DNA from: Floccifex porci
GTDB taxonomy: Bacteria > Bacillota_I > Bacilli_A > Erysipelotrichales > Erysipelotrichaceae
NCBI RefSeq assembly: GCF_009696175.1
Contig: NZ_VUMM01000009.1
Location: 1-61,719 of the forward strand
Direction of reading: 5' to 3'
Length of the DNA: 61,719 nt
Below the pieces are notes generated by a model. The model saw only the letters and a program-made list of their open reading frames with translations, searched no databases and was not told the DNA's origin. Shown here in pieces: positions 1 to 61,719 of the stretch; position 1 is the stretch's first letter; each line of letters begins with the position of its first letter. The position numbers and the translations under genes were made by a program.

Positions 1-108
1 TCTATGTACAAAAAAGGCTTCGACATAGAAACCATTGCAGATGCATTAGAAACAAAAATTGAATATGTAGAAAAAATCATCAAATCCAATACACAAGACA
101 AGGTTTAG
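1..108 (+). CDS. 3' end of an Rpn-family gene, cut by the window edge
   Basis: An open frame runs from base 1 to a TAG at 106-108 and gives the last 35 residues of a protein. The end (IEYVEKIIKSN) closely matches the ends of the short gene at 196-411 and, more loosely, of the intact Rpn-family gene at 6663-7535. Rpn proteins are PD-(D/E)XK nucleases once classed as putative transposases. Only the C-terminal tail is visible, so whether the gene is intact cannot be judged. Confidence 0.5.
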   Translation, partial: SMYKKGFDIETIADALETKIEYVEKIIKSNTQDKV

Positions 109-195
109 AAGCCTTGTTTTTCTTTTTGAAAATTATACATTTTTTAGTCATTTTCAATTTTTATTACGTATATATAATAAAGGAGGTATTAAAAA

Positions 196-411
196 ATGTA
201 TTATGAAAATGAAAAAGAATGGCTGAAGAAGATAGAAGAAGAAAGAAATGAACTGGATCGAAACCAGAAAATCACAAATGCCAGACTAGAAGGTTATGAA
301 AAAGGGATAAGTGATGGAGAGGCTCGTGGGAAAGCAATAGGAGAGGCCATTGCAGATGTATTAGAAATAAAAATTGAATATGTAGAAGAAATCATTAAAT
401 TTAATTCATAA
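196..411 (+). CDS. Stand-alone C-terminal Rpn-family segment (71 aa)
   Basis: This 71-residue protein matches only the C-terminal third of the full Rpn protein at 6663-7535: both have EWLKK(I/L)EEER, then NARLEG, then a charged helix and an IEYV tail. The nuclease domain is absent, yet a strong AAAGGAGG ribosome site sits just ahead of the ATG, so it looks expressed rather than dead. In E. coli, short proteins translated from internal starts of rpn genes act as antitoxins to the full nuclease. An orphan antitoxin-like role is therefore possible here, but it is inference. The alternative is a decayed remnant that kept a ribosome site by chance. Confidence 0.5.
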   Translation: MYYENEKEWLKKIEEERNELDRNQKITNARLEGYEKGISDGEARGKAIGEAIADVLEIKIEYVEEIIKFNS

Positions 412-454
412 GAAAAAACTTGCTTATTATTTTATAAAAAATATAAAAAAGTGT

Positions 455-483
455 TTGACATGATTTAGGGCTAGTGATATTAT
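455..483 (+). promoter_or_regulatory. Sigma-70 type promoter for the tRNA cluster
   Basis: A perfect TTGACA (455-460) is followed after exactly 17 bases by TATTAT (478-483). Transcription would begin near 490, about 20 bases before the first tRNA-Ile. No other gene lies between, so this is the likely promoter for all four tRNAs. Confidence 0.75.
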
Positions 484-509
484 TATTGAGCATTCAGTGA
501 ATGACTTAT

Positions 510-586
<77 letters not shown>

Positions 587-607
587 TTTGCTGGATTTAA
601 TATACAT

Positions 608-683
608 GGGGTGTTAGCTCAGCTGGGAGAGCACCTGCTTTGCACGCAGGGGGTCAGGAGTTCGATCCTCCTACGCTCCACCA
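608..683 (+). tRNA. tRNA-Ala (TGC), first copy
   Basis: A 76-base cloverleaf with anticodon loop TTTGCAC (TGC), T-arm GTTCGATCC and encoded CCA at 681-683. It lies 21 bases after tRNA-Ile and is followed by a GTTCAC/GTGAAC hairpin with a T-run. Confidence 0.95.
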
Positions 684-700
684 TTTTTTGTAAATTTAAT

Positions 701-722
701 GTTCACTTGTGTGAACTTTTTT
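701..722 (+). terminator. Rho-independent terminator after first tRNA pair
   Basis: Stem GTTCAC (701-706) and GTGAAC (711-716) with a four-base loop, followed by TTTTTT. It lies between the two tRNA pairs, so the second pair depends on read-through or its own start. Confidence 0.6.
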
Positions 723-724
723 AT

Positions 725-801
<77 letters not shown>

Positions 802-818
802 TTTTAAAAATTGAATAT

Positions 819-894
819 GGGGTGTTAGCTCAGCTGGGAGAGCACCTGCTTTGCACGCAGGGGGTCAGGAGTTCGATCCTCCTACGCTCCACCA
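819..894 (+). tRNA. tRNA-Ala (TGC), second copy
   Basis: Identical to the copy at 608-683, with encoded CCA at 892-894. The linker to tRNA-Ile is 17 bases rather than 21 and differs in sequence, so the duplication is not very recent while the tRNAs themselves stayed identical. Confidence 0.95.
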
Positions 895-906
895 TTTTGA
901 TTTTAA

Positions 907-931
907 GTTCACATAAAGTGAACTTTTTTTT
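907..931 (+). terminator. Terminator after second tRNA pair
   Basis: GTTCAC (907-912) and GTGAAC (918-923) form a six-base stem followed by eight T. The stem sequence matches that of the first pair's terminator, which supports duplication of the whole tRNA-pair-plus-terminator unit. Confidence 0.65.
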
Positions 932-954
932 GTGAATTGTGTTAAATTGTCAAA

Positions 955-983
955 TTTACAAGATTTTTGATATATGGTATAAT
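955..983 (+). promoter_or_regulatory. Promoter of the ftsX-ftsE envelope operon
   Basis: TTTACA (955-960), a 17-base spacer, then TATAAT (978-983) preceded by TGG, giving an extended -10. Transcription would begin near 990, just ahead of the GAGGTG ribosome site of the first ftsX gene. Confidence 0.75.
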
Positions 984-1001
984 AAACCATGAGGTGCAAA
1001 A

Positions 1002-1898
1002 ATGTTACTATTTATTAAATGTTTACCTAGAATGTTTAAAATGGCAGGACAGGATGTTCGAAGGCATTTTTCGTTAACATTCTCATCCGTTTTGTCAATC
1101 GCAATCGCATTATTTATCGCAATGATCATGGGATTGTTCGCACTAAACATCAGTCATATTACAAAAGGTTTAGAAGAAGAGTTTATTATACAGGTTTCTT
1201 TAAAACCTTCTATCAATGAAGAAGAAGTTAATGATTTAATGAAGTCCATTGAAAGTATGAAAGATGTATCATCTGTCACTTTTTCAAGTAAAGAAGAAGA
1301 ATTGGATCAATTGATTGAAGAAAATGGAGATGTATTTTCTCAATATAAAGATTCAAATCCATTGTATGATGTTTTAATTGTAAATTTAAAAGAAAATCAT
1401 TCTTTGGATTCTGTCAGTAAAAAAATTAAAAAAATGGATAATGTTGTCAAAGTAAATTATGGTGGAACATTGATTACCACTTTAATTTCCTTAATGTCGA
1501 TCATTCGAAAATGGGGATACATATTTGTTCTGATTATGGCTATTCTTTCCATTTATCTGATTCGTACAACGATCAAACTGGCCATTCAGACAAGAAAAGA
1601 TGAAATCATGATCATGCGTAATGTAGGAGCAATGAACTGGTACATTACCTTTCCTTTCATGCTGGAGGGTATGATTTCTGGCTTCTTTGGATCGCTTTTA
1701 CCTATGGGAATCTGTATATTTGGATATGGATTTTTATATGATCGATTTGATGGAGTTTTTATGAGCAGTATGTTTAAATTAATGCCACCATTTCCTAATA
1801 CAATCTATGTTGCCTTACTTTTGATGGTAACGGGTCTGATTGTAGGAATGATAGGAAGTGGAATGGCAGCTAGAAAGTATTTGAGGTGGACACGATGA
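1002..1898 (+). CDS. ftsX: FtsX-like permease, first paralog
   Basis: FtsX is the membrane half of the FtsEX complex, which couples ATP hydrolysis to peptidoglycan hydrolases at division. The 298-residue protein has the expected layout: a short cytoplasmic N-terminus, a membrane segment at about 24-50, an outer domain at about 55-165, and three C-terminal membrane segments with the IMRNVGA motif near 206-212. The start has a GAGGTG ribosome site. Its stop overlaps the ATG of the M23 peptidase gene (ATGA), so the two are translationally coupled. A second, different FtsX is encoded at 3954-4850 behind the only ftsE, so this operon may make a mixed FtsX dimer or two alternative complexes. The family assignment is secure; the division of labour is inference. 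Confidence 0.88.
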   Translation: MLLFIKCLPRMFKMAGQDVRRHFSLTFSSVLSIAIALFIAMIMGLFALNISHITKGLEEEFIIQVSLKPSINEEEVNDLMKSIESMKDVSSVTFSSKEEELDQLIEENGDVFSQYKDSNPLYDVLIVNLKENHSLDSVSKKIKKMDNVVKVNYGGTLITTLISLMSIIRKWGYIFVLIMAILSIYLIRTTIKLAIQTRKDEIMIMRNVGAMNWYITFPFMLEGMISGFFGSLLPMGICIFGYGFLYDRFDGVFMSSMFKLMPPFPNTIYVALLLMVTGLIVGMIGSGMAARKYLRWTR

Positions 1899-3259
1899 TC
1901 AGAAAAACAGCTTTAATCCTATCATGCCTGTCTTTATTGTTGTGCATTCCTGTACATGCACAGGATTATGATTATTCCGATGAAGATTACTGGTATTCAA
2001 CTTGTTCAAAAGTACAGTCAACACAGGAAGGAGTCAATGCCTGTGTTGGATTTCAGAATCATCTGGATGCACAATTTGAACAGTTAAAACAGGAAATGGA
2101 AGAGTATAAGAACGATTTGAATTCTTTACAGTCCAATTCAAGTCGAATTGAAGAACTTGTAGAAAAACAGAAGAAGTTATCAGATTCGTTAGAGAAACAG
2201 GTAGAGAGCATGCAGGCTCAAATTGAAGCGGTTAAAAAAGAAATAGAAGCCGTTGAGAATGAAATTGTGGAAAAACAGAAAGAAATTGATAAGTGGGAAG
2301 ATCAGATTGAATCTCGTATGATTTCTGAACAGGCAAATACGGGAACCAATATACTGATAGATTTATTGATGGGGTCTTCCAGTTTAAATGAAATGTTTAG
2401 ACGCTTTAGTGGAATTGAACGAATTACAGCCAGTGATCAGGATCAGATTGAAAAGTTAAGTGATCTGAAAAAAGAACTGGAATTGAAAAAAGAAGAACAG
2501 GAACGCTTGTCTGTACAGATTGAAGAACAGAAACAGCGTATTGAAGAAGAACAGGAATATGTTCAACAATTGGAATCTTCTTATGATCAGTTAGCGGAAC
2601 AATATCATAAAGTAGAAGCCGATCTGCGACAGAAAATGCAGGAAGAAGCAGCCAAGAAAAACCAGATTCCTTCTTATGGGGTCATTAATTCTGGAACCAG
2701 TGTAGATATTCCAAAAGTAAATGGATTCATTGCACCGATTTCAGGTGGAGGAAGATCAGCAGGCACATGGGCTTATCCTGGTGGAGGACTTCATTTGGGA
2801 TTGGACTGGGCAGTCAGCATTGGAACGGCAGTAGTGGCGCCAGCGGATGGTGTAATCATTTATGCTTCCAATCCAGCTCCTACCAATGGTGGATATTTAG
2901 GAAACTGGGCTGGATGGCCTTATGGGGGAGGAAATACCATTGAAATGTTGTGCAATGTCAATGGAACCCTTTATGCGATTTCTTTTGCCCATTTAGCGCA
3001 GGAAGGATTTAATGTCAGTGCAGGACAAAGCGTATCACAGGGACAGGTCATTGCTTTGACTGGAAATTCAGGAAACTCTTCGGGACCACATTGCCATATT
3101 GAAGTTTATAATTTAGGAAGTATGAGTGTATCGGATGCCATTGCGATGTTTAGTCGAAGTGCCGATTTTGCCTTTGGTACAGGATGGAACAGCACAGCTA
3201 CCGCATGTGAAGCAGGAGCAGCCACTCCTTGTCGAGAACGTCCTGAAAGATTTTTCTAA
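1895..3259 (+). CDS. Secreted coiled-coil M23 peptidoglycan hydrolase (PcsB/EnvC type)
   Basis: A 454-residue exported protein. A signal peptide covers about residues 1-23 (hydrophobic core LILSCLSLLLCIPV, cleavage after AHA-like VHA), long charged coiled coils cover about 45-260, and a LytM/M23 domain fills the C-terminal part. The zinc ligands are visible as HLGLD and as HCH in GPHCHIE. This is the layout of hydrolases activated by FtsEX (EnvC, PcsB, CwlO/RipC types). The coiled coil normally contacts the FtsX outer domain, and here the gene sits between two ftsX genes. The start at 1895 is chosen because it has GAGGTGG upstream and overlaps the ftsX stop. A GTG nine bases earlier is less likely. 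Confidence 0.85.
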   Translation: MIRKTALILSCLSLLLCIPVHAQDYDYSDEDYWYSTCSKVQSTQEGVNACVGFQNHLDAQFEQLKQEMEEYKNDLNSLQSNSSRIEELVEKQKKLSDSLEKQVESMQAQIEAVKKEIEAVENEIVEKQKEIDKWEDQIESRMISEQANTGTNILIDLLMGSSSLNEMFRRFSGIERITASDQDQIEKLSDLKKELELKKEEQERLSVQIEEQKQRIEEEQEYVQQLESSYDQLAEQYHKVEADLRQKMQEEAAKKNQIPSYGVINSGTSVDIPKVNGFIAPISGGGRSAGTWAYPGGGLHLGLDWAVSIGTAVVAPADGVIIYASNPAPTNGGYLGNWAGWPYGGGNTIEMLCNVNGTLYAISFAHLAQEGFNVSAGQSVSQGQVIALTGNSGNSSGPHCHIEVYNLGSMSVSDAIAMFSRSADFAFGTGWNSTATACEAGAATPCRERPERFF

Positions 3260-3270
3260 GGAGATAAGCA

Positions 3271-3957
3271 ATGATTGAATTAATAAATGTTGATAAATCG
3301 TATCCCAATGGGGTACATGCCTTAAATCAGGTTTCTTTGAAAATTGAAGATGGAGAATTTGTATATGTGATTGGAGCCACTGGTTCTGGAAAAAGTACAA
3401 TGATTAAATTATTAAATGGAGAAGAAGTACCGGATTCTGGAAAAATTTTAGTAAATGGATGCGATGTAGGGGCTTTAAAACATCGAAAAGTACCACAGTA
3501 TCGTAGACAGATTGGATGTATCTTTCAGGATTATCGACTTTTACCTCGTTTAACCGTTTATGAAAACATTGCTTTTGCACTGGAAGTGGTGGGAATGCCA
3601 AAAAAACAGATTCGTAAACGAGTGCGTGAAGTACTGGATTTAGTGGATCTGCAAGAAAAAGCCAAATCGTATCCAGATGAATTATCTGGAGGTCAGCAGC
3701 AGCGTGTTACCATAGGAAGAGCCATTGCCAATAATCCGAAATTATTGATTGCGGATGAGCCAACAGGAAATCTGGATCCTGAAAAGAGTTTTGAAATCAT
3801 TGAACTGCTTGAAAAAATAAATAGAAGTATCAATGCGACAATAATTATGGTAACACATGACAGTGTTTTAGTTGAGAAATATAAAAAGCGTACAATTGTT
3901 CTGGATAATGGATACATTGTCCATGATTCTTCTCAAGGTGGATATAAGAGCATATGA
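3271..3957 (+). CDS. ftsE: Cell-division ABC ATPase FtsE
   Basis: A 228-residue ABC ATPase of the usual FtsE length. Walker A is GATGSGKST near residue 36, the signature LSGGQQQR, and Walker B LLIADEPTGNLD. FtsE binds FtsX at the membrane and transmits ATP hydrolysis to the outer hydrolase. It starts 11 bases after the M23 gene with AGGAG as ribosome site, and its stop overlaps the start of the second ftsX (ATGA). It is the only FtsE in view for two FtsX proteins. Confidence 0.92.
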   Translation: MIELINVDKSYPNGVHALNQVSLKIEDGEFVYVIGATGSGKSTMIKLLNGEEVPDSGKILVNGCDVGALKHRKVPQYRRQIGCIFQDYRLLPRLTVYENIAFALEVVGMPKKQIRKRVREVLDLVDLQEKAKSYPDELSGGQQQRVTIGRAIANNPKLLIADEPTGNLDPEKSFEIIELLEKINRSINATIIMVTHDSVLVEKYKKRTIVLDNGYIVHDSSQGGYKSI

Positions 3958-4850
3958 GATGGATCTACTTATTCTTTTATGAATTAAAACATGCTTTTAT
4001 TAAGATAAAACGACATGTTGTTCTTTGTTTATCGAGCAGTATGGCAATCTTTATCTCTATTTTTCTGGTGGCTGCCTGTCTTATCATAGGATTTCATGTC
4101 GATTCTTTTTCAAAAAATATTGAATCCGATGTACGCATTCATGTTGTCTTAAATACAGACATCAGTCAGGATCAGATTGAAGATATTCAAAAGGAAATAC
4201 AGAATATATCCAATGTAGATAAAATTACTTTTTCTTCAAAAGATGAAGAACTGGAATTGATGATCCAGGAAAAAGGAGAAGCCTTTGTGATGTATAGGGG
4301 AGAAAACAATCCTTTAGCCAATGCGTTTTTTGTGACTGTAAAAGATGGCTCAAAAATTGAGCAGACTTCAAAAGAAATTGAACAGTTGGATGTGGTGTCC
4401 AGTTGTGTCTATGGAGGAAGCAGTGTTACAAAAATGATGGAAATGCTTGAGAAAGTACGTACCATCGGATATGGTGTCTCCATACTGCTGATATTTTTAA
4501 GTCTATATCTGATTCACAACACGATAAGAACGACAATTTATTCTCAACAATCCGAAATCGCAATCATGCGAACAGTAGGAGCCACTCCTTCTTTTATTAA
4601 GATTCCATTTGAATTACAGGGAATGTTTATTGGATTTGTGGGTTCTTTATTGACATATCTTGTGATTCGGGCTGGATATACAAAAATCTATGAAATTACA
4701 GGAGGAAATTTATTTGTCAGTATTTTAAAGCTGATTGAACCAGAAACAATGATGCATCAGATCGGATGGATCTTATTCGCTTTGGGAATTGGTATTGGAT
4801 GGATGGCAAGTAAACTGGCGGTATCAAAATATGTTCGAAAAAATAGATAA
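3954..4850 (+). CDS. ftsX: FtsX-like permease, second paralog
   Basis: 298 residues, the same length as the first FtsX but clearly diverged. It has one N-terminal membrane segment at about 24-48, an outer domain with SKDEELELMI (compare SKEEELDQLI in the first paralog), and three C-terminal segments with IMRTVGA. The gene directly follows ftsE with a four-base overlap, the standard ftsE-ftsX order, so this one is the conventional partner. The S41 protease start lies inside its last codons, so the operon continues. Family assignment is secure. Confidence 0.88.
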   Translation: MRWIYLFFYELKHAFIKIKRHVVLCLSSSMAIFISIFLVAACLIIGFHVDSFSKNIESDVRIHVVLNTDISQDQIEDIQKEIQNISNVDKITFSSKDEELELMIQEKGEAFVMYRGENNPLANAFFVTVKDGSKIEQTSKEIEQLDVVSSCVYGGSSVTKMMEMLEKVRTIGYGVSILLIFLSLYLIHNTIRTTIYSQQSEIAIMRTVGATPSFIKIPFELQGMFIGFVGSLLTYLVIRAGYTKIYEITGGNLFVSILKLIEPETMMHQIGWILFALGIGIGWMASKLAVSKYVRKNR

Positions 4851-6243
4851 ATATAAAGCTTCGATCATTGCCTGCCTTATATGTTTTGTACTGGGTGCTG
4901 GATGCGTCTTTACAATTTATAAAACAAAAACAAGTGATGAGTTAGAGAAGTTTCAGACGATTTATGAAATTTTAAAAGATAAATGGTATTATTCCAATTC
5001 CATTGAAAATCTGGATACACTGCTTGTGGAACAGGCAATTTCAGGAATGGTTGATTTTGAAACCGATGCACATACCAATTATTTCAGTATGGAACAGGCA
5101 AGCCAATTCAGCAGTTCTCTGGAAGGAAGCAATGTAGGAATCGGAATGACTTTTTATTTAGATGCCAACAACAATATGGTCTGTAAAAAAGTCTTTGTGG
5201 ATTCTCCTGCCGAAAAGGCAAAATTAAGATCCGGAGATGTTCTGATCCAGGTAGGAGATAAGATCTGTTCCGAAAATGATTCACAAGATATTATTTCTTA
5301 TATTAAAGAAAATGAAAATAAAGAATTAAAAATTCAATATATTCGAAACAATACCCTGTATCAGACGAGTATGACTCCCTGCAGTTATGATGCGACAGTT
5401 GTCTGTGAAATGTATGATGATTATGGTTATATAATTTTAAATAGTTTTTCAGAAAATTCCGCAAAATCCTTTCATAGTGCAATGAAGCGACTGGAAAAAG
5501 AAGGAATAAAAAAGCTGGTTCTGGATTTAAGAGATGATTCAGGTGGATATCTGACTTCCGTACTGGATATTGCCTCCTGTCTGCTTGAAAAAGATTCAGT
5601 GGTTTTCTTAGAAGAAAAGAAACAGGAAACCATCGAACAGAAAACTTCAAATGAATATGACTGTATCGATATGGATTCCATTGTCATACTTCAGAATGAA
5701 AATACAGCTTCTGCTGCAGAAGTTCTAATTGGAGCTTTAAAAGACAATTTAAAAGATAAAATCACAACGGTGGGAACCACTACATATGGAAAAGGAACGG
5801 AACAAGTCAGCATTCCATTTGAAGATGGGACCAGTCTGAAATATACCATTGCCCAATGGAAAACACCAAATGGAACTTCCATCAACAATAAAGGATTTAA
5901 ACCCGATGTAGAAAGCAATGCAGATGAAGTGATTTCTACAACTTATAAACAGATGGAAAAAGAGGAAATCATTGAAAAAGACAAGGTTCATTCCAATGCG
6001 AAAGCCTTACAGATTTATCTGGATTATTTAGGATATAATGTAGATCGAAAAGATACTTATTTCAGTATAGAAAGTTCTAATTCTTTAAAACAGTATCAGA
6101 TGGACCATAACTTAGAAGCAACAGGAGATTGTGATGAAAAAACGTTTCAATTGATTGCTTCAGAAGTATTATTAAAAATCAATGAAACTCATTTGGATGT
6201 TCAATACGACAAAGCTATTTCTCTAATATTAGACATGTCTTAG
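4831..6243 (+). CDS. Membrane-anchored S41 (CtpA-type) protease with peptidoglycan-binding tail
   Basis: A 470-residue carboxy-terminal processing protease. It has one N-terminal membrane anchor (about 9-27), a PDZ domain (AEKAKLRSGDVLIQVGD), the S41 core with LDLRDDSGG, the nucleophile Ser in NTASAAE, the catalytic Lys in TYGKGTE, and a C-terminal PG_binding_1-like domain (LQIYLDYLGYNV, then LKQYQMDHNL). Such proteases cleave envelope proteins and can control peptidoglycan hydrolases, which fits the ftsEX-M23 neighbours. The start at 4831 overlaps ftsX by 20 bases and has GGCGG upstream; longer in-frame starts lack support. The stop codon lies inside the terminator stem. Confidence 0.85.
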   Translation: MFEKIDKYKASIIACLICFVLGAGCVFTIYKTKTSDELEKFQTIYEILKDKWYYSNSIENLDTLLVEQAISGMVDFETDAHTNYFSMEQASQFSSSLEGSNVGIGMTFYLDANNNMVCKKVFVDSPAEKAKLRSGDVLIQVGDKICSENDSQDIISYIKENENKELKIQYIRNNTLYQTSMTPCSYDATVVCEMYDDYGYIILNSFSENSAKSFHSAMKRLEKEGIKKLVLDLRDDSGGYLTSVLDIASCLLEKDSVVFLEEKKQETIEQKTSNEYDCIDMDSIVILQNENTASAAEVLIGALKDNLKDKITTVGTTTYGKGTEQVSIPFEDGTSLKYTIAQWKTPNGTSINNKGFKPDVESNADEVISTTYKQMEKEEIIEKDKVHSNAKALQIYLDYLGYNVDRKDTYFSIESSNSLKQYQMDHNLEATGDCDEKTFQLIASEVLLKINETHLDVQYDKAISLILDMS

Positions 6244-6257
6244 GACGTGTCTTTTTT
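6231..6257 (+). terminator. Terminator of the ftsX-ftsE operon
   Basis: AGACATGTC pairs with GACGTGTCT around a short loop, followed by a T-run. The stop codon of the S41 protease lies in the hairpin. A near copy with the same flanks occurs at 7602-7629. Confidence 0.7.
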
Positions 6258-6271
6258 ATTATAAAACAAGA

Positions 6272-6589
6272 AAAAATATCGTAATAAAATAGAATTGATC
6301 AAACAAAGAGAAAAGGGGATATTCTATAGGATGGAATACGCAAATAATATCAGTCAGAATGAAAAGGAATGGCTGAAAAAATTAGAAGAAGAAAGATATG
6401 AGATGATGTGCTCAAAAAGTCGAAAATGCCAGACTGTAAGGTAGAAGGGAAGGAAGAATAGAGGGTATTGAAATTGGTATTAAAAATGTGATTCATACAA
6501 TGTATGAAAAATCACAAGATATTGAATTTATAGCGCAGATGGTCAATCAGAGTGTGGAATATGTTCAAAATGTATTAAATGAAAAATAA
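6272..6589 (+). pseudogene. Decayed 3' fragment of an Rpn-family gene
   Basis: The first 130 bases are almost identical to 7212-7345 inside the intact Rpn gene, starting in the middle of the coding region (GATAAAATAGAATTGATC and on). A small deletion after GAGATG and further changes break the frame, and TAG codons follow. The end still reads IEFIAQMVNQSVEYVQNVLNEK in pieces, matching the intact protein. There is no nuclease domain. This is a partial tandem copy of the gene that follows. Confidence 0.8.
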
Positions 6590-6620
6590 TTGCCGGAAAA
6601 AGTTCTAGCAATTTTTTTTA
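6588..6620 (+). terminator. Possible weak terminator after the Rpn remnant
   Basis: AATTGC (6588-6593) can pair with GCAATT (6608-6613), followed by a run of T. The loop is long and the stem short, so this is tentative. Confidence 0.35.
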
Positions 6621-6662
6621 TAAATCCAATTTTTTTCGAATATATATAACAGGAGGAATAAT

Positions 6663-7535
6663 ATGATTGATATTAAAAAAGATATAAATTTCCGTTATAT
6701 ATTCGGAAAAGACAGTGAACCAAATAAAATCGCATTAAAAGGACTCATAGAAGCTTTTGTCGATGTAAAAGTCACAAACCTGGAAATTTTGACCAGTGAA
6801 TTATCCAGAAATATAGAAGAAGCTAAAAAATCAAGTCTGGATATACAGGCTCGTTTTGGAACGGGAGAAAAAATAGATGTAGAGATGCAGATGTGTAATA
6901 ACAGACATGAACTGGCACAGAGAATGGCTTATTATGGAGGACAGTTAGTAAGTTCTCAAATAAAAAAAGGAGAACCCTATACCAAAATAAAAAGAAGTTA
7001 TGTATTGTTTATTTTAGATTTTAAATGGATTGAAGATGAAAAACTGGTCCATACCTATATAAAAAAAGAAAAAGAAGACTATACAGATATTCCACAGGGA
7101 GACTGGAATCCATTTGTTGTTGTAGAACTTCCAAAAGCCAAATATAAAGAAGAAATGAATATATCGGAAGAATATGCCTTTGTATTGAAATACTGCACAG
7201 AAGAAAAATATCATGATAAAATAGAATTGATCAAACAAAGAGAAAAGGGGATATTCTATAGGATGAAATGCGCAAATAATATCAGTCAGAATGAAATGGA
7301 ATGGCTGAAAAAATTAGAAGAAGAAAGATATGAGATGGATCGTGCTCAAAAAGTAGAAAATGCCAGACTGGAAGGAATTGAAATTGGCCTTGAAAAAGGA
7401 GAAAAAATTGGTTCTTTGAACACAATGAAAGAGAATATTAAAACAATGTATAAGAATAAATGTGATATACAATTTATCGCAAAAGTATTGGAACAAAGTA
7501 TAGAATATGTTCAAAATGTTTTGAATGAGAAATAG
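6663..7535 (+). CDS. Rpn-family PD-(D/E)XK nuclease (intact)
   Basis: A 290-residue protein of the Rpn/PDDEXK transposase-like family. The N-terminal nuclease core carries D60 and the E74-x-Q76 pair (DVEMQM), followed by HELAQRMAYYGGQL and the YVLFILDFKW strand. The C-terminal part is a charged helical segment. E. coli Rpn proteins are Mg-dependent DNA endonucleases with growth-inhibiting and anti-phage effects. AGGAGG precedes the ATG. An internal ATG at 7263 with AAAAGGGG 12 bases upstream could yield a 90-residue C-terminal form like the stand-alone gene at 196-411. Three incomplete relatives lie in the same 7.5 kb. Confidence 0.8.
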   Translation: MIDIKKDINFRYIFGKDSEPNKIALKGLIEAFVDVKVTNLEILTSELSRNIEEAKKSSLDIQARFGTGEKIDVEMQMCNNRHELAQRMAYYGGQLVSSQIKKGEPYTKIKRSYVLFILDFKWIEDEKLVHTYIKKEKEDYTDIPQGDWNPFVVVELPKAKYKEEMNISEEYAFVLKYCTEEKYHDKIELIKQREKGIFYRMKCANNISQNEMEWLKKLEEERYEMDRAQKVENARLEGIEIGLEKGEKIGSLNTMKENIKTMYKNKCDIQFIAKVLEQSIEYVQNVLNEK

Positions 7536-7601
7536 ATGGGCTGTTACAGCTTCTCCTTTTTTATAGATGTATAAAATTTTGATAAGTTAACGGAAAATAT
7601 T

Positions 7602-7629
7602 AGACATGTCTTAAGATGTGTCTTTTTTT
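7602..7629 (+). terminator. Terminator, near copy of the one at 6231
   Basis: AGACATGTCTTAAGATGTGTCT forms a hairpin followed by seven T. An 18-base block ending in TTAGACATGTCTTA is identical to the terminator at 6231-6257, so the Rpn genes lie between two terminator copies. Confidence 0.6.
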
Positions 7630-7666
7630 ATTAAGATTGTATTAATTTTATAAAGCACTCTTCTCA

Positions 7667-7684
7667 AAAACGGTCAATCGTTTT
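7667..7684 (+). promoter_or_regulatory. Inverted repeat, likely TetR operator
   Basis: AAAACG-GTCAAT-CGTTTT is an 18-base inverted repeat ending 11 bases before the TetR start and just upstream of a TATAAT at 7690-7695. The size and symmetry suit a TetR-family dimer, which suggests autoregulation of this operon. The -10-like box directly abuts the ATG, so the true transcription start is unclear. Confidence 0.5.
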
Positions 7685-7695
7685 ACACTTATAAT

Positions 7696-8304
7696 ATGAA
7701 CGATAAATTCTTTTCCTTACCAGAAGATAAACAACAGGCAATATTAAAAGCAGGATACCGTATCTTTTCGCAAAATTCTTATAAACATTCTCCTGTAAGT
7801 GAAATCGCAAAAGAAGCCGGAATCAGCAAATCTTTATTATTTTACTATTTTAAAAATAAAAAAGATCTGTATTTATATTTGTGGGATTATTGTTTACAAT
7901 TAACCATTCAGTATTTAGAAAAATATGAGTGTTATAAACAGAAAGATTTATTTGAAAGTATGGAAAGAGGTATGAAGGCAAAAATGGAAATAATGCGCTT
8001 ATATCCAGATATTGGAAAATTTGTGATTCGTGCCTTTTATGAAAAAGAGGAAGAAATTTGTAAGGAGATACAGGCAAGTTATCATACTTATTTTAATTTG
8101 AAAAAAGATCAGCAAAGATTAAATTTTGATTTTTCTCAATTTAAAGAAGGAATAGATATTGAAATGATGTATAAAGACATGTTTTATGCATCGGAAGGAT
8201 ATTTATGGGAAATGGTTCAAAGAAATGAAGTGGATGTGAATCAGATGGAAAAAGATTTTAAAAAGTTGATCTGTTTCTGGAAAAGTATTTATCTTAGAAA
8301 GTAG
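7696..8304 (+). CDS. TetR/AcrR-family regulator
   Basis: A 202-residue regulator with an N-terminal TetR helix-turn-helix at about 12-50 (ILKAGYRIFSQNSYKHSPVSEIAKEAGISKSLLFYYF, seen in pieces) and a helical ligand domain behind it. It lies six bases upstream of an ABC transporter pair, which it probably controls. No clear ribosome site precedes the ATG, and a TATAAT ends directly before it. The ligand cannot be inferred. Confidence 0.85.
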   Translation: MNDKFFSLPEDKQQAILKAGYRIFSQNSYKHSPVSEIAKEAGISKSLLFYYFKNKKDLYLYLWDYCLQLTIQYLEKYECYKQKDLFESMERGMKAKMEIMRLYPDIGKFVIRAFYEKEEEICKEIQASYHTYFNLKKDQQRLNFDFSQFKEGIDIEMMYKDMFYASEGYLWEMVQRNEVDVNQMEKDFKKLICFWKSIYLRK

Positions 8305-8310
8305 AAAACC

Positions 8311-9180
8311 ATGAAAATAATACAAGTCAATCATTTAAAAAAATATTATGGAAAATCAAAAGGAATTGAAGATGTTTCTTTTGAAGTGGAAAAAGGAGAT
8401 TTTTTTGGATTTATTGGACCCAATGGGGCTGGAAAATCAACGACAATTCGTACTTTGCTGGGATTGATTTATCCTACATCTGGAAGTGCATCAATCAATG
8501 GAATGGATATTGTCAAAGAAAAGGAACAAATAAAAAAACAGATTGGGTATCTGCCAAGTGAAGTGATGTTGTATCCATCCATGAAAGTGAAAGAAGCATT
8601 AAAATTATCGATGGATCTATATAAGGTGGATTGTTCTAAACAGGCCAGTCTATTATGTCAGAGATTGAATTTGGATCCAAATAAAAAAATAGAAGATCTG
8701 TCGTTTGGAAATCGTAAAAAAGTAGGAATTGTATGTGCTCTTCAGCACAATCCAGAATTGTTGATTTTAGATGAACCAACCAGTGGTCTGGATCCTTTGA
8801 TGCAGAAAGAATTTTTTGAAATTCTGAAAGAAAAAAATGAGAAGGGAACAACGATTCTATTATCAAGTCATATTTTAAGTGAAATTCAAAGAAACTGTAA
8901 TAAAGCGGCTATCATTCGAGATGGAAAGATTATTGCGTGTGATACAGTTGAAAATTTATCCAATTCCAATGCGAAATATATACAGATTCATGGAAATGCC
9001 AGCTTTGATACTTTAAATGGAATAAAGAATATGGTGAAAGATAAAGAAGGATGTTCTTTCCTTTATAATGGGGATATATCGTTATTATTGAATTGTTTAT
9101 CCAAAGGAAATATTAAAGACATCACTATATCAGAACCTGATTTAGAAGAAGTATTTATGCATTATTATAAGGAGAATTGA
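8311..9180 (+). CDS. ABC transporter ATP-binding subunit
   Basis: A 289-residue ABC-2 type ATPase. Walker A is GPNGAGKST near residue 36, the signature is degenerate (LSFGNRKK instead of LSGGQ), and Walker B is LLILDEPTSGLDPL. The C-terminal extension (about 215-289) is typical of drug or bacteriocin exporters such as the BcrA/CcmA group. It follows the TetR gene closely and its stop nearly touches the start of the permease gene. The substrate is unknown. Confidence 0.85.
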   Translation: MKIIQVNHLKKYYGKSKGIEDVSFEVEKGDFFGFIGPNGAGKSTTIRTLLGLIYPTSGSASINGMDIVKEKEQIKKQIGYLPSEVMLYPSMKVKEALKLSMDLYKVDCSKQASLLCQRLNLDPNKKIEDLSFGNRKKVGIVCALQHNPELLILDEPTSGLDPLMQKEFFEILKEKNEKGTTILLSSHILSEIQRNCNKAAIIRDGKIIACDTVENLSNSNAKYIQIHGNASFDTLNGIKNMVKDKEGCSFLYNGDISLLLNCLSKGNIKDITISEPDLEEVFMHYYKEN

Positions 9181-9182
9181 GT

Positions 9183-9968
9183 ATGGCATTAATTAAACAT
9201 GAAGTAAAACAGGGAATGATTTCTTTCTGGATCTGGACGATATCGATTCTTTCTTTGATGATGATCTGTATTTTCCTGTTTCCTCAGATGAAAGAGCAGA
9301 TGCAGGATGTGACCAAAGTATTTGCGGATATGGGATCTTTTACAGCTGCTTTTGGAATGGATACCTTGAACTTTGGGACTTTAATTGGATTTTATGGTGT
9401 GGAATGTGGAAACATTTTAGGACTGGGAGCGGCCCTCTATGCTTCTTTTTGTGCGGTATCAATTTTAAGTAAAGAAGAAAAAGACCATACAGCCGAATTC
9501 CTGCTTAGTCATCCTATCTCAAGAAAACAGGTACTGATTCAAAAACTGATTGCGGTATGGATTCAGATTGTACTATTAAATGTGATTGTGTATTTAGGTT
9601 CAATTCTTTCTATTTCTTTAATTGGAGAAGAAATTCCATTTAAAGAAATCAATTTAATGCATTTAAGTTTCTTTATTATGCAGATTGAATTATCCTGTAT
9701 CTGTTTTGGAATTTCCAGCTTTTTATCAAAAGGAAGTATAGGAATTGGATTGGGATTGTCGATTTTAATGTATTTTTTAAATCTGATTGCCAATATCAGT
9801 GAGTCGGTAGAATTTTTAAAATATATAACTCCATTTGGATATTGTGAAGTCAGTGATATTGTAGAGACGCTTCAATTAAATGGAACATATATTGGAATTG
9901 GAATTGTACTTTCCATTATTGGAATTGGAATTGGATTTATTCATTATTGTAGAAAGGATATCAAATAG
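9183..9968 (+). CDS. ABC-2 type permease
   Basis: A 261-residue membrane protein with about six hydrophobic segments and the conserved FLLSHPISRKQVLIQKL loop seen in ABC-2 permeases. The ATG at 9183 is preferred because GGAG lies eight bases upstream; a TTG at 9177 is too close to that site. With the ATPase it forms an exporter under the TetR regulator. A terminator follows at once. Confidence 0.8.
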   Translation: MALIKHEVKQGMISFWIWTISILSLMMICIFLFPQMKEQMQDVTKVFADMGSFTAAFGMDTLNFGTLIGFYGVECGNILGLGAALYASFCAVSILSKEEKDHTAEFLLSHPISRKQVLIQKLIAVWIQIVLLNVIVYLGSILSISLIGEEIPFKEINLMHLSFFIMQIELSCICFGISSFLSKGSIGIGLGLSILMYFLNLIANISESVEFLKYITPFGYCEVSDIVETLQLNGTYIGIGIVLSIIGIGIGFIHYCRKDIK

Positions 9969-9990
9969 GAAACGAAAGTTTCCTTTTTTT
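9967..9990 (+). terminator. Terminator of the TetR-ABC operon
   Basis: AGGAAAC (9967-9973), loop GAAA, GTTTCCT (9978-9984), then six more T. Confidence 0.8.
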
Positions 9991-10058
9991 GATATAATCG
10001 GAGTGTACTGAAAACAATAAATTTAAAATATAAAAAATAGGTAGAAAAGGAGGAAAAT

Positions 10059-12029
10059 ATGGATAAATTTATACTGCATTCCAATTATCAGCCAGCTGGA
10101 GATCAGCCAAAAGCCATTGAGGAACTGGTAAAAGGATTGGAAGAAAATAAAAAATTTCAGGTTTTATTAGGAGCCACTGGAACGGGAAAAACGTTTACGA
10201 TTTCAAAAGTGATCGAAAAAGTAAATAAACCCACTCTGGTATTTGCGCACAATAAGACATTGGCTGGACAGTTGTATTCCGAATTTAAAGAATTTTTTCC
10301 ACAGAATCGAGTAGAATATTTTGTATCTAATTTTGATTATTATCAGCCAGAAGCCTATGTTCCTAAAACAGATACCTATATTGATAAAAACACAAAAACA
10401 AATGAAGAACTGGATATGCTTCGAATGGCAGCCGTTAACAGTGTACTGGAAAGAAGAGATACCATTATTGTGGCATCGGTTGCCTCTATTTATGGAGCCA
10501 GTAATCCAGAACAGTATCGCCATATGATATTTTCTTTACGTGTGGGAGAAGAAATCTCTCAAAAAAAACTGATGGAAGCTTTGATCGAGCAGCAGTATCA
10601 CAGAAATGACTCTGACCCACAAAGAGGAACGTTTCGTAAAAGAGGGGATGTCATTGAGGTAACTCCAGGACATACCGACCAGTATGTGGTACGAATTGAG
10701 TTATTTGATGATGAAATTGAAAGAATCAGTGAAGTCGATCCAGTAACTGGAAAATTAATTGCGGCTTATCGCATCTATAATTTTTATCCGGCTACTGGTT
10801 ATGCCAATACTATGGATGTGATGAAAAAAGCAGCTTCTTCCATTGAAGAGGAATTAAAAGAACGGCTGGATTATTTTGAAAAACAGGGAAAACCACTGGA
10901 AAAAGAACGACTGGAACAAAGATGTCTGCATGATATTGAATCACTAAGAGAAATTGGGGTTTGTCCAGGAATTGAAAATTATTCAAGACACATCGATGGG
11001 CGTAAGCCAGGAGAAAGGCCTTATACATTATTCGATTACTTTCCAGATGATTTTCTGCTGGTTGTAGATGAAAGTCATGTTTCTTTGCCACAGATCAGAG
11101 GGATGTACAATGGAGACCGGGCTCGTAAAGAAACATTGGTGGAATATGGATTTCGACTTCCTAGTGCTTTAGACAATCGTCCTTTACGATTTAATGAATT
11201 TGAAAATGTGATTTCCCAAGCAATCTTTGTATCGGCCACACCAGGAGATTATGAACTGGAAAAAGTAGAAAATCATGTAATCGAACAGATCATTCGTCCT
11301 ACTGGTCTTTTGGATCCTATTGTAGAAGTTCGTCCAATTGAAGGGCAGATTGACGATCTGGTTGGCGAAATTAAAGATCGAATTGAAAAAAATCAAAGAA
11401 CTCTAGTTACCACTTTAACGGTGCGTATGGCAGAAGACTTAACCGCTTATTTGAAAAGTATGGATTTAAAAGTCGCATGGCTGCACCATGAAGTAAAAAC
11501 AATAGAACGTACAGAAATCATTCATGATCTCAGACAGGGAAAATACGATGTCCTGATTGGAATCAATTTATTAAGAGAAGGGCTGGATATTCCTGAAGTT
11601 TCTTTAATTGCGATTCTGGATGCGGATAAAGAAGGTTTTTTACGATCCAAAAGATCGCTGGTACAGATCATTGGTCGAGCAGCTCGTAATAGCGAAGGAA
11701 AAGTCATTATGTATGCCGATTCCATTACAGAAAGCATGGATTATGCCATTAAAGAAACCAATCGTAGACGAAACATTCAAGAAGCCTACAATGAAGAACA
11801 TGGCATTATACCAAAAACAATTATAAAACCAATTCATGATGTGGTTCGTTCGAAAGAAACAAAAGAAATGACCGCAAAATATTTAAAGAAAAAGAAAATG
11901 GGTAAAAAAGATAAAGAAACCATGATCTTAAATCTGGAAAAAGAAATGAAAGAAGCAGCTCGTGTTTTAGATTTTGAAAGAGCAGCTCAATTAAGAGACA
12001 TTTTATTTGAATTAAAAGCAGAAAATTAA
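10059..12029 (+). CDS. uvrB: Excinuclease ABC subunit B
   Basis: A 656-residue UvrB of normal length. It takes damaged DNA from UvrA and recruits UvrC for dual incision. Visible parts: Walker A GATGTGKT at 38-45, the damage-probing beta-hairpin region ([11 protein letters not shown]), the DEAD-like [11 protein letters not shown], helicase motif [11 protein letters not shown], and a C-terminal UVR helix pair ([14 protein letters not shown]). AGGAGG precedes the ATG. uvrA, often next door, is not in the window. Confidence 0.95.
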
Positions 12030-12048
12030 CGGATTTTCTGCTTTTTTT
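12018..12048 (+). terminator. uvrB terminator
   Basis: A ten-base perfect stem, AGCAGAAAAT (12018-12027) with ATTTTCTGCT (12033-12042), followed by a T-run. The uvrB stop lies in the loop. Confidence 0.85.
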
Positions 12049-12093
12049 AACCGGATTTGTTCGATACGATAAAATGAAAACAGAAGAAAAGAT

Positions 12094-12750
12094 ATGGGAT
12101 TTTTCAGAAAAAAGAAAGGGATTGTACCACAGAATGGGGCTGAACTTTATGTCAATGGTACGAAAATATATGCAGGAGATAAAAAATGGATTGAAGACAT
12201 TGATGAACAGTATAGACAAAGGCCCATTCCGAATTTTTATAAGCTGGTAAAACATTCTGTAAAGGTGGATGTAATCGTTGAGGATTCGATTTTAATAGGA
12301 GACATGAATATCAAAGTGATAAGAAGTCCAGGTCATTCTTTTGATGATGTGTGCTATTGTATAGAAAATCATTTATTTACAGGAGATACCATTCCCTGTC
12401 AAAACGATTTTTTAGTGTTTATAGATTCGGATGCATTAATAGGATCCTTAAAACAGTTAATGACTTTAAAGGATATTGATTCGGTATATCCAGCCTGGGG
12501 GAAACCTTATTCTTTCATTCAAATGAAAGAAATTATTTTAAAATCAATAAATCAGATTGAATCAATCAGACAACTGGTAGAAACATATGATACAGGACAA
12601 AGTAAAGATGAATTATTTGATGAAGTCTGTAAAGCGTTAAATAAAGAACAATGGAAGAATCCATTGTTTAAAAAGAGTGTATTAAGCTGCCGTAAACCTT
12701 GTTTCTTTTTGATTGATACGTATATAGAACAGGAAAAAGGAGTTGTATGA
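12094..12750 (+). pseudogene. N-terminally truncated metallo-beta-lactamase-fold hydrolase
   Basis: The open frame holds only the second half of an MBL-fold hydrolase: SPGHSFDDVCYC and LFTGDTI supply the later metal ligands. The family-defining HxHxDH motif is absent and there is no room for it after uvrB, which ends 65 bases upstream. A short alternative ATG at 12074 opens another frame. The last 20 residues (from about CFFLIDTYIEQEKG) resemble the start of a DUF1330 protein, the gene that follows, so the reading frame runs into it. It is most likely dead. Confidence 0.6.
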
Positions 12751-12972
12751 AGAATATATTAATGAAGTTAAATCAATTGTAGAATCATATAATGGAAAAT
12801 ATTTAATTCGATCCGAAAAAATAAAATCTTTACATCCCAATCGAAATCCACAAAGAGTTATAGTGATACAATTTCCAGATAAAGAAGCTTTGTATACTTG
12901 TTTTCAGTCCGAAGAATATCAGAAAATAAAAGAATCAATTCTGTACAAGCCAGAGCACTGATCATAGAATAA
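12688..12972 (+). pseudogene. DUF1330-family gene broken by two frameshifts
   Basis: Three pieces in different frames line up with one DUF1330 protein. The first strand (CFFLIDTYIEQEKG) is in the frame of the upstream remnant, the middle (YEEYINEVKSIVESYNGKYLIRSEK and on, in pieces) is in a second frame from 12746, and the end (NSVQARALIIE, stop TAA at 12970) is in a third. The breaks lie near 12740 and 12935. The uninterrupted middle part alone would make a 72-residue product lacking both edges of the fold. The function of the family is poorly defined. Confidence 0.65.
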
Positions 12973-12978
12973 AAAAAG

Positions 12979-12988
12979 AGTTGTGAAC
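12979..12988 (+). repeat. Left target-site duplication of the IS4-family element
   Basis: AGTTGTGAAC at 12979-12988 recurs at 14596-14605 on the other side of the element. Joining the two flanks restores a perfect terminator-like palindrome. Confidence 0.85.
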
Positions 12989-13016
12989 CAATGTCATTAA
13001 GTTAAGAAATGACGAA

Positions 13017-13047
13017 CCATCCAGATACTATTTTCTGGATGGTATTT
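13017..13047. terminator. Hairpin inside the left IS end
   Basis: ACCATCCAG (13017-13025) pairs with CTGGATGGT (13035-13043), followed by ATTTTTA. It lies downstream of the transposase gene for one strand and at the IS edge for the other, a good place to block read-through. Confidence 0.6.
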
Positions 13048-13114
13048 TTATTTGAAGGCACGACGAAAATTGTAGTATTGCTACTACATTTTAAAAATTA
13101 TATAATATTAGTTG

Positions 13115-14422
13115 TTAATCATATCGATAGTTAAAAGATACCGGTGATTTGGCTTTCACTTTCCGTTCATTCTGGCGATTAGGACGGATTGGCAGTATTT
13201 CTTTAGCTATCAGTGATTCAATATCAGGTGGATTCTTTCCACCTTTTTCTTTTAGGTAGTTACGTATTATATGAAAGGCACGTACATAATTTAATTGATA
13301 CTCGTATTTTCTGTCTTTTTCTTTAATTTTTATATTGTTACTTACTCTGCTGCAGAAATTATATAACACTAGCTTTGCATAAATTTCCTGCTCTATAAAC
13401 ATTCTTTTCTTTGAATGCAATGTATTTAAATCTAGATGATATTTCAATTCACGATAACTTGTTTCAATCTCCCAACGAAGGTGGTACAGTTCTTTAATAT
13501 CTTGTATATTGAATTCGGATTCATCTAAATTTGTAATAATACTTTCGTAGGTGTCATCACTAATTTTGAAACGTACAACACGACATTCAAAATCAAAATA
13601 AGGGCTTCCGTCGAAAAAATCAAATCTCTGATTCTTAGGGACAAACTTATATATTTCAGGATGAGCTTTTATTTCATTCGTTTGTTTAGTAGTTAGGGTA
13701 CGGCGAACATGCATATCAAATTCTGCATCTGGAAAAGGGCCAAAACTTCGCAGTACGCTTGTTCTAGAATGAATATCCTTTACTCTGATCAAATACTTAT
13801 GATTCTTCATACCTACTTTCACAAAAGAATTGATAGATTCATAGCCTCTGTCTGCAATGAAAATAGCTTTAGGACCATCATATCTATCCACTATTTCATT
13901 GAATGCACCATTTTCATTCATTACGGCATTTCCTTGAAGAACGATATCATCATAAGTACATTCCAATAGATCATAGCTTGTATTCAGATGATAGGCGGAG
14001 AAAGGTTTATTCGAATTATTGGCCTTATAAAAAGTGGTTTTAGTATCTTTGATAGCACTGCTGATAGGCAGAACAGAACCATCAACAGCGAGAAGGCGAT
14101 AACCTTTGTGAAGCTTGATTTTCTGTGTTCGTTCATTGAACATATTGAATAATGTACGGAATGCATCTGGACGAATCTTACTACGTGCCTGTACAAATGA
14201 AGAAGCTGTAGGCGTATCAAGCTTATATCCAAACAATTTGAACATTTCATCTTTTAAAGATCCAGACTCTAATAAAAGCACATTGAAAAGTGTACTTCCA
14301 AAAAGATGTTTTCTTTTCCGTGTAAAATCCTTATTTGAATCAACAACAAATAGTGAAGAAGAATCATTCATGGTTTTGATGCAGAATTTTAACTGCTTTT
14401 TTAACGATTTATAATTGTTCAT
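13115..14422 (-). CDS. IS4-family transposase
   Basis: A 435-residue DDE transposase. The acidic triad is visible as LLAVDGS, IFIADRGYES and the Y-R-E-K signature in RWEIETSYRELKYH. The start at 14422 has GGAGGT four bases upstream. A longer in-frame start at 14488 would run through a 12-base perfect hairpin and lacks a ribosome site. It cuts and pastes the element by recognising the 23-base ends. The length is normal for the family and no frameshift is seen. Confidence 0.92.
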   Translation of the reverse strand: MNNYKSLKKQLKFCIKTMNDSSSLFVVDSNKDFTRKRKHLFGSTLFNVLLLESGSLKDEMFKLFGYKLDTPTASSFVQARSKIRPDAFRTLFNMFNERTQKIKLHKGYRLLAVDGSVLPISSAIKDTKTTFYKANNSNKPFSAYHLNTSYDLLECTYDDIVLQGNAVMNENGAFNEIVDRYDGPKAIFIADRGYESINSFVKVGMKNHKYLIRVKDIHSRTSVLRSFGPFPDAEFDMHVRRTLTTKQTNEIKAHPEIYKFVPKNQRFDFFDGSPYFDFECRVVRFKISDDTYESIITNLDESEFNIQDIKELYHLRWEIETSYRELKYHLDLNTLHSKKRMFIEQEIYAKLVLYNFCSRVSNNIKIKEKDRKYEYQLNYVRAFHIIRNYLKEKGGKNPPDIESLIAKEILPIRPNRQNERKVKAKSPVSFNYRYD

Positions 14423-14456
14423 AAGTACCTCCAAAAACATATACCTATAAACAATT

Positions 14457-14484
14457 GGCCTATTATCAGAAATGATAATAGGCC
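14457..14484 (-). promoter_or_regulatory. Perfect hairpin upstream of the transposase gene
   Basis: GGCCTATTATCA (14457-14468), loop GAAA, TGATAATAGGCC (14473-14484): a 12-base perfect stem in the leader of the transposase mRNA. There is no T-run on the gene side. It may stabilise or hide the leader of transcripts entering from outside, a control known in other IS4-related elements; that role is inference. Confidence 0.5.
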
Positions 14485-14534
14485 ACACATTTCAACCTGT
14501 ATGTCAACAAAAAAATTCAAATTTTCCATAAAAA

Positions 14535-14563
14535 AAGAGGAGCACATTTTTTGTGTTCCTCTT
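14535..14563. terminator. Hairpin inside the right IS end
   Basis: AAGAGGAGCACA can pair with TGTGTTCCTCTT (one wobble pair) around a T-rich loop. It would catch transcription coming from the ung side before it reaches the transposase gene. Confidence 0.5.
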
Positions 14564-14595
14564 AAAAGATGCCATTTCTTAACTTAATGACATTG

Positions 14596-14605
14596 AGTTG
14601 TGAAC
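14596..14605 (+). repeat. Right target-site duplication
   Basis: Second copy of AGTTGTGAAC, followed by TCTTTTTTTT. The uninterrupted site would read AAAAAAAGAGTT-GTG-AACTCTTTTTTT, a two-way terminator between the DUF1330 gene and ung. Confidence 0.85.
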
Positions 14606-14613
14606 TCTTTTTT

Positions 14614-15273
14614 TTAGATCCATTGGATGGGTGTTTTTCCATTCTGTATTAAATACTGATTGGCCTGAATAAAATGATTGTTCCCAAAGAAACCACGACT
14701 GGCACTTAGTGGGGAAGGGTGCGGACTGGTTAAGACTAAATGTTTTGGATTGTTCAAAAATTTTTTGGCCTGAATGGCACTGTTTCCCCATAATAAAAAT
14801 ACAATGGGCTGATCCTGCTGGTTCAATAATTGTAAAGCGGCATTGGTAAAATTCTGCCATCCTATTTTACTATGAGAAAAAGCTTTATGTGCTTCAACGG
14901 TTAAAACGGTATTCATCAGTAAGACACCTTGTCTGGCCCAGTCCGTTAAATCGCCGTTTCGGTTTACCGGCTGATGGTATTCCATTTCCAGTTCTTTATA
15001 AATATTTTTTAAAGAAGGAGGAAGGGGAAAGTTTTCAGGTACAGAGAAAGCATATCCTTGTGCCTGACCGACATTATGATATGGATCCTGCCCTAAGATG
15101 ACCACTTTTGTATCTTTGATCGAAGTGGTTTTAAAAGCCGCAAAGATATTTTCTTTTTCTGGAAAGATCTGTTTTGTTTTATATTCACGGGCTAAAAAAT
15201 AGCGAATTTTGATTAAATAGTCTTTTTGAATCTCCTGATCAAACAATTGATCCCAATCATTATTTATTGCCAT
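14614..15273 (-). CDS. ung: Uracil-DNA glycosylase, family 1
   Basis: A 219-residue glycosylase that removes uracil from DNA. The water-activating motif GQDPYH and the HPSPLSA loop are intact, and VFLLWGNSA lies between them. The start at 15273 has GAGG upstream. It is divergent from folC, with only about 50 bases between them. The IS4 element lies 18 bases beyond its stop, in what was its terminator. Confidence 0.95.
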   Translation of the reverse strand: MAINNDWDQLFDQEIQKDYLIKIRYFLAREYKTKQIFPEKENIFAAFKTTSIKDTKVVILGQDPYHNVGQAQGYAFSVPENFPLPPSLKNIYKELEMEYHQPVNRNGDLTDWARQGVLLMNTVLTVEAHKAFSHSKIGWQNFTNAALQLLNQQDQPIVFLLWGNSAIQAKKFLNNPKHLVLTSPHPSPLSASRGFFGNNHFIQANQYLIQNGKTPIQWI

Positions 15274-15291
15274 AGTTTTTCCTCGATTTCT

Positions 15292-15319
15292 TTGTTTATA
15301 ATACCACAAATGTTATAAT
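15292..15319 (+). promoter_or_regulatory. folC promoter, apparently giving a leaderless mRNA
   Basis: TTGTTT (15292-15297), 16-base spacer, TATAAT (15314-15319) with an upstream TGT (extended -10). The ATG of folC begins seven bases after the -10 box, at the expected transcription start, and no ribosome site precedes it. Confidence 0.6.
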
Positions 15320-15325
15320 AGCTAC

Positions 15326-16498
15326 ATGAATGTAAAAGAAAAAATAGAAAAGATGGAAGATTGTCGTGGAAAAAATCACGATTTACGTTTATTTCGAAGC
15401 TGGTTAAATGAATATTTGCCAGGACATAGAAATTTGTCTAAAATTCAGGTTGGCGGAACTAATGGAAAAGGAAGTACCTGTCAATGGCTGGCTAGTTTAC
15501 TTGAAAATGCTGGATATAAAGTGGGGGTGTTTACATCTCCTCATTTAATTTCTCATATGGAAAGAATTGTAGTGAATCATAAATCAATTGAAGAAAACGA
15601 ATGGGAAGCGATTTATGATCGGTATGAGTCTTTATTCAGTGAAAAACAGATGACAATGTTTGAAATGGATTTATGGATGGCATTGGACTATTTTCTAAAA
15701 CAGGAAGTGGATGTTGCGATTATAGAAGTTGGTATGGGAGGACGATTGGATGCGACAACGGCATTGGATTATTGTGCAACACTAATTACCAATGTTGGAT
15801 GGGATCATCAACAATATTTAGGGGATTGCATTGAACAGATTGCGTATGAAAAAAGTGGTATCTTTAAGCCAAATGTACTGGCTTTGACAACGGAAAAAAA
15901 GAAAAACTGTCAAACGGTTATGGAAAATGTGGCTTCTGTTATGCATCCTATTTTAGGATTTGTGGATTTTCCATATGAAAAAAGAGAAGGAATGAACGCA
16001 TTTGAATGGGAAAATCATACATATACGACCTCTTTACCTTCTTATCAGATGGACAATCTGGGACTGGCTTTAGAAACCTGTCATGCCTTAGGCATTGATT
16101 TAGAAGTGGAATGGATTCAGAAATCAATTGATGAATTTTCATGGTTGGGACGCTTTACACAACTAAATCGTCCATATAAAGTGATATTGGATGGAGCTCA
16201 TAATATGGATGGCATACAGGCATTGGTGAAATCCATTTCAAAATGGGACGGAGACATATATTTTTCTGCTTTAAGCGATAAAGATGTTGAAGAAATGTTA
16301 AAGATACTGGAAACTTTACATTGTCCGATTACTTTGGTTTCCATTGACAGCTATCGCTGTTATCCGCTGGAAACATTATCCTATCCTTTGATTTCAAAAG
16401 AAGAATTGATTGAAAGAATCAATCATCCCGTTACAGATATGCTGATATGTGGTTCGTTGTATTTTATTGGAGAAGTATTGGAGAAAGTTGATGGCTAA
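15326..16498 (+). CDS. folC: Folylpolyglutamate/dihydrofolate synthase
   Basis: A 390-residue Mur-ligase-like enzyme that adds glutamate to folates and often also makes dihydrofolate. The P-loop is GGTNGKGST near residue 43, followed by FTSPHL, the DATTALDY region and the ILDGAHN motif that opens the C-terminal domain. It probably starts from a leaderless mRNA. The next gene starts within its last codons. With glyA, folD and the cyclodeaminase gene, it forms the folate set of the window. Confidence 0.92.
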   Translation: MNVKEKIEKMEDCRGKNHDLRLFRSWLNEYLPGHRNLSKIQVGGTNGKGSTCQWLASLLENAGYKVGVFTSPHLISHMERIVVNHKSIEENEWEAIYDRYESLFSEKQMTMFEMDLWMALDYFLKQEVDVAIIEVGMGGRLDATTALDYCATLITNVGWDHQQYLGDCIEQIAYEKSGIFKPNVLALTTEKKKNCQTVMENVASVMHPILGFVDFPYEKREGMNAFEWENHTYTTSLPSYQMDNLGLALETCHALGIDLEVEWIQKSIDEFSWLGRFTQLNRPYKVILDGAHNMDGIQALVKSISKWDGDIYFSALSDKDVEEMLKILETLHCPITLVSIDSYRCYPLETLSYPLISKEELIERINHPVTDMLICGSLYFIGEVLEKVDG

Positions 16499-17423
16499 AA
16501 AGAAAAAAAGAAGAAGAGTAAATGTAGCTCGTTTGTTGATTTTAGTATTGTGTTTCTTACTGATTATTGGATTGGCTGTATATGGAATCAAAAAAATCTT
16601 TTTTAAACCAGAAGAAACCGTTGTACAGGAAGAAAAAAATTCGAATGCAGATACAAATGTAGAAAAGATTATAGAAGCGGGATTTAATGAAGAACAGGCA
16701 AAAGAATTAATTTCTTTGTCCAATTACTGGCCCGATCGTTTAGATCGTTATGTTTCTTATTATAATGGTGATATGAAACAGAGTGTAATGGATGTGAATT
16801 GCGATATGGACTTAGAACCATACCAGCAGACAACCATTGCAAAAGACGATGACGATCCAGCTTATCTTGTGAACAAATTCTATGCGTTAGAAGATGGCTA
16901 TGTACCGGATGATTTAGTGGACCTGGATACGTTTGCCTGTGTTCAGGGACAGGATTATGCCTGTCAGGATATCATTCAGCTTCGCAAAGAAGCTTATGAT
17001 GCCTATATTGAATGGTGTAAAGCGGCACAGAAAGAAAATTTAGAGATTCGAGCTATTTCAGGCTATCGCACGTATGAATACCAGAAAGGTTTATGGGATC
17101 ACAATGCTTCTGTATATGGGCAGGAATATGCAGATGCCTATTATGCTCGTCCCGGGCAAAGTGAACACAATACAGGACTGGCTGTAGATATTACATTTAA
17201 TGGATATAATTTTAATGAAATTGAAAATTATGATGGATACGAATGGATCTTAGAAAATGCACATAAATATGGATTTATCTTACGGTATCCCGAAGATAAA
17301 ACGGATGTAACGCGATATGGTTATGAAAGCTGGCATTTTCGATATGTAGGAAAAGAAGTGGCAGAAAAGATTTATAAAAACAACTGGACACTGGAGGAAT
17401 ATTATGGCGCAAAAGAAGCGTAA
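16491..17423 (+). CDS. Membrane-anchored D-Ala-D-Ala carboxypeptidase (VanY, M15B)
   Basis: A 310-residue protein with a Lys/Arg-rich N-terminus, one membrane segment at about 14-34, a linker and a C-terminal M15B domain. Zinc and catalytic motifs are seen as SGYRTYEYQ, GQSEHNTGLAVDI and ESWHFRYVG. It trims the last D-Ala from peptidoglycan stem peptides outside the cell. The start at 16491 overlaps folC by eight bases and has GGAG upstream. A link to vancomycin resistance is not suggested: no van genes are near, and this family is common housekeeping in Firmicutes. Confidence 0.88.
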   Translation: MAKKKKRRRVNVARLLILVLCFLLIIGLAVYGIKKIFFKPEETVVQEEKNSNADTNVEKIIEAGFNEEQAKELISLSNYWPDRLDRYVSYYNGDMKQSVMDVNCDMDLEPYQQTTIAKDDDDPAYLVNKFYALEDGYVPDDLVDLDTFACVQGQDYACQDIIQLRKEAYDAYIEWCKAAQKENLEIRAISGYRTYEYQKGLWDHNASVYGQEYADAYYARPGQSEHNTGLAVDITFNGYNFNEIENYDGYEWILENAHKYGFILRYPEDKTDVTRYGYESWHFRYVGKEVAEKIYKNNWTLEEYYGAKEA

Positions 17424-17578
17424 TAGAGCAGGAACTCATATTATTTTTGTTTAATCTATATTCATTTTGAATGAAATAGAGTAAGCATGGATTATATCGA
17501 ATCGGTCACAAAAGATGTAATTGATGAAGAATTTTTAAAATAATCTGCTATGATAGTATAAAAATGGAGGAAAATGCA

Positions 17579-18805
17579 ATGAGAGATCAGGGAATGTTTT
17601 CAATTATTGAAAAAGAAGAACAAAGACAGAAACAGAATGTAGAATTGATTGCTTCAGAAAACTTTGTATCAAAAGAAGTAAGAGAAGCACAAGGTTCTGT
17701 ATTGACAAATAAATATGCGGAAGGTTATCCGGGAAAACGTTATTATGGTGGATGTATTCACGTTGATGAAGCCGAACGCTTAACGATTCAAAGAGCTCTT
17801 GATCTGTTTAAAGCCGAACATGTGAATGTGCAGCCACATTCAGGTTCACAAGCCAATATGGCAGTATACAATACCATTCTAAACCCAGGAGATACTGTAC
17901 TGGGAATGGATCTGGCAGCGGGAGGACATTTAACACATGGACATCCGTTAAACTTTTCAGGGACGTTATATAACTTTGTTCCTTATGTAGTAAATGCACA
18001 AAGTGAATGCATTGATTATGATTTATTAGAAAAACAGGCTTTAGAAGTGAAACCGAAATTAATTGTGGCTGGAGCCAGTGCATATTCTCGTATTATCGAT
18101 TTTAAACGATTAAGAGAAATTGCGGATAAAGCCAGCTGTTATCTGATGGTGGATATGGCACACATTGCTGGACTGGTCGCAACAGGAGCGCATCCAAGCC
18201 CAATTCCTTATGCAGATTTTGTGACAACAACAACTCATAAAACACTTCGTGGTCCAAGAGGAGGAATGGTTTTCTGTAAAAAAGAATTTGCGAAAAAACT
18301 GGATTCCAAAGTATTCCCAGGAATGCAGGGAGGACCATTGGAACATGTCATTGCAGCCAAAGGAATCTGTCTGTATGAAGCCAGTCAGCCTGAATTTAAA
18401 GAATATATCGATCAGGTATTAAAAAATGTACAGGTTATGGTTAAAGGATTTAAAGAAGCTGGATTCAGAATTGTATCTGGAGGAAGTGACAACCATTTAC
18501 TGATGGTGGATGTATTAGATTCCATTGGCATGAGTGGAAAAGAAGCGGAAAAATTACTGGATGCAGCTGGTATTACATGCAATAAAAATACCATTCCATT
18601 TGATACGCAGAAACCATTTGTGACTTCAGGAATTCGTTTAGGAGCAGCTGCTATGACTTCTCGTGGATTCAAAGAAAAAGAATTTGAACAGGTTACAGAA
18701 TGGATGATTGAAGTACTGAAAGCCAATAACGAACAGACTTGTGCCGCAATTAAAGAACAGGTTGTAGCTTTAACAAGTCAATTTCCAACGGAGGCCATTC
18801 TTTGA
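17579..18805 (+). CDS. glyA: Serine hydroxymethyltransferase
   Basis: A 408-residue PLP enzyme that converts serine to glycine and loads methylene on tetrahydrofolate. The PLP lysine lies in [14 protein letters not shown], and the [12 protein letters not shown] and HPLNFSG stretches are conserved. The ATG at 17579 is chosen because GGAGG lies eight bases upstream; an ATG at 17564 would include that ribosome site. rlmH starts inside its last codons. Confidence 0.95.
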
Positions 18806-19275
18806 TTGAAATTTACGCAATTGGAAAAAACAAAGACAAAGCTTTAAGTGAACTGGAAAAGGAATATATTAAACGAATTTCTCCTTTTTCAAAAATCAAT
18901 GTGATTGAATTTAAAGATGAAACCAATGATCATACGAATCGAGAAAGCGAAGTCATTAAAATAAAAGAAAAAGAAGGAGATCGTGTCTTATCAAAAATCA
19001 AGGAAAATGATTTTGTGATCTTACTGGATCTTCATGGAAAGATGATGGATAGTCTTTCTTTTTCCAAAGAACTGGAAAAATGGCAAAGTGCATCCAGTCA
19101 TATCGTCTTTGTGATTGCTGGTTCATTGGGACCCAGTCAGGCATTGATAAAACGAGCAAATATTCGCTGGAAATTATCGGATCTGACTTTTACGCATCTG
19201 ATGACAAGAGTTCTGATTTTGGAACAGATTTATCGTGGTTTTATGATTTTAAACGGTCGTTCTTATCATAAGTAA
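18802..19275 (+). CDS. rlmH: 23S rRNA pseudouridine-1915 N3-methyltransferase
   Basis: A 157-residue SPOUT methyltransferase of normal length. The SAM knot is seen as [13 protein letters not shown] and the C-terminus [13 protein letters not shown] is the family signature. It starts with TTG overlapping the glyA stop; GGAGG seven bases upstream, at the end of glyA, decides this start. Its stop lies between the arms of the following terminator. Confidence 0.93.
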
Positions 19276-19290
19276 CGACCGTAATTTTTT
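19253..19290 (+). terminator. Terminator after glyA-rlmH
   Basis: ACGGTCGTT (19253-19261) and AACGACCGT (19274-19282) form a nine-base perfect stem followed by AATTTTTT. The left arm is in the last codons of rlmH. Confidence 0.8.
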
Positions 19291-19374
19291 AAAAAAAAGA
19301 CTTTTACTTTTTTGTATTCATGAGATAATAGAAACGGGATAGAGAAAGAGACTATAAAAAAGGAGGGGATTTTT

Positions 19375-19623
19375 ATGGTGTCAAAGGTACTTATTTTTTT
19401 AGGTACGCTTGTGATTGTTTTTTGTATAGGAAAGATGATCAGTGAGATATCTAAAAATATAGATGTAAAGAAAAAGTTAGGGATACTCTTTCTGTTTGGA
19501 TGTGTCGTTTTCCTGATTCTTTTCTTCCGACTGGATGAGAAATTATGTATCATATCAAGTCTGGTCTGTTCACTTCTTGTTACATCATTAGAATTATTTT
19601 TAGAAAAATTTATACCATTATGA
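19375..19623 (+). CDS. Small membrane protein of unknown function (82 aa)
   Basis: 82 residues with three hydrophobic segments (about 5-23, 34-52, 58-75), so a small integral membrane protein. AAGGAGGGG lies eight bases before the ATG, a strong ribosome site. It stands alone between two terminators. No family is recognised. Confidence 0.6.
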   Translation: MVSKVLIFLGTLVIVFCIGKMISEISKNIDVKKKLGILFLFGCVVFLILFFRLDEKLCIISSLVCSLLVTSLELFLEKFIPL

Positions 19624-19630
19624 ACAGCAC

Positions 19631-19657
19631 AAAGATCTTCTATTTAAGATCTTTTTT
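19631..19657 (+). terminator. Terminator after the small membrane protein gene
   Basis: AAAGATCTT (19631-19639) and AAGATCTTT form a nine-base stem around CTATTT and end in a T-run. Confidence 0.75.
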
Positions 19658-19683
19658 ATTTTTTATGGAATTATTTGTGAAAA

Positions 19684-19714
19684 ACTAGTCAATCAATTTG
19701 ACTAGTGGTATAAT
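19684..19714 (+). promoter_or_regulatory. pgk promoter with a nine-base inverted repeat
   Basis: ACTAGTCAA (19684-19692) and TTGACTAGT (19698-19706) are perfect inverted arms five bases apart. TATAAT follows at 19709-19714, and a weak -35 (TAGTCA, 19686-19691) lies inside the repeat with a 17-base spacer. A protein bound here would block the promoter. This suggests operator control of pgk-tpiA; the regulator is not in view. Confidence 0.6.
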
Positions 19715-19750
19715 GTAATCGCAAATTTAGACATTATAGGAGGATATAAA

Positions 19751-20936
19751 ATGGCTAAAAAAACTGTTAGAGATCTTGATGTTGCAGGAAAAAAAAGTCT
19801 TAGTACGTTGTGATTTTAACGTTCCTAGAAAAGAAGGAAAAATTACAGATGACAATCGTATCGTTATGGCTTTACCTACAATTAAGTATTTAATTGAAAA
19901 CAATGCGAAAATTGTTTTATTCTCACACTTAGGTAAAGTAAAAACAGAAGAAGACAAAGCAAAAAACAATCTGGAATGCGTTGCTGTTCGTTTACAGGAA
20001 TTGTTACCAGAAACAAAAGTTACTTTCTGTCCAGTGACTCGTGGACCTGAATTGGAAGAAGCAGTTGCAGGTTTGAAAGATGGAGAAATCGTACTGGTAC
20101 AAAATACTCGTTATGAAAAAGGCGAAAGCAAAAATGATGAAGAATTAGGTAAATACTGGGCAAGTTTAGGTGATGTATTCGTAGAAGATGCATTCGGTTC
20201 TGTTCACCGTGCTCATGCTTCAACTGTAGGTATTCCAACAAATATTAAAGAAAATGGTTTGGGATTCTTAGTTGAAAAAGAAGTTACAATGTTGGGAAAA
20301 GCAGTTGATGAACCAGCTCATCCATTTGTAGCTATTATTGGAGGATCTAAAGTATCTTCTAAAATTGATGTTGTTGATAACTTATTAAAGAAAGCAGATA
20401 AAGTTATTATTGGTGGAGGTATGGCTTATACTTTCAGTAAAGCAACTGGTGGAAAAATTGGTACTTCATTAGTTGAAGATGATAAATTAGATTTAGCAAA
20501 AGAATATCTGGAAAAAGCTGGAGACAAACTGGTTCTTCCAATTGATAATGTAATTGCAGATGCATTCTCTGAAGAAGCAAACACTGGTGTTGCGGATGCT
20601 GGTCAGATTCCAGATGGATGGATGGGATTGGATATTGGTCCTAAATCAGTTGAATTGTTCAAAGAAACTTTAAAAGGTGCCAAAACAGTTGTATGGAATG
20701 GACCTATGGGTGTATTTGAAATGCCAAAATTTGCCAAAGGTACAGAAGAAGTTTGTAAAGCTATCTCTGAATTAGATGATGCAATCACTGTAATCGGTGG
20801 TGGAGATTCAGCTGCAGCTGCTAAACAGTTAGGATATGCAGATAAGTTCTCACACGTTTCTACTGGTGGTGGAGCTTCATTAGAATATATGGAAGGTAAA
20901 GTATTACCTGGAATCGCAATCATTGCTGAAAAATAA
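19751..20936 (+). CDS. pgk: Phosphoglycerate kinase, with a one-base poly-A frameshift
   Basis: Pgk transfers phosphate between 1,3-bisphosphoglycerate and ADP in glycolysis. The body (386 codons in one frame) is complete: [27 protein letters not shown] and the C-terminal GGGDSAAA. The natural start is ATG 19751 behind GGAGG, reading [15 protein letters not shown], but a run of eight A (19789-19796) where seven are needed shifts the frame and leads to a stop. Downstream sequence is in the +1 frame. A weak second start at ATG 19779 would lose the first strand. Causes: assembly error, RNA polymerase slippage on A8, or true loss; the last is unlikely for this enzyme. Confidence 0.85.
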
Positions 20937-20948
20937 GGAGTTGTAGAC

Positions 20949-21698
20949 ATGGCAAGAAAACCTATTATTGTTGGAAACTGGAAAATGAATAAAAACAATG
21001 CAGAAACAAAAGCATTCTTTGAAAAAGTAGATGCAGTTGCTGCAAGTGAAAATGCGACTTATGGAATTGGATGTCCATTCACAGATTTAAGAACAGCTGT
21101 AGACAATGCAAAAAATTTAATCGTTGCTGCAGAAAACTGTCACTGGATTGACTCAGGGGCTTATACAGGTGAAGTATCTGTTCCAATGTTAGAAGAAATC
21201 GGATTAAAATACTGCATCATCGGTCACTCTGAAAGACGTCAGATGTTTGGAGACACAGATGAAACTGTAAACAAAAAAGCAAAACGTTTAATTGAAGCTG
21301 GAATCACTCCAATCTTATGTATTGGGGAAACAGAAGCACAATACGATGCTGGAGAAACTGAAAAAGTAATCCGTGATCAGTTAACTGGTTCTATTGCTGA
21401 CTTATGTCCAAAATGCGTTGGAAATATGGTTATCGCTTATGAACCAATCTGGGCTATCGGTACTGGTAAATCTGCTACAAAAGACGATGCACAAAAATGT
21501 TGTGCAATCGTACGTGACCAGGTTCGTGTAATGTATGGTGACGAAGCAGCTGAAAATGTACGTGTTCAATATGGTGGATCTGTTAAACCTGGAAACATCG
21601 TTGAATACATGGCATGTCCAGACATTGATGGTGCATTAATTGGTGGAGCTTCTTTAAAAGAAGATAGCTTTATTGAAATCATTGAAAAAACAAAATAG
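20949..21698 (+). CDS. tpiA: Triose-phosphate isomerase
   Basis: A 249-residue TIM barrel that interconverts dihydroxyacetone phosphate and glyceraldehyde 3-phosphate. Catalytic residues are visible: K in GNWKMNK, H in IIGHSERR, E in IAYEPIWAIGTG, and the phosphate loop YGGSVKPGN. AAGGAG precedes the ATG, 12 bases after the pgk stop, so the two genes form one glycolytic operon. Confidence 0.96.
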   Translation: MARKPIIVGNWKMNKNNAETKAFFEKVDAVAASENATYGIGCPFTDLRTAVDNAKNLIVAAENCHWIDSGAYTGEVSVPMLEEIGLKYCIIGHSERRQMFGDTDETVNKKAKRLIEAGITPILCIGETEAQYDAGETEKVIRDQLTGSIADLCPKCVGNMVIAYEPIWAIGTGKSATKDDAQKCCAIVRDQVRVMYGDEAAENVRVQYGGSVKPGNIVEYMACPDIDGALIGGASLKEDSFIEIIEKTK

Positions 21699-21708
21699 TC
21701 TGATTTTG

Positions 21709-21738
21709 AGATCCTTCTTATGGAAGGATCTTTTTTTT
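21709..21738 (+). terminator. Terminator after pgk-tpiA
   Basis: AGATCCTTC (21709-21717) and GAAGGATCT (21723-21731) are perfect arms, followed by seven T. Confidence 0.85.
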
Positions 21739-21742
21739 AAGA

Positions 21743-21773
21743 TTGTCAAAAAAGCTGGTTTTTCTGATACAAT
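21743..21773 (+). promoter_or_regulatory. Promoter giving a leaderless acetyltransferase mRNA
   Basis: TTGTCA (21743-21748) and TGA-TACAAT (extended -10, 21768-21773) with a 19-base spacer. The ATG at 21780 is seven bases past the -10 box, at the expected transcription start. No ribosome site is visible. Confidence 0.5.
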
Positions 21774-21779
21774 ACCATT

Positions 21780-22562
21780 ATGAAACCATTAATACTTAAA
21801 GAAGATATTTTAGAAGCTCTTAAACGATTAGATGTACAAAGAGGACAAAATATTATGGTTCATGCGTCTTTGTCTTCCATAGGCTATGTATGTGGAGGAG
21901 CTCAAAGTGTTATTGAAGCCTTGCTGGAAAGTACAGGGGAACAGGGAACCATTGTGATGCCAACTCAATCCTGGAAAAATTTAGATCCAGAAACAGGAGT
22001 TCACTGGGATGTAAAGGAAAAGGATTGGGATCGGATTCGTAAATACTGGCCTGCTTATCAGAAAGATTTGACTCCTACCAATACGATGGGAGCCATAGCC
22101 GAAATGTTTCGCTTATGGCCAGGGACATTGCGTTCGAATCATCCAGCCCGTTCAGTGGCAGCCAATGGAAAGAATGCGAAATATATCACAGAAAATCATA
22201 CACTATCCAATATTTTCACAATGGATTCTCCTGTTGGAAAATTATATGAATTAAATGGATATGTTTTACTGATTGGTGTAGATTATGATAAAAATACTTC
22301 TTTACATTTAGCGGATGCCTTAGCTCAATATCCATCAAAACACAATTGTATCGAACACAGTGCCATTTTTGAAAATGGAAAACGGGTATGGAAAGAATAT
22401 GAAACATTATATGTGGATGGCGATGATTTCATTGAAATTGGTAAAGCATTTGAACAGAAACATGTAGTAAAAAAGACGCATCTTGGAAATGCGACTTTAA
22501 CGTTTATGTCTCAAAGAGAACTGGTCGATTTTGCGGTTGAATGGATCGAAGAAAATCGATAA
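21780..22562 (+). CDS. AAC(3)-family N-acetyltransferase
   Basis: 260 residues matching the antibiotic N-acetyltransferase (AAC(3)) fold: MVHASLSSIGYVCGGAQSV, then GTIVMPTQSW, RSNHPARSVAANG, SPVGKLYELNGYVLLIGV, and a TSLHLAD segment. Family members acetylate aminoglycosides, but chromosomal relatives such as FrbF/YokD types have other or unknown substrates, so resistance cannot be claimed. It stands alone, probably from a leaderless mRNA, convergent with the DeoR-type gene, whose stop lies two bases away. Confidence 0.8.
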   Translation: MKPLILKEDILEALKRLDVQRGQNIMVHASLSSIGYVCGGAQSVIEALLESTGEQGTIVMPTQSWKNLDPETGVHWDVKEKDWDRIRKYWPAYQKDLTPTNTMGAIAEMFRLWPGTLRSNHPARSVAANGKNAKYITENHTLSNIFTMDSPVGKLYELNGYVLLIGVDYDKNTSLHLADALAQYPSKHNCIEHSAIFENGKRVWKEYETLYVDGDDFIEIGKAFEQKHVVKKTHLGNATLTFMSQRELVDFAVEWIEENR

Positions 22563-22564
22563 TC

Positions 22565-23278
22565 TTAAAAATAACGCATTGGAAAAGGCTGAATCTCACT
22601 GATACAGATCACATCATCCAAATCTGCATATTTTATGGGATAGATTTTATTGAATTTTGTAGAATCTGCTAAGATATAAGCCTGTGAACAGCGATGAATG
22701 ACTTTTTCTTTTACAGCGGCTTCCCAGTCATTTGTGGTTGTGATGCCCGCTTTTTCATGTATGCCATTGGTTCCTAAAAAGGCACAATCAAAATAGAAAT
22801 GATCCAGATATTCCAATGTTTTCGCACCTGTTATGGCTTCGGTACTTTTTCTTACTATCCCGGGAAGAACAAAAGTTTGAATGTTTTTATTCATTAAAGC
22901 ATTTAAATGAGGAATTCCAATAGTGACAATTGTGATATTCTTACTATGAATATAAGGAATCATTTCAAAAGTGGTACTTCCTGCATCAATATAAATAGTC
23001 TGGTTGTTTCTGATCTTACTGGCTGCTTTTCTGGCAATTTGTATTTTCTCAGAAATATTTTCACTGGATTTATACAACATGGGAAGTTCATCCACCTGTG
23101 TCATGCACATAGCCCCTCCATGATATCTTTGAATCAGCTGAAGATCTTCCATCTGCTGAAGGTCTCTTCGAACGGTCGCAATGGAAGTATGACATTCTTT
23201 CTGAATTTCTTCACTTGAAACCTTATTTTTTTCTTGAGTGAGTTTTAATATCTTTTGCCATCGATCTTGTTTGTTCAT
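22565..23278 (-). CDS. DeoR/GlpR-family regulator
   Basis: A 237-residue repressor with an N-terminal winged helix (ILKLTQEKNKVSSEEIQ, then TSIATVRRDLQQME) and a C-terminal DeoR sensor domain (IYIDAGSTT, LDHFYFDCAFLGTNGI). These proteins sense phosphorylated sugars. It is divergent from the PfkB kinase gene, and repeated TGATTGTTT motifs fill the gap, so it most likely represses that gene and itself. Confidence 0.88.
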   Translation of the reverse strand: MNKQDRWQKILKLTQEKNKVSSEEIQKECHTSIATVRRDLQQMEDLQLIQRYHGGAMCMTQVDELPMLYKSSENISEKIQIARKAASKIRNNQTIYIDAGSTTFEMIPYIHSKNITIVTIGIPHLNALMNKNIQTFVLPGIVRKSTEAITGAKTLEYLDHFYFDCAFLGTNGIHEKAGITTTNDWEAAVKEKVIHRCSQAYILADSTKFNKIYPIKYADLDDVICISEIQPFPMRYF

Positions 23279-23295
23279 ACTTCAATTATAATCGA

Positions 23296-23359
23296 ATATC
23301 TGATTGAAACAATCATATTTTGTGATTGTTTTTTTAAAACAATTGATATCTGATTGTTT
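23296..23359. promoter_or_regulatory. Repeated operator motifs between the DeoR gene and the kinase gene
   Basis: TGATTGTTT occurs at 23323-23331 and 23351-23359, its complement AAACAATCA at 23307-23315, and AAACAATTGA at 23337-23346. The longer word ATATCTGATTG occurs twice, 50 bases apart. Such repeated sites suit DeoR-family repressors, which bind several sites and may loop DNA. Both divergent promoters would be covered. Confidence 0.55.
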
Positions 23360-23388
23360 TTACGTTTAAATGAATTTGAGGTGATATT

Positions 23389-24291
23389 ATGATATATACA
23401 GTTACATTTAATCCAGCCTTAGATTATGTGATTCAGGTGAATCATTTTAAAGCGGGACAGATCAATCGAAATACAAAAGAAGATATTTTTTATGGAGGAA
23501 AAGGAATTAATGTTTCCTGCATTTTAAATGAATTAAATATTGAAAGTACGGCACTGGGATTCATCGCCAATTTTACAGGAAAAGCTTTAAAAGATGGATT
23601 GAGTCAGATGGGAATTTATACGGATTTTATTGAAGTTCAAAAAGGAATGACTCGTATCAATGTAAAAATGAAATCGGATGAAGAAACAGAAATCAATGGG
23701 ATGGGCCCTGTAATCGAAAAAGTACATTTTGATGCATTGCTGGAAAAGATTCATTCACTGAAAAAAGGAGATTTTCTGATATTATCTGGAAACATTCCAT
23801 CTTCTGTACAAAGTGATGCCTATGAAAAAGTAATCGAACAATTAAATGAAGATGTTGATTTTGTGATTGATGCGGAAAAAGATCTGCTGATGAAAACATT
23901 ACCTTATCATCCATTTTTAATTAAACCGAATAATCTGGAATTACAGGAAATTTTTGGGGTTACTTTTGAAACAGAAGAACAGATCATTGACTGTGCAAAA
24001 AAACTTCAGGAAATGGGAGCTAAAAATGTACCGGTGTCTATGGCAAAAGATGGAGCCATTTTAGTGGATGAAAATGGAAATGTATATAAACAGGGTGTCT
24101 GTAAAGGAAATGTTGTGAATTCAGTAGGAGCAGGAGATTCCATGGTGGCTGGATTTATTGCCGGTGTTCTTAAAAAGAAAGGGTACAAAGAAGCTTTAAA
24201 GCTGGCGACCGCCTGTGGAGGAGCCACAGCCTTTCATTCAGGACTGGCAACTTATGATCAGATACTGGATGCGATGAAAACATTGGAGTAG
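23389..24291 (+). CDS. fruK: PfkB-family kinase, likely 1-phosphofructokinase
   Basis: A 300-residue sugar-phosphate kinase. The N-terminal GGKGINVS and the C-terminal GAGDSMVAGF signature (catalytic Asp) are intact, and the opening MIYTVTFNPALDYVIQV is typical of the FruK/LacC branch. FruK makes fructose 1,6-bisphosphate. GAGGTG precedes the ATG. Neighbours are a DeoR repressor (divergent) and a LevR-type activator four bases downstream. Tagatose-6-phosphate kinase is the main alternative. Confidence 0.75.
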   Translation: MIYTVTFNPALDYVIQVNHFKAGQINRNTKEDIFYGGKGINVSCILNELNIESTALGFIANFTGKALKDGLSQMGIYTDFIEVQKGMTRINVKMKSDEETEINGMGPVIEKVHFDALLEKIHSLKKGDFLILSGNIPSSVQSDAYEKVIEQLNEDVDFVIDAEKDLLMKTLPYHPFLIKPNNLELQEIFGVTFETEEQIIDCAKKLQEMGAKNVPVSMAKDGAILVDENGNVYKQGVCKGNVVNSVGAGDSMVAGFIAGVLKKKGYKEALKLATACGGATAFHSGLATYDQILDAMKTLE

Positions 24292-24294
24292 TTT

Positions 24295-27021
24295 ATGGAA
24301 AAACAATTAAGAAATTTAATTAAAGAAAATACAAAAAATGAACAATATGAAAACAACCATGCTTTATATTTAGGAAAAGTATTGGGATTTTCTCGAAATT
24401 GGATTTCTTCTCATTTAAACGATCTTTATAATAATGGAAGTTTTATTAAAATCAATTCTCGACCGGTATTATTTTTAGATAAAGAAGTACTGGAAGAAAG
24501 ATATAAGAAACCCATACCAAAGAATTTATACAATTCTTTAGAAGATTTGAATCATTCTATGAAAAATAAAGAAGAAGACTTTCAGACTTTAATTGGATAC
24601 GATGGTTCTTTAAGAAGTGTAGTGGAAACGTGTAAAGCCAGTCTAAGCTATCCACCTAATGGACTTCCTACTTTATTATATGGTCCTACAGGAACAGGTA
24701 AAAGTCTGATTGTGAAGAAAATGTATGAATATGGAATTCATCATCATATCTTTAAATCAGACTCTCAATATGTACATGTGAACTGTTCAGAATATGCCAA
24801 CAATCCAGAATTATTGACAGCATATTTATTTGGATATAAAAAAGGAGCTTTTACAGGAGCCGATCATGACAATCCCGGTCTGATTCAACAGGCAAATGGA
24901 GGGGTTTTGTTTTTAGATGAAGTGCATTGTTTAAAACCAGAATGCCAGGAAAAATTATTTTTATTTATGGACAATGGAACGTATCGACAGATCGGAGACA
25001 ATGAACATCTTTATACAAGTAAAGTATTTCTGGCATTTGCGACAACAGAAAATCCTAAAGACGCCTTATTAAAAACATTATTGAGACGAATTCCGATACA
25101 GATTTCAATTCCTTCTTTAGAACAAAGAGGAGAAAAAGAGAAGTCCAGACTGATTGTATCTTTACTGGAAAATGAATCAAAACAGATTCATAAAGAAATA
25201 AAAATCACATCCAGCTGTTATCATACTTTATTAAATACGACATATGAAGGAAATGTAGGGGAATTAAAAAATATATTAAAACAGACCTGTATGAATGCTT
25301 TATTCAGCAGTGAAAATAAGAACTGTATTACCATCAACAATCTTCATTTACCACATTCTCTATCTATTACATCGGGAACGATAATGATGGTGGAACATGA
25401 GAATTTTACTCTGGAACAGCTAAAACAGAAATCCGCAAATGAATTGGGGTACAATATCATAAAAAATATTCAGAAATGGACTTTGCGATTGCAGAATAAT
25501 GAAATATTACTGGATGAATATTTTGATAAGATCTATGTTCTGGTTTCTCAATACATCAATTCCATTTTATTTTCCGATCAGAAAGCTATGTATGCTTCCA
25601 ATCTGGGAATTGTAGAAGCCATCAAATCGATTATTGAAATGGTAAATCAGAAATATCGCTGCAATTTAAAAGATAAGGAAATCAATGCGATCTGTATGTT
25701 TTATCTGGATTACTTTTCCAATCGTTCAGAGGCTTCTAAAGTAGATATTGAAGAATACGATGTATTTATATCTCTAATAAAAAAACAGTATGTAAAAGAA
25801 ACACAGATTTTAAGTTCCATCAACGATCTGGTACATCTACATTTAAATATTAAGATGAATGATTTTTTTCAATCGTGTCTGGCTTTATATCTATCCAGAA
25901 TATGGAATGAAGTTTTACAGAAACAAAGAATTGGAATCATTATTGCGCATGGATACGCCACTGCATCTTCGATTGCTTCTTCTGTAAATAAGATGCTGGA
26001 TACCTATGTATTTGATGCCTTGGATATGCCTTTGGATACAACCACAGACCGGATTCTGGATAAGCTGAATGCGTTTATTAAAAATTGTATGAATATTAAA
26101 GATCTGGTTCTATTAGTGGATATGGGTTCTTTAGAGGATATCTATAATGATTTAAAGCCCAATGATTTTAATATTGCCATTGCCAATAATGTATCGACAA
26201 AATTTGCCTTATATGTAGGTCAAGGTATGATACAGAATCAGTCACTAAAACAGATTTTTGATCAGTCAATTGAAAATATCAATATCAGCTATAAGATTGC
26301 TGAGCGAAAAGAAAAAGAAAAAATTATTTTATGTTCCTGTGCAACGGGTTTAGGTACAGCAGAAAAACTGAAAGAAATACTGGAAGATTCTTTACCAGAG
26401 AAATTATCGGTTAAAGTACTGACGTATGATTATTCCACTCTGGTTAAAAATCATCTGGGTTCGGAATTTTTTGAACGATATGAAGTTTTATGTATTGTAG
26501 GAACCTTAAATCCAAATATTCCAGGTCTTCAGTTTGTTTCGATTGAAGATCTGATCGTAAATGAATCTTTTGGATTTTTAACCGATTATTTTGAAGGGCT
26601 GTTATCAAAAGAAGATATGGATCAGTTTCAGAAGAATTTATTAAAGAATTTTTCTTTAACCAATATCATTATGAATCTGACTTTCTTAAATCCCAATAAA
26701 TTACTGGAGCACGTAGCGGATTCCATTGATGTTCTACAAACTTTACTAAATACCACTTTTACCAATAATATGTGTTTTGGTCTGTATGTACACATTTGTT
26801 GTCTGATAGAAAGACTGGTTTCCAGAGATGGAATCGATTCTTATATTAAGACACTGGATGAATGTTCCTTAGAATTTCAGGATTTCTATTTTAATCTGAA
26901 ATCGGCTTTTCAGAAAGTAGAAAAATATTATCGCATTCAGATTCCCATTGAAGAAGTGGAATACATCTATATTTATATACAGAATATGAAGGAAACCAGT
27001 AAAAATGAAGACGATGAATAA
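24295..27021 (+). CDS. LevR-type sigma-54 activator with PTS regulation domains
   Basis: A 908-residue regulator. In order: an N-terminal DNA-binding region, an AAA+ domain (Walker A GPTGTGKS at about 129-136, the sigma-54-contacting GAFTGA, Walker B GGVLFLDEVH), a first PRD (near 400-480), an EIIA-Man-like domain (GIIIAHGYATASS), an EIIB-Gat-like domain (ILCSCATGLGTAEKL), and a second PRD (near 800-900). Phosphorylation of these domains by the PTS tunes activation. A sigma-54 promoter lies at 29156-29171 before a mannose-family PTS, and rpoN is in that operon, so that operon is the likely target. Confidence 0.88.
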   Translation: MEKQLRNLIKENTKNEQYENNHALYLGKVLGFSRNWISSHLNDLYNNGSFIKINSRPVLFLDKEVLEERYKKPIPKNLYNSLEDLNHSMKNKEEDFQTLIGYDGSLRSVVETCKASLSYPPNGLPTLLYGPTGTGKSLIVKKMYEYGIHHHIFKSDSQYVHVNCSEYANNPELLTAYLFGYKKGAFTGADHDNPGLIQQANGGVLFLDEVHCLKPECQEKLFLFMDNGTYRQIGDNEHLYTSKVFLAFATTENPKDALLKTLLRRIPIQISIPSLEQRGEKEKSRLIVSLLENESKQIHKEIKITSSCYHTLLNTTYEGNVGELKNILKQTCMNALFSSENKNCITINNLHLPHSLSITSGTIMMVEHENFTLEQLKQKSANELGYNIIKNIQKWTLRLQNNEILLDEYFDKIYVLVSQYINSILFSDQKAMYASNLGIVEAIKSIIEMVNQKYRCNLKDKEINAICMFYLDYFSNRSEASKVDIEEYDVFISLIKKQYVKETQILSSINDLVHLHLNIKMNDFFQSCLALYLSRIWNEVLQKQRIGIIIAHGYATASSIASSVNKMLDTYVFDALDMPLDTTTDRILDKLNAFIKNCMNIKDLVLLVDMGSLEDIYNDLKPNDFNIAIANNVSTKFALYVGQGMIQNQSLKQIFDQSIENINISYKIAERKEKEKIILCSCATGLGTAEKLKEILEDSLPEKLSVKVLTYDYSTLVKNHLGSEFFERYEVLCIVGTLNPNIPGLQFVSIEDLIVNESFGFLTDYFEGLLSKEDMDQFQKNLLKNFSLTNIIMNLTFLNPNKLLEHVADSIDVLQTLLNTTFTNNMCFGLYVHICCLIERLVSRDGIDSYIKTLDECSLEFQDFYFNLKSAFQKVEKYYRIQIPIEEVEYIYIYIQNMKETSKNEDDE

Positions 27022-27691
27022 ACTGAATGTGAATGGACAGATGGTAGAAGCCATTTATAGAGAAGAAGACATTGAAACAATATTTAAACCTCTTTTAGAA
27101 AGATGGTATAAAATGTATCAGGCAAAGAAGAAGCGAATCATTGTTGGTTTAGCAGCCTGTCCAGGAAGTGGAAAAAGCACTTTATCTTTATTTCTTGAAA
27201 CTTTATTTTGTGCTTTATATAAAGATGTTTCTTTTCAAAGTATAGGTATGGATGGATTTCATTATACAAATCAGGCATTAAAAGAAAAACAGCTTCTAAA
27301 TGAAAAAGGAAGTCCCAATACATTTGATGTCTATAAATTAAAGGAATATATCATTAAGACGAAAAAGGAAGATTGTTTCTGGCCAGTGTATTCACGGATC
27401 GTTCATGAACCAGTTGAAAATGAAGTTTTTATTCAAAGTGATATTGTTTTAATTGAAGGAAACTATTTATTATCTGAAGAAAGTCCATGGAATGAAATTG
27501 GTATGGAACTGGATGATACCGTTTTTATGTATGTGGATAAAGAAATATTAAAGGAAAGACTGATTCAAAGAAAAAGCCTTTCCATTGGATATGAAAAAGC
27601 CTGTTTGTTTTATGAAAATTCAGATTCTAAAAATATAGATTATGTATTGAATACAAAAAGAAAAGCCAATGTAGAATTTACAGTAAAATAG
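27005..27691 (+). CDS. P-loop kinase of the uridine kinase/PanK-like family
   Basis: 228 residues. Walker A is AACPGSGKSTLS near 52-60, followed by IGMDGFHYTN and GSPNTFDVY, and later VLIEGNYLL. This layout is shared with uridine kinase, pantothenate kinase and a group of sugar or nucleoside kinases often found beside sugar-import genes in Firmicutes. It overlaps the end of the LevR-type gene by 17 bases and shares a two-way terminator with the MATE gene. The substrate is not clear; a carbohydrate is suggested by context only. Confidence 0.65.
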   Translation: MKTMNKLNVNGQMVEAIYREEDIETIFKPLLERWYKMYQAKKKRIIVGLAACPGSGKSTLSLFLETLFCALYKDVSFQSIGMDGFHYTNQALKEKQLLNEKGSPNTFDVYKLKEYIIKTKKEDCFWPVYSRIVHEPVENEVFIQSDIVLIEGNYLLSEESPWNEIGMELDDTVFMYVDKEILKERLIQRKSLSIGYEKACLFYENSDSKNIDYVLNTKRKANVEFTVK

Positions 27692-27709
27692 CCGGAAGGC
27701 TATTTTACT
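27682..27709. terminator. Two-way terminator between kinase and MATE genes
   Basis: AGTAAAATAGCC (27682-27693), loop GGAA, GGCTATTTTACT (27698-27709): a 12-base perfect stem. Both stop codons overlap it, so one hairpin serves the two converging genes. Confidence 0.8.
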
Positions 27710-29088
27710 ATATTCTGCACCCATATATTACTTTTTACTAAAAAATAACCTACGAAGGCTTTGATCGCATCGATAAATGTAATGAGAACGATCAGTGTAT
27801 GAATGGAAAAAGAAGTATATCTTGTGAGTATGAAGGCAAATGGAATAACTATGATCCATGTATAGCCACTGTCAAATAAAAAAGTAATACCGATTTTTCC
27901 TCCACTTCGTAATATAAAATAAGAAGAATTGGCATAGCTCCACAAGGGCATAGCCAGAGCATTGATCAGAATAAAATAAGTAGCCAGAGATTGTATAGAA
28001 ACACTTGTCTGATAGATTTTTGGAAAGGCAATGCCAATGGGAATCATACAGATGGCAACCAGTGTGGTCACCATACACACAAAAGGCATCAGCTTCTTTA
28101 CATCCTCTTTGGCCTGATCAAACTGACTGGCTCCTAATCTGGTACCTGTCATAATTCCTATAGCTGAACCAAACTGAATATAGACCACGCCAAATAAATT
28201 GGTCAGAGTACTGGCAATGTTTCTGGCAGCTATAACATCCAGTCCTTTTACACTGTAACACTGGGCAATGGTAGACATTCCCAGAGACCATAAAAATTCA
28301 TTGACCAGTAAAGGAAGACTTTTTAATAAAATCTGTTTGGCTAAAGAAGCGGGAATATCAAATACATTGGCATAAGCATGGACTAAATAAGGATTCTTAT
28401 TTAAATGCGTGTGAGCCCAGAAAATCATGACAAAAGCTTCAATGATTTTTGCGATTACAGTAGCTATGGCTGCTCCTTTGACTCCCATAGCCGGAAATCC
28501 AAATTTACCAAAGATCAAAGCATAATCTAAGACTAAATTAAATCCAATAGCAGATAAAGCTGCATACATTGGGATTTTTGTTTCTTTACATTCCCGAATA
28601 GCTGAACAGTAGACTTGTCCAATTCCAAATGGAATTAAAGAATACACTATGATAGAACAGTAATCTTTTCCATACTGCAGTGTCTGTAAAATGACTTCCT
28701 GTGAATCTTTTTCAGATAAAAATAAAGAAATCAGCTGCGTATCAAACAATTGAAAAATAAAAAAACCAGTTAGAATGATAAGAGAAGCAAACAACAGTCG
28801 AAAACGAAATGTATATTTCTGTCCTTGTGCATTTCTTTGTCCAAAAAACTGGCATCCAAAAATACTGGCACCGGATACCGAGCCGAAAATTGTGATATTA
28901 AAGACAAAAATAAACTGATTGACGATGGAAACCCCACTCATCTGCATCGTTCCAATCTGTCCTACCATAACATTGTCTAACATACTGACAAAATTTGTGA
29001 TCATATTCTGAAGGATCATTGGGATGGCAATGGCCAAAGCGTGCAGATAAAAGTCACGGGTTCCTATATATTGTTTGATTCGGTTCAT
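27700..29088 (-). CDS. MATE-family efflux transporter
   Basis: A 462-residue protein with about 12 membrane segments. It has the MATE opening (ALAIAIPMILQNMITNFVSMLDN, in pieces) and the paired repeat in the second half (SLPLLVNEFLWSLGMS). MATE carriers export drugs or metabolites in exchange for Na or H. The start at 29088 has GAGGAGGTG upstream; a GTG at 29097 would lie inside that site. It is divergent from the PTS operon. Confidence 0.85.
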   Translation of the reverse strand: MNRIKQYIGTRDFYLHALAIAIPMILQNMITNFVSMLDNVMVGQIGTMQMSGVSIVNQFIFVFNITIFGSVSGASIFGCQFFGQRNAQGQKYTFRFRLLFASLIILTGFFIFQLFDTQLISLFLSEKDSQEVILQTLQYGKDYCSIIVYSLIPFGIGQVYCSAIRECKETKIPMYAALSAIGFNLVLDYALIFGKFGFPAMGVKGAAIATVIAKIIEAFVMIFWAHTHLNKNPYLVHAYANVFDIPASLAKQILLKSLPLLVNEFLWSLGMSTIAQCYSVKGLDVIAARNIASTLTNLFGVVYIQFGSAIGIMTGTRLGASQFDQAKEDVKKLMPFVCMVTTLVAICMIPIGIAFPKIYQTSVSIQSLATYFILINALAMPLWSYANSSYFILRSGGKIGITFLFDSGYTWIIVIPFAFILTRYTSFSIHTLIVLITFIDAIKAFVGYFLVKSNIWVQNIVK

Positions 29089-29113
29089 ATAGTTCACCTC
29101 CTCAAGTTCATAT

Positions 29114-29123
29114 ATGATATCAT
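29114..29123. promoter_or_regulatory. Palindrome upstream of the sigma-54 promoter
   Basis: ATGATATCAT is a ten-base palindrome 33 bases ahead of the -24 element, in the 67-base gap between the MATE start and the promoter. It is a possible binding site for the LevR-type activator, but no second copy is seen. Confidence 0.3.
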
Positions 29124-29155
29124 TTTATATTAAAAATTTAAACACCGACACTAAT

Positions 29156-29171
29156 TGGCATGAAATTTGCT
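29156..29171 (+). promoter_or_regulatory. Sigma-54 promoter of the mannose-family PTS operon
   Basis: TGGCATGAAATTTGCT matches the -24/-12 consensus TGGCAC-N5-TTGCW, with GG at 29157-29158 and GC at 29169-29170, exactly 10 bases between them. It lies 33 bases ahead of the EIIB start. No sigma-70 promoter is evident there. Control by the LevR-type activator encoded at 24295-27021 is the natural reading. Confidence 0.88.
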
Positions 29172-29204
29172 ATATAAAGGCGAAGTGAGAAAGGAGAGAA
29201 GAAA

Positions 29205-29690
29205 ATGAGTATTGTTTTAGGTAGAATTGACTATCGTTTACTGCATGGAATTGTAGCCACTATGTGGGCTCCTCAGTCTGGGGCACAGCGTGTTATGGTA
29301 ATTGATGATAAAGTAGCTAATGATCCAGTTATCAAAGAAAGCATGCGATTGGGAAAACCAGCTGGGATGGCTTGTTCCATTATTACACTGGAAACCGCTA
29401 TTAAAAATTTTAAAGCTGGAAAATACGATGGCCATAAAGTGTTTGTGGTTTGTGAAAAACCAGAAACAATGCTTGCACTGGAAGAAGAAGCTGGACAGAA
29501 AATTCCTAGAATTGTAGTAGGAATCACAAGAGACAATAAAACACAGGGAACTCCAGTGAGTTCACGTGCCAGTATTATGGATTCACAGAAAGCAACATAT
29601 AAAAAACTAATTGAAAATGGTACACAGGTGGATGTTCAATTCACAACAACAGATAAAGCTGAGCCATTACAATCAAAAATCAGCTTATAA
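29205..29690 (+). CDS. PTS mannose-family EIIB component
   Basis: A 161-residue EIIB. The phosphorylated histidine lies in RIDYRLLHGIV (His15), and the fold is of the mannose/fructose/sorbose class. It passes phosphate from EIIA to the incoming sugar. AAGGAGAG precedes the ATG. It is the first gene after the sigma-54 promoter, with IIC and IID directly behind. The sugar cannot be told from sequence by eye. Confidence 0.9.
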   Translation: MSIVLGRIDYRLLHGIVATMWAPQSGAQRVMVIDDKVANDPVIKESMRLGKPAGMACSIITLETAIKNFKAGKYDGHKVFVVCEKPETMLALEEEAGQKIPRIVVGITRDNKTQGTPVSSRASIMDSQKATYKKLIENGTQVDVQFTTTDKAEPLQSKISL

Positions 29691-29710
29691 AAGAAGAGGA
29701 GAAGAAAAAA

Positions 29711-30490
29711 ATGACTGTCATTCAAATTGTTTTGATCACTTTGATTGCGTATTGGAAAATGACGGACACAGTTACATTGCAGTTATTCGCATTTAATACC
29801 ATTGTATGTGGCTGGTTAGTCGGTTTAGTTATGGGAGATCCTGCTACAGGATTGTATATTGGTGCAACAATGCAGCTGATGTCTATGGGTGTTGTTGCCG
29901 TTGGTGGTTCATCTATGCCAGATTATCCAGTGGCTGCCATTATTGCCACTGCCATTGCCTGCTCCACAGGAAGAGGAATGGAAGCTGGATTGGCAATTGG
30001 TATCCCAGTTGCGATGTTAGGGGTTAACTTTGACGTTATCTATAAAATCTTCAATGGTTTCTTAATGCATAAAGAAATGTCACTGATCGAAAATGGAAAA
30101 TTTGCTTCCTTCTTACGTTTAGTAAAAGTTTCTCCAGTTTTCTACGGATTGTGTTCTGCATTACCAGTATTCTTATGTGTTGCTGTTGGTCCAACAGTTG
30201 TAAATGCAGTGTTAGACTTCATGCCAGCATGGTTTACAACAGGCTTATCAATTGCTGGTGGAGTTCTTCCTGGTGTCGGGATGGCAATGTTGTTAATGTA
30301 TATGCCATTAAGCAAATACTGGTCATTCCTGATTATTGGATTTGTATTAACAGCTTATTTAGGTGTTCCTGTATTAGGTGTTGGTGCGGTAGGTTTAGCT
30401 GCTGCTTATGAAGTATATAAGAAAGAAATGAGAGCGGCAACAGCTCCAGCTGGTGCAGTTTCTTCTTTAGGAGATTTAGAAGATGAGTAA
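29711..30490 (+). CDS. PTS mannose-family EIIC component
   Basis: A 259-residue membrane protein with about seven hydrophobic segments. It opens MTVIQIVLITLIAYWKM and carries the glycine-rich LVMGDPATGLYIGATMQLM stretch typical of the Man class. With IID it forms the sugar channel. GAGGAG precedes the ATG. Its end overlaps IID by eight bases. Confidence 0.9.
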   Translation: MTVIQIVLITLIAYWKMTDTVTLQLFAFNTIVCGWLVGLVMGDPATGLYIGATMQLMSMGVVAVGGSSMPDYPVAAIIATAIACSTGRGMEAGLAIGIPVAMLGVNFDVIYKIFNGFLMHKEMSLIENGKFASFLRLVKVSPVFYGLCSALPVFLCVAVGPTVVNAVLDFMPAWFTTGLSIAGGVLPGVGMAMLLMYMPLSKYWSFLIIGFVLTAYLGVPVLGVGAVGLAAAYEVYKKEMRAATAPAGAVSSLGDLEDE

Positions 30491-31283
30491 AGAAAAAATA
30501 TTGACAAAAAAAGATTGTCGCCAGGCGGCAAGACGCTGGCTGATCGGTATTTCAACGTTCAACTATGAAACACAATTGGCACCTTCTTATGCCTTCTCTG
30601 TCTATCCATTGTTACGTAAAATGTATCCAGATGATGAAGATTTCAAAGCATCTTTATTAAACGCAATGAAATATTATAATACAATGCCTTGGATCTCTCC
30701 ATTTGTAATGGGAGCGGCTTTAGGTATCGAAGATGAAGGTGGAGTGGATTCACTGGAAGCGGTCAATAACTTTAAAGTTGGTATCATGGGTCCTTTAGCA
30801 GGTATCGGTGATACAATTGGCTGGGCTATGATTCCTACAATCTTCGGATCGATTGCTGCCAGCATGGGTATGCAGGGAAATCCATTGGGAATCTTCTTAT
30901 GGGCTGCCTTTACATTTGCTTTCTTAGCAGTTCGTATCCTTGAAGTGGAATGGGGATACAACATGGGTATTAACGTTGTCACAAAATTAGGAAAGCAGAT
31001 TACAGTCTTCACAGAAGCCTGTTCTGTACTTGGTTTAACAGTTGTTGGTGCTTTAATTGCTTCTGTTGTCAATTTAAAAACAGGTCTTACTTTCACAAAT
31101 GGTGACGTTGTGATGGAAGTACAGGGACTGATCGATGGTGTTATGCCACGTTTACTTCCAGTTGTTGCGGTAGGACTGATGTATTTCTTTATGAATAAAA
31201 AGAAAGTAAAGATGACTCATATGATTCTGATCATCATCGTTCTTTCTTGGATCGGTGCTGCAACAGGTATCTTTACGGCTTAG
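30483..31283 (+). CDS. PTS mannose-family EIID component
   Basis: A 266-residue EIID: soluble N-terminal part with the conserved FNYETQ motif, GIMGPLAGIGDTIGWAMIPTI in the middle (in pieces) and C-terminal membrane segments. EIID exists only in the Man class and partners IIC in the membrane. An attenuator-like hairpin follows before the EIIA gene. Confidence 0.92.
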   Translation: MSKEKILTKKDCRQAARRWLIGISTFNYETQLAPSYAFSVYPLLRKMYPDDEDFKASLLNAMKYYNTMPWISPFVMGAALGIEDEGGVDSLEAVNNFKVGIMGPLAGIGDTIGWAMIPTIFGSIAASMGMQGNPLGIFLWAAFTFAFLAVRILEVEWGYNMGINVVTKLGKQITVFTEACSVLGLTVVGALIASVVNLKTGLTFTNGDVVMEVQGLIDGVMPRLLPVVAVGLMYFFMNKKKVKMTHMILIIIVLSWIGAATGIFTA

Positions 31284-31293
31284 AAAAGTGTAC

Positions 31294-31328
31294 AGCTAAA
31301 GAAGTCCCAGGCTTCTTTAGCTCTTTGT
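31294..31328 (+). terminator. Internal hairpin between EIID and EIIA genes
   Basis: AGCTAAAGAAG (31294-31304) and CTTCTTTAGCT (31312-31322) form an 11-base perfect stem followed by CTTTGTTT, an imperfect T-run. It probably lowers, rather than ends, transcription into the downstream genes. A weak TATGAT at 31330 could restart it. Confidence 0.6.
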
Positions 31329-31362
31329 TTATGATAAAATAGAACTGAAATGGAGAATTGTT

Positions 31363-31776
31363 ATGAGAAGATTTATTTTTGCATCCCATCATAAATTGGC
31401 ATATGGACTAAAAGACACCGTTAATTTTTTAACAAATTCGACAAAAGACATTTATGATATCAATGCATATCTGGATGATGGAGAAAACATTGATGAAATT
31501 GTTCCTCAATTGTTTCAATCCTTTGAACCAGAAGATGAAGTGATTGTCTTAACGGATATGATGGGAGGAAGCGTTTATCAGAAGTTCTATCCTTATATGA
31601 ATGATAAAGTCCATGTTCTTTGCGGTATGAATCTGCCGATGGCTTTATCTTTTATCTTAGCCAGTGAAGATATACCTTTTACCAGTGATTCGATACAATC
31701 CATCTTAAACGATTGTAAAAATCAGATGGTTTATGTAAATAATTTTAGTGTTCAGGTCGATGAAGACGATGAATAG
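31363..31776 (+). CDS. PTS mannose-family EIIA component
   Basis: A 137-residue EIIA. The active histidine lies in FASHHKLAYGL near residue 10, and VIVLTDMMGGSVYQ is the class signature. It takes phosphate from HPr. GGAG lies eight bases before the ATG. Placing EIIA after a hairpin could set its level below that of the membrane parts. Confidence 0.85.
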   Translation: MRRFIFASHHKLAYGLKDTVNFLTNSTKDIYDINAYLDDGENIDEIVPQLFQSFEPEDEVIVLTDMMGGSVYQKFYPYMNDKVHVLCGMNLPMALSFILASEDIPFTSDSIQSILNDCKNQMVYVNNFSVQVDEDDE

Positions 31777-31787
31777 GAGTGTTGAAT

Positions 31788-32648
31788 ATGAAAATCAGTA
31801 AAATGATTGAAAATATAAAGAAGTATCATAAAGGATATGGAACCATTGATGATTCTACATCCAGAGATCAGATTCTGTTTGGAAATCCTGATCAGGAATG
31901 TACTGGAATTGTGACAACATGCTGGGCCAGTGTGGATGTCATTCGCTTTGCGATTGAAAAAGGAGCCAATTTCATCATTTGTCATGAAGCTTTGTTCTGG
32001 AATCATGGAGATCATACAGACTGGTTAGAAGAATCTAAAAATTCTGTCTATTTGGAAAAGAAACAGCTGATGGAAGAAAACAATATTTGTGTCTGGAGAA
32101 ATCATGATTATATTCATTCTGGAATTCCATACAATGGAGATTATACCGATGGAATCTTTATTGGTCTGGCAAATAAAATGGGATGGGATCATTTAATTGA
32201 CAATCCAATCAATACTTTTGATGATTCTTTAGTCTGTTCAACCGCATATGAATTTGATTCACAGATCGATGCACAGGATCTTGCTAAACAGCTGGTGGAT
32301 ACATGTCAGTTAAATGGAATCAAATTAATGGGAAATGAACAGACAAAAATAAAAAAAGCAGCGGTTCTGTTCCATGTATTTGGAGATGCGAAACAGGCGA
32401 TAATGGATACAGAAAAAAGTGATATCGATTGTCTTTTGACAATGGAACTGATTGATTTTACGTATGCAGAATACATTCGAGATTCAGGATGTTTAAACCG
32501 CAATCGTGTAGCCTTAGGAATGGGACATTTCAATCTGGAAGAACCAGGAATGGAATATATGCTGACTTATCTCAAAGATGCCTGCCAGTGTGATGTACCT
32601 TGCTGGTTTAAACAATCGGGAGATAACTATAAATATATAGTGAAATAA
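31788..32648 (+). CDS. NIF3-like dinuclear-metal protein
   Basis: A 286-residue protein of the NIF3/DUF34 type: TGIVTTCWASVDVIRFAIEKGANFIICHEALFW (in pieces) gives the first metal-binding His, and LGMGHFNLEEPGMEYM near the end gives the second cluster. Family members hold two metal ions, and their reaction is unsettled. The ATG at 31788 is preferred because TAGGAG lies eight bases upstream. It lies within the PTS operon. Confidence 0.7.
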   Translation: MKISKMIENIKKYHKGYGTIDDSTSRDQILFGNPDQECTGIVTTCWASVDVIRFAIEKGANFIICHEALFWNHGDHTDWLEESKNSVYLEKKQLMEENNICVWRNHDYIHSGIPYNGDYTDGIFIGLANKMGWDHLIDNPINTFDDSLVCSTAYEFDSQIDAQDLAKQLVDTCQLNGIKLMGNEQTKIKKAAVLFHVFGDAKQAIMDTEKSDIDCLLTMELIDFTYAEYIRDSGCLNRNRVALGMGHFNLEEPGMEYMLTYLKDACQCDVPCWFKQSGDNYKYIVK

Positions 32649-32649
32649 C

Positions 32650-33417
32650 ATGAATTTATCAAATTTTAGAGATTTACACGATGTGTATCCGGTTATTAAA
32701 AAGAATCTTCTGTTTCGAAGTGATGCACCTTTACAATTTAAAAAAGAAGACTGGGATGAACTGTATCAGTTAAACATTCGGACCATTATTGATTTTCGAA
32801 GTGAACTGGAAATTAAAGAGGATGGATATATTTGTGATGATCGCTTTGTACATTATAACTGGTGCTGTTTAATGCCGGAAACAGGAATTGATGATTTTTA
32901 TTTTCCCAGACTGGTCACAAAAGCTTCCACAAAAGAAGAAATCATTCAACTGTCTTCTTTTATTCGAAATGGATATAAAGTCATTCCGTTTCAGAATAAG
33001 GCCTTTTTAAATGTATTTCAATTAATGGAAGAAACTGATGGAGCTATCTTATTTCATTGTGGATCAGGAAAAGATCGTACGGGTATCTTTTCTGCACTGA
33101 TATTAACTTTATTTGGATGTGATTTAGATACAATCTATAAAGATTATCTAATCAGTAATGAATCGGTACAGAAACATTTAATGCCCATATTATATAAATC
33201 GGATTATACCAAAGAAGTAAAAGAAACTTTATATTATGTCTGTTCGGTACATTCAGAATTATTAGAATCCACATTTGATGCCATTTTAAATCGATATTCT
33301 TCCATGGACGAATATTTTGAAAAAGAATACAATATCAATAAAGAATTATTAAAAAGAAAGTACTGCATCAATGAAAACGCAACTGATTCCAAAATTAACC
33401 CAGACACAACAATTTAA
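32650..33417 (+). CDS. Tyrosine-phosphatase-family protein
   Basis: A 255-residue protein with the CX5R active site in HCGSGKDRTG and the N-terminal NFRDL typical of the Y_phosphatase3 family (Tyr/Ser or phosphoinositide phosphatases). The nucleophile Cys and the Arg are both present, so it should be active. It begins two bases after the NIF3-like stop, without its own ribosome site, so it is probably coupled. The last 47 bases overlap rpoN. The substrate is unknown; a sugar phosphate is possible given the operon. Confidence 0.8.
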   Translation: MNLSNFRDLHDVYPVIKKNLLFRSDAPLQFKKEDWDELYQLNIRTIIDFRSELEIKEDGYICDDRFVHYNWCCLMPETGIDDFYFPRLVTKASTKEEIIQLSSFIRNGYKVIPFQNKAFLNVFQLMEETDGAILFHCGSGKDRTGIFSALILTLFGCDLDTIYKDYLISNESVQKHLMPILYKSDYTKEVKETLYYVCSVHSELLESTFDAILNRYSSMDEYFEKEYNINKELLKRKYCINENATDSKINPDTTI

Positions 33418-34563
33418 TAAAAAACAGCAGCAGTATCTGCATGTCCTTTCCTGTAATTCTATACAGTTACAGTCTTATCTAAAAGAATTGTCTATTGACA
33501 ATCCATGTATTCAGATGAAAGAAGATGGATATGATTTACTGCTGGAATATCAATACAATAAACCTGATTTAAGAGAACATATTTTAAATCGGGTTCGTTT
33601 ATTTAATGAAAAAATTGATGAAATGGTGGTTGAATATTTAATTTCCTGTCTGAATGACAATGGATATTTTGATAAACCACTGGATTCTATCCTTAAAGAA
33701 AGTAACTGGAATAAAGAGACTCTTCTTTATCATATAAATCTATTAAGACAATGTGAACCATATGGATTGTTTTCTTTTGATTTGAAACAATGTTTACAGA
33801 TACAGTGTGAACAGAGTGAAAAACCAGAAAGTGAAACGGGATACATTCTATGTTCATATCTGAATGAACTGGCTTATTCTAAATTTGATGAAATCATAGA
33901 AAAAACGGATTTAGAATATGATGAAATTATAGAAGGATTTCAGTTTATTAAAACATTAAATCCAAAACCAGGCAGTGCTTTTTCAAAAAAGAGTACCTAT
34001 TTAGTTCCTGAATGTAAAATAAGAATCATCGATGAACAGATTAAAATTGAAATGTTTAATATAGATGTAGACATTGAACTGATTGACAGTGAAGTTTTAA
34101 AAGAACAGAGAAAACAGGCTTTACTGATATTTAATGCGATGCAGAAAAGAAATATGACACTGATCCAGATTTTAAATGCGATCTGTCAGATACAGAAAGA
34201 TTTCTTTCTATATCATAAAGAATTAAAACCATGTACTTTAGAAAAGATCGCAAAGGAATGTGGACTGGCAATTTCTACTGTTTCAAGAGCAATCATGAAT
34301 AAATCTTTTGAATTTGAAAATGAATATTATCCCATCAAATATTTATTTTCTCATGGAGGAGTGTCTCAATTAAGCAAACAGTATATTCAGAATCAGATAA
34401 AAAAATCATTGATCAGGAAGATAAAAATTATCCATTCAGTGATGAAAAGATTCGAAAATATTTAGAAAAAGAAAATATCATTGTATCCAGAAGAACTATT
34501 ACAAAATATAGAGAACAGATGTTTATATTAAATTCAAGACAAAGAAAGATATGGGAGGAATAA
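33371..34563 (+). CDS. rpoN: RNA polymerase sigma-54, frameshifted before the RpoN box
   Basis: The first frame gives 364 residues: region I rich in Gln (LTQTQQFNKKQQQYLHVLS), core-binding domain, and most of the DNA-binding domain with CTLEKIAKECGLAISTVSRAI. At a run of seven A (34399-34405) the frame breaks and a stop follows. With one more A, the frame continues as QEDKNYPFSD, EKIRKYLEKENIIVS, RRTITKYRE (the RpoN box) and ends at TAA 34561. The C-terminus is thus conserved in sequence but out of frame. Without the box, promoter binding should fail. Assembly error or slippage are the likely reasons. It lies in the operon it would transcribe. Confidence 0.82.
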
Positions 34564-34564
34564 A

Positions 34565-35536
34565 ATGTTAGATCCTAGACCGATAAAATCCGATTTAAAA
34601 ACAAGATATATTAATCCAGAAAAAGAGAAACCATCAAGATGGTCATTTTTAAAGATATTAAGAGAATATAGTACTTTAAAACAATTCTATCCAGAAATCA
34701 ATCCGTATGCAGAAGTATATAAATTCAGAGACAATGTGTACTGTATTTATTACGATGGCATTCATGCAGCAGAAATGTGGTGTTATTTAATTGATGGACC
34801 TGAAAAAGCTTTACTGATCGATACAGCCTTTGGATTGGGAGATTTAAAAGGACTGATTCATAAATTAGTGGGAGATAAAGAAGTAATTGTATGTAATACC
34901 CATAGACACATTGATCATGTTTCTGGAAACAGTCATTTTGAAAAAGTGTATTGCCATTATGCCGATGCACAGGCTATTAAAGACAATCAAAGTGCACAGG
35001 TAGTTTATGATTTTGTGCACGATGAAAATGGAGAATTGTCTTATACATGGTTTGATGAAAACGATTTACCTCCATTTAGTCCATATGAAGTGATTGGTGT
35101 AGACAATCATCATTATTTTGATTTAGGACAAGGTTACATAGTGGAACTGATTCATTTACCAGGACATACTGCGGGACAATCTGGATTTTTAGATCATCAG
35201 AATGGATGTTTCTTTATCGGAGATGTAACCAGTGCTTTTGGGGGAGACGAGAAAGAACAATATCCAGAATTCTGCACTATTAATTCTTTAAGAGATGCCT
35301 TAAAAGATTTTATGCCAAGAATCGAAGAAGTATCGGGAATTTTTCCAGGACATGGAACCATCGATCTGCATCCAAAAACATTGCAGTATATCATGGATAC
35401 AGCCAATCGAATCATTGCCCATCCAGACTGGTATGATACAAAAGTAGATTTCTTTGGAACAGAAATGTATGCCAAATTTATTTACCAGCAGGGAAGTGAC
35501 TTAAAATATACAAAAGAAGCTGTCATAAAAGAGTAA
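34565..35536 (+). CDS. Metallo-beta-lactamase-fold hydrolase
   Basis: A 323-residue MBL-fold hydrolase. Metal ligands are present as HRHIDH, LPGHTAGQ, GDVT and a final FPGHG. Unlike the remnant at 12094 it is complete. The ribosome site GGGAGG lies inside the end of rpoN, and the ATG follows the rpoN stop by one base, so it belongs to the PTS operon. Substrate unknown. Confidence 0.8.
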   Translation: MLDPRPIKSDLKTRYINPEKEKPSRWSFLKILREYSTLKQFYPEINPYAEVYKFRDNVYCIYYDGIHAAEMWCYLIDGPEKALLIDTAFGLGDLKGLIHKLVGDKEVIVCNTHRHIDHVSGNSHFEKVYCHYADAQAIKDNQSAQVVYDFVHDENGELSYTWFDENDLPPFSPYEVIGVDNHHYFDLGQGYIVELIHLPGHTAGQSGFLDHQNGCFFIGDVTSAFGGDEKEQYPEFCTINSLRDALKDFMPRIEEVSGIFPGHGTIDLHPKTLQYIMDTANRIIAHPDWYDTKVDFFGTEMYAKFIYQQGSDLKYTKEAVIKE

Positions 35537-35556
35537 ACCGTTCATACGGTTTTTTC
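35535..35556 (+). terminator. Terminator of the PTS operon
   Basis: AAACCGT (35535-35541) and ACGGTTT (35546-35552) form a seven-base stem followed by T-rich sequence. Confidence 0.75.
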
Positions 35557-35608
35557 TTTTCTTTAAAATGGAAAGTGCTAAAATAAATCCATAAGGGGGA
35601 TAATTTTT

Positions 35609-35920
35609 ATGTGGATACTTTGTGGGGGATTCAGTATTCTTTTCTGTATTGTTAACTGGCTTTTGTTTCGTTTAAATCGAAGACTATCCATCTGGGCAAT
35701 GATTTCCAGTTTAACTTTTCTGATTCTGACATTATTACAGGTGATTCGAATGAATGTAGACTGGATTTATAAATCGGACTGGAGTACTTTGCAGGATGTA
35801 ATGCCAGAAATATTTCCATATCTATTATTGTTTTCAATATTATTCCATTTTTTACAGGAAATAAAAAAAATTAAAAAATTTGAGCAAATTAGATGTATTC
35901 TAATTTTAAAAAGTTTATAA
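35609..35920 (+). CDS. Small membrane protein of unknown function (103 aa)
   Basis: 103 residues with three hydrophobic stretches (about 3-18, 27-45, 68-84) and a basic tail ([12 protein letters not shown]). AAGGGGG lies ahead of the ATG. It is alone, between the PTS operon terminator and the rubrerythrin gene. No family is recognised. Confidence 0.5.
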
Positions 35921-35929
35921 TGATAACAG
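35915..35929 (+). promoter_or_regulatory. Possible PerR-type box at the rubrerythrin promoter
   Basis: TTATAATGATAACAG matches 11 of the 14 defined positions of the PerR consensus TTATAATnATTATAA, and it contains the likely -10 box TATAAT (35916-35921). Peroxide control of rubrerythrins by PerR is common in Firmicutes. A clear -35 is not seen. Confidence 0.35.
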
Positions 35930-35949
35930 TTAAAAGGAGGAAATTTAAT

Positions 35950-36543
35950 ATGTCTAAATGGGTATGTAAAGTATGTGGATATGTATATGAAGGAGATTTT
36001 TTACCAGAAGATTTCACATGTCCAGTATGTAAAGTTCCAGCAAAAATGTTTGAAGAAGTAAAAGGAGAAATGAAATTAGCAGCCGAACATGAATTTGGTA
36101 TTTATGAAAAAACTGTAAAAAACAATCCAGATATTTCAGATGAAGATAAACAATATATTTTTGATCAGTTAAAAGCAAATTTCGAAGGTGAATGTTCAGA
36201 AGTCGGTATGTATTTATGCATGGCTCGTATTGCACACCGTGAAGGATATCCTGAAATTGGTTTATACTGGGAAAAAGCAGCTTTTGAAGAAGCAGAACAT
36301 GCAGCTAAATTTGCGGAATTGTTAGGATCTGATTTAGAACCAAATATGACAGATTCAACTAAGAAAAACTTAGCATGGCGTGTGGATTGTGAATTTGGTG
36401 CAACAGCTGGTAAATTTGAATTGGCTAAATGTGCTAAGAAAAACAATCTGGATGCGATTCATGATACAGTTCATGAAATGGCACGTGATGAAGCTAGACA
36501 TGGTAAAGCTTTAAAAGGTTTATTAGAAAGATATTTTAAATAA
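35950..36543 (+). CDS. Reverse rubrerythrin
   Basis: 197 residues with the rubredoxin-like iron site first (CKVCGY and CPVCK, residues about 6-40) and the ferritin-like di-iron domain second ([35 protein letters not shown]). This order is reversed relative to classical rubrerythrin and is known from clostridial NADH-dependent peroxide and oxygen reductases. AAGGAGG decides the start. The protein protects anaerobes from oxygen, which fits an anaerobic host. Confidence 0.9.
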
Positions 36544-36548
36544 GATGT

Positions 36549-36582
36549 AAGGAATTGATTTAAAAATCAGTTCCTTTTTTTT
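36549..36582 (+). terminator. Terminator after the rubrerythrin gene
   Basis: AAGGAATTGATT pairs with AATCAGTTCCTT (one wobble/mismatch) and is followed by eight T. Confidence 0.75.
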
Positions 36583-36607
36583 ATAATATAAACAAGGGGA
36601 TGTTTAT

Positions 36608-37579
36608 ATGGAGATTATAGAAAGACTGAAACAGATTGAAGGAATTAAATTATTATATGTGTGCGAAGCAGGAAGTCGGGCGTATGGATTGCATAATGAA
36701 GAGAGTGATTATAATATCCGTTTTATTTATTCGATGCCTCTGCATTCTTATTTGAATTTATTTGGACAGAAAGAAGAAATGGAAATACAGGAAGAACATT
36801 TTGATATTGTTGGATGGGACATAAAAAAAGTATTGCGAACGGTATCAAAAAGTCAGACAAATTTATATGAGTGGCTGGCTTCTCCTGTTGTATATTATGA
36901 AGATTCAGGTTTTTTGCCGATTCGTAAATGTTTACTGGAAAAAGGATTTTCACTTCGTACACTGGCTTTACATTATATATCTATGGCCAGAAACAATTAT
37001 AAGAAAATTATAAATCGTGAAAATATTGGAGTTAAAAGCTGTTTATGGGTATTAAAACCTTTACTGATGGCAAAATGGATACTGGAAAAAAATGAACTTC
37101 CACCTGTAAATTATAAAGATCTGATTCAGCTAAGAACCAGTATTAAAAATAAACTGGAGAAATTAATTGTGCTTCGTAAAAATAACATTCGTCAGGTTCC
37201 ATTTACTCGAGATCTTGAATATTTTATTGAACAGGAAATGGATCTGGGAATGAAGAAAATCATATCTTTAGAAGAAAATGAAAGATTAACAGAAGACAGT
37301 CTTAATCAGATGTTTATTCAGATGGTTTCATCGGGATGGAATCGAATGGAACAGCAGGTTCCAGAAATGGGTAAAGATGTTATATTACTGATGAAATCCA
37401 TTTCAAACAATCAGTATTATTACGCAAAGGCATATGTGTTAGGAAGTGGACGATTTACAATCAATGGAAAAGTCTTTGTACAGAATATTATTACCAATTC
37501 CTATGAACCGGTGGCCTGGCTTTATATAGAAGAACCATCTAAAGATTTCATGGATTCTGTATTTGTTAAGGAAAAGTAA
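36608..37579 (+). CDS. RlaP-type predicted nucleotidyltransferase with altered catalytic motif
   Basis: 323 residues of the YcgL/RlaP family (polymerase-beta-like nucleotidyltransferases linked to RNA repair). The motif GSRAYG begins at residue 22, and the metal-binding motif reads SDYNIR. Relatives have SDYDVR, so the second Asp is Asn (residue 36, codon AAT). The rest looks intact, including RNNYKKII and LWVLKPLLMAKWI. Either catalysis is impaired or the protein has another role. AGGGGA precedes the ATG and a terminator lies upstream, so it is a single gene. Confidence 0.72.
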   Translation: MEIIERLKQIEGIKLLYVCEAGSRAYGLHNEESDYNIRFIYSMPLHSYLNLFGQKEEMEIQEEHFDIVGWDIKKVLRTVSKSQTNLYEWLASPVVYYEDSGFLPIRKCLLEKGFSLRTLALHYISMARNNYKKIINRENIGVKSCLWVLKPLLMAKWILEKNELPPVNYKDLIQLRTSIKNKLEKLIVLRKNNIRQVPFTRDLEYFIEQEMDLGMKKIISLEENERLTEDSLNQMFIQMVSSGWNRMEQQVPEMGKDVILLMKSISNNQYYYAKAYVLGSGRFTINGKVFVQNIITNSYEPVAWLYIEEPSKDFMDSVFVKEK

Positions 37580-37657
37580 AATTTTTTTAAAAAATTTTGT
37601 ATTTAATCAAATTCTATGGTATCTTATAGATAACTAGAAGTCTGTAAAAGGGGGTAG

Positions 37658-38608
37658 ATGATAGTGAGTTTAATTGAAAATAACGGAAAGAAAGTCGCAT
37701 CCGTGTTATGTGTAGCCAGTTGTTTTCCAGTGGTAGCTACTGTTTACGCAATGGAAACAAATCCAGGATGGCACGGAGATAAATATGTAAACGAAGATGC
37801 AACAGTTGCAAAAGGTTGGCAGGAAATCGAAGGTAAATCGTATTATTTTTCAGAAGAAGATGGTACGGTTGATGAAAAGACAACAGAAGATGCAGTGGTT
37901 GCGACTGTAAATGTTGAAATGACAGAAACAGTTACAGCAGAAGTAAAAACAGAAACAGCAGATTTTGTTTCAACTGAAATTCAAAAAGAAGAATCCAATA
38001 CAACTGATGTTCCAGAAGTTTCTGACAAAGAAGAGGTTGTAGAAGTTCCTGAAACACCAGCTGAAGAAGTACCAGAAGTTCCAGCAGAAGAACAGACTCC
38101 GGTTACACCGGAAGCACCAGCTGAACAAACACCAGCGGTTCCTGAAACACCTGCAGAACCAGAAGCTCCTGCAGAAATTGAAACACCAGTTATTCCGGAA
38201 GCACCAGCTGAACAAACACCAGCAGTTCCTGAAACACCAGCAAATCCTTACCAGGATTTAAACGATCGTATTGCTTCTTCTGCTCTTTCACTTGTTGGAG
38301 TTACGGATGGTCAATGGTGTACACAGGTTGTACAGCAGGCATTGGCATTGGCTGGAGTACAGGATGCTTATCAGTTATGGCCAGATCAGTATGTAGGTCA
38401 GTATGGATATTATACAGATGATCCACAGGCTGGTAACCTGGTTTATTACTACAATGGAGGACGTGGAGTCGATCACATTGCCGTTTATATCGGAAATGGA
38501 ATGGCTGTTCATGGTAACTACTATGATGAAAATGGAGTCAGCAAGACAGTTGTTGCTTCCGTTTATATCAATGGTGGAGCTCCTCAATTTATTCAGGTAC
38601 AACGTTAA
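37658..38608 (+). CDS. Secreted protein with Pro/Glu-rich linker and NlpC/P60-like domain
   Basis: A 316-residue exported protein. A signal peptide covers about residues 1-31 (VLCVASCFPVVATVYA). Next is a single choline-binding-like repeat (GWQEIEGKSYYFSEEDG), then a repeated PETPAE/EAPAEQTP linker at about 125-200, probably crossing the wall, and a C-terminal cysteine-peptidase-like domain with Cys in GQWCTQVV and His in GVDHIAVYIGNG. This suggests peptidoglycan hydrolysis outside the cell. GGGGG precedes the ATG. A GTG two codons later is possible. Confidence 0.72.
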   Translation: MIVSLIENNGKKVASVLCVASCFPVVATVYAMETNPGWHGDKYVNEDATVAKGWQEIEGKSYYFSEEDGTVDEKTTEDAVVATVNVEMTETVTAEVKTETADFVSTEIQKEESNTTDVPEVSDKEEVVEVPETPAEEVPEVPAEEQTPVTPEAPAEQTPAVPETPAEPEAPAEIETPVIPEAPAEQTPAVPETPANPYQDLNDRIASSALSLVGVTDGQWCTQVVQQALALAGVQDAYQLWPDQYVGQYGYYTDDPQAGNLVYYYNGGRGVDHIAVYIGNGMAVHGNYYDENGVSKTVVASVYINGGAPQFIQVQR

Positions 38609-38612
38609 TTTG

Positions 38613-38642
38613 AAAGTCTAGTGTAAAACTAGACTTTTTTTT
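38613..38642 (+). terminator. Terminator after the NlpC/P60-like gene
   Basis: AAAGTCTAGT (38613-38622) and ACTAGACTTT (38628-38637) form a perfect ten-base stem, then five more T. Confidence 0.85.
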
Positions 38643-38676
38643 GTTATAATAAGTGGGCTATAAGGAGGACAGAAGT

Positions 38677-39192
38677 ATGGATGCATATGAAAATTTATGT
38701 ACAAGAAGAAGTATTCGAAACTATAATGATCAGGAAGTTTCAGATGAAGTTTTAGAAAAAATAGTTTATGCAGGACAATGTGCTCCAACAGGGAGAAATC
38801 GTCAGAATACAGGTTTTGTTGTGATAAAAAATAAAGAGATGATTGATAAATTATCCAAAATGAATGCAGAAATCCTGCACACAGACAGCGATCCATTTTT
38901 TGGAGCAAAAGCTGTTATTGTTGTTTTAGTGGATACCAAAGAAGGAAGTACCTATGAATACGATGGGGCTCTGGCTATGGGAAATTTAATGAATGCAGCC
39001 CATGCTTTAGGCGTTTCTTCCTGCTGGATCCATCGAGCTCGAGAAATGTTTGATTCCAAAGAAGGAAGAGAATTGTTGAATCAGTGGGGATTTAGTGAAA
39101 CGTATGCAGGAATTGGAAACTGTATTCTGGGTTACAGCGAACAGGAAGTTTCTATGTGCAAAAGAACATCAAAGGTGGTATGGGTCAAATGA
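38677..39192 (+). CDS. Nitroreductase-family protein
   Basis: A 171-residue FMN-dependent oxidoreductase of the nitroreductase fold: [13 protein letters not shown] near the start binds FMN phosphate, [16 protein letters not shown] is the dimer helix, and GYSEQE lies near the end. AAGGAGG decides the ATG at 38677. A TGT-TATAAT extended -10 lies at 38645-38650. It overlaps ispF by four bases. Substrate unknown. Confidence 0.85.
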
Positions 39193-39665
39193 GAATTGGA
39201 CAATCCATTGATATACATCCATTAAAAGAAAATCGGGATCTGATTTTAGGGGGTGTAAAAATTGAGCATCCTCTTGGTTTGTATGGACATTCCGATGCCG
39301 ATGTACTGGTGCATGCCATTGCGGAAAGTATTCTAGGTGCTCTGGCTTTAGGCGATCTGGGAAAACATTTTCCAGATACCGATCCTAAGTATAAAGGAAT
39401 ATCCAGTATTGTACTTTTAGAACATGTATATGCATTAATGAAAGAAAAAGGGTATCATATTGGAAATGTGGATGCGACCATTTTAGCAGAAAAGCCGAAA
39501 ATGGCAGGCTATATTCTTAAAATGAGAGAAAACATTGCACATTCTCTTCATTGTGATATAGACAGAATTTCCATTAAAGCCACTCGTGGAGAAAAATTAG
39601 GTTTTGTAGGAAGAGAAGAAGGAATTGCTTCGATGTGTGTCTGTTTACTGGAGGAAGAAAAATGA
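39189..39665 (+). CDS. ispF: 2-C-methyl-D-erythritol 2,4-cyclodiphosphate synthase
   Basis: A 158-residue enzyme of the MEP isoprenoid pathway. It has the zinc-site DIHPL near residue 8, [11 protein letters not shown], and DTDPKYKG, all typical, and the length is normal. The ATG overlaps the nitroreductase stop (ATGA). It tells us that this organism makes isoprenoids by the MEP route. ispD, its frequent partner, is not in view. Confidence 0.94.
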
Positions 39666-40105
39666 GAGCGGTAATCCAATTGGTAAAACATGCAAGCTGT
39701 ACTATAGATTCAAAAAAAGTATCTTCAATTGAAAAAGGGTATTGTATTCTGGTTGGTTTTAAAGAAAGCGATACGAAAGAAATTGTAGATAAAATGGTTT
39801 CTAAAATTATGAAATTGCGTATTTTTATGGATGAAAATGAAAAGATGAATTTATCGATCTTAGATGTAAAAGGTTCCATTTTATCCATTTCCCAATTTAC
39901 TTTATATGCCAATTGTAAAAAAGGAAATCGTCCTAGTTTTATAGAAGCGGCTAAGCCTGTAATTTCTATGCCTCTGTATGATTATTTTAATGAAAAATGT
40001 TTAGAATATGTACCTGTACAGACAGGTGTATTTGGTGCAGATATGAAAATTGATTTGTGTAACGATGGTCCAATTACCATTGTATTGGATAGTGATGATC
40101 TTTAG
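39662..40105 (+). CDS. dtd: D-aminoacyl-tRNA deacylase
   Basis: A 147-residue DTD that frees D-amino acids from tRNA. The SQFTLYA motif and the C-terminal GP motif ([10 protein letters not shown]) that excludes L-substrates are present. It overlaps ispF by four bases (ATGA). Confidence 0.94.
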
Positions 40106-40113
40106 GAGTTTAT

Positions 40114-40311
40114 ATGATAAATAAAGAATATGATTTAAATTATATAGTGGAAATGAAAAAAGAACATCCTTGTCATAAATCCACACAGTGGAAGGTGATT
40201 CGTATGGGAGCCGATATTCGAATCAAATGTTTAGGATGTGGGGCCAGTGTATTAATGCCTAGAGTTAAATTTGAAAAGAAATTAAAAAAAGTAATCAGTA
40301 AAGGAGAATAA
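40114..40311 (+). CDS. DUF951-family small protein
   Basis: A 65-residue basic protein with CLGCG and an upstream HPCH, a likely zinc knuckle. The family is short, conserved in Firmicutes and often directly upstream of ychF, as here (six bases). Its role is unknown; a link to translation is suggested by context. AGGAG precedes the ATG. Confidence 0.85.
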   Translation: MINKEYDLNYIVEMKKEHPCHKSTQWKVIRMGADIRIKCLGCGASVLMPRVKFEKKLKKVISKGE

Positions 40312-40316
40312 TTGAT

Positions 40317-41420
40317 ATGTCTTTAACAGCTGGAATTGTAGGACTTCCAAATGTAGGGAAATCCACTTTATTTAATGCCATTACAAAATCACAGGTAGAG
40401 GCAGCCAATTATCCATTTGCGACCATTCAGCCCAATGTAGGAATTGTAGAAGTTCCAGATCATAGAGTGGATCGCTTATGTGAGCTGTTTCATCCAAAGA
40501 AAACCATTTATACAACGTTTGAATTTACCGATATTGCTGGACTGGTAAAAGGAGCCAGTAAAGGAGAAGGACTGGGAAATCAGTTTTTATCCAATATACG
40601 TCTGACCGATGCGATCTGTCATGTGGTTCGCTGTTTTGATGACAACAATATTACTCATGTGGAAGATTCCATTGATCCGATTCGTGATATTGAAATCATC
40701 AATCTGGAACTGATTTTTGCGGATCTGCAGACCATTGAAAATCGAAGAAGCAAGATCGAAAGAAAAGCAAAAACCAATAAAGATAAAGAATCTTTAGCGG
40801 AACTGGCTTTGCTGGATCGTCTGCAGCCATGGCTGGAACAGGAAAAACCTGCTCGTTTGCTGGATCTGAATGAAGATGAAAAAGCACTGGTGAAAAGCTA
40901 TAACTTATTGACCGCAAAACCAGTGATCTATGTTGCCAATCTGGATGAAGAAGGTGTGATGGATCCAGATTCTGTGGATTATTACAATCGGGTAAAAGAA
41001 TTTGCGATTCAGGATCAGAGTCAGGTGATTGCTCTTTGTGCCAAAATGGAAGAAGAATTGTCTGGTTTAGAAAAAGAAGAAAAAGATGCATTTTTAGAAG
41101 AATTGGGTGTTCCTTATTCAGGGCTGGATCTTTTGATCAAGAGTGCCTATTCGGTATTGAATTTATGTACATTCTTAACCGCTGGAGAAGACGAATGTCG
41201 TGCATGGACTTTTAAAAAAGGAATGAAAGCACCGGATTGTGCAGGAGTGATCCATACCGATTTTAAACGTGGATTCATTCGTGCAGAAGTGTATCGTTTT
41301 GAAGACATTGACCAGCTGGAAACCGAAGCAGCCATTAAGGAAGCGGGTCGTTTGCGTTTAGAAGGGAAAGACTATGTTGTGCAGGATGGAGACATTATGC
41401 ACTTCCGTTTTAATGTATAA
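40317..41420 (+). CDS. ychF: Ribosome-associated ATPase YchF
   Basis: A 367-residue Obg-family protein. G1 is GLPNVGKST, the switch region ANYPFATIQPNVG, G3 DIAGLVKGAS, and the G4 position reads NLDE instead of NKxD, which explains ATP rather than GTP use. The C-terminal TGS domain ends DGDIMHFRFNV. AAGGAG lies upstream. Confidence 0.95.
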   Translation: MSLTAGIVGLPNVGKSTLFNAITKSQVEAANYPFATIQPNVGIVEVPDHRVDRLCELFHPKKTIYTTFEFTDIAGLVKGASKGEGLGNQFLSNIRLTDAICHVVRCFDDNNITHVEDSIDPIRDIEIINLELIFADLQTIENRRSKIERKAKTNKDKESLAELALLDRLQPWLEQEKPARLLDLNEDEKALVKSYNLLTAKPVIYVANLDEEGVMDPDSVDYYNRVKEFAIQDQSQVIALCAKMEEELSGLEKEEKDAFLEELGVPYSGLDLLIKSAYSVLNLCTFLTAGEDECRAWTFKKGMKAPDCAGVIHTDFKRGFIRAEVYRFEDIDQLETEAAIKEAGRLRLEGKDYVVQDGDIMHFRFNV

Positions 41421-41422
41421 TC

Positions 41423-42064
41423 ATGTTTAATATTCGTTCACTTGCCATTCGATTACTGGCTCTATTAATTGCTTTTACCCTTCATGAATTTGCTCATGCT
41501 TTGGTTTCCTATAGTTTAGGAGATCGAAGTGCAGGAACACACAATCGATTGACGATCAATCCACTGGCTCATATTGACTGGATGGGGCTGTTGTGTTTAT
41601 TTGCGTTTGGATTTGGATGGGGAAAACCGGTTACCGTGGATCCTCGCTATTATAAAGATCCCAAAAATGGTATGGTATGGACCGCTTTTGCTGGACCTGT
41701 CATGAACTTTATTTTAGGATTTGTCTGTATCTTCTTTTATTATTTGATTTTAGGATTTATTCCTTCTTTATATTATACTGGCATTGGTAGTTTTATATTG
41801 GATCTATTGGCACAGACGGCTTATTTATCCATTGGCTTAGGAATTTTTAACTGCATTCCCATTCCACCATTGGATGGATCTAAAGTATTATTTTCCTTTT
41901 TAGATGAAGATAAATACTTTAGACTGATTCAGGGGACTCCTGTATTATCAATAATCTTTATTGCAATCTTATTTTCAGGAGTGATCAATGCACCTATTTA
42001 CCATTTAGAAAGTTCAATGGTTTCTTTATTTTCAAATATCAGTATGAAAATTATGGGGTTATAA
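41423..42064 (+). CDS. M50-family site-2 metalloprotease
   Basis: 213 residues with about five membrane segments. The zinc motif HEFAH lies at about 21-25, and the third ligand is in NCIPIPPLDGSKVL. This is the short, PDZ-less class found in many Firmicutes. It starts two bases after ychF. The substrate is unknown. Confidence 0.88.
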   Translation: MFNIRSLAIRLLALLIAFTLHEFAHALVSYSLGDRSAGTHNRLTINPLAHIDWMGLLCLFAFGFGWGKPVTVDPRYYKDPKNGMVWTAFAGPVMNFILGFVCIFFYYLILGFIPSLYYTGIGSFILDLLAQTAYLSIGLGIFNCIPIPPLDGSKVLFSFLDEDKYFRLIQGTPVLSIIFIAILFSGVINAPIYHLESSMVSLFSNISMKIMGL

Positions 42065-42068
42065 ACAT

Positions 42069-42677
42069 ATGTTAGAAATGAAAATAAATGAATTCACAGA
42101 AGAATTATCTTGTTCAAAAGCCACTCCTGGAGGAGGAGGTGCCAGTGCACTGGCAGGAGCTTTAAGTGCTTCTTTAGGTTCAATGGTGGGAAATTTAACG
42201 GTCAATAAAAAGAAGTATGCCCATGTAAAAGAACAGATTGAATCTTGTTTAGAAAAATCAGAAAGCCTTCGTAAAGTATTACTGGAAGATATTCAAAAGG
42301 ATGCATTGGCTTTTGAGCCTTTATCAAAAGCATATGGAATTCCAAAAGAAGATAAAAATCGAGAAGAAATCCTGGAACAATGTTTAAAACAGGCAGCTCT
42401 TGCCCCTTTTGAAATGATAAAACATATAGGTCAGGTAATAGATGTACTGGAAATCTATGCAGAAATTGGATCTAAACTGGCAATTTCTGATGCGGCAACG
42501 GCTGCCAGTATTGCCTATGGAGCTTTAAAAGGAGCGGCCATCAATGTATATGTCAATACGCATCTGATGAAAGAAAAAGACTATGCCAGTCAACTGGAAG
42601 AACAGGTACAGTCTTATCTGGATCTATATTGTCAAAAAGCTTTAAGAATCTATGATTCTGTACTGGAAAGGATCTAA
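42069..42677 (+). CDS. Cyclodeaminase/methenyl-THF cyclohydrolase family protein (FchA-like)
   Basis: A 202-residue helical protein of the formiminotransferase-cyclodeaminase family, with TPGGGGASALAGALSASLG (folate-binding glycine loop) near 20-38 and SDAATAASIAYGALKGAAINV. Stand-alone members include FchA, the methenyl-tetrahydrofolate cyclohydrolase of acetogenic clostridia. It lies three bases ahead of folD. Because that FolD lacks two cyclohydrolase residues, this protein is a good candidate for the cyclohydrolase. Cyclodeaminase in histidine breakdown is the alternative, but no hut genes are in view. Confidence 0.78.
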   Translation: MLEMKINEFTEELSCSKATPGGGGASALAGALSASLGSMVGNLTVNKKKYAHVKEQIESCLEKSESLRKVLLEDIQKDALAFEPLSKAYGIPKEDKNREEILEQCLKQAALAPFEMIKHIGQVIDVLEIYAEIGSKLAISDAATAASIAYGALKGAAINVYVNTHLMKEKDYASQLEEQVQSYLDLYCQKALRIYDSVLERI

Positions 42678-42680
42678 AAT

Positions 42681-43508
42681 ATGATTTTGTATGGAAATGA
42701 AGTTGCCAAGGCTATTGATGAAAAAAGCATGACTCTGGCAAAAAGAAATAAACCGGTTTTAGCCATTGTAAGAGTGGGAAACAAACCCAGTGATTTATCT
42801 TATGAAAGAGGATTGATGAAACGATGTGAAAAAATCGGAGTGGAAGTCAGAAATGTTATCATGGATGAAAAGGTATCCAAAGAACAGTTTTATTCAAAGC
42901 TGGATTCTTTAAACCAGGATACAGATATTCATGGAATCTTAATGTTTAGACCTTTACCGGTATATCTGGACAATGAGAAAGCCAGAAACTATATTTCTTC
43001 CAGTAAAGATGTAGATGGCTGTACAAATGAAAGTTTAGCTGGGGTATTTACCAATACTCCTGTTGGATATGCTCCCTGTACAGCTCAGGCGGTAATGGAA
43101 TGTCTGGATCATTATGATATAGATGTTACTTCTAAAAATGTTGTCATTGTGGGAAGAAGTCTGGTGGCTGGAAAACCATTGTCTATGATGATGTGTTCTA
43201 AAAATGCGACGGTAACTTTATGTCATACAAAAACAAAAGACTTAAAAGAAATCACAAAAAAAGCAGAAATAGTTGTTGTTGCCACAGGACAGATGGAATC
43301 CATGGACGACACTTATTTTTCAAAAGGACAAACGGTTATTGATGTAGGAATCAACTATAATGAAATTAAACAGAAATTATGTGGAGATATTCTTTATGAA
43401 AAAGTAGAACCGGTTGTAGACAATATTACACCGGTTCCAAAAGGAATTGGATCAATCACAAATAGTATATTGGTTTATCATGTATGTCAGGCAGCTAATC
43501 AAAATTAG
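42681..43508 (+). CDS. folD: FolD-family methylene-THF dehydrogenase, cyclohydrolase residues changed
   Basis: A 275-residue FolD of normal length. The NAD(P) site is VVIVGRSLVAGKP and KDVDG is intact. In E. coli FolD, Lys54 (Y-x3-K) and Gln98 (in VQLPLP) carry cyclohydrolase chemistry. Here the aligned residues are Leu45 (YERGLMK) and Phe89 (LMFRPLP). The enzyme probably keeps dehydrogenase activity only, with the upstream FchA-like protein doing the next step. That division is inference from residues and gene order. Confidence 0.85.
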   Translation: MILYGNEVAKAIDEKSMTLAKRNKPVLAIVRVGNKPSDLSYERGLMKRCEKIGVEVRNVIMDEKVSKEQFYSKLDSLNQDTDIHGILMFRPLPVYLDNEKARNYISSSKDVDGCTNESLAGVFTNTPVGYAPCTAQAVMECLDHYDIDVTSKNVVIVGRSLVAGKPLSMMMCSKNATVTLCHTKTKDLKEITKKAEIVVVATGQMESMDDTYFSKGQTVIDVGINYNEIKQKLCGDILYEKVEPVVDNITPVPKGIGSITNSILVYHVCQAANQN

Positions 43509-43517
43509 CTGTTTTTT
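43492..43517 (+). terminator. Terminator after folD
   Basis: CAGCTAAT (43492-43499) and ATTAGCTG (43504-43511) form a perfect eight-base stem followed by TTTTTT. The folD stop is inside. Confidence 0.8.
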
Positions 43518-43544
43518 ACTATAATCAACAAAATAATTCAATCT

Positions 43545-44153
43545 TTATTCTATATCAGGTGCCTGTCCATCATGAGGTAACCATTTACACTCTGTTATTT
43601 CCATATTTGTAAAAATAGCTTTAAATGAAGAATTTTCTGGGCTGCAAGCATAAATTCCAAACTGTATTTCATCCTTGGCTTCATAAATATGACAAATTCT
43701 CATTTGTTTAAACGTAATTCCATCTTCCGAACATTCAATACAATAGTCATCTTCTCTTCGACTTAATCTATACCACATAGATTGGATTCCAGCATCAATT
43801 TCAGTGGTTGCCCAATCCGAATAACCATGATTCGTTACCACACTTCCTAAATGTTGAAATTCGTCGTTTTCATATTCAATAGAACCCTTAAGCCAGTTTT
43901 CACTATCAAGATATAGGACAATACCACATTGATCAAAACGTACTTTACTTTCAAATTCAGTTTTAACTACAAAAGAAAAAAATTTATCTTTTGTCTTTAT
44001 TTGAAGTACAGGCGCATTATCGTTTCTGAAATGATAATACGTACGCTGCCATAGATCTGTATGTGGATTTGTGATGATTTCTATTTTATCCTCAGATATT
44101 GAATATTGTTTAGGCTCTCTTGTCCATTTCCATTGTTCTTTATTAATCTTCAT
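43545..44153 (-). CDS. DUF1349-family protein
   Basis: A 202-residue soluble protein resembling DUF1349 (concanavalin-like beta sandwich): HTDLWQRTYYHFRNDNAPVL, DQCGIVLYLDSENWLKGSIEY and FGIYACSP. The family is predicted to bind or process carbohydrate, but its activity is unknown. GGAAAGGAAAG precedes the ATG. It faces the other way from its neighbours. Confidence 0.75.
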   Translation of the reverse strand: MKINKEQWKWTREPKQYSISEDKIEIITNPHTDLWQRTYYHFRNDNAPVLQIKTKDKFFSFVVKTEFESKVRFDQCGIVLYLDSENWLKGSIEYENDEFQHLGSVVTNHGYSDWATTEIDAGIQSMWYRLSRREDDYCIECSEDGITFKQMRICHIYEAKDEIQFGIYACSPENSSFKAIFTNMEITECKWLPHDGQAPDIE

Positions 44154-44226
44154 TTTCTTTCCTTTCCAGTAAATTAAATATATAAACTTATATAAAGTAT
44201 ACCATTAATTTATATAAAATCATTTA

Positions 44227-44610
44227 ATGGATTATGCAGCAAGTGCACCAACCTATCAAATAAGCAAGGATTTGTTGAAAGCCCCCTTTGATATAACGGG
44301 TGTAAAGATTCCTTGTTTTATGGTTGCAGGAACTGGAAAAGTGGATGCTGGTGACGGAAAAAATTCAGGGATCTGTCCACTGGTTGAGCTTCAGGAAAAG
44401 TACAATAAGATTTCCGACGACGTTTTAAAGGTAATCGCTTGAAGAAAAGATACGGATCATGGAGATATGCTGACTTATGCCGATGGATATATGACAGCCT
44501 GGTTTATGTATCATTTACAGAATGATGAAGATGCAGGTTCTGTTTTCTATGGTGACAATGCAGAAATACTGAATAATGTTAACTGGCAGGATATTCAAAA
44601 AAATAGATGA
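44227..44610 (+). pseudogene. 3' remnant of an alpha/beta-hydrolase with a nonsense codon
   Basis: The frame reads the C-terminal part of an alpha/beta hydrolase: IPCFMVAGTG, then LVELQEKYNKI, then a TGA at 44440-44442, and in the same frame RKDTDHGDMLTYADGYMTAWF to a final TGA at 44608. The internal stop sits where relatives have Arg, so CGA to TGA is the simple explanation. The N-terminal half with the nucleophile is missing. Confidence 0.7.
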
Positions 44611-44742
44611 GGTTTATGAAATATTATCTGTTTTAGTGTAGATAATTAGCTGAAATCAAATGATAAAAGGATGTTAGATAATATAAATTCAAAAAAAGGA
44701 ATCTCTTGTTCTAAGAAGAAGTTTGGATTCACTTTTTCTTTC

Positions 44743-45285
44743 TTAATCGATTATAAAACTAGCCCATTGACTGGAATGGGTTTTATAGTGTTCTTTCCAG
44801 TATAATAGTTTTTCAGTATAATACTGAATACGAGAAGTGATGATTTCATCATAATTGTCTAAATCATTTTCAAAAATTAATGCACTTAGGTCATATATTG
44901 GAAATCCAATGGCATGACCATTTGTATGAACCGTTGAACAGGCTTGTCCAATCGCATGAACTCTTGCGATATCTACAGGGGATGAAATTTCTTTAGTAAA
45001 GGCATGACAATCCAGTATTGCCTTTTTTGCGACAGGCATTTTAATTTCCCCAGATGCCCACATTTTTGTTGACATCAATGCCATTCGAGGACGTTTTTCC
45101 AAAGGATATTTTCTTTCAAGTAATATTACAGTTTCTTCTGCCAGTCCCAGAGCCCATAAAATAACGGCTTTTCTAGGCATATTACAGATTATTTCATTCA
45201 AAGATAAAATGATTTCATCTTCTTTTGAAAATAAAATTTTCCTGTGAGTCTTTATTCTTTTTTTTAAAATTTCTTTATAATTCAT
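44743..45285 (-). CDS. Imm5-like putative immunity protein
   Basis: A 180-residue helical protein with the HAIGQACSTVHTNGHAIGFPIYDL segment (in pieces) that marks the Imm5 family of predicted immunity proteins to polymorphic toxins. No toxin gene is in view, so it may be an orphan immunity gene. It lies at the left edge of the AT-rich accessory region. Confidence 0.6.
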   Translation of the reverse strand: MNYKEILKKRIKTHRKILFSKEDEIILSLNEIICNMPRKAVILWALGLAEETVILLERKYPLEKRPRMALMSTKMWASGEIKMPVAKKAILDCHAFTKEISSPVDIARVHAIGQACSTVHTNGHAIGFPIYDLSALIFENDLDNYDEIITSRIQYYTEKLLYWKEHYKTHSSQWASFIID

Positions 45286-45722
45286 ATAAAAATGTTTTCC
45301 TTTTCAGTTATCAATTCTTACAATCCCAATTAATTCAATTATATCACCTGTAAAAAGGATATTGTTTTAATTTTAAATATGAGAAATATGATTAAGAAAT
45401 TTTTATCATAATGTATTGGTATATGCACCAAAAGATTAAAATACAATAATAAGTACGCAAGACAAGATATTTCTATCAATACAGATGATTATGAAAGAAA
45501 ATGCAATCATTACTTACAGGCATTTCAAAAATTAGGATATTAATAATATAGAACCCATGAGCTATAAATATATTTTTTGTTTATGACATTGATAGTGTCT
45601 AATAAAAAGGTTTAATAATATAAAAAGTAATTATGTTATTTATAAATAGATTAATAAGTTCTATTATTTTTATTATGGTTTAGAAAAGTTATATAATGTA
45701 CGTAAAGCTTATGGAGGTAAGT
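45286..45722. other. Gene-poor gap with a coding remnant, upstream of cas9
   Basis: 437 bases, very AT-rich. From 45448 to 45543 a frame without start reads NKYARQDISINTDDYERKC, then NHYLQAFQKLGY and a stop, which looks like the tail of a lost gene. A TATAAT at 45692-45697 is a likely -10 for cas9, with no good -35. Nothing else is seen. Confidence 0.4.
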
Positions 45723-48700
45723 ATGAATAATTTAGTTTTAGGTTTAGACATTGGAATTGGTTCAATTGGTTGGATGTTGTATAACCAGAGTAATCAAAAA
45801 ATGGTTGATATGGGTGTTTCAATTTTTGAATCTGCTACTCAAGCCAAAGAAGCAAGAAATCATAGATCTGCAAGAAGAAATTTACGTCATAAAAATTGGC
45901 GAAAAAGACAAATGATACAAGCGTTTGTTGATTTTGGGTTTATTGATAGTAAAGATATTTTTCTAGATAATAATCAAAAAGAAATTAATGTAAATTATCT
46001 TTCATTTGGAAAGAACCAAAATAAAAAAGATTCGACAATATATCATCTAAGAAATAGAGCATTAACTGAAGAAGTATCTATTAGAGAATTATTTTTAGCT
46101 TTATATAATATTTGCAAAACAAGAGGGCATTTTCTATTAGAAACAGTAGATTTTGAAAATACAGATTCAATTTCTTTTGACATATTTAAAGAGAGCTTTT
46201 ATTCGTTAGTAGAAGATTATGTTGATTTTGCAGACAAAATTGATTTTGAGAAGTCTGTCTTATTACCAATTTTTAATCAAACGATTAAAGTAAATACTTT
46301 GAAGAAAGAAATTAAAATCAAGAATTTTACAATAGATGATAAAAATGATAAAGCACTACAGGAGATTTGTCTTTTAATTTGCAACAATAAAGCAGATTTA
46401 AATTTAATAAATCCGTCTGTTCAATTAAAAGAAAATAGCAAAAAGGTTAATATAAATGATCTATTGAAAGCTAAAGAATTAAATGATTTTCTAAAAGGAT
46501 GTATAGAACTATATGATGTAAAAAATGTAGCAGCTATTTTACAAGAATATAATTATATTTGTCAGAAAGATGTTGCTTTACTAGAAACTGTTAAAGAAGT
46601 TTATCATAAAAAGGATATGAATGATCCAGATTTCAAAAATGATAAGAAAAAACTACAGTCAAAAATGGTAAGAGTCAATAATAATTATCCGGATCGTATT
46701 CGGGCTGTTAAGAATATCGAAAATAAATTTCCTAATGGTTTATATGTAAAAGAAGCAAAAGCAATATTGAAGAAACAACAAGAATATAATTCTATGATTA
46801 CTGATGAATTTATTGATATCTGCTTGGATATTATAAAATCTCGAATTCCTTATTATGTTGGACCACTAGGTGAAAATGCAAGAAATGGTTGGGTAGAAAA
46901 AAAGGGGAATTTTAAATACAGCTATAACTATAGTAAAGATAGTTGTGTAGATGAAAGCTTGACAATTGAGAAATGGAAAAAAAGAATGATTTCTCATTGT
47001 ACATATTTAACGGAGGAATATGCACTTCCAAAAGGCTCTTTTATTGCTGAAACTTTTAGTATAATCAATGAATTAAATAATTTAGATTGTGTAGATTTAA
47101 ATGAAAATGACCATTACTTGACTTCTGCCGAGAAATATAAAGTGTTTGATTTACTATTTTTAAAAGAAGGCAAATTATTTAAATATGAAGAAGTGGCAAA
47201 TGTTTTGAATTTAAAATCAGTTTCAACGCACAACAAAGGGACAATTCAAAAATTTAAAGTAGGATATAGTTTATATCATCAAATTGTGAATTTGTTACCT
47301 GAATTAAGACTAAAATCTATCACAGAAATATTTTCTCAAAGTGAAAAAATCAATAAAATTGAAGAAATAGTTATGGACATTAATTTGTTTGATGAAGAAG
47401 ATTCTAGCATTAAACATTTTATTAAATTAGGTTATTCTGAAGATATTTCGAAAAAATTATCGAAATTAAAATCAAAAGGGTTTTATTCGTTTTCCAAAGC
47501 ATTTATTTTAGAAACTTCGATAAATGAATCTGGTAGGTCTTTGTTAGAGGAATTATTTGAAGATAATACTTCTTCATATCGAAATGAACAAATGACTTTA
47601 ATTTCAAATGCAAAAGACATCAATGGTAATCCAATAGACTTTTCATCAAACAAATATGAGGAAAAGTTTAGAAATGGAGAAATATTGGGCATTAATTTAT
47701 TGTTAGAAGATGGAAAGCCAGTTATTCCTATTTCTAGAGAGGTTGTTAGGGCTTTAAATGAATGTTTAAAATTGTATAATACAGTTACAAATATGTATGG
47801 TGTTCCAGATAGAGTTGTAATTGAAACAGCTAGAGAATTAAAAGATAGTTCTCAAACAGGTGAAATACAGGCTAAGCACTATAATAAAATGGAAGATTGT
47901 TATAATGATATCTTTAAACAATTAAGTGAGCATAAACAAGAGTTTAGAAAATCTTATTTAGAAGATTGGGATACAATATCAACTTATTTGGAAACAAATA
48001 ACAATAAAAGAAAAATTGAATTGTATATTCGACAAAATGGGCGAGATATGATATCGGGAGAAAAAATTGATATTCATAATTTATTGAATTATGAAATTGA
48101 TCATATATTACCTAGAGGTTTCGGAGATGATTCAATGGACAACAAGATGCTTATAAATAAACAATATAATTCATTAAAAAATAATCGTGTGCCATTGATG
48201 TATATTGAAGATGGAGCATATGAAATTAAAACAGGTAATCCTATTATTCAAAGTGATTATGAAAATCGTGTTCATGAATTGTTTAAGTTAGGTTTGATTT
48301 CAGAAAATAAACATCAAAGACTGTTGTTAAAAAATACTGCAGAAGTTGAAGGTTTTATTAATCGTAATTTAGTTGATACACGTTATATTATACGTGAGTT
48401 TATGTCCATTTTAAGAGCCTATAATAAGGTGAATAATTATGATACACATATTTCTGCATTAAAATCAGCTTTTACTGATACATTTAGAAGAGCATTTTAT
48501 ATAAATAAAAATCGAAAAATAGGTGATCAACATCATGCCTTAGATGCGGCAACGTTGGTTTTAGCAGACCAAATATTAAATACGTATTATCCTAATTATG
48601 ATCAAAGAGGAAATTTTAGTGCTTATCAAAATTTGATAAAATCAATGAATAACATTGAAAAAAATGAAACAAGAGATAATGTTATTTGGATTCAAAATAT

Positions 48701-49736
48701 GTACAAAAAAACATTTAAACATGATTTGAAGAATAGTGATTCTTTATTAAATGAAATAAAAAATACGACTCCACTTTATTCTATAAAGACAGAAAAAAAT
48801 TATACAGGTGAGTTTTTTAAAGCAACAATATACTCTCCTAAAATGAAAAGGAATCAAGATGAAAATAAACTAGATCCGTTAGTGATATTAGGTGTTAATG
48901 ACGAACGAAAAGCATTTAGTACAGTATATTGTGCTGCGGTTGATTTTTATAAGTGTACAGATCAAAAAGGACATAAGAAGCACATTGCTATACATATTCC
49001 AAAAGTAATAATTGATTCTAAAGGAAACATCAATAAAGAAAAGTATTTAAGATTAATTAGAGATTATTATAAAGCATCAGAATTATTGGATGAAAATGGA
49101 GAATTAAAAACATATTTATTCAGACTCCGTGTATTCAAAAATGATTTGATTTATGACACTAAAAATAATGTGATTCAAAAATTCAATATTGGAAGTATAG
49201 CAAAAAAAATTTTGGAGATGAAACATATTTACAATTTTGCTTATAATGATATTTATAATGATTTCGGAACGATTAAACATACACTGGTTGATGCTTTTAA
49301 TATAAAAGACCGAATAAATAAAAATAAGAATGAAGTTCCATTTGAAGAAATTGATAAAAATAAATTAATTAGATTTTGTATTGACAATTTAATGGCTATA
49401 GAAGATTTGGAAAAATATGAGGATGCAATTTATGAAATTTTAACTGATGAGAAAACGTTAAATTCGTTCATCGAAAAAATAGCTTTTTTAAATTTAATAG
49501 TAAATAGGAAATGTACTCCAAAATCCATTACTAAACAATACACACCAGCGGCTAATAATCCAAAATTTGATGAGGATTCTCAATACGTAAAACTAAAATA
49601 TAGTCCATTAGGAATTCGCTATTCTTTGAATGAATCCAATAAATTGTTAATTCAGGGTCCAAAGTATCATGAATACGCATACTCTAAAATAAAAAAGGAA
49701 GATTTTTCTTGGAGAATTTGTACGGAAGTGATATAG
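45723..49736 (+). CDS. cas9: Type II CRISPR endonuclease Cas9
   Basis: A 1337-residue Cas9. RuvC-I is LGLDIGIGS (Asp9), the bridge helix is the Arg-rich RNHRSARRNLRHKNWRKRQ, RuvC-II VVIETAREL, HNH YEIDHILPRGF with the later NSLKNN, and RuvC-III HHALDAATL. All catalytic residues look present. GGAGGT four bases upstream decides the ATG at 45723. It uses the tracrRNA at 49744 and crRNAs of the downstream array to cut invading DNA. Length and the csn2-like gene point to subtype II-A. Confidence 0.96.
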   Translation: MNNLVLGLDIGIGSIGWMLYNQSNQKMVDMGVSIFESATQAKEARNHRSARRNLRHKNWRKRQMIQAFVDFGFIDSKDIFLDNNQKEINVNYLSFGKNQNKKDSTIYHLRNRALTEEVSIRELFLALYNICKTRGHFLLETVDFENTDSISFDIFKESFYSLVEDYVDFADKIDFEKSVLLPIFNQTIKVNTLKKEIKIKNFTIDDKNDKALQEICLLICNNKADLNLINPSVQLKENSKKVNINDLLKAKELNDFLKGCIELYDVKNVAAILQEYNYICQKDVALLETVKEVYHKKDMNDPDFKNDKKKLQSKMVRVNNNYPDRIRAVKNIENKFPNGLYVKEAKAILKKQQEYNSMITDEFIDICLDIIKSRIPYYVGPLGENARNGWVEKKGNFKYSYNYSKDSCVDESLTIEKWKKRMISHCTYLTEEYALPKGSFIAETFSIINELNNLDCVDLNENDHYLTSAEKYKVFDLLFLKEGKLFKYEEVANVLNLKSVSTHNKGTIQKFKVGYSLYHQIVNLLPELRLKSITEIFSQSEKINKIEEIVMDINLFDEEDSSIKHFIKLGYSEDISKKLSKLKSKGFYSFSKAFILETSINESGRSLLEELFEDNTSSYRNEQMTLISNAKDINGNPIDFSSNKYEEKFRNGEILGINLLLEDGKPVIPISREVVRALNECLKLYNTVTNMYGVPDRVVIETARELKDSSQTGEIQAKHYNKMEDCYNDIFKQLSEHKQEFRKSYLEDWDTISTYLETNNNKRKIELYIRQNGRDMISGEKIDIHNLLNYEIDHILPRGFGDDSMDNKMLINKQYNSLKNNRVPLMYIEDGAYEIKTGNPIIQSDYENRVHELFKLGLISENKHQRLLLKNTAEVEGFINRNLVDTRYIIREFMSILRAYNKVNNYDTHISALKSAFTDTFRRAFYINKNRKIGDQHHALDAATLVLADQILNTYYPNYDQRGNFSAYQNLIKSMNNIEKNETRDNVIWIQNMYKKTFKHDLKNSDSLLNEIKNTTPLYSIKTEKNYTGEFFKATIYSPKMKRNQDENKLDPLVILGVNDERKAFSTVYCAAVDFYKCTDQKGHKKHIAIHIPKVIIDSKGNINKEKYLRLIRDYYKASELLDENGELKTYLFRLRVFKNDLIYDTKNNVIQKFNIGSIAKKILEMKHIYNFAYNDIYNDFGTIKHTLVDAFNIKDRINKNKNEVPFEEIDKNKLIRFCIDNLMAIEDLEKYEDAIYEILTDEKTLNSFIEKIAFLNLIVNRKCTPKSITKQYTPAANNPKFDEDSQYVKLKYSPLGIRYSLNESNKLLIQGPKYHEYAYSKIKKEDFSWRICTEVI

Positions 49737-49737
49737 T
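49709..49737 (+). promoter_or_regulatory. Likely tracrRNA promoter inside the end of cas9
   Basis: TTGGAG (49709-49714), 17-base spacer, TATAGT (49732-49737). The -10 overlaps the cas9 stop codon. The predicted start near 49744 coincides with the first base of the anti-repeat. Confidence 0.6.
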
Positions 49738-49743
49738 TTAGTT

Positions 49744-49832
49744 GTTCAAATAATAAGAGTTAATGTAGTTCGAAAGAATAAGATTAATTCGAAAACTATC
49801 AAAGGTAGCAATTGTGCTACCTTATTTTCTTT
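49744..49832 (+). ncRNA. tracrRNA between cas9 and cas1
   Basis: The first 36 bases (49744-49779) are almost fully complementary to the CRISPR repeat: 13 pairs, one G-G mismatch, then further pairs, a two-base G-A/A-G internal loop at positions 29-30, and six closing pairs. After a short structured linker comes a nine-base hairpin, AAGGTAGCA/TGCTACCTT, with a T-rich tail. The strand matches that of the array. The whole fits a type II tracrRNA. Confidence 0.9.
49802..49832 (+). terminator. tracrRNA terminator, directly before cas1
   Basis: AAGGTAGCA (49802-49810), loop ATTG, TGCTACCTT (49815-49823), then ATTTTCTTT. The cas1 ATG is the next base. The hairpin thus occupies the place where a cas1 ribosome site would be. 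Confidence 0.85.
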
Positions 49833-50735
49833 ATGGGCTGGAAAACAATAATAATTAGTTCAGATTGTAAAGTGTCATTAAGTGAAAACAGAATGAAATT
49901 AACTACAGGAAATGAATACCAAACATTTGCGTTATGTGATATTGATACAATTATTTTTTCACATGATAAATTAGTTATCACGATACCTTTGTTAACTAAA
50001 CTGGTCGAGAAAAATATAAACGTTGTAATATGTGATAGTAAAAATGATCCTATTGGTGTATTTCAGGCGTTCAATAATCATTCTTTGGTTTTTAAACAAT
50101 TAAATAATCAAATAAATTGGAAAATCACGCGTAAAAAGAGGCTCTGGAAATTAATAATAGAACAGAAAATTAATACAGAAATAGATGTATTAAACTTGCT
50201 TGAAAAAAATAAAGAATCACAAGAAATATTAAAAGATTATAAGAATTCTGTATACAATAATGATCAAACAAATAGAGAAAGTGCAAGTGCACGTGTTTAT
50301 TTTAGAACTTTGTTTGGGTTGGATTTTAGAAGAGAAGATACAAATGTTACAAATATTGCACTAAATTATGGATATAAAATATTATCTAGTTATATTTCTA
50401 AATGTATTGTGGCAAGAGGATTTGTTACACAATTAGGTATTCACCATATAGGAGAATCAAATGCATTTAATTTAACATATGATTTTATCGAACCATTTAG
50501 AGCAATTGTGGATATTTGGGTATATTTAAACATCAAAGATAAATTCAAAGCAGCACACAAGATGGAATTGGTTAATTTATTGCAGTGTAAGATTAAAGTG
50601 AATGATAAATGGTTCCGGCTATGTGATGCAATAGAAGATATTATTGATTCATATATATCTTTTCTAAATGAAAAAACAAGTGATGTACTTAAAATTAGTC
50701 TAAGTGAAGGGATTATTTTTAATGGGGATGATTAG
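49833..50735 (+). CDS. cas1: CRISPR integrase Cas1
   Basis: A 300-residue Cas1, which with Cas2 inserts new spacers. It opens MGWKTIIISSDCK like other type II Cas1, and the catalytic region includes TQLGIHHIGESNAFNLTYDFIEPFR (Glu, His and acidic positions, in pieces). The start at 49833 fits the family; earlier in-frame codons would translate the tracrRNA terminator. No ribosome site is visible, so expression may be low. Confidence 0.92.
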   Translation: MGWKTIIISSDCKVSLSENRMKLTTGNEYQTFALCDIDTIIFSHDKLVITIPLLTKLVEKNINVVICDSKNDPIGVFQAFNNHSLVFKQLNNQINWKITRKKRLWKLIIEQKINTEIDVLNLLEKNKESQEILKDYKNSVYNNDQTNRESASARVYFRTLFGLDFRREDTNVTNIALNYGYKILSSYISKCIVARGFVTQLGIHHIGESNAFNLTYDFIEPFRAIVDIWVYLNIKDKFKAAHKMELVNLLQCKIKVNDKWFRLCDAIEDIIDSYISFLNEKTSDVLKISLSEGIIFNGDD

Positions 50736-51069
50736 ATTTATGAGACTAATCTTAATGTTTGATTTACCTGTTGAGACCAAACAACAACAGAAAGTATATA
50801 GAGAATTCATAAAATTTTTGAAGAATGAAGGATTTATTCGAATTCAATATTCGATATATTCAAAATTATGTATAAATAAAGATTCTGCTAAAACTGTTTC
50901 AAAACATATATCAATGCATTCACCGACTGAAGGAGATATTAGATACTTAATTATTTCAGAAAATCAATATCAAAATATCGTTAATGTAAATAAAAAACAT
51001 ACGTTACAAGAAGCAATTACAACTACAAAGCGTACATTAATAGTTGGAGGATTTAGTGATGATAATTAA
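50722..51069 (+). CDS. cas2: CRISPR integrase subunit Cas2
   Basis: A 115-residue Cas2. It has the ferredoxin-like RLILMFDLPVETK strand and GFIRIQYSIYSKL. It overlaps the end of cas1. The ATG at 50722 has GAAGGG ten bases upstream; ATG 50728 is nearly as good. Its stop overlaps the csn2-like start. Cas2 bridges two Cas1 dimers. Confidence 0.9.
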   Translation: MGMIRFMRLILMFDLPVETKQQQKVYREFIKFLKNEGFIRIQYSIYSKLCINKDSAKTVSKHISMHSPTEGDIRYLIISENQYQNIVNVNKKHTLQEAITTTKRTLIVGGFSDDN

Positions 51070-51949
51070 AAGTTTGATTACAGATAATACATATATTCTT
51101 CCTTTTAATTATTGCATTAATATCATTTCTTTTTCTGAATTTAAAGCAGATATAATTGACTGTTTGGATTCTTATTTTAACAATAATAAAAAGAATAAAG
51201 CAATAATAAAAGATGATGAAGATGAAATCATATTATCAAAAGATTTTAATTTTATTTATATTCCTTCTAGCAAGAATATAGATCCAAATTTTGAATTCAA
51301 AAATAAAAGTCTTATGAATTTAGAAATTTCAAAAATAATTGAAGAAAATTCTGAATATTTTCAATCAATTGATTTAATACGAAATGGATTCTATGATTTG
51401 TTGACAGATTGTGGAATATATAAATTGAAAAGAATTTTAGAAAAAGATTTAGACAAACATGTTGAAATAGAAATTGATGATTTTGATATATCAACATTAC
51501 TTCAATCATTCAAAATTAATACAGATATGTTTTCAGAAACAGATAAATACATTGTTTTATATAATTTGCTTCTCTATTTAAATAGAAACGAAAATAATAT
51601 TGTTCTTATTGATTTTAATATTCAGGAAAAAGAATTAAATTGGATAAAGAAAATTGATAAAGATCATAATTTTTTATTAATAGACAATGAATCTATTTTT
51701 ACAGATATTGCTGATATAAAATCTATGGCTTTTGTAAGGCTTTCATATCACAATTTTTTAGAAAAAATAAATATTCAGCGTGATGATTTCAACCGATTAT
51801 CTTATATATTTCATACATTTTTCGAAAAGAATATTCAATATCAAACTGAAAAAAATATCGAATTATATAGAAATTTTGAGGATAAAAATACAACTTTTTT
51901 GATTAAACCAATTGACACTGAATCTGAATATTTGGCTAATATTAAGTAA
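51059..51949 (+). CDS. csn2: Csn2-like protein, long form
   Basis: 296 residues at the position of csn2, between cas2 and the array. GGAGG lies eight bases before ATG 51059. The acidic, lysine-rich composition with alternating helices and strands (NNIVLIDFNIQEKELNWIKK, NFLLIDNESIF) suits the Csn2 fold, a ring that binds DNA ends during adaptation. It is longer than the classical 220-residue form. By eye the sequence is too divergent to prove the family, so context carries most of the call. Confidence 0.6.
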   Translation: MIIKSLITDNTYILPFNYCINIISFSEFKADIIDCLDSYFNNNKKNKAIIKDDEDEIILSKDFNFIYIPSSKNIDPNFEFKNKSLMNLEISKIIEENSEYFQSIDLIRNGFYDLLTDCGIYKLKRILEKDLDKHVEIEIDDFDISTLLQSFKINTDMFSETDKYIVLYNLLLYLNRNENNIVLIDFNIQEKELNWIKKIDKDHNFLLIDNESIFTDIADIKSMAFVRLSYHNFLEKINIQRDDFNRLSYIFHTFFEKNIQYQTEKNIELYRNFEDKNTTFLIKPIDTESEYLANIK

Positions 51950-51955
51950 AAATCA

Positions 51956-51964
51956 TGGTATAAT
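51956..51964 (+). promoter_or_regulatory. Extended -10 at the CRISPR array start
   Basis: TGG-TATAAT at 51956-51964, 10 bases before the first repeat. No matching -35 is seen. The csn2-like stop is only seven bases ahead of this box, so the intergenic leader is just 25 bases. Confidence 0.5.
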
Positions 51965-51974
51965 AAAGCCAGCT

Positions 51975-53584
51975 GTTCTTGAGGACTACATTAATTGTTA
52001 TTATTTGAACCTTTTCAATATCTATTAATGGTTCCGTTGGTTCTTGAGGACTACATTAATTGTTATTATTTGAACCTAGTAGAAGAAGATATTGCGGTAT
52101 TAACGTTCTTGAGGACTACATTAATTGTTATTATTTGAACACACTCATTGATAATGGATTATCCCCAACGTTCTTGAGGACTACATTAATTGTTATTATT
52201 TGAACAGTAGACAATCGAAAGATAAGCGACCAACGTTCTTGAGGACTACATTAATTGTTATTATTTGAACGAATTGACTAAAGAATTGCAGATCATGACG
52301 TTCTTGAGGACTACATTAATTGTTATTATTTGAACCTGTACTCAACTCTGAATCAAGTATCAATGTTCTTGAGGACTACATTAATTGTTATTATTTGAAC
52401 AGTGATACAAATAAGATGATCATCAGCCAGTTCTTGAGGACTACATTAATTGTTATTATTTGAACCGATAACCTTGAATCATATATAGATAAAGAGTTCT
52501 TGAGGACTACATTAATTGTTATTATTTGAACGTCTTCAATGTAAAGGAGTAAGTTATGTGGGTTCTTGAGGACTACATTAATTGTTATTATTTGAACTGG
52601 AAGCAAGCCATCCACATGATGATTTTGTTCTTGAGGACTACATTAATTGTTATTATTTGAACTATGCAATGCAGATGGTTTTCATTTTGAAGGTTCTTGA
52701 GGACTACATTAATTGTTATTATTTGAACGGATTCAAAGCAAAACAAACAAGGGTACATGTTCTTGAGGACTACATTAATTGTTATTATTTGAACCATATG
52801 TTTGGAGACAAAAGACGTGGGTTTGTTCTTGAGGACTACATTAATTGTTATTATTTGAACGAATTAAGACATGGCAACAGCAGTTCAAGGTTCTTGAGGA
52901 CTACATTAATTGTTATTATTTGAACAGGAAGATTGGGCGGATGAACGTAGATTCAGTTCTTGAGGACTACATTAATTGTTATTATTTGAACTTGGTGGAC
53001 ATATCGCAGAACACTATCACAGTTCTTGAGGACTACATTAATTGTTATTATTTGAACTTCATGTTCAACTAAACCAAAGAAGAAAAAGGTTCTTGAGGAC
53101 TACATTAATTGTTATTATTTGAACCAAAACGCATGGACGGCTTCACAGACCGCGTTCTTGAGGACTACATTAATTGTTATTATTTGAACCTGGTGATGAA
53201 TCATAATGAATAAGTATCAGGTTCTTGAGGACTACATTAATTGTTATTATTTGAACTTGAATCTCTTTGATTGAGAATCCTCCTCCGTTCTTGAGGACTA
53301 CATTAATTGTTATTATTTGAACTTATCTGCTGTTAATCAATTAGGATTATCGTTCTTGAGGACTACATTAATTGTTATTATTTGAACATACGGATTGTCT
53401 GACCAGCACTGTATCGAGTTCTTGAGGACTACATTTATTGTTATTATTTGAACGCATATAAAAATAAAAACGTTTCAAATAAGTTTTTGAGGACTACATC
53501 AATTGTTATTATTTGAACATTATCAGTATAGATTCTGTAAGTTCATATGTTCTTGAGGACTACATTAATTGTTATTATTTGAAC
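51975..53584 (+). CRISPR. CRISPR array, 25 repeats and 24 spacers
   Basis: 36-base repeats starting GTTCTTGAGGACTAC and ending TTATTATTTGAAC, with spacers of 29-31 bases. Repeats start at 51975, 52040, 52105 and so on to 53549. Repeats 1-22 and 25 are identical; repeat 23 (53418) has one change and repeat 24 (53483) has two. Old, degenerate repeats at the right end and the + strand tracrRNA put the leader on the left, beside csn2. No spacer was seen to match this window. Confidence 0.98.
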
Positions 53585-53589
53585 TTAAC

Positions 53590-53781
53590 ATGGATATTTT
53601 AAACAATTTAATTGTGAGAAAGATATTAGAAAATAATTTTAATGACATTATTACAACTTATTTTTGTTGTGAATTTCAGGATAATAAAATATGGCTTTAT
53701 GATTTATTTGTTCATTCAATTATCAAATTAAATATAGTTTACAGAGGGAAGATTAAAAATTATGAAAGAGATAAGATTTAG
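53590..53781 (+). CDS. Doubtful small ORF between array and hxsD (63 aa)
   Basis: An open frame of 63 residues begins five bases after the last repeat and overlaps hxsD by 20 bases. No ribosome site precedes it and no family is recognised. The 5' region of the next operon, including a possible -10 (TATAGT, 53733-53738), lies inside, so it may be leader rather than gene. Confidence 0.25.
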   Translation: MDILNNLIVRKILENNFNDIITTYFCCEFQDNKIWLYDLFVHSIIKLNIVYRGKIKNYERDKI

Positions 53782-54124
53782 AAAAGAATTATATTCAAAG
53801 GTTGCTTTGATTAAGGCAGCCTATAATTTTTCTGATAAAGCATATATTCATTTGGATGCAGATGAAAGTTATTATTATGTAAGATTAGAAACTAAATTAG
53901 ATGGAAAAGAGATAAGTGAAAATGAATTTATAAATGAAATGCTTTCACAAAGTATAAGACATGAAGTATATCTACAAACAAAGGATATTCGAGAATTATT
54001 GTTAGCTCGTGCCATGTCAACTAGTTTAGTTGCTAAGGAAAATGTTTTAAATGAATCAGTGGTTCCTGAAGCATTTTCAGAAGATGAGATATTAAAGGAT
54101 TGGTTTAATAATGAAAATAATTGA
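53762..54124 (+). CDS. hxsD: His-Xaa-Ser system protein HxsD
   Basis: A 120-residue protein with the HxsD layout: IKAAYNFSDKAYIHLDAD (in pieces), then YYVRLE, then FINEMLSQSIRHEVYLQTKDIRELLLARA (in pieces), which corresponds to the conserved FxNELLNDYxLRE region of the family. HxsD accompanies two radical-SAM enzymes in His-Xaa-Ser loci. Its job is unknown; a substrate-binding (RRE-like) partner is a reasonable guess. AGAGGGAAG lies upstream. It overlaps the next gene and opens the operon. Confidence 0.85.
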   Translation: MKEIRFRKELYSKVALIKAAYNFSDKAYIHLDADESYYYVRLETKLDGKEISENEFINEMLSQSIRHEVYLQTKDIRELLLARAMSTSLVAKENVLNESVVPEAFSEDEILKDWFNNENN

Positions 54125-54311
54125 AATTCATAGTGAAATATACAGATATAAATCAGTAATGCGTGCTATTTCTGCGTATAATGGGCTAGCTAAGATTAAA
54201 CTGGTAAAAGATGATAATTATTACGTATTAGAATTTGATCAATGTAAGTATGATGAAGATAGGACTATAAAAGAATTTGAAAATTATTTAATTGGAGTTG
54301 AAAATACATAA
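54111..54311 (+). CDS. Second, shorter HxsD-like protein (66 aa)
   Basis: 66 residues that repeat the first half of the HxsD pattern: SEIYRYKSVMRAISAYNGLAKI, then DDNYYVLEFD, aligned to ELYSKVALIKAAYNF and DESYYYVRLE of the gene before. It overlaps HxsD by 14 bases and the next gene starts one base after its stop. A duplicated, shortened HxsD domain is the best reading; this rests on a by-eye alignment. Confidence 0.6.
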   Translation: MKIIEIHSEIYRYKSVMRAISAYNGLAKIKLVKDDNYYVLEFDQCKYDEDRTIKEFENYLIGVENT

Positions 54312-55334
54312 ATGAATATACTAGAAATGTGCAGTATTTTTTTAATTATTGTTGCGAGTTTTATATGTAGTAAAACAGATTTGAAAGAAGGGTTGATTTA
54401 TAACAAGGCTTTGCTTTTATTTGCAGGAATAGCAATACTAGTGGACTTAGTGTATTACGGCTTTTTTGTTCGAGATCTTTTTTTTGATTTTTTATTGAAT
54501 CTAATCATTATCGCTTTGATCAGCACTATTCTATTTTTGAGTAATTCTTATGCTGGTGGTGATAGTAAAATGACGATTGTATTGTCGTTACTCTATCCAG
54601 CAAGATTATATATTGTGTACGGGAATACAAATTTGACTTTATATTTTACTATAGGAATTTCTTTGATTGTAGGGTTTATGTATTTATTAATGAATTCTAT
54701 TTGGTCAATGATTGTAAAAAAAGAAGTAATTTCAAAAGAGTATGTAATTCAAAATTTCAAGATGTTTTTTTCGTCATACTTTAAAGCATTGATATATTTG
54801 TCATTGTTCAATATAATTCTTATTTTCATTGGAAGAAATGGTTTATATCTTAATGAATGGATTACTAGAATAATATGTTTTGTAATAGCTTGGTTTGTTG
54901 GAAAAAATGAAATATTTCATAAAAAAGGAATGTTAATAGGAACGTTTTTGATTACTTTAACGTGTTCAATATTAATGAAGCAGATTCCTATTTCATTAAA
55001 TCCTGAACATTATTATTTGATATTTATTTTATTGTTTTGTCAGATGTTTATTAAAACTAATATATATGAAACAATAAAAATCATTGATTTGAAACCAGGT
55101 ATGATTCTTTCAACTGCCTGCACTTTACCAATGCAACTATCTATTACACCAGGATTGCCTAAAGTTTCAAAAGAAGATTTGAGTAACAGATTAACAAATG
55201 AAGAAATTGATAGTATAAAACTGTGGGCTAAAGCAACAAAAGTCGAAGAATTGATAATAGTGAAAAAAATACCTTTTGCGATTTTTGTTTCGGCAGGTTT
55301 TATTATTTATTTCATTATATGGAGCACATTATGA
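54312..55334 (+). CDS. A24-type prepilin peptidase-like membrane protein
   Basis: 340 residues, about eight membrane segments. The two aspartates of A24 (type IV prepilin-like) peptidases are present: Asp23 in SKTDLKEGLIYNK and Asp84 in AGGDSKM. After the usual peptidase core come extra membrane segments and a soluble loop (about 255-310, LKPGMILSTACTLPMQ), then a final anchor. No pilin or secretion ATPase gene is nearby. The HXS substrate protein at 59169 has a hydrophobic N-terminal segment after an EEGN-P-G stretch and could be its target; that is inference. Confidence 0.75.
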   Translation: MNILEMCSIFLIIVASFICSKTDLKEGLIYNKALLLFAGIAILVDLVYYGFFVRDLFFDFLLNLIIIALISTILFLSNSYAGGDSKMTIVLSLLYPARLYIVYGNTNLTLYFTIGISLIVGFMYLLMNSIWSMIVKKEVISKEYVIQNFKMFFSSYFKALIYLSLFNIILIFIGRNGLYLNEWITRIICFVIAWFVGKNEIFHKKGMLIGTFLITLTCSILMKQIPISLNPEHYYLIFILLFCQMFIKTNIYETIKIIDLKPGMILSTACTLPMQLSITPGLPKVSKEDLSNRLTNEEIDSIKLWAKATKVEELIIVKKIPFAIFVSAGFIIYFIIWSTL

Positions 55335-56434
55335 TTAAAATTAAAAATTATAAAGGATTTTTTAGAATTTTATCTATCGCAAAAAATGAAATGGATCGAA
55401 GAGAATTGGTAGCAAATTGTTTAGATTTTCTCTTTATTACTGAAAATGATGCAACTATCTATCCGGATCAGATTAAATTGACAAATGAAATGAGTGAAGT
55501 GATTGAACTTAATAAATATAATAGCTTCGATGTTATTGAAGTATGGGAAAATGGTTTAGTTTCAAGAAAATATAATGATAAATCAGACGATAATTATTTC
55601 TTTATTACTGGTTCTTGTAACTCAAATTGTATTATGTGCCCATCACCAGATTTTTCTAGAAAAAATAGTAAAGCAGTACCATTACAAGAATTGATTGAAC
55701 TTGCTAGACATATTCCCAAGGACACTCCACACCTGACAATAACAGGGGGAGAACCTTTTATGATAGGAGATCGTATTTTTACTTTTATTGAATATTTAAA
55801 GACATTTTTTCTAAATACTGAGTTTTTATTTCTTACAAACGGAAGAATATTTTCGATCCCAAGATATGTCAAATTATTTAGTGAATGTGCGCCGGCTTAT
55901 TCTGTTGTTGCTATACCAATACATGGATCATGTTCAAAAATACATGATGCAATAACTCGTAGTTCAGGAAGTTTTAATCAGACAAAGTTTGGGATTACTC
56001 AGCTTCTTAGAAATAATATTGCAGTGGAATTGCGACTTGTGACTAATAAAATGAATATTGATGACTTTGAAAAAATAGCTGAATTAATAATTAATGATTT
56101 TAGTACTGTTGCGTATGTCAGCATTATTGCAATGGAAATGACTGGAAATGCTAGACTAAATTATAAAGATGTTTGGATTCCATATAGAGAAACTTTCCAA
56201 AAAATTGAAACAGCCATATTAAAATTGTTAAAAGCAGGAATAGAAGTAAAATTGTATAATTTTCCTCTTTGTACCATATCATCTTCATACTGGTCTATTT
56301 CTAAACAAAGCATTTCATATGAAAAAATTCGTTATAGTAATAAATGTAAAAAATGTAAAGTGAAAACTGAATGTGGAGGAATTTTTTCTGGAACAAAGGA
56401 TCTAGAGGAATCTGAATTGGAGGCAATTATATGA
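55331..56434 (+). CDS. hxsC: Radical-SAM enzyme, HxsC type
   Basis: A 367-residue radical-SAM protein. The iron-sulfur cysteines are C96, C100 and C103 (GSCNSNCIMCPSPD), followed by the GGEP motif (LTITGGEPF). A C-terminal cysteine group (KCKKCKVKTECGG) suggests further cluster binding. The N-terminal 90 residues are the extra domain of HxsC. In His-Xaa-Ser loci HxsC and HxsB occur as a pair. The ATG overlaps the A24 stop, with GGAG six bases upstream. Confidence 0.82.
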   Translation: MIKIKNYKGFFRILSIAKNEMDRRELVANCLDFLFITENDATIYPDQIKLTNEMSEVIELNKYNSFDVIEVWENGLVSRKYNDKSDDNYFFITGSCNSNCIMCPSPDFSRKNSKAVPLQELIELARHIPKDTPHLTITGGEPFMIGDRIFTFIEYLKTFFLNTEFLFLTNGRIFSIPRYVKLFSECAPAYSVVAIPIHGSCSKIHDAITRSSGSFNQTKFGITQLLRNNIAVELRLVTNKMNIDDFEKIAELIINDFSTVAYVSIIAMEMTGNARLNYKDVWIPYRETFQKIETAILKLLKAGIEVKLYNFPLCTISSSYWSISKQSISYEKIRYSNKCKKCKVKTECGGIFSGTKDLEESELEAII

Positions 56435-57825
56435 AATGGAATTATTTTAATTTTAGACAGTTTAAAGATAAGATTTTGATGACCAATGATTTAGGTAAAC
56501 ATATTTTTGTCTCCTTAGAGGATTTCAGAAAAATTATAAATAAAACAATTGATTTGAATTCAGATATAGGAAAAGAATTGATTCAAAAACAGTTTATATA
56601 CGAAGGAACGAATTTACTTTTTTGTAATGAAAATTATAGTAGCATCAGACAAATTAAAAGCCATTTAAATATTGCGACTTCACTACATATATTTGTAGTG
56701 ACTACTGGATGTAATACAAGCTGTATTTATTGTCAAGCAAACAAAGGGAATGAAAATACTAAACTACGAGTTATGGATGAATTGATGGCTGAAAAAGCAG
56801 TTGATATTGCTCTTCAATCACCAAATAAATATTTGAGTTTTGAATTTCAGGGTGGTGAACCATTAATAAATTTTAATGTAATCAAACAAATCGTATTGTA
56901 TGCAGAGCAACATAAAGGAAATCATGAAATATTTTATAATGTTGTAACTAATTTAACATTGATTACTGATGAAATACTTGAATTCTTTAAAAAATACAGA
57001 TTTGATATTTCAACTTCATTAGATGGACCTATTTATGTTCATGATTTTAATCGGCCATATAAATCAGGTAAAGGTACTTTTGAGGATGTAACGCAATCTA
57101 TTAATAAAATTCGCAATGCTGGATTACGTGTTGGTGCCATTCAAACAACAACGCGTCATTCATTGAACTATTCTAAAGAAATTGTAAACACTTATCAAGA
57201 ACTTGGATTTGATAGCATTTTTCTTAGACCTCTTACTCCATTAGGAAAAGCAAATAAATCATGGAATCTTATTGGATATTCAGCTAAAGAATTTTTAGAT
57301 TTTTATCGTAAAGCTCTAGATGAATTATTTACAATCAACAGTAATGGTACTTATATAAAGGAAAATCATGCGGGAATACTATACAGCCGTATTCAAGGTA
57401 ATGCAGAAAATTATATGGAATTACGATCTCCATGTGGTGCAAGTATTGGACAGATTGCTTATTATTCTGATGGAAATATTTTTACATGTGACGAAGGAAG
57501 AATGTTATATGAAATGGGATATGACACATTTAAATTGGGTAATGTTTTTGAGAATTCCTATTATGATTTAATAAATAATGGTGTTAGTAAAACAGTATGT
57601 GCTGCAAGTATTCTTGAAACAATTCCATCTTGTTGCGATTGTGTTTATCAGCCCTATTGTGGAACATGCCCTGTAGTAACTTATTCGAAAAATGATGATA
57701 TTATTGAAAAAAGTCCATTTGGTTATAAATGTACAATATATAGTGGAATAATGGATATTCTTTTTGAAAAAATATTAGAGAATGATAAGAAAATATTAGA
57801 TATACTAGAGATGTGGAGTAATTAA
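56431..57825 (+). CDS. hxsB: Radical-SAM maturase, HxsB type
   Basis: A 464-residue radical-SAM/SPASM enzyme. The SAM cluster is C94, C98, C101 (TGCNTSCIYCQA), then FQGGEPL. The SPASM part carries SPCGAS, FTCDEGR, SCCDCVYQPYCGTCP and a last YKC, enough for two auxiliary clusters. Such maturases modify peptides or proteins, for example by crosslinks at unactivated carbons. The gene overlaps hxsC by four bases. Its likely substrate is the His-rich protein at 59169. Confidence 0.88.
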   Translation: MKWNYFNFRQFKDKILMTNDLGKHIFVSLEDFRKIINKTIDLNSDIGKELIQKQFIYEGTNLLFCNENYSSIRQIKSHLNIATSLHIFVVTTGCNTSCIYCQANKGNENTKLRVMDELMAEKAVDIALQSPNKYLSFEFQGGEPLINFNVIKQIVLYAEQHKGNHEIFYNVVTNLTLITDEILEFFKKYRFDISTSLDGPIYVHDFNRPYKSGKGTFEDVTQSINKIRNAGLRVGAIQTTTRHSLNYSKEIVNTYQELGFDSIFLRPLTPLGKANKSWNLIGYSAKEFLDFYRKALDELFTINSNGTYIKENHAGILYSRIQGNAENYMELRSPCGASIGQIAYYSDGNIFTCDEGRMLYEMGYDTFKLGNVFENSYYDLINNGVSKTVCAASILETIPSCCDCVYQPYCGTCPVVTYSKNDDIIEKSPFGYKCTIYSGIMDILFEKILENDKKILDILEMWSN

Positions 57826-57826
57826 T

Positions 57827-59176
57827 ATGGATGATAAACAAATAAAATCTGATGATAAACAGGATGATGTTGCTGAACAAGTAATAGAAAAAACAACACC
57901 TTTAGAAGAATACAAGAAGGCACGTAAACAAAATAATGGTAAATATATGAAACTATTTTTATTTGTTTTTATTCAAATAGGTTTATGTTTTGGCTTGTTT
58001 ACATTTTCTTATCAAAATGATTTGAACTATAGAGTATTTAAACATATCGAATATAACCTTACAGGAAAAATCCATTTAAAAACAGGAACATATACAGGAG
58101 AAGTAGATTTTGGATATTTAACTGGAAAAGGAATTTTTAATTACAAATCAAGTAGTACGTATAACGGTGAATTTTTAAACAATGAATTATCAGGTATTGG
58201 AAAGTTAAATATTCCATCGAAAGGTGAATATGTTGGGTCTTTTGAAGAGTCTCAAAAAAAAGGAAAAGGAGTTTTTACATGGACAGATGGGTCAACCTAT
58301 GAAGGTCATTGGAGCAATGATGCTTTAAATGGGGAAGGTATCTATACGGATGCAGATGGAATTTCTCTAATTGGAACTTTTCAGAATAATAAAATAAAGT
58401 CAGGGACTTGCGATTTTGAAAATAAAACTGGTAAATATCATTTAAAATTTGAAGATTTTGAAATTGAAAATGCACAAATAGAATTTTCAGATGGAACTGA
58501 ATATATAGGTAAGGCTTCTGCTTCAGCTATAGAAGGAGAAGGGAAGATGACATTCGCAAATGGTGATACATACGAAGGCTCTTTTACCGATGGGAAACGA
58601 TCTGGAAATGGCAAATACACATGGGTGAATGGCGATTATTATGAAGGCAATTGGAATTCAGATCAAATGAGTGGGACAGGAATCTATCATTTTGAAAATG
58701 GTAGCTCAATGTCGGGTGAATTTTTAGAGAATTCTTTTGAAAATGGAACAATAATAATCATTAATTCAAATGGAAAATATACATTTGAATATAAAGATCA
58801 AGAGCTTTTGAATGTGGTAATGGAACTTAAAAATGGTACATATTATTCAGGTACAATTACTGATGGAAAGCTGACGGGAGATGCTGAAATTAAATATTCA
58901 AATGGCGATACATATGAAGGGAAAGTAATTGATGGGAATAAATCTGGATCCGGTATTTATTATTGGGATTCAGGAGCTTGGTATGAAGGATCGTGGGAAA
59001 ATGATCAAATGAATGGTAAAGGTACTTATAGATATTCATCTAAAGAACCAGGGTATAAAATAATTGGTAATTTTTTGAATAGTGCACCTAATGGTGAATG
59101 CCAATATTATGTAAATAGTTCAGATGCATATAAAACAGATTGGGCAAATGGAAAGTGTGTAAAAATTTATGAATAA
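57827..59176 (+). CDS. Membrane-anchored MORN-repeat protein
   Basis: 449 residues: an acidic, Lys-rich N-terminus, one membrane segment at about 44-62, then about a dozen MORN-like units (TYEGHWSNDALNGEGIYT, TYEGSFTDGKRSGNGKYTW and similar) to the end. MORN repeats form elongated beta sheets used as scaffolds. The repeat part would lie outside the cell. GGAG lies upstream and the HXS substrate gene starts in its last codons. A scaffold or anchor for the modified protein is inferred from the context. Confidence 0.8.
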   Translation: MDDKQIKSDDKQDDVAEQVIEKTTPLEEYKKARKQNNGKYMKLFLFVFIQIGLCFGLFTFSYQNDLNYRVFKHIEYNLTGKIHLKTGTYTGEVDFGYLTGKGIFNYKSSSTYNGEFLNNELSGIGKLNIPSKGEYVGSFEESQKKGKGVFTWTDGSTYEGHWSNDALNGEGIYTDADGISLIGTFQNNKIKSGTCDFENKTGKYHLKFEDFEIENAQIEFSDGTEYIGKASASAIEGEGKMTFANGDTYEGSFTDGKRSGNGKYTWVNGDYYEGNWNSDQMSGTGIYHFENGSSMSGEFLENSFENGTIIIINSNGKYTFEYKDQELLNVVMELKNGTYYSGTITDGKLTGDAEIKYSNGDTYEGKVIDGNKSGSGIYYWDSGAWYEGSWENDQMNGKGTYRYSSKEPGYKIIGNFLNSAPNGECQYYVNSSDAYKTDWANGKCVKIYE

Positions 59177-59738
59177 AGATTTTGAAATTTTTCCAACTAT
59201 ACAAAAAAAATTGGAAAATTTAATAGAGGATGAGGAAGGAAATATTCCAGGGAATAGATTATTGATGCTGGGAACTATGATGGTGATTTTAGGAAGTCTG
59301 TTGACAACGGATATTTATGCAACGCATCGGTCTCATAGTTCGCATAGATCTCATAGTTCACATCGATCTAGTAACGGTCATGGGAATCATAGTAATCACG
59401 CTAGTCACAGCAATCATGGAAGTCATGAAAGCCATCAAAGTCATCAAAGTCATACTTCTCATTCTAATACAGCATCGCATTCAAATTCGTTGTATAGTGC
59501 AGAAGGGGATGTCAGATATTCAGCACCAGCTGCTAGTTCAGTTCCAGGAGTTATACCACCTGTATCCAATGCAGATAGTACAATTTCTTTACCTATAATT
59601 AATGAAAATATTGAGATTCCCAATGTTACTCCGGCTTCAAAAATTATTCCTACACTATCTGTGCCAGTCGTAACAGAAACAGTAACAATGGATGTTCCAA
59701 AAGTACAAAATATACCTAACACAGAAAAAATCAAGTGA
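59169..59738 (+). CDS. hxsA: His-Xaa-Ser repeat protein (HxsA-like substrate)
   Basis: A 189-residue protein. It has an acidic leader (residues 1-28), a hydrophobic segment (about 31-50), a His/Ser region (53-104), and a Pro/Val-rich tail. In the middle region His occurs at 53, 56, 59 and so on to 104: 16 of the 18 positions in an exact three-residue register, mostly as H-x-S. This is the hallmark of HxsA, the presumed substrate of HxsB/HxsC. The start overlaps the MORN gene. Modification, export and function are unproven. Confidence 0.85.
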   Translation: MNKDFEIFPTIQKKLENLIEDEEGNIPGNRLLMLGTMMVILGSLLTTDIYATHRSHSSHRSHSSHRSSNGHGNHSNHASHSNHGSHESHQSHQSHTSHSNTASHSNSLYSAEGDVRYSAPAASSVPGVIPPVSNADSTISLPIINENIEIPNVTPASKIIPTLSVPVVTETVTMDVPKVQNIPNTEKIK

Positions 59739-59753
59739 TAGGAGGAATAGGAA

Positions 59754-60854
59754 ATGATTGAAGAAAAACAACGGCAGATAAGTGATAAGCCTTTTGAAGA
59801 AGTTGAGTCGAAAGCACTTGCAACAGCAAAACAAGTAAAAGATGAAGTAAAAGAAAAACTTGAAAAAGAAGATTATTCTGGTTTGAATACCAATCTCTTA
59901 GAAATGACAAAAGATAATAGTCAAAATGAAAAATATATTTTTAAACCTAAAGAACGGAAGAAAGACATTGCTTTTCTTATTTTAATTTTAATTGTAGCAA
60001 TGGCTGAAATATATTTAGCATTTATAGGTGCATTCTCTGCGTTTTTCTCTAAGACGTATTTTATTTCAGGAATCATGATATTGGTATTGTGTTTGATATG
60101 TCTTATTATTAATGCAAGAGTATCATATAAGAGAATTGTCAACATAAGAAAAAATGAAATTTATGAAGTATATTATGATCAATTATATTGTAAATCATAC
60201 TGTTATATTGATGACATGATTCAAAGTTGTAATAGAAACTTGGAACAAGTGCTATCTGATTTACAAGATGCTATAGATCGGAAACTTATTCCACAAGGTC
60301 ATTTTAGCACTGAAAAAAATGTATTTTTTGTATCTGACCATGCATTTTCAAAATATGAGGAGATGGCAGTGGTGTATGATGACTATTTTAAAAAGCAATT
60401 AGAAGAAAGAAAACGGATTCGTGAAAGAACTCCAGAGATCATTAATATTTTAGCAACCGGAGATCAATATGTTGAGAAATTACAGTACATTGAAAATCAA
60501 ATCAGTAATAAGAATATGAAATCTAAAATATTGATGATGAAAAAAACGATAACTTCAATTTTTAGAGAATTGGATATGAATCCTAATTATGTAGGGTCAT
60601 TAAACTTGTTTCTGGATTATTATTTGCCAACAACTGAAAAACTATTAGATACCTATCTTGAAATTGATTCGAAACCGAACATTCCAAATATAAGGAAAGC
60701 TAAGAAAGAAATATATGATAGCATTTTCCTTATTGTTTCGGTATATGAAGGGATTCTGGATCGGCTTTATGAAGATATAGAATTTGATATATCAAGTGAA
60801 GTTTCAGCACTAGAAATAATTACCAGTCAGGAAGGTTTAGCTGATGAAAAATGA
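59754..60854 (+). CDS. XpaC/YceG-like membrane protein (PF10112 type)
   Basis: A 366-residue protein: a charged N-terminal coil, two membrane segments (about 66-85 and 92-112), and a long C-terminal helical domain with the conserved pattern FRELDMNPNYVGSLNLFLDYYLPTTEKLLDTY (in pieces). This matches the family named 5-bromo-4-chloroindolyl phosphate hydrolysis protein (XpaC), which is often paired with TelA. A pair with a TelA-like gene is seen here too. AGGAGG precedes the ATG. The name's enzyme activity is doubtful. Confidence 0.75.
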   Translation: MIEEKQRQISDKPFEEVESKALATAKQVKDEVKEKLEKEDYSGLNTNLLEMTKDNSQNEKYIFKPKERKKDIAFLILILIVAMAEIYLAFIGAFSAFFSKTYFISGIMILVLCLICLIINARVSYKRIVNIRKNEIYEVYYDQLYCKSYCYIDDMIQSCNRNLEQVLSDLQDAIDRKLIPQGHFSTEKNVFFVSDHAFSKYEEMAVVYDDYFKKQLEERKRIRERTPEIINILATGDQYVEKLQYIENQISNKNMKSKILMMKKTITSIFRELDMNPNYVGSLNLFLDYYLPTTEKLLDTYLEIDSKPNIPNIRKAKKEIYDSIFLIVSVYEGILDRLYEDIEFDISSEVSALEIITSQEGLADEK

Positions 60855-61185
60855 AACTAATTATAAAGAAGTCAAAGATATTATTAGTGGACAATTGATT
60901 TTAGGAAATCATGATTCGATTCTCTTATTTGAATCAAAAGTTCAAAACACAATTAATATCTCAATAAGACGAATTTCAACATTATTGCTTTCCCACGATA
61001 ATGAACTTAATGAATTGTGTAGTAGAACAATTGAAGAAATTGATAATTTAAATAGAGAAGTTAAAGAAAGTTCTTTATTTAAAATAGGTAAGAAAAAACA
61101 AATAAAGAAGATATCTGATCATTATCATACTATTTTTGAAATGATTGAGAGTTTAGAAAAGCAATATTGTCACCATTCCGTTTGA
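60844..61185 (+). CDS. Short TelA-like protein, N-terminal part only (113 aa)
   Basis: 113 residues resembling the first third of TelA (toxic-anion resistance family): LILGNHDSILLFESKVQNTI, then LSHDNELNELC, then EIDNLNREVKES. Full TelA proteins are about 350-400 residues; here the frame stops after EKQYCHHSV and the following bases do not continue the family in any frame noticed. It overlaps the XpaC-like gene by 11 bases and ends the operon. It may be truncated, or a short natural form. Confidence 0.55.
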   Translation: MKNETNYKEVKDIISGQLILGNHDSILLFESKVQNTINISIRRISTLLLSHDNELNELCSRTIEEIDNLNREVKESSLFKIGKKKQIKKISDHYHTIFEMIESLEKQYCHHSV

Positions 61186-61555
61186 AAAAAGCCACTATTC
61201 TTTTATAAAACAACCCAGTTTCTTCTAAATTAGTAAGAAGTATATCAAAATAGTGATCAAATACGTACATTCTTAAATAATCATTTTTGTACATATTTAG
61301 ATTAGCAATTATACGTATTTCAGATAGGGTAGTTCATGATAGATAGTTGCAGGGATTTGGTGATGGATTATCTGGTTGATTATCACAAAAACACGGAATG
61401 ATATTTGACTTCAATGAAAAGGAAAAACAATGTCCAATGTGTTTACCAGATTTAAAAATTGTTATGACAGGGAGTCAATTTGTTATTTCGATAGGATGTC
61501 TGAAAGATTGAAATATATTAGTTAATAAAAGGATTCGTTCATGATATAATCCCAC
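61186..61555. other. Gap with decayed sequence between the HXS operon and an IS
   Basis: 370 bases without a gene. A frame near 61428-61511 reads KQCPMCLPDLKIVMTGSQ to a stop and faintly resembles an ATPase fragment, too weak to name. No terminator for the HXS operon is evident. Nothing else is recognised. Confidence 0.35.
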
Positions 61556-61719
61556 TGAAGTAGACACACGAAATAATTAAAATTATCCCATTGATGTGAA
61601 ACTACAAAGGTGGGATTTTTTATATGGGAAGAAAAGCTAAATATACAAAAGAACAAAAGGTACAGGCTTGTGAAGATTATTTAAATAAAAGAAAATCTGC
61701 AGAACAAATAAGGATTGAA
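61556..61719 (+). mobile_element. Left end of an insertion sequence, cut by the window edge
   Basis: A likely IS end near 61556 (TGAAGTAGACACACG) is followed by a hairpin (ATCCCA at 61585, TGGGAT at 61611, then T-run) and a transposase start. The exact end and family cannot be fixed without the right end; an IS3-type element is most likely. Confidence 0.55.
61622..61719 (+). CDS. Transposase, N-terminal fragment (IS3 OrfA type)
   Basis: The first 32 residues (MGRKAKYTKEQKVQACEDYL and on) look like the helix-turn-helix start of IS3-family OrfA transposases. The frame is open to the window end. No good ribosome site is seen; a hairpin with a T-run lies just upstream. Confidence 0.65.

Follow-up and report, generated by a model that had tools for sequence, protein, structure and literature searches.

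An HxsA3-type His-Xaa-Ser cassette in Floccifex porci with a linked A24 peptidase-like protein and MORN protein

Nine closely packed open reading frames were found on the forward strand at positions 53762 to 61185 of the window, the whole 61,719-nucleotide stretch of Floccifex porci DNA that was analyzed, and the locus is almost certainly an HxsA3-type His-Xaa-Ser (HXS) system. In loci of this type the HXS genes were strictly linked to genes for an A24 prepilin-peptidase-like membrane protein and a MORN protein, and the partners had descended jointly. The best explanation of the whole, which we regard as about as apt to be right as wrong, would be that HxsA3 is modified, loses its leader to the A24 protein, and is retained by the MORN protein.

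Genes of the cassette

Successive genes in the cassette were separated by -14, 0, -4, -4, +1, -8, +15, and -11 nt. Because of these spacings, the claim made in an earlier, sequence-only reading that nine coupled genes act as one unit holds, and the data bear out a single operon. The gene identities that it had proposed from the raw sequence were also right, except that the last gene had been called TelA. NCBIfam profiles with curated cutoffs were the basis for the HxsA3, HxsB, HxsC, HxsD, and HxsD-like calls (Table 1), and the profile searches that had been suggested as a check upheld all five. Five consecutive above-cutoff family matches (HxsD, HxsD-like, HxsC, HxsB, and HxsA3) are far beyond chance. 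Four genes, hxsA to hxsD, had been said to define a known HXS system. This proved correct, save that the repeat substrate, although of the HxsA type, is placed by NCBIfam in a separate type, HxsA3, and scored 20.8 against the canonical HxsA model TIGR03979 (cutoff, 121.65).

Table 1. Features of the HXS cassette in the window
Feature	Position	Strand	Description
hxsD	53762..54124	+	Small HXS partner protein; TIGR03976, 83.7 bits (cutoff, 50)
hxsD-like (HxsD_rel)	54111..54311	+	NF038315, 74.0 bits (cutoff, 41)
A24 prepilin-peptidase-like integral membrane protein	54312..55334	+	Candidate leader peptidase for HxsA3, with T-D23..N31 and G-G-D84-S-K86 motifs
hxsC	55331..56434	+	Radical SAM enzyme with CNSNCIMC cluster motif; TIGR03977, 314.7 (cutoff, 267.9)
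hxsB	56431..57825	+	Radical SAM/SPASM-like maturase, CNTSCIYC; TIGR03978, 519.4 (cutoff, 370)
MORN protein	57827..59176	+	PF02493, E 1e-39; one N-terminal TM segment (43-61)
hxsA3	59169..59738	+	His-Xaa-Ser repeat substrate; NF038309, 119.1 (cutoff, 65)
Predicted A24 cleavage point	59238..59240	+	After the Gly codon of EEG, before NI, at HxsA3 residue 24; inferred from conservation
XpaC-domain membrane protein (two TM)	59754..60854	+	Probably accessory or adventitious
113-aa protein	60844..61185	+	Occupies the place that TelA has after XpaC; matches neither Pfam nor TelA

The AlphaFold2 prediction for HxsD (mean pLDDT, 81.6) had a beta-alpha-beta-beta-alpha core followed by one or more long C-terminal helices. 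The model retrieved nothing at an E value of ≤0.001 with Foldseek and only common ferredoxin-like folds with VIA-align (Z ≤ 6.9). A PqqD-type recognition element was considered for HxsD and set aside, as no such fold was matched, absence from a list of matches being no proof.

HxsA3 loci in other genomes

HxsB scored over its cutoff in 1 of 316 genomes of the host's order, HxsD in 1 of 395 genomes of its class, and HxsA3 in 1 of 392 genomes of its phylum, in each case the host itself. Because order, class, and phylum gave no further HXS system, relatives were sought in the Clostridia, which is also the class of Maledivibacter halophilus (locus L031). Nine further HxsA3 loci were found, in seven Clostridia genomes, one prophage-like contig (L035), and one fecal contig (L045), the last deposited as 'Bacteriophage sp.' A scan of genome contigs in which HxsB was the sole query returned nothing but an unrelated radical SAM gene.

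The genes for HxsD, the A24 protein, HxsC, HxsB, the MORN protein, and HxsA3 lay side by side in all ten HxsA3 loci. Two gene orders were present. In the window, L045, L073, and L075 the order was hxsD, hxsD-like, A24, hxsC, hxsB, MORN, hxsA3, whereas in L035, L069 to L072, and L074 it was MORN, hxsA3, hxsD, A24, hxsC, hxsB, without the hxsD-like gene, which was confined to the first arrangement. The same partners in two orders indicate that they were kept together through a rearrangement. Neither A24 nor MORN was detected by profile search in the nine HXS loci whose HxsA is of another type (L038 to L041, L043, and L046 to L049). Thus, both the A24 protein and the MORN protein are truly coupled to HXS, as the sequence-only reading had proposed. 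The co-occurrence that it had also expected for XpaC was seen in none of the nine other HxsA3 loci.

Searches on a larger scale gave the same picture for the A24 protein. Across 215 genomes of one family, a profile of the HXS-type A24 found exactly the same six genomes as HxsA3. A tblastn search of 72,556 plasmids with the window A24 protein gave no match, though at least 400 of them carry hxsB/C matches. In the HxsB tree, the ten HxsB proteins from HxsA3 loci stood apart from the rest with full support (100/100). Pairwise distances among the partners were strongly correlated with those of HxsB (Mantel r: A24, 0.96; HxsA3, 0.93; MORN, 0.89), and none of 5,000 permutations gave a value as high.

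The MORN protein of the window contains seven MORN stretches according to Pfam, and MORN matches were obtained in all ten HxsA3 loci. A PG_binding_1 domain was present in the MORN protein of L035 only (E 4e-15). Three of the HxsA proteins in the nine non-A3 loci have tails that resemble peptidoglycan hydrolases or SleB by NCBIfam matches. The peptidoglycan-binding domain in the one type and these tails in the other point to the cell envelope as the probable site of both.

The HxsA3 leader and a candidate peptidase

The topologies of HxsA3 and of the MORN protein were assigned by hydropathy alone. HxsA3 proteins share an architecture in which a cytosol-type N terminus is followed by the motif [DE]EE[GA][NS]I[PST], then K/R, a hydrophobic stretch of 16 to 19 residues, H.SH.SH repeats directly after it, and a Pro/Thr-rich tail. 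In the window protein, the leader EDEEGNIPGNR precedes a TM segment at about residues 31 to 49, 11 HxS triplets begin at residue 53, and the tail is likewise Pro/Thr rich. The leader motif [DE]EE[GA]xI with an adjoining hydrophobic stretch was present in all ten HxsA3 proteins and in no other of the 3,484 open reading frames of the loci scanned. It was absent from HxsA in the nine non-A3 loci, where most HxsA proteins start with a basic, hydrophobic, Sec-like signal.

The A24 protein is about 340 amino acids long with approximately seven hydrophobic segments. The window member matched PF01478 weakly (18.5 bits, under the cutoff of 26.5), and all ten members of the HXS-type clade matched this family, with a best E value of 1.5e-10. 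In the motifs T/S/F-D23....N31 and G83-D84-.-K86, the D, N, G, D, and K residues were invariant in all ten. Judged from these motifs, D23 and D84 correspond to the two catalytic Asp residues of prepilin peptidases. An AlphaFold2 model of the A24 protein, built from two sequences, was unusable (pLDDT, 38). A single ordinary A24 peptidase is encoded elsewhere in the host genome, on contig 40. The HXS-type proteins share with A24 prepilin peptidases of the ComC/PilD/TadV/archaeal PibD-EppA kind a polytopic structure, the TD....N and GGD.K motifs, both catalytic Asp residues, and similarity to PF01478. They differ in a long C-terminal part with a GMILS...LP..E...R.T motif and in their association with HXS rather than with pilins, and the window member falls below the Pfam cutoff.

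The site at which prepilin peptidases cleave pilins lies ahead of the hydrophobic helix. Assignment of the HxsA3 leader as a true Flp, TadE, type IV pilin, or class III signal was rejected, as none of eight leaders matched a Pfam pilin or class III signal model and the Glu at +5 of canonical pilins is replaced by N, G, or S. The only pilin-like feature of the leader is the E-E-G/A site placed just before the TM helix.

These features suggest a pathway that would start from an HxsA3 precursor whose short cytosolic leader, with [DE]EE[GA]-[NS]-I at its end, runs directly into the TM helix and then the HxS repeats. Still in the cytosol, these repeats would be modified at His and/or Ser residues by the two radical SAM enzymes, HxsB and HxsC, partnered by HxsD, a reaction suggested by the genes and motifs. 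HxsA3 would then enter the membrane with its repeats outside, and the dedicated A24 protein would remove the leader at the inner membrane face, between E-E-G/A and N/S-I. Whether A24 does cut the HxsA3 leader is, in our judgment, an evenly balanced question. The MORN protein would be fixed in the membrane through a TM helix of its own and, in one locus, through a peptidoglycan-binding domain as well, and may retain mature HxsA3 at the wall; such anchoring is put forward tentatively. The likely end product would be an envelope protein whose genes are carried on mobile DNA, and the last two genes of the window cassette, beginning with that for the XpaC-domain protein, would be local passengers. 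The order of events that had been proposed earlier (modified, processed, exported, and held at the surface) remains one that we infer, and a defined candidate site for cleavage can be added to it. More broadly, it is possible, though we lean slightly against it, that A24 serves as a leader peptidase dedicated to a membrane-embedded repeat protein modified by radical SAM enzymes, with pilin-like maturation delivering a polymer-like product to the Gram-positive envelope, where MORN holds it.

The conserved leader might instead be a recognition element for HxsB, HxsC, and HxsD, as in RiPP pathways, where recognition of a leader by the radical SAM enzyme is usual, with A24 acting on another protein or having a nonproteolytic role in the membrane. 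Conservation of the HxsA3 leader past the E-E-G/A site (K/R-I/L-L..G) is consistent with this. However, homologues of HxsB, HxsC, and HxsD occur without this leader in the nine non-A3 loci, and no other cassette gene has a conserved N-terminal site, which makes the recognition role rather unlikely. Because HxsB, HxsC, and HxsD occur without the motif and this A24 does not, a site for A24 accounts for the motif better than a signal for the maturases. A signal-peptidase-like A-x-A/G also precedes the HxsA3 repeats and could equally serve export. Export by an extended Sec signal, with signal peptidase I cutting at A-GH or A-TH to free the repeats and A24 in a secondary role, would fit the small residue before the first repeat His in most members (YA-TH, EA-GH, VYA-GH, and FA-AH) and the K/R ahead of the hydrophobic stretch. 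Yet a similar A-G-H or A-A-H junction stands before the repeats of several non-A3 HxsA proteins, far from their Sec signal, so that a maturation motif is an alternative reading of it, and the strict linkage of A24 would be left unexplained. We consider this route unlikely.

It seems distinctly unlikely that the product is a surface metal-binding protein in a system for metal capture or protection. The repeats are His rich, and there were weak low-complexity matches to ZIP transporters, but these were compositional and below the cutoff, and among the cassette genes there was no metal transporter. Most unlikely of all is a nine-gene system to which the XpaC-domain protein and the product of the next gene truly belong. 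Their genes have coupled spacing (+15 and -11) and a strong ribosome-binding site, and since a separate XpaC-TelA pair is kept elsewhere in the genome, the copy here may be specialized. Both genes, however, were found in the window only, and this absence from the other HxsA3 loci led us to reject the pair as a core part of the system. The XpaC domain itself is probably real, as had been claimed from the sequence, whereas its membership in a conserved system is not borne out. The protein encoded at 59754 to 60854 scored 26.3 bits against PF10112 (cutoff, 29.8), and its C-terminal part is 27% identical over 135 amino acids (E 3e-17) to the host's XpaC on contig 10, the gene for which adjoins a full TelA gene. 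The TelA identity of the 113-amino-acid protein, which had been taken as a further part of the system, had to be abandoned. BLASTP against the genome's own TelA gave an E value of 0.25, 72 of 1,000 shuffles scored as high, there was no match to PF05816, and the second gene is not recognizably TelA. What the cassette shares with the XpaC-TelA pair is an XpaC domain, encoded directly downstream of hxsA3; the window pair is not conserved with HXS, and the partner is not TelA by any test used here.

Known systems and genomic setting

The HXS (His-Xaa-Ser) system, HxsABCD, is reportedly that of Haft and Basu, whose work is cited in PMC9062424. To our knowledge, HXS systems span many phyla, plasmids, and phages, and we know of no established chemistry or purpose for them. 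The cassette shares with that system an HxS-repeat substrate and HxsB, HxsC, and HxsD proteins that score over the NCBIfam cutoffs. It differs in its HxsA3 substrate, which has neither a separate Sec-like signal nor a peptidoglycan-binding tail, and in its extra HxsD-like gene and its dedicated A24 and MORN proteins. HxsB is significantly similar by profile to radical SAM/SPASM RiPP maturases (SCIFF maturase, PapB, and anSME), and its profile also picks up two solved structures, 5wgg and 4k36, from a radical SAM peptide maturase and anSME. In contrast to those systems, HXS has two radical enzymes for one large repeat protein, and here A24 is the candidate leader peptidase in place of the usual proteases of RiPP clusters.

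A literature search, which covered few subscription papers, retrieved no HXS chemistry or experiment and no mention of A24 or MORN with HXS. To that extent the earlier suggestion that the combination is undescribed stands, but HxsA3 and the HxsD-like protein already have NCBIfam models, so NCBI curators knew part of the A3 variant. HXS itself is known, the A24/MORN-linked HxsA3 form is rare, and the new idea is that a prepilin-type peptidase may mature a radical-SAM-modified protein. Two partners that faithfully accompany the A3 variant come with one precise prediction, namely that the HxsA3 leader is cut after EEG or EEA, and a dedicated peptidase together with a repeat protein makes an HXS pathway easier to test. 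If the prediction is true, prepilin peptidases would extend to a new substrate class, and radical-SAM-modified products would have a new kind of processing.

The cassette is AT rich (29% G+C compared to 31 to 36% over the window's initial 45 kb) and is flanked by a CRISPR array on one side and by the start of a transposase-like open reading frame at the contig end on the other. This composition and these flanks suggest that it was gained horizontally. No Rfam elements were detected in the region, and there was no convincing candidate for a promoter or terminator. No anti-phage family fitted the cassette, the PADLOC matches being generic, viperin-like radical SAM only. HXS genes are often located on mobile DNA, with at least 400 plasmid records and one Leptospira phage. 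Among the HxsA3 cassettes, that of L035 neighbors an integrase and phage tail genes by reading of the open reading frames, and those of L069 and L075 have serine recombinases alongside.

Flanks of the window cassette

A CRISPR array ends ∼180 nt before hxsD, the first gene of the cassette, and cas-like open reading frames (ORFs) lie upstream of the array (see table). A small ORF (≤70 amino acids; window 53569-53781) lies between the array and hxsD, overlaps the hxsD start, and is possibly a gene remnant. Downstream of the cassette, no long open frame was found in window 61185-61620, which looks like a decayed stretch, and the start of a transposase-like ORF (MGRKAKYTKEQKVQACEDYL...) occupies the contig end (window 61624-61719).

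CRISPR array and cas-like ORFs upstream of hxsD
Feature	Window position	Description
Cas1-like ORF	49812-50735	Upstream of array; by reading of sequence
Cas2-like ORF	50704-51069	Upstream of array; by reading of sequence
Possibly Csn2-like ORF	51044-51949	Upstream of array; by reading of sequence
CRISPR array	52221-53584	21 nearly identical repeats of 36 nt, GTTCTTGAGGACTACATTAATTGTTATTATTTGAAC, at a spacing of 65-67 nt

Setting of HXS genes at other loci

Matches to hxsB/hxsC were detected on at least 400 records of the plasmid collection, more than 320 of them from Klebsiella, and most of these plasmids are predicted to be conjugative. In a prophage-like contig (L035, 8057-16201), the HxsA3 cassette adjoins a tyrosine integrase and phage tail genes; it is possible that this HXS system is phage cargo. 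A complete HxsA3 cassette with a FabZ-like gene is carried by MT837156.1, a 7.6-kb faecal record titled 'UNVERIFIED: Bacteriophage sp.'; the record appears to be a fragment of bacterial origin, not a phage. At a Clostridia locus (L074, 4453-5673), the gene immediately after hxsB encodes a DNA/RNA non-specific endonuclease (PF13930). On contig 10 of the F. porci host (L078, 324-3210), a gene for an AAA+ protein with an ATP-binding GKT motif directly precedes the host's ordinary XpaC-TelA pair.

Junction before the HxS repeats

A-G-H or A-A-H immediately precedes the first H.S triplet in several HxsA3 proteins and in the HxsA of four loci with other HxsA types (L039, L041, L047, and L048). This junction, a possible motif for maturation or cleavage, recurs across HxsA types with or without an adjoining transmembrane helix or signal.
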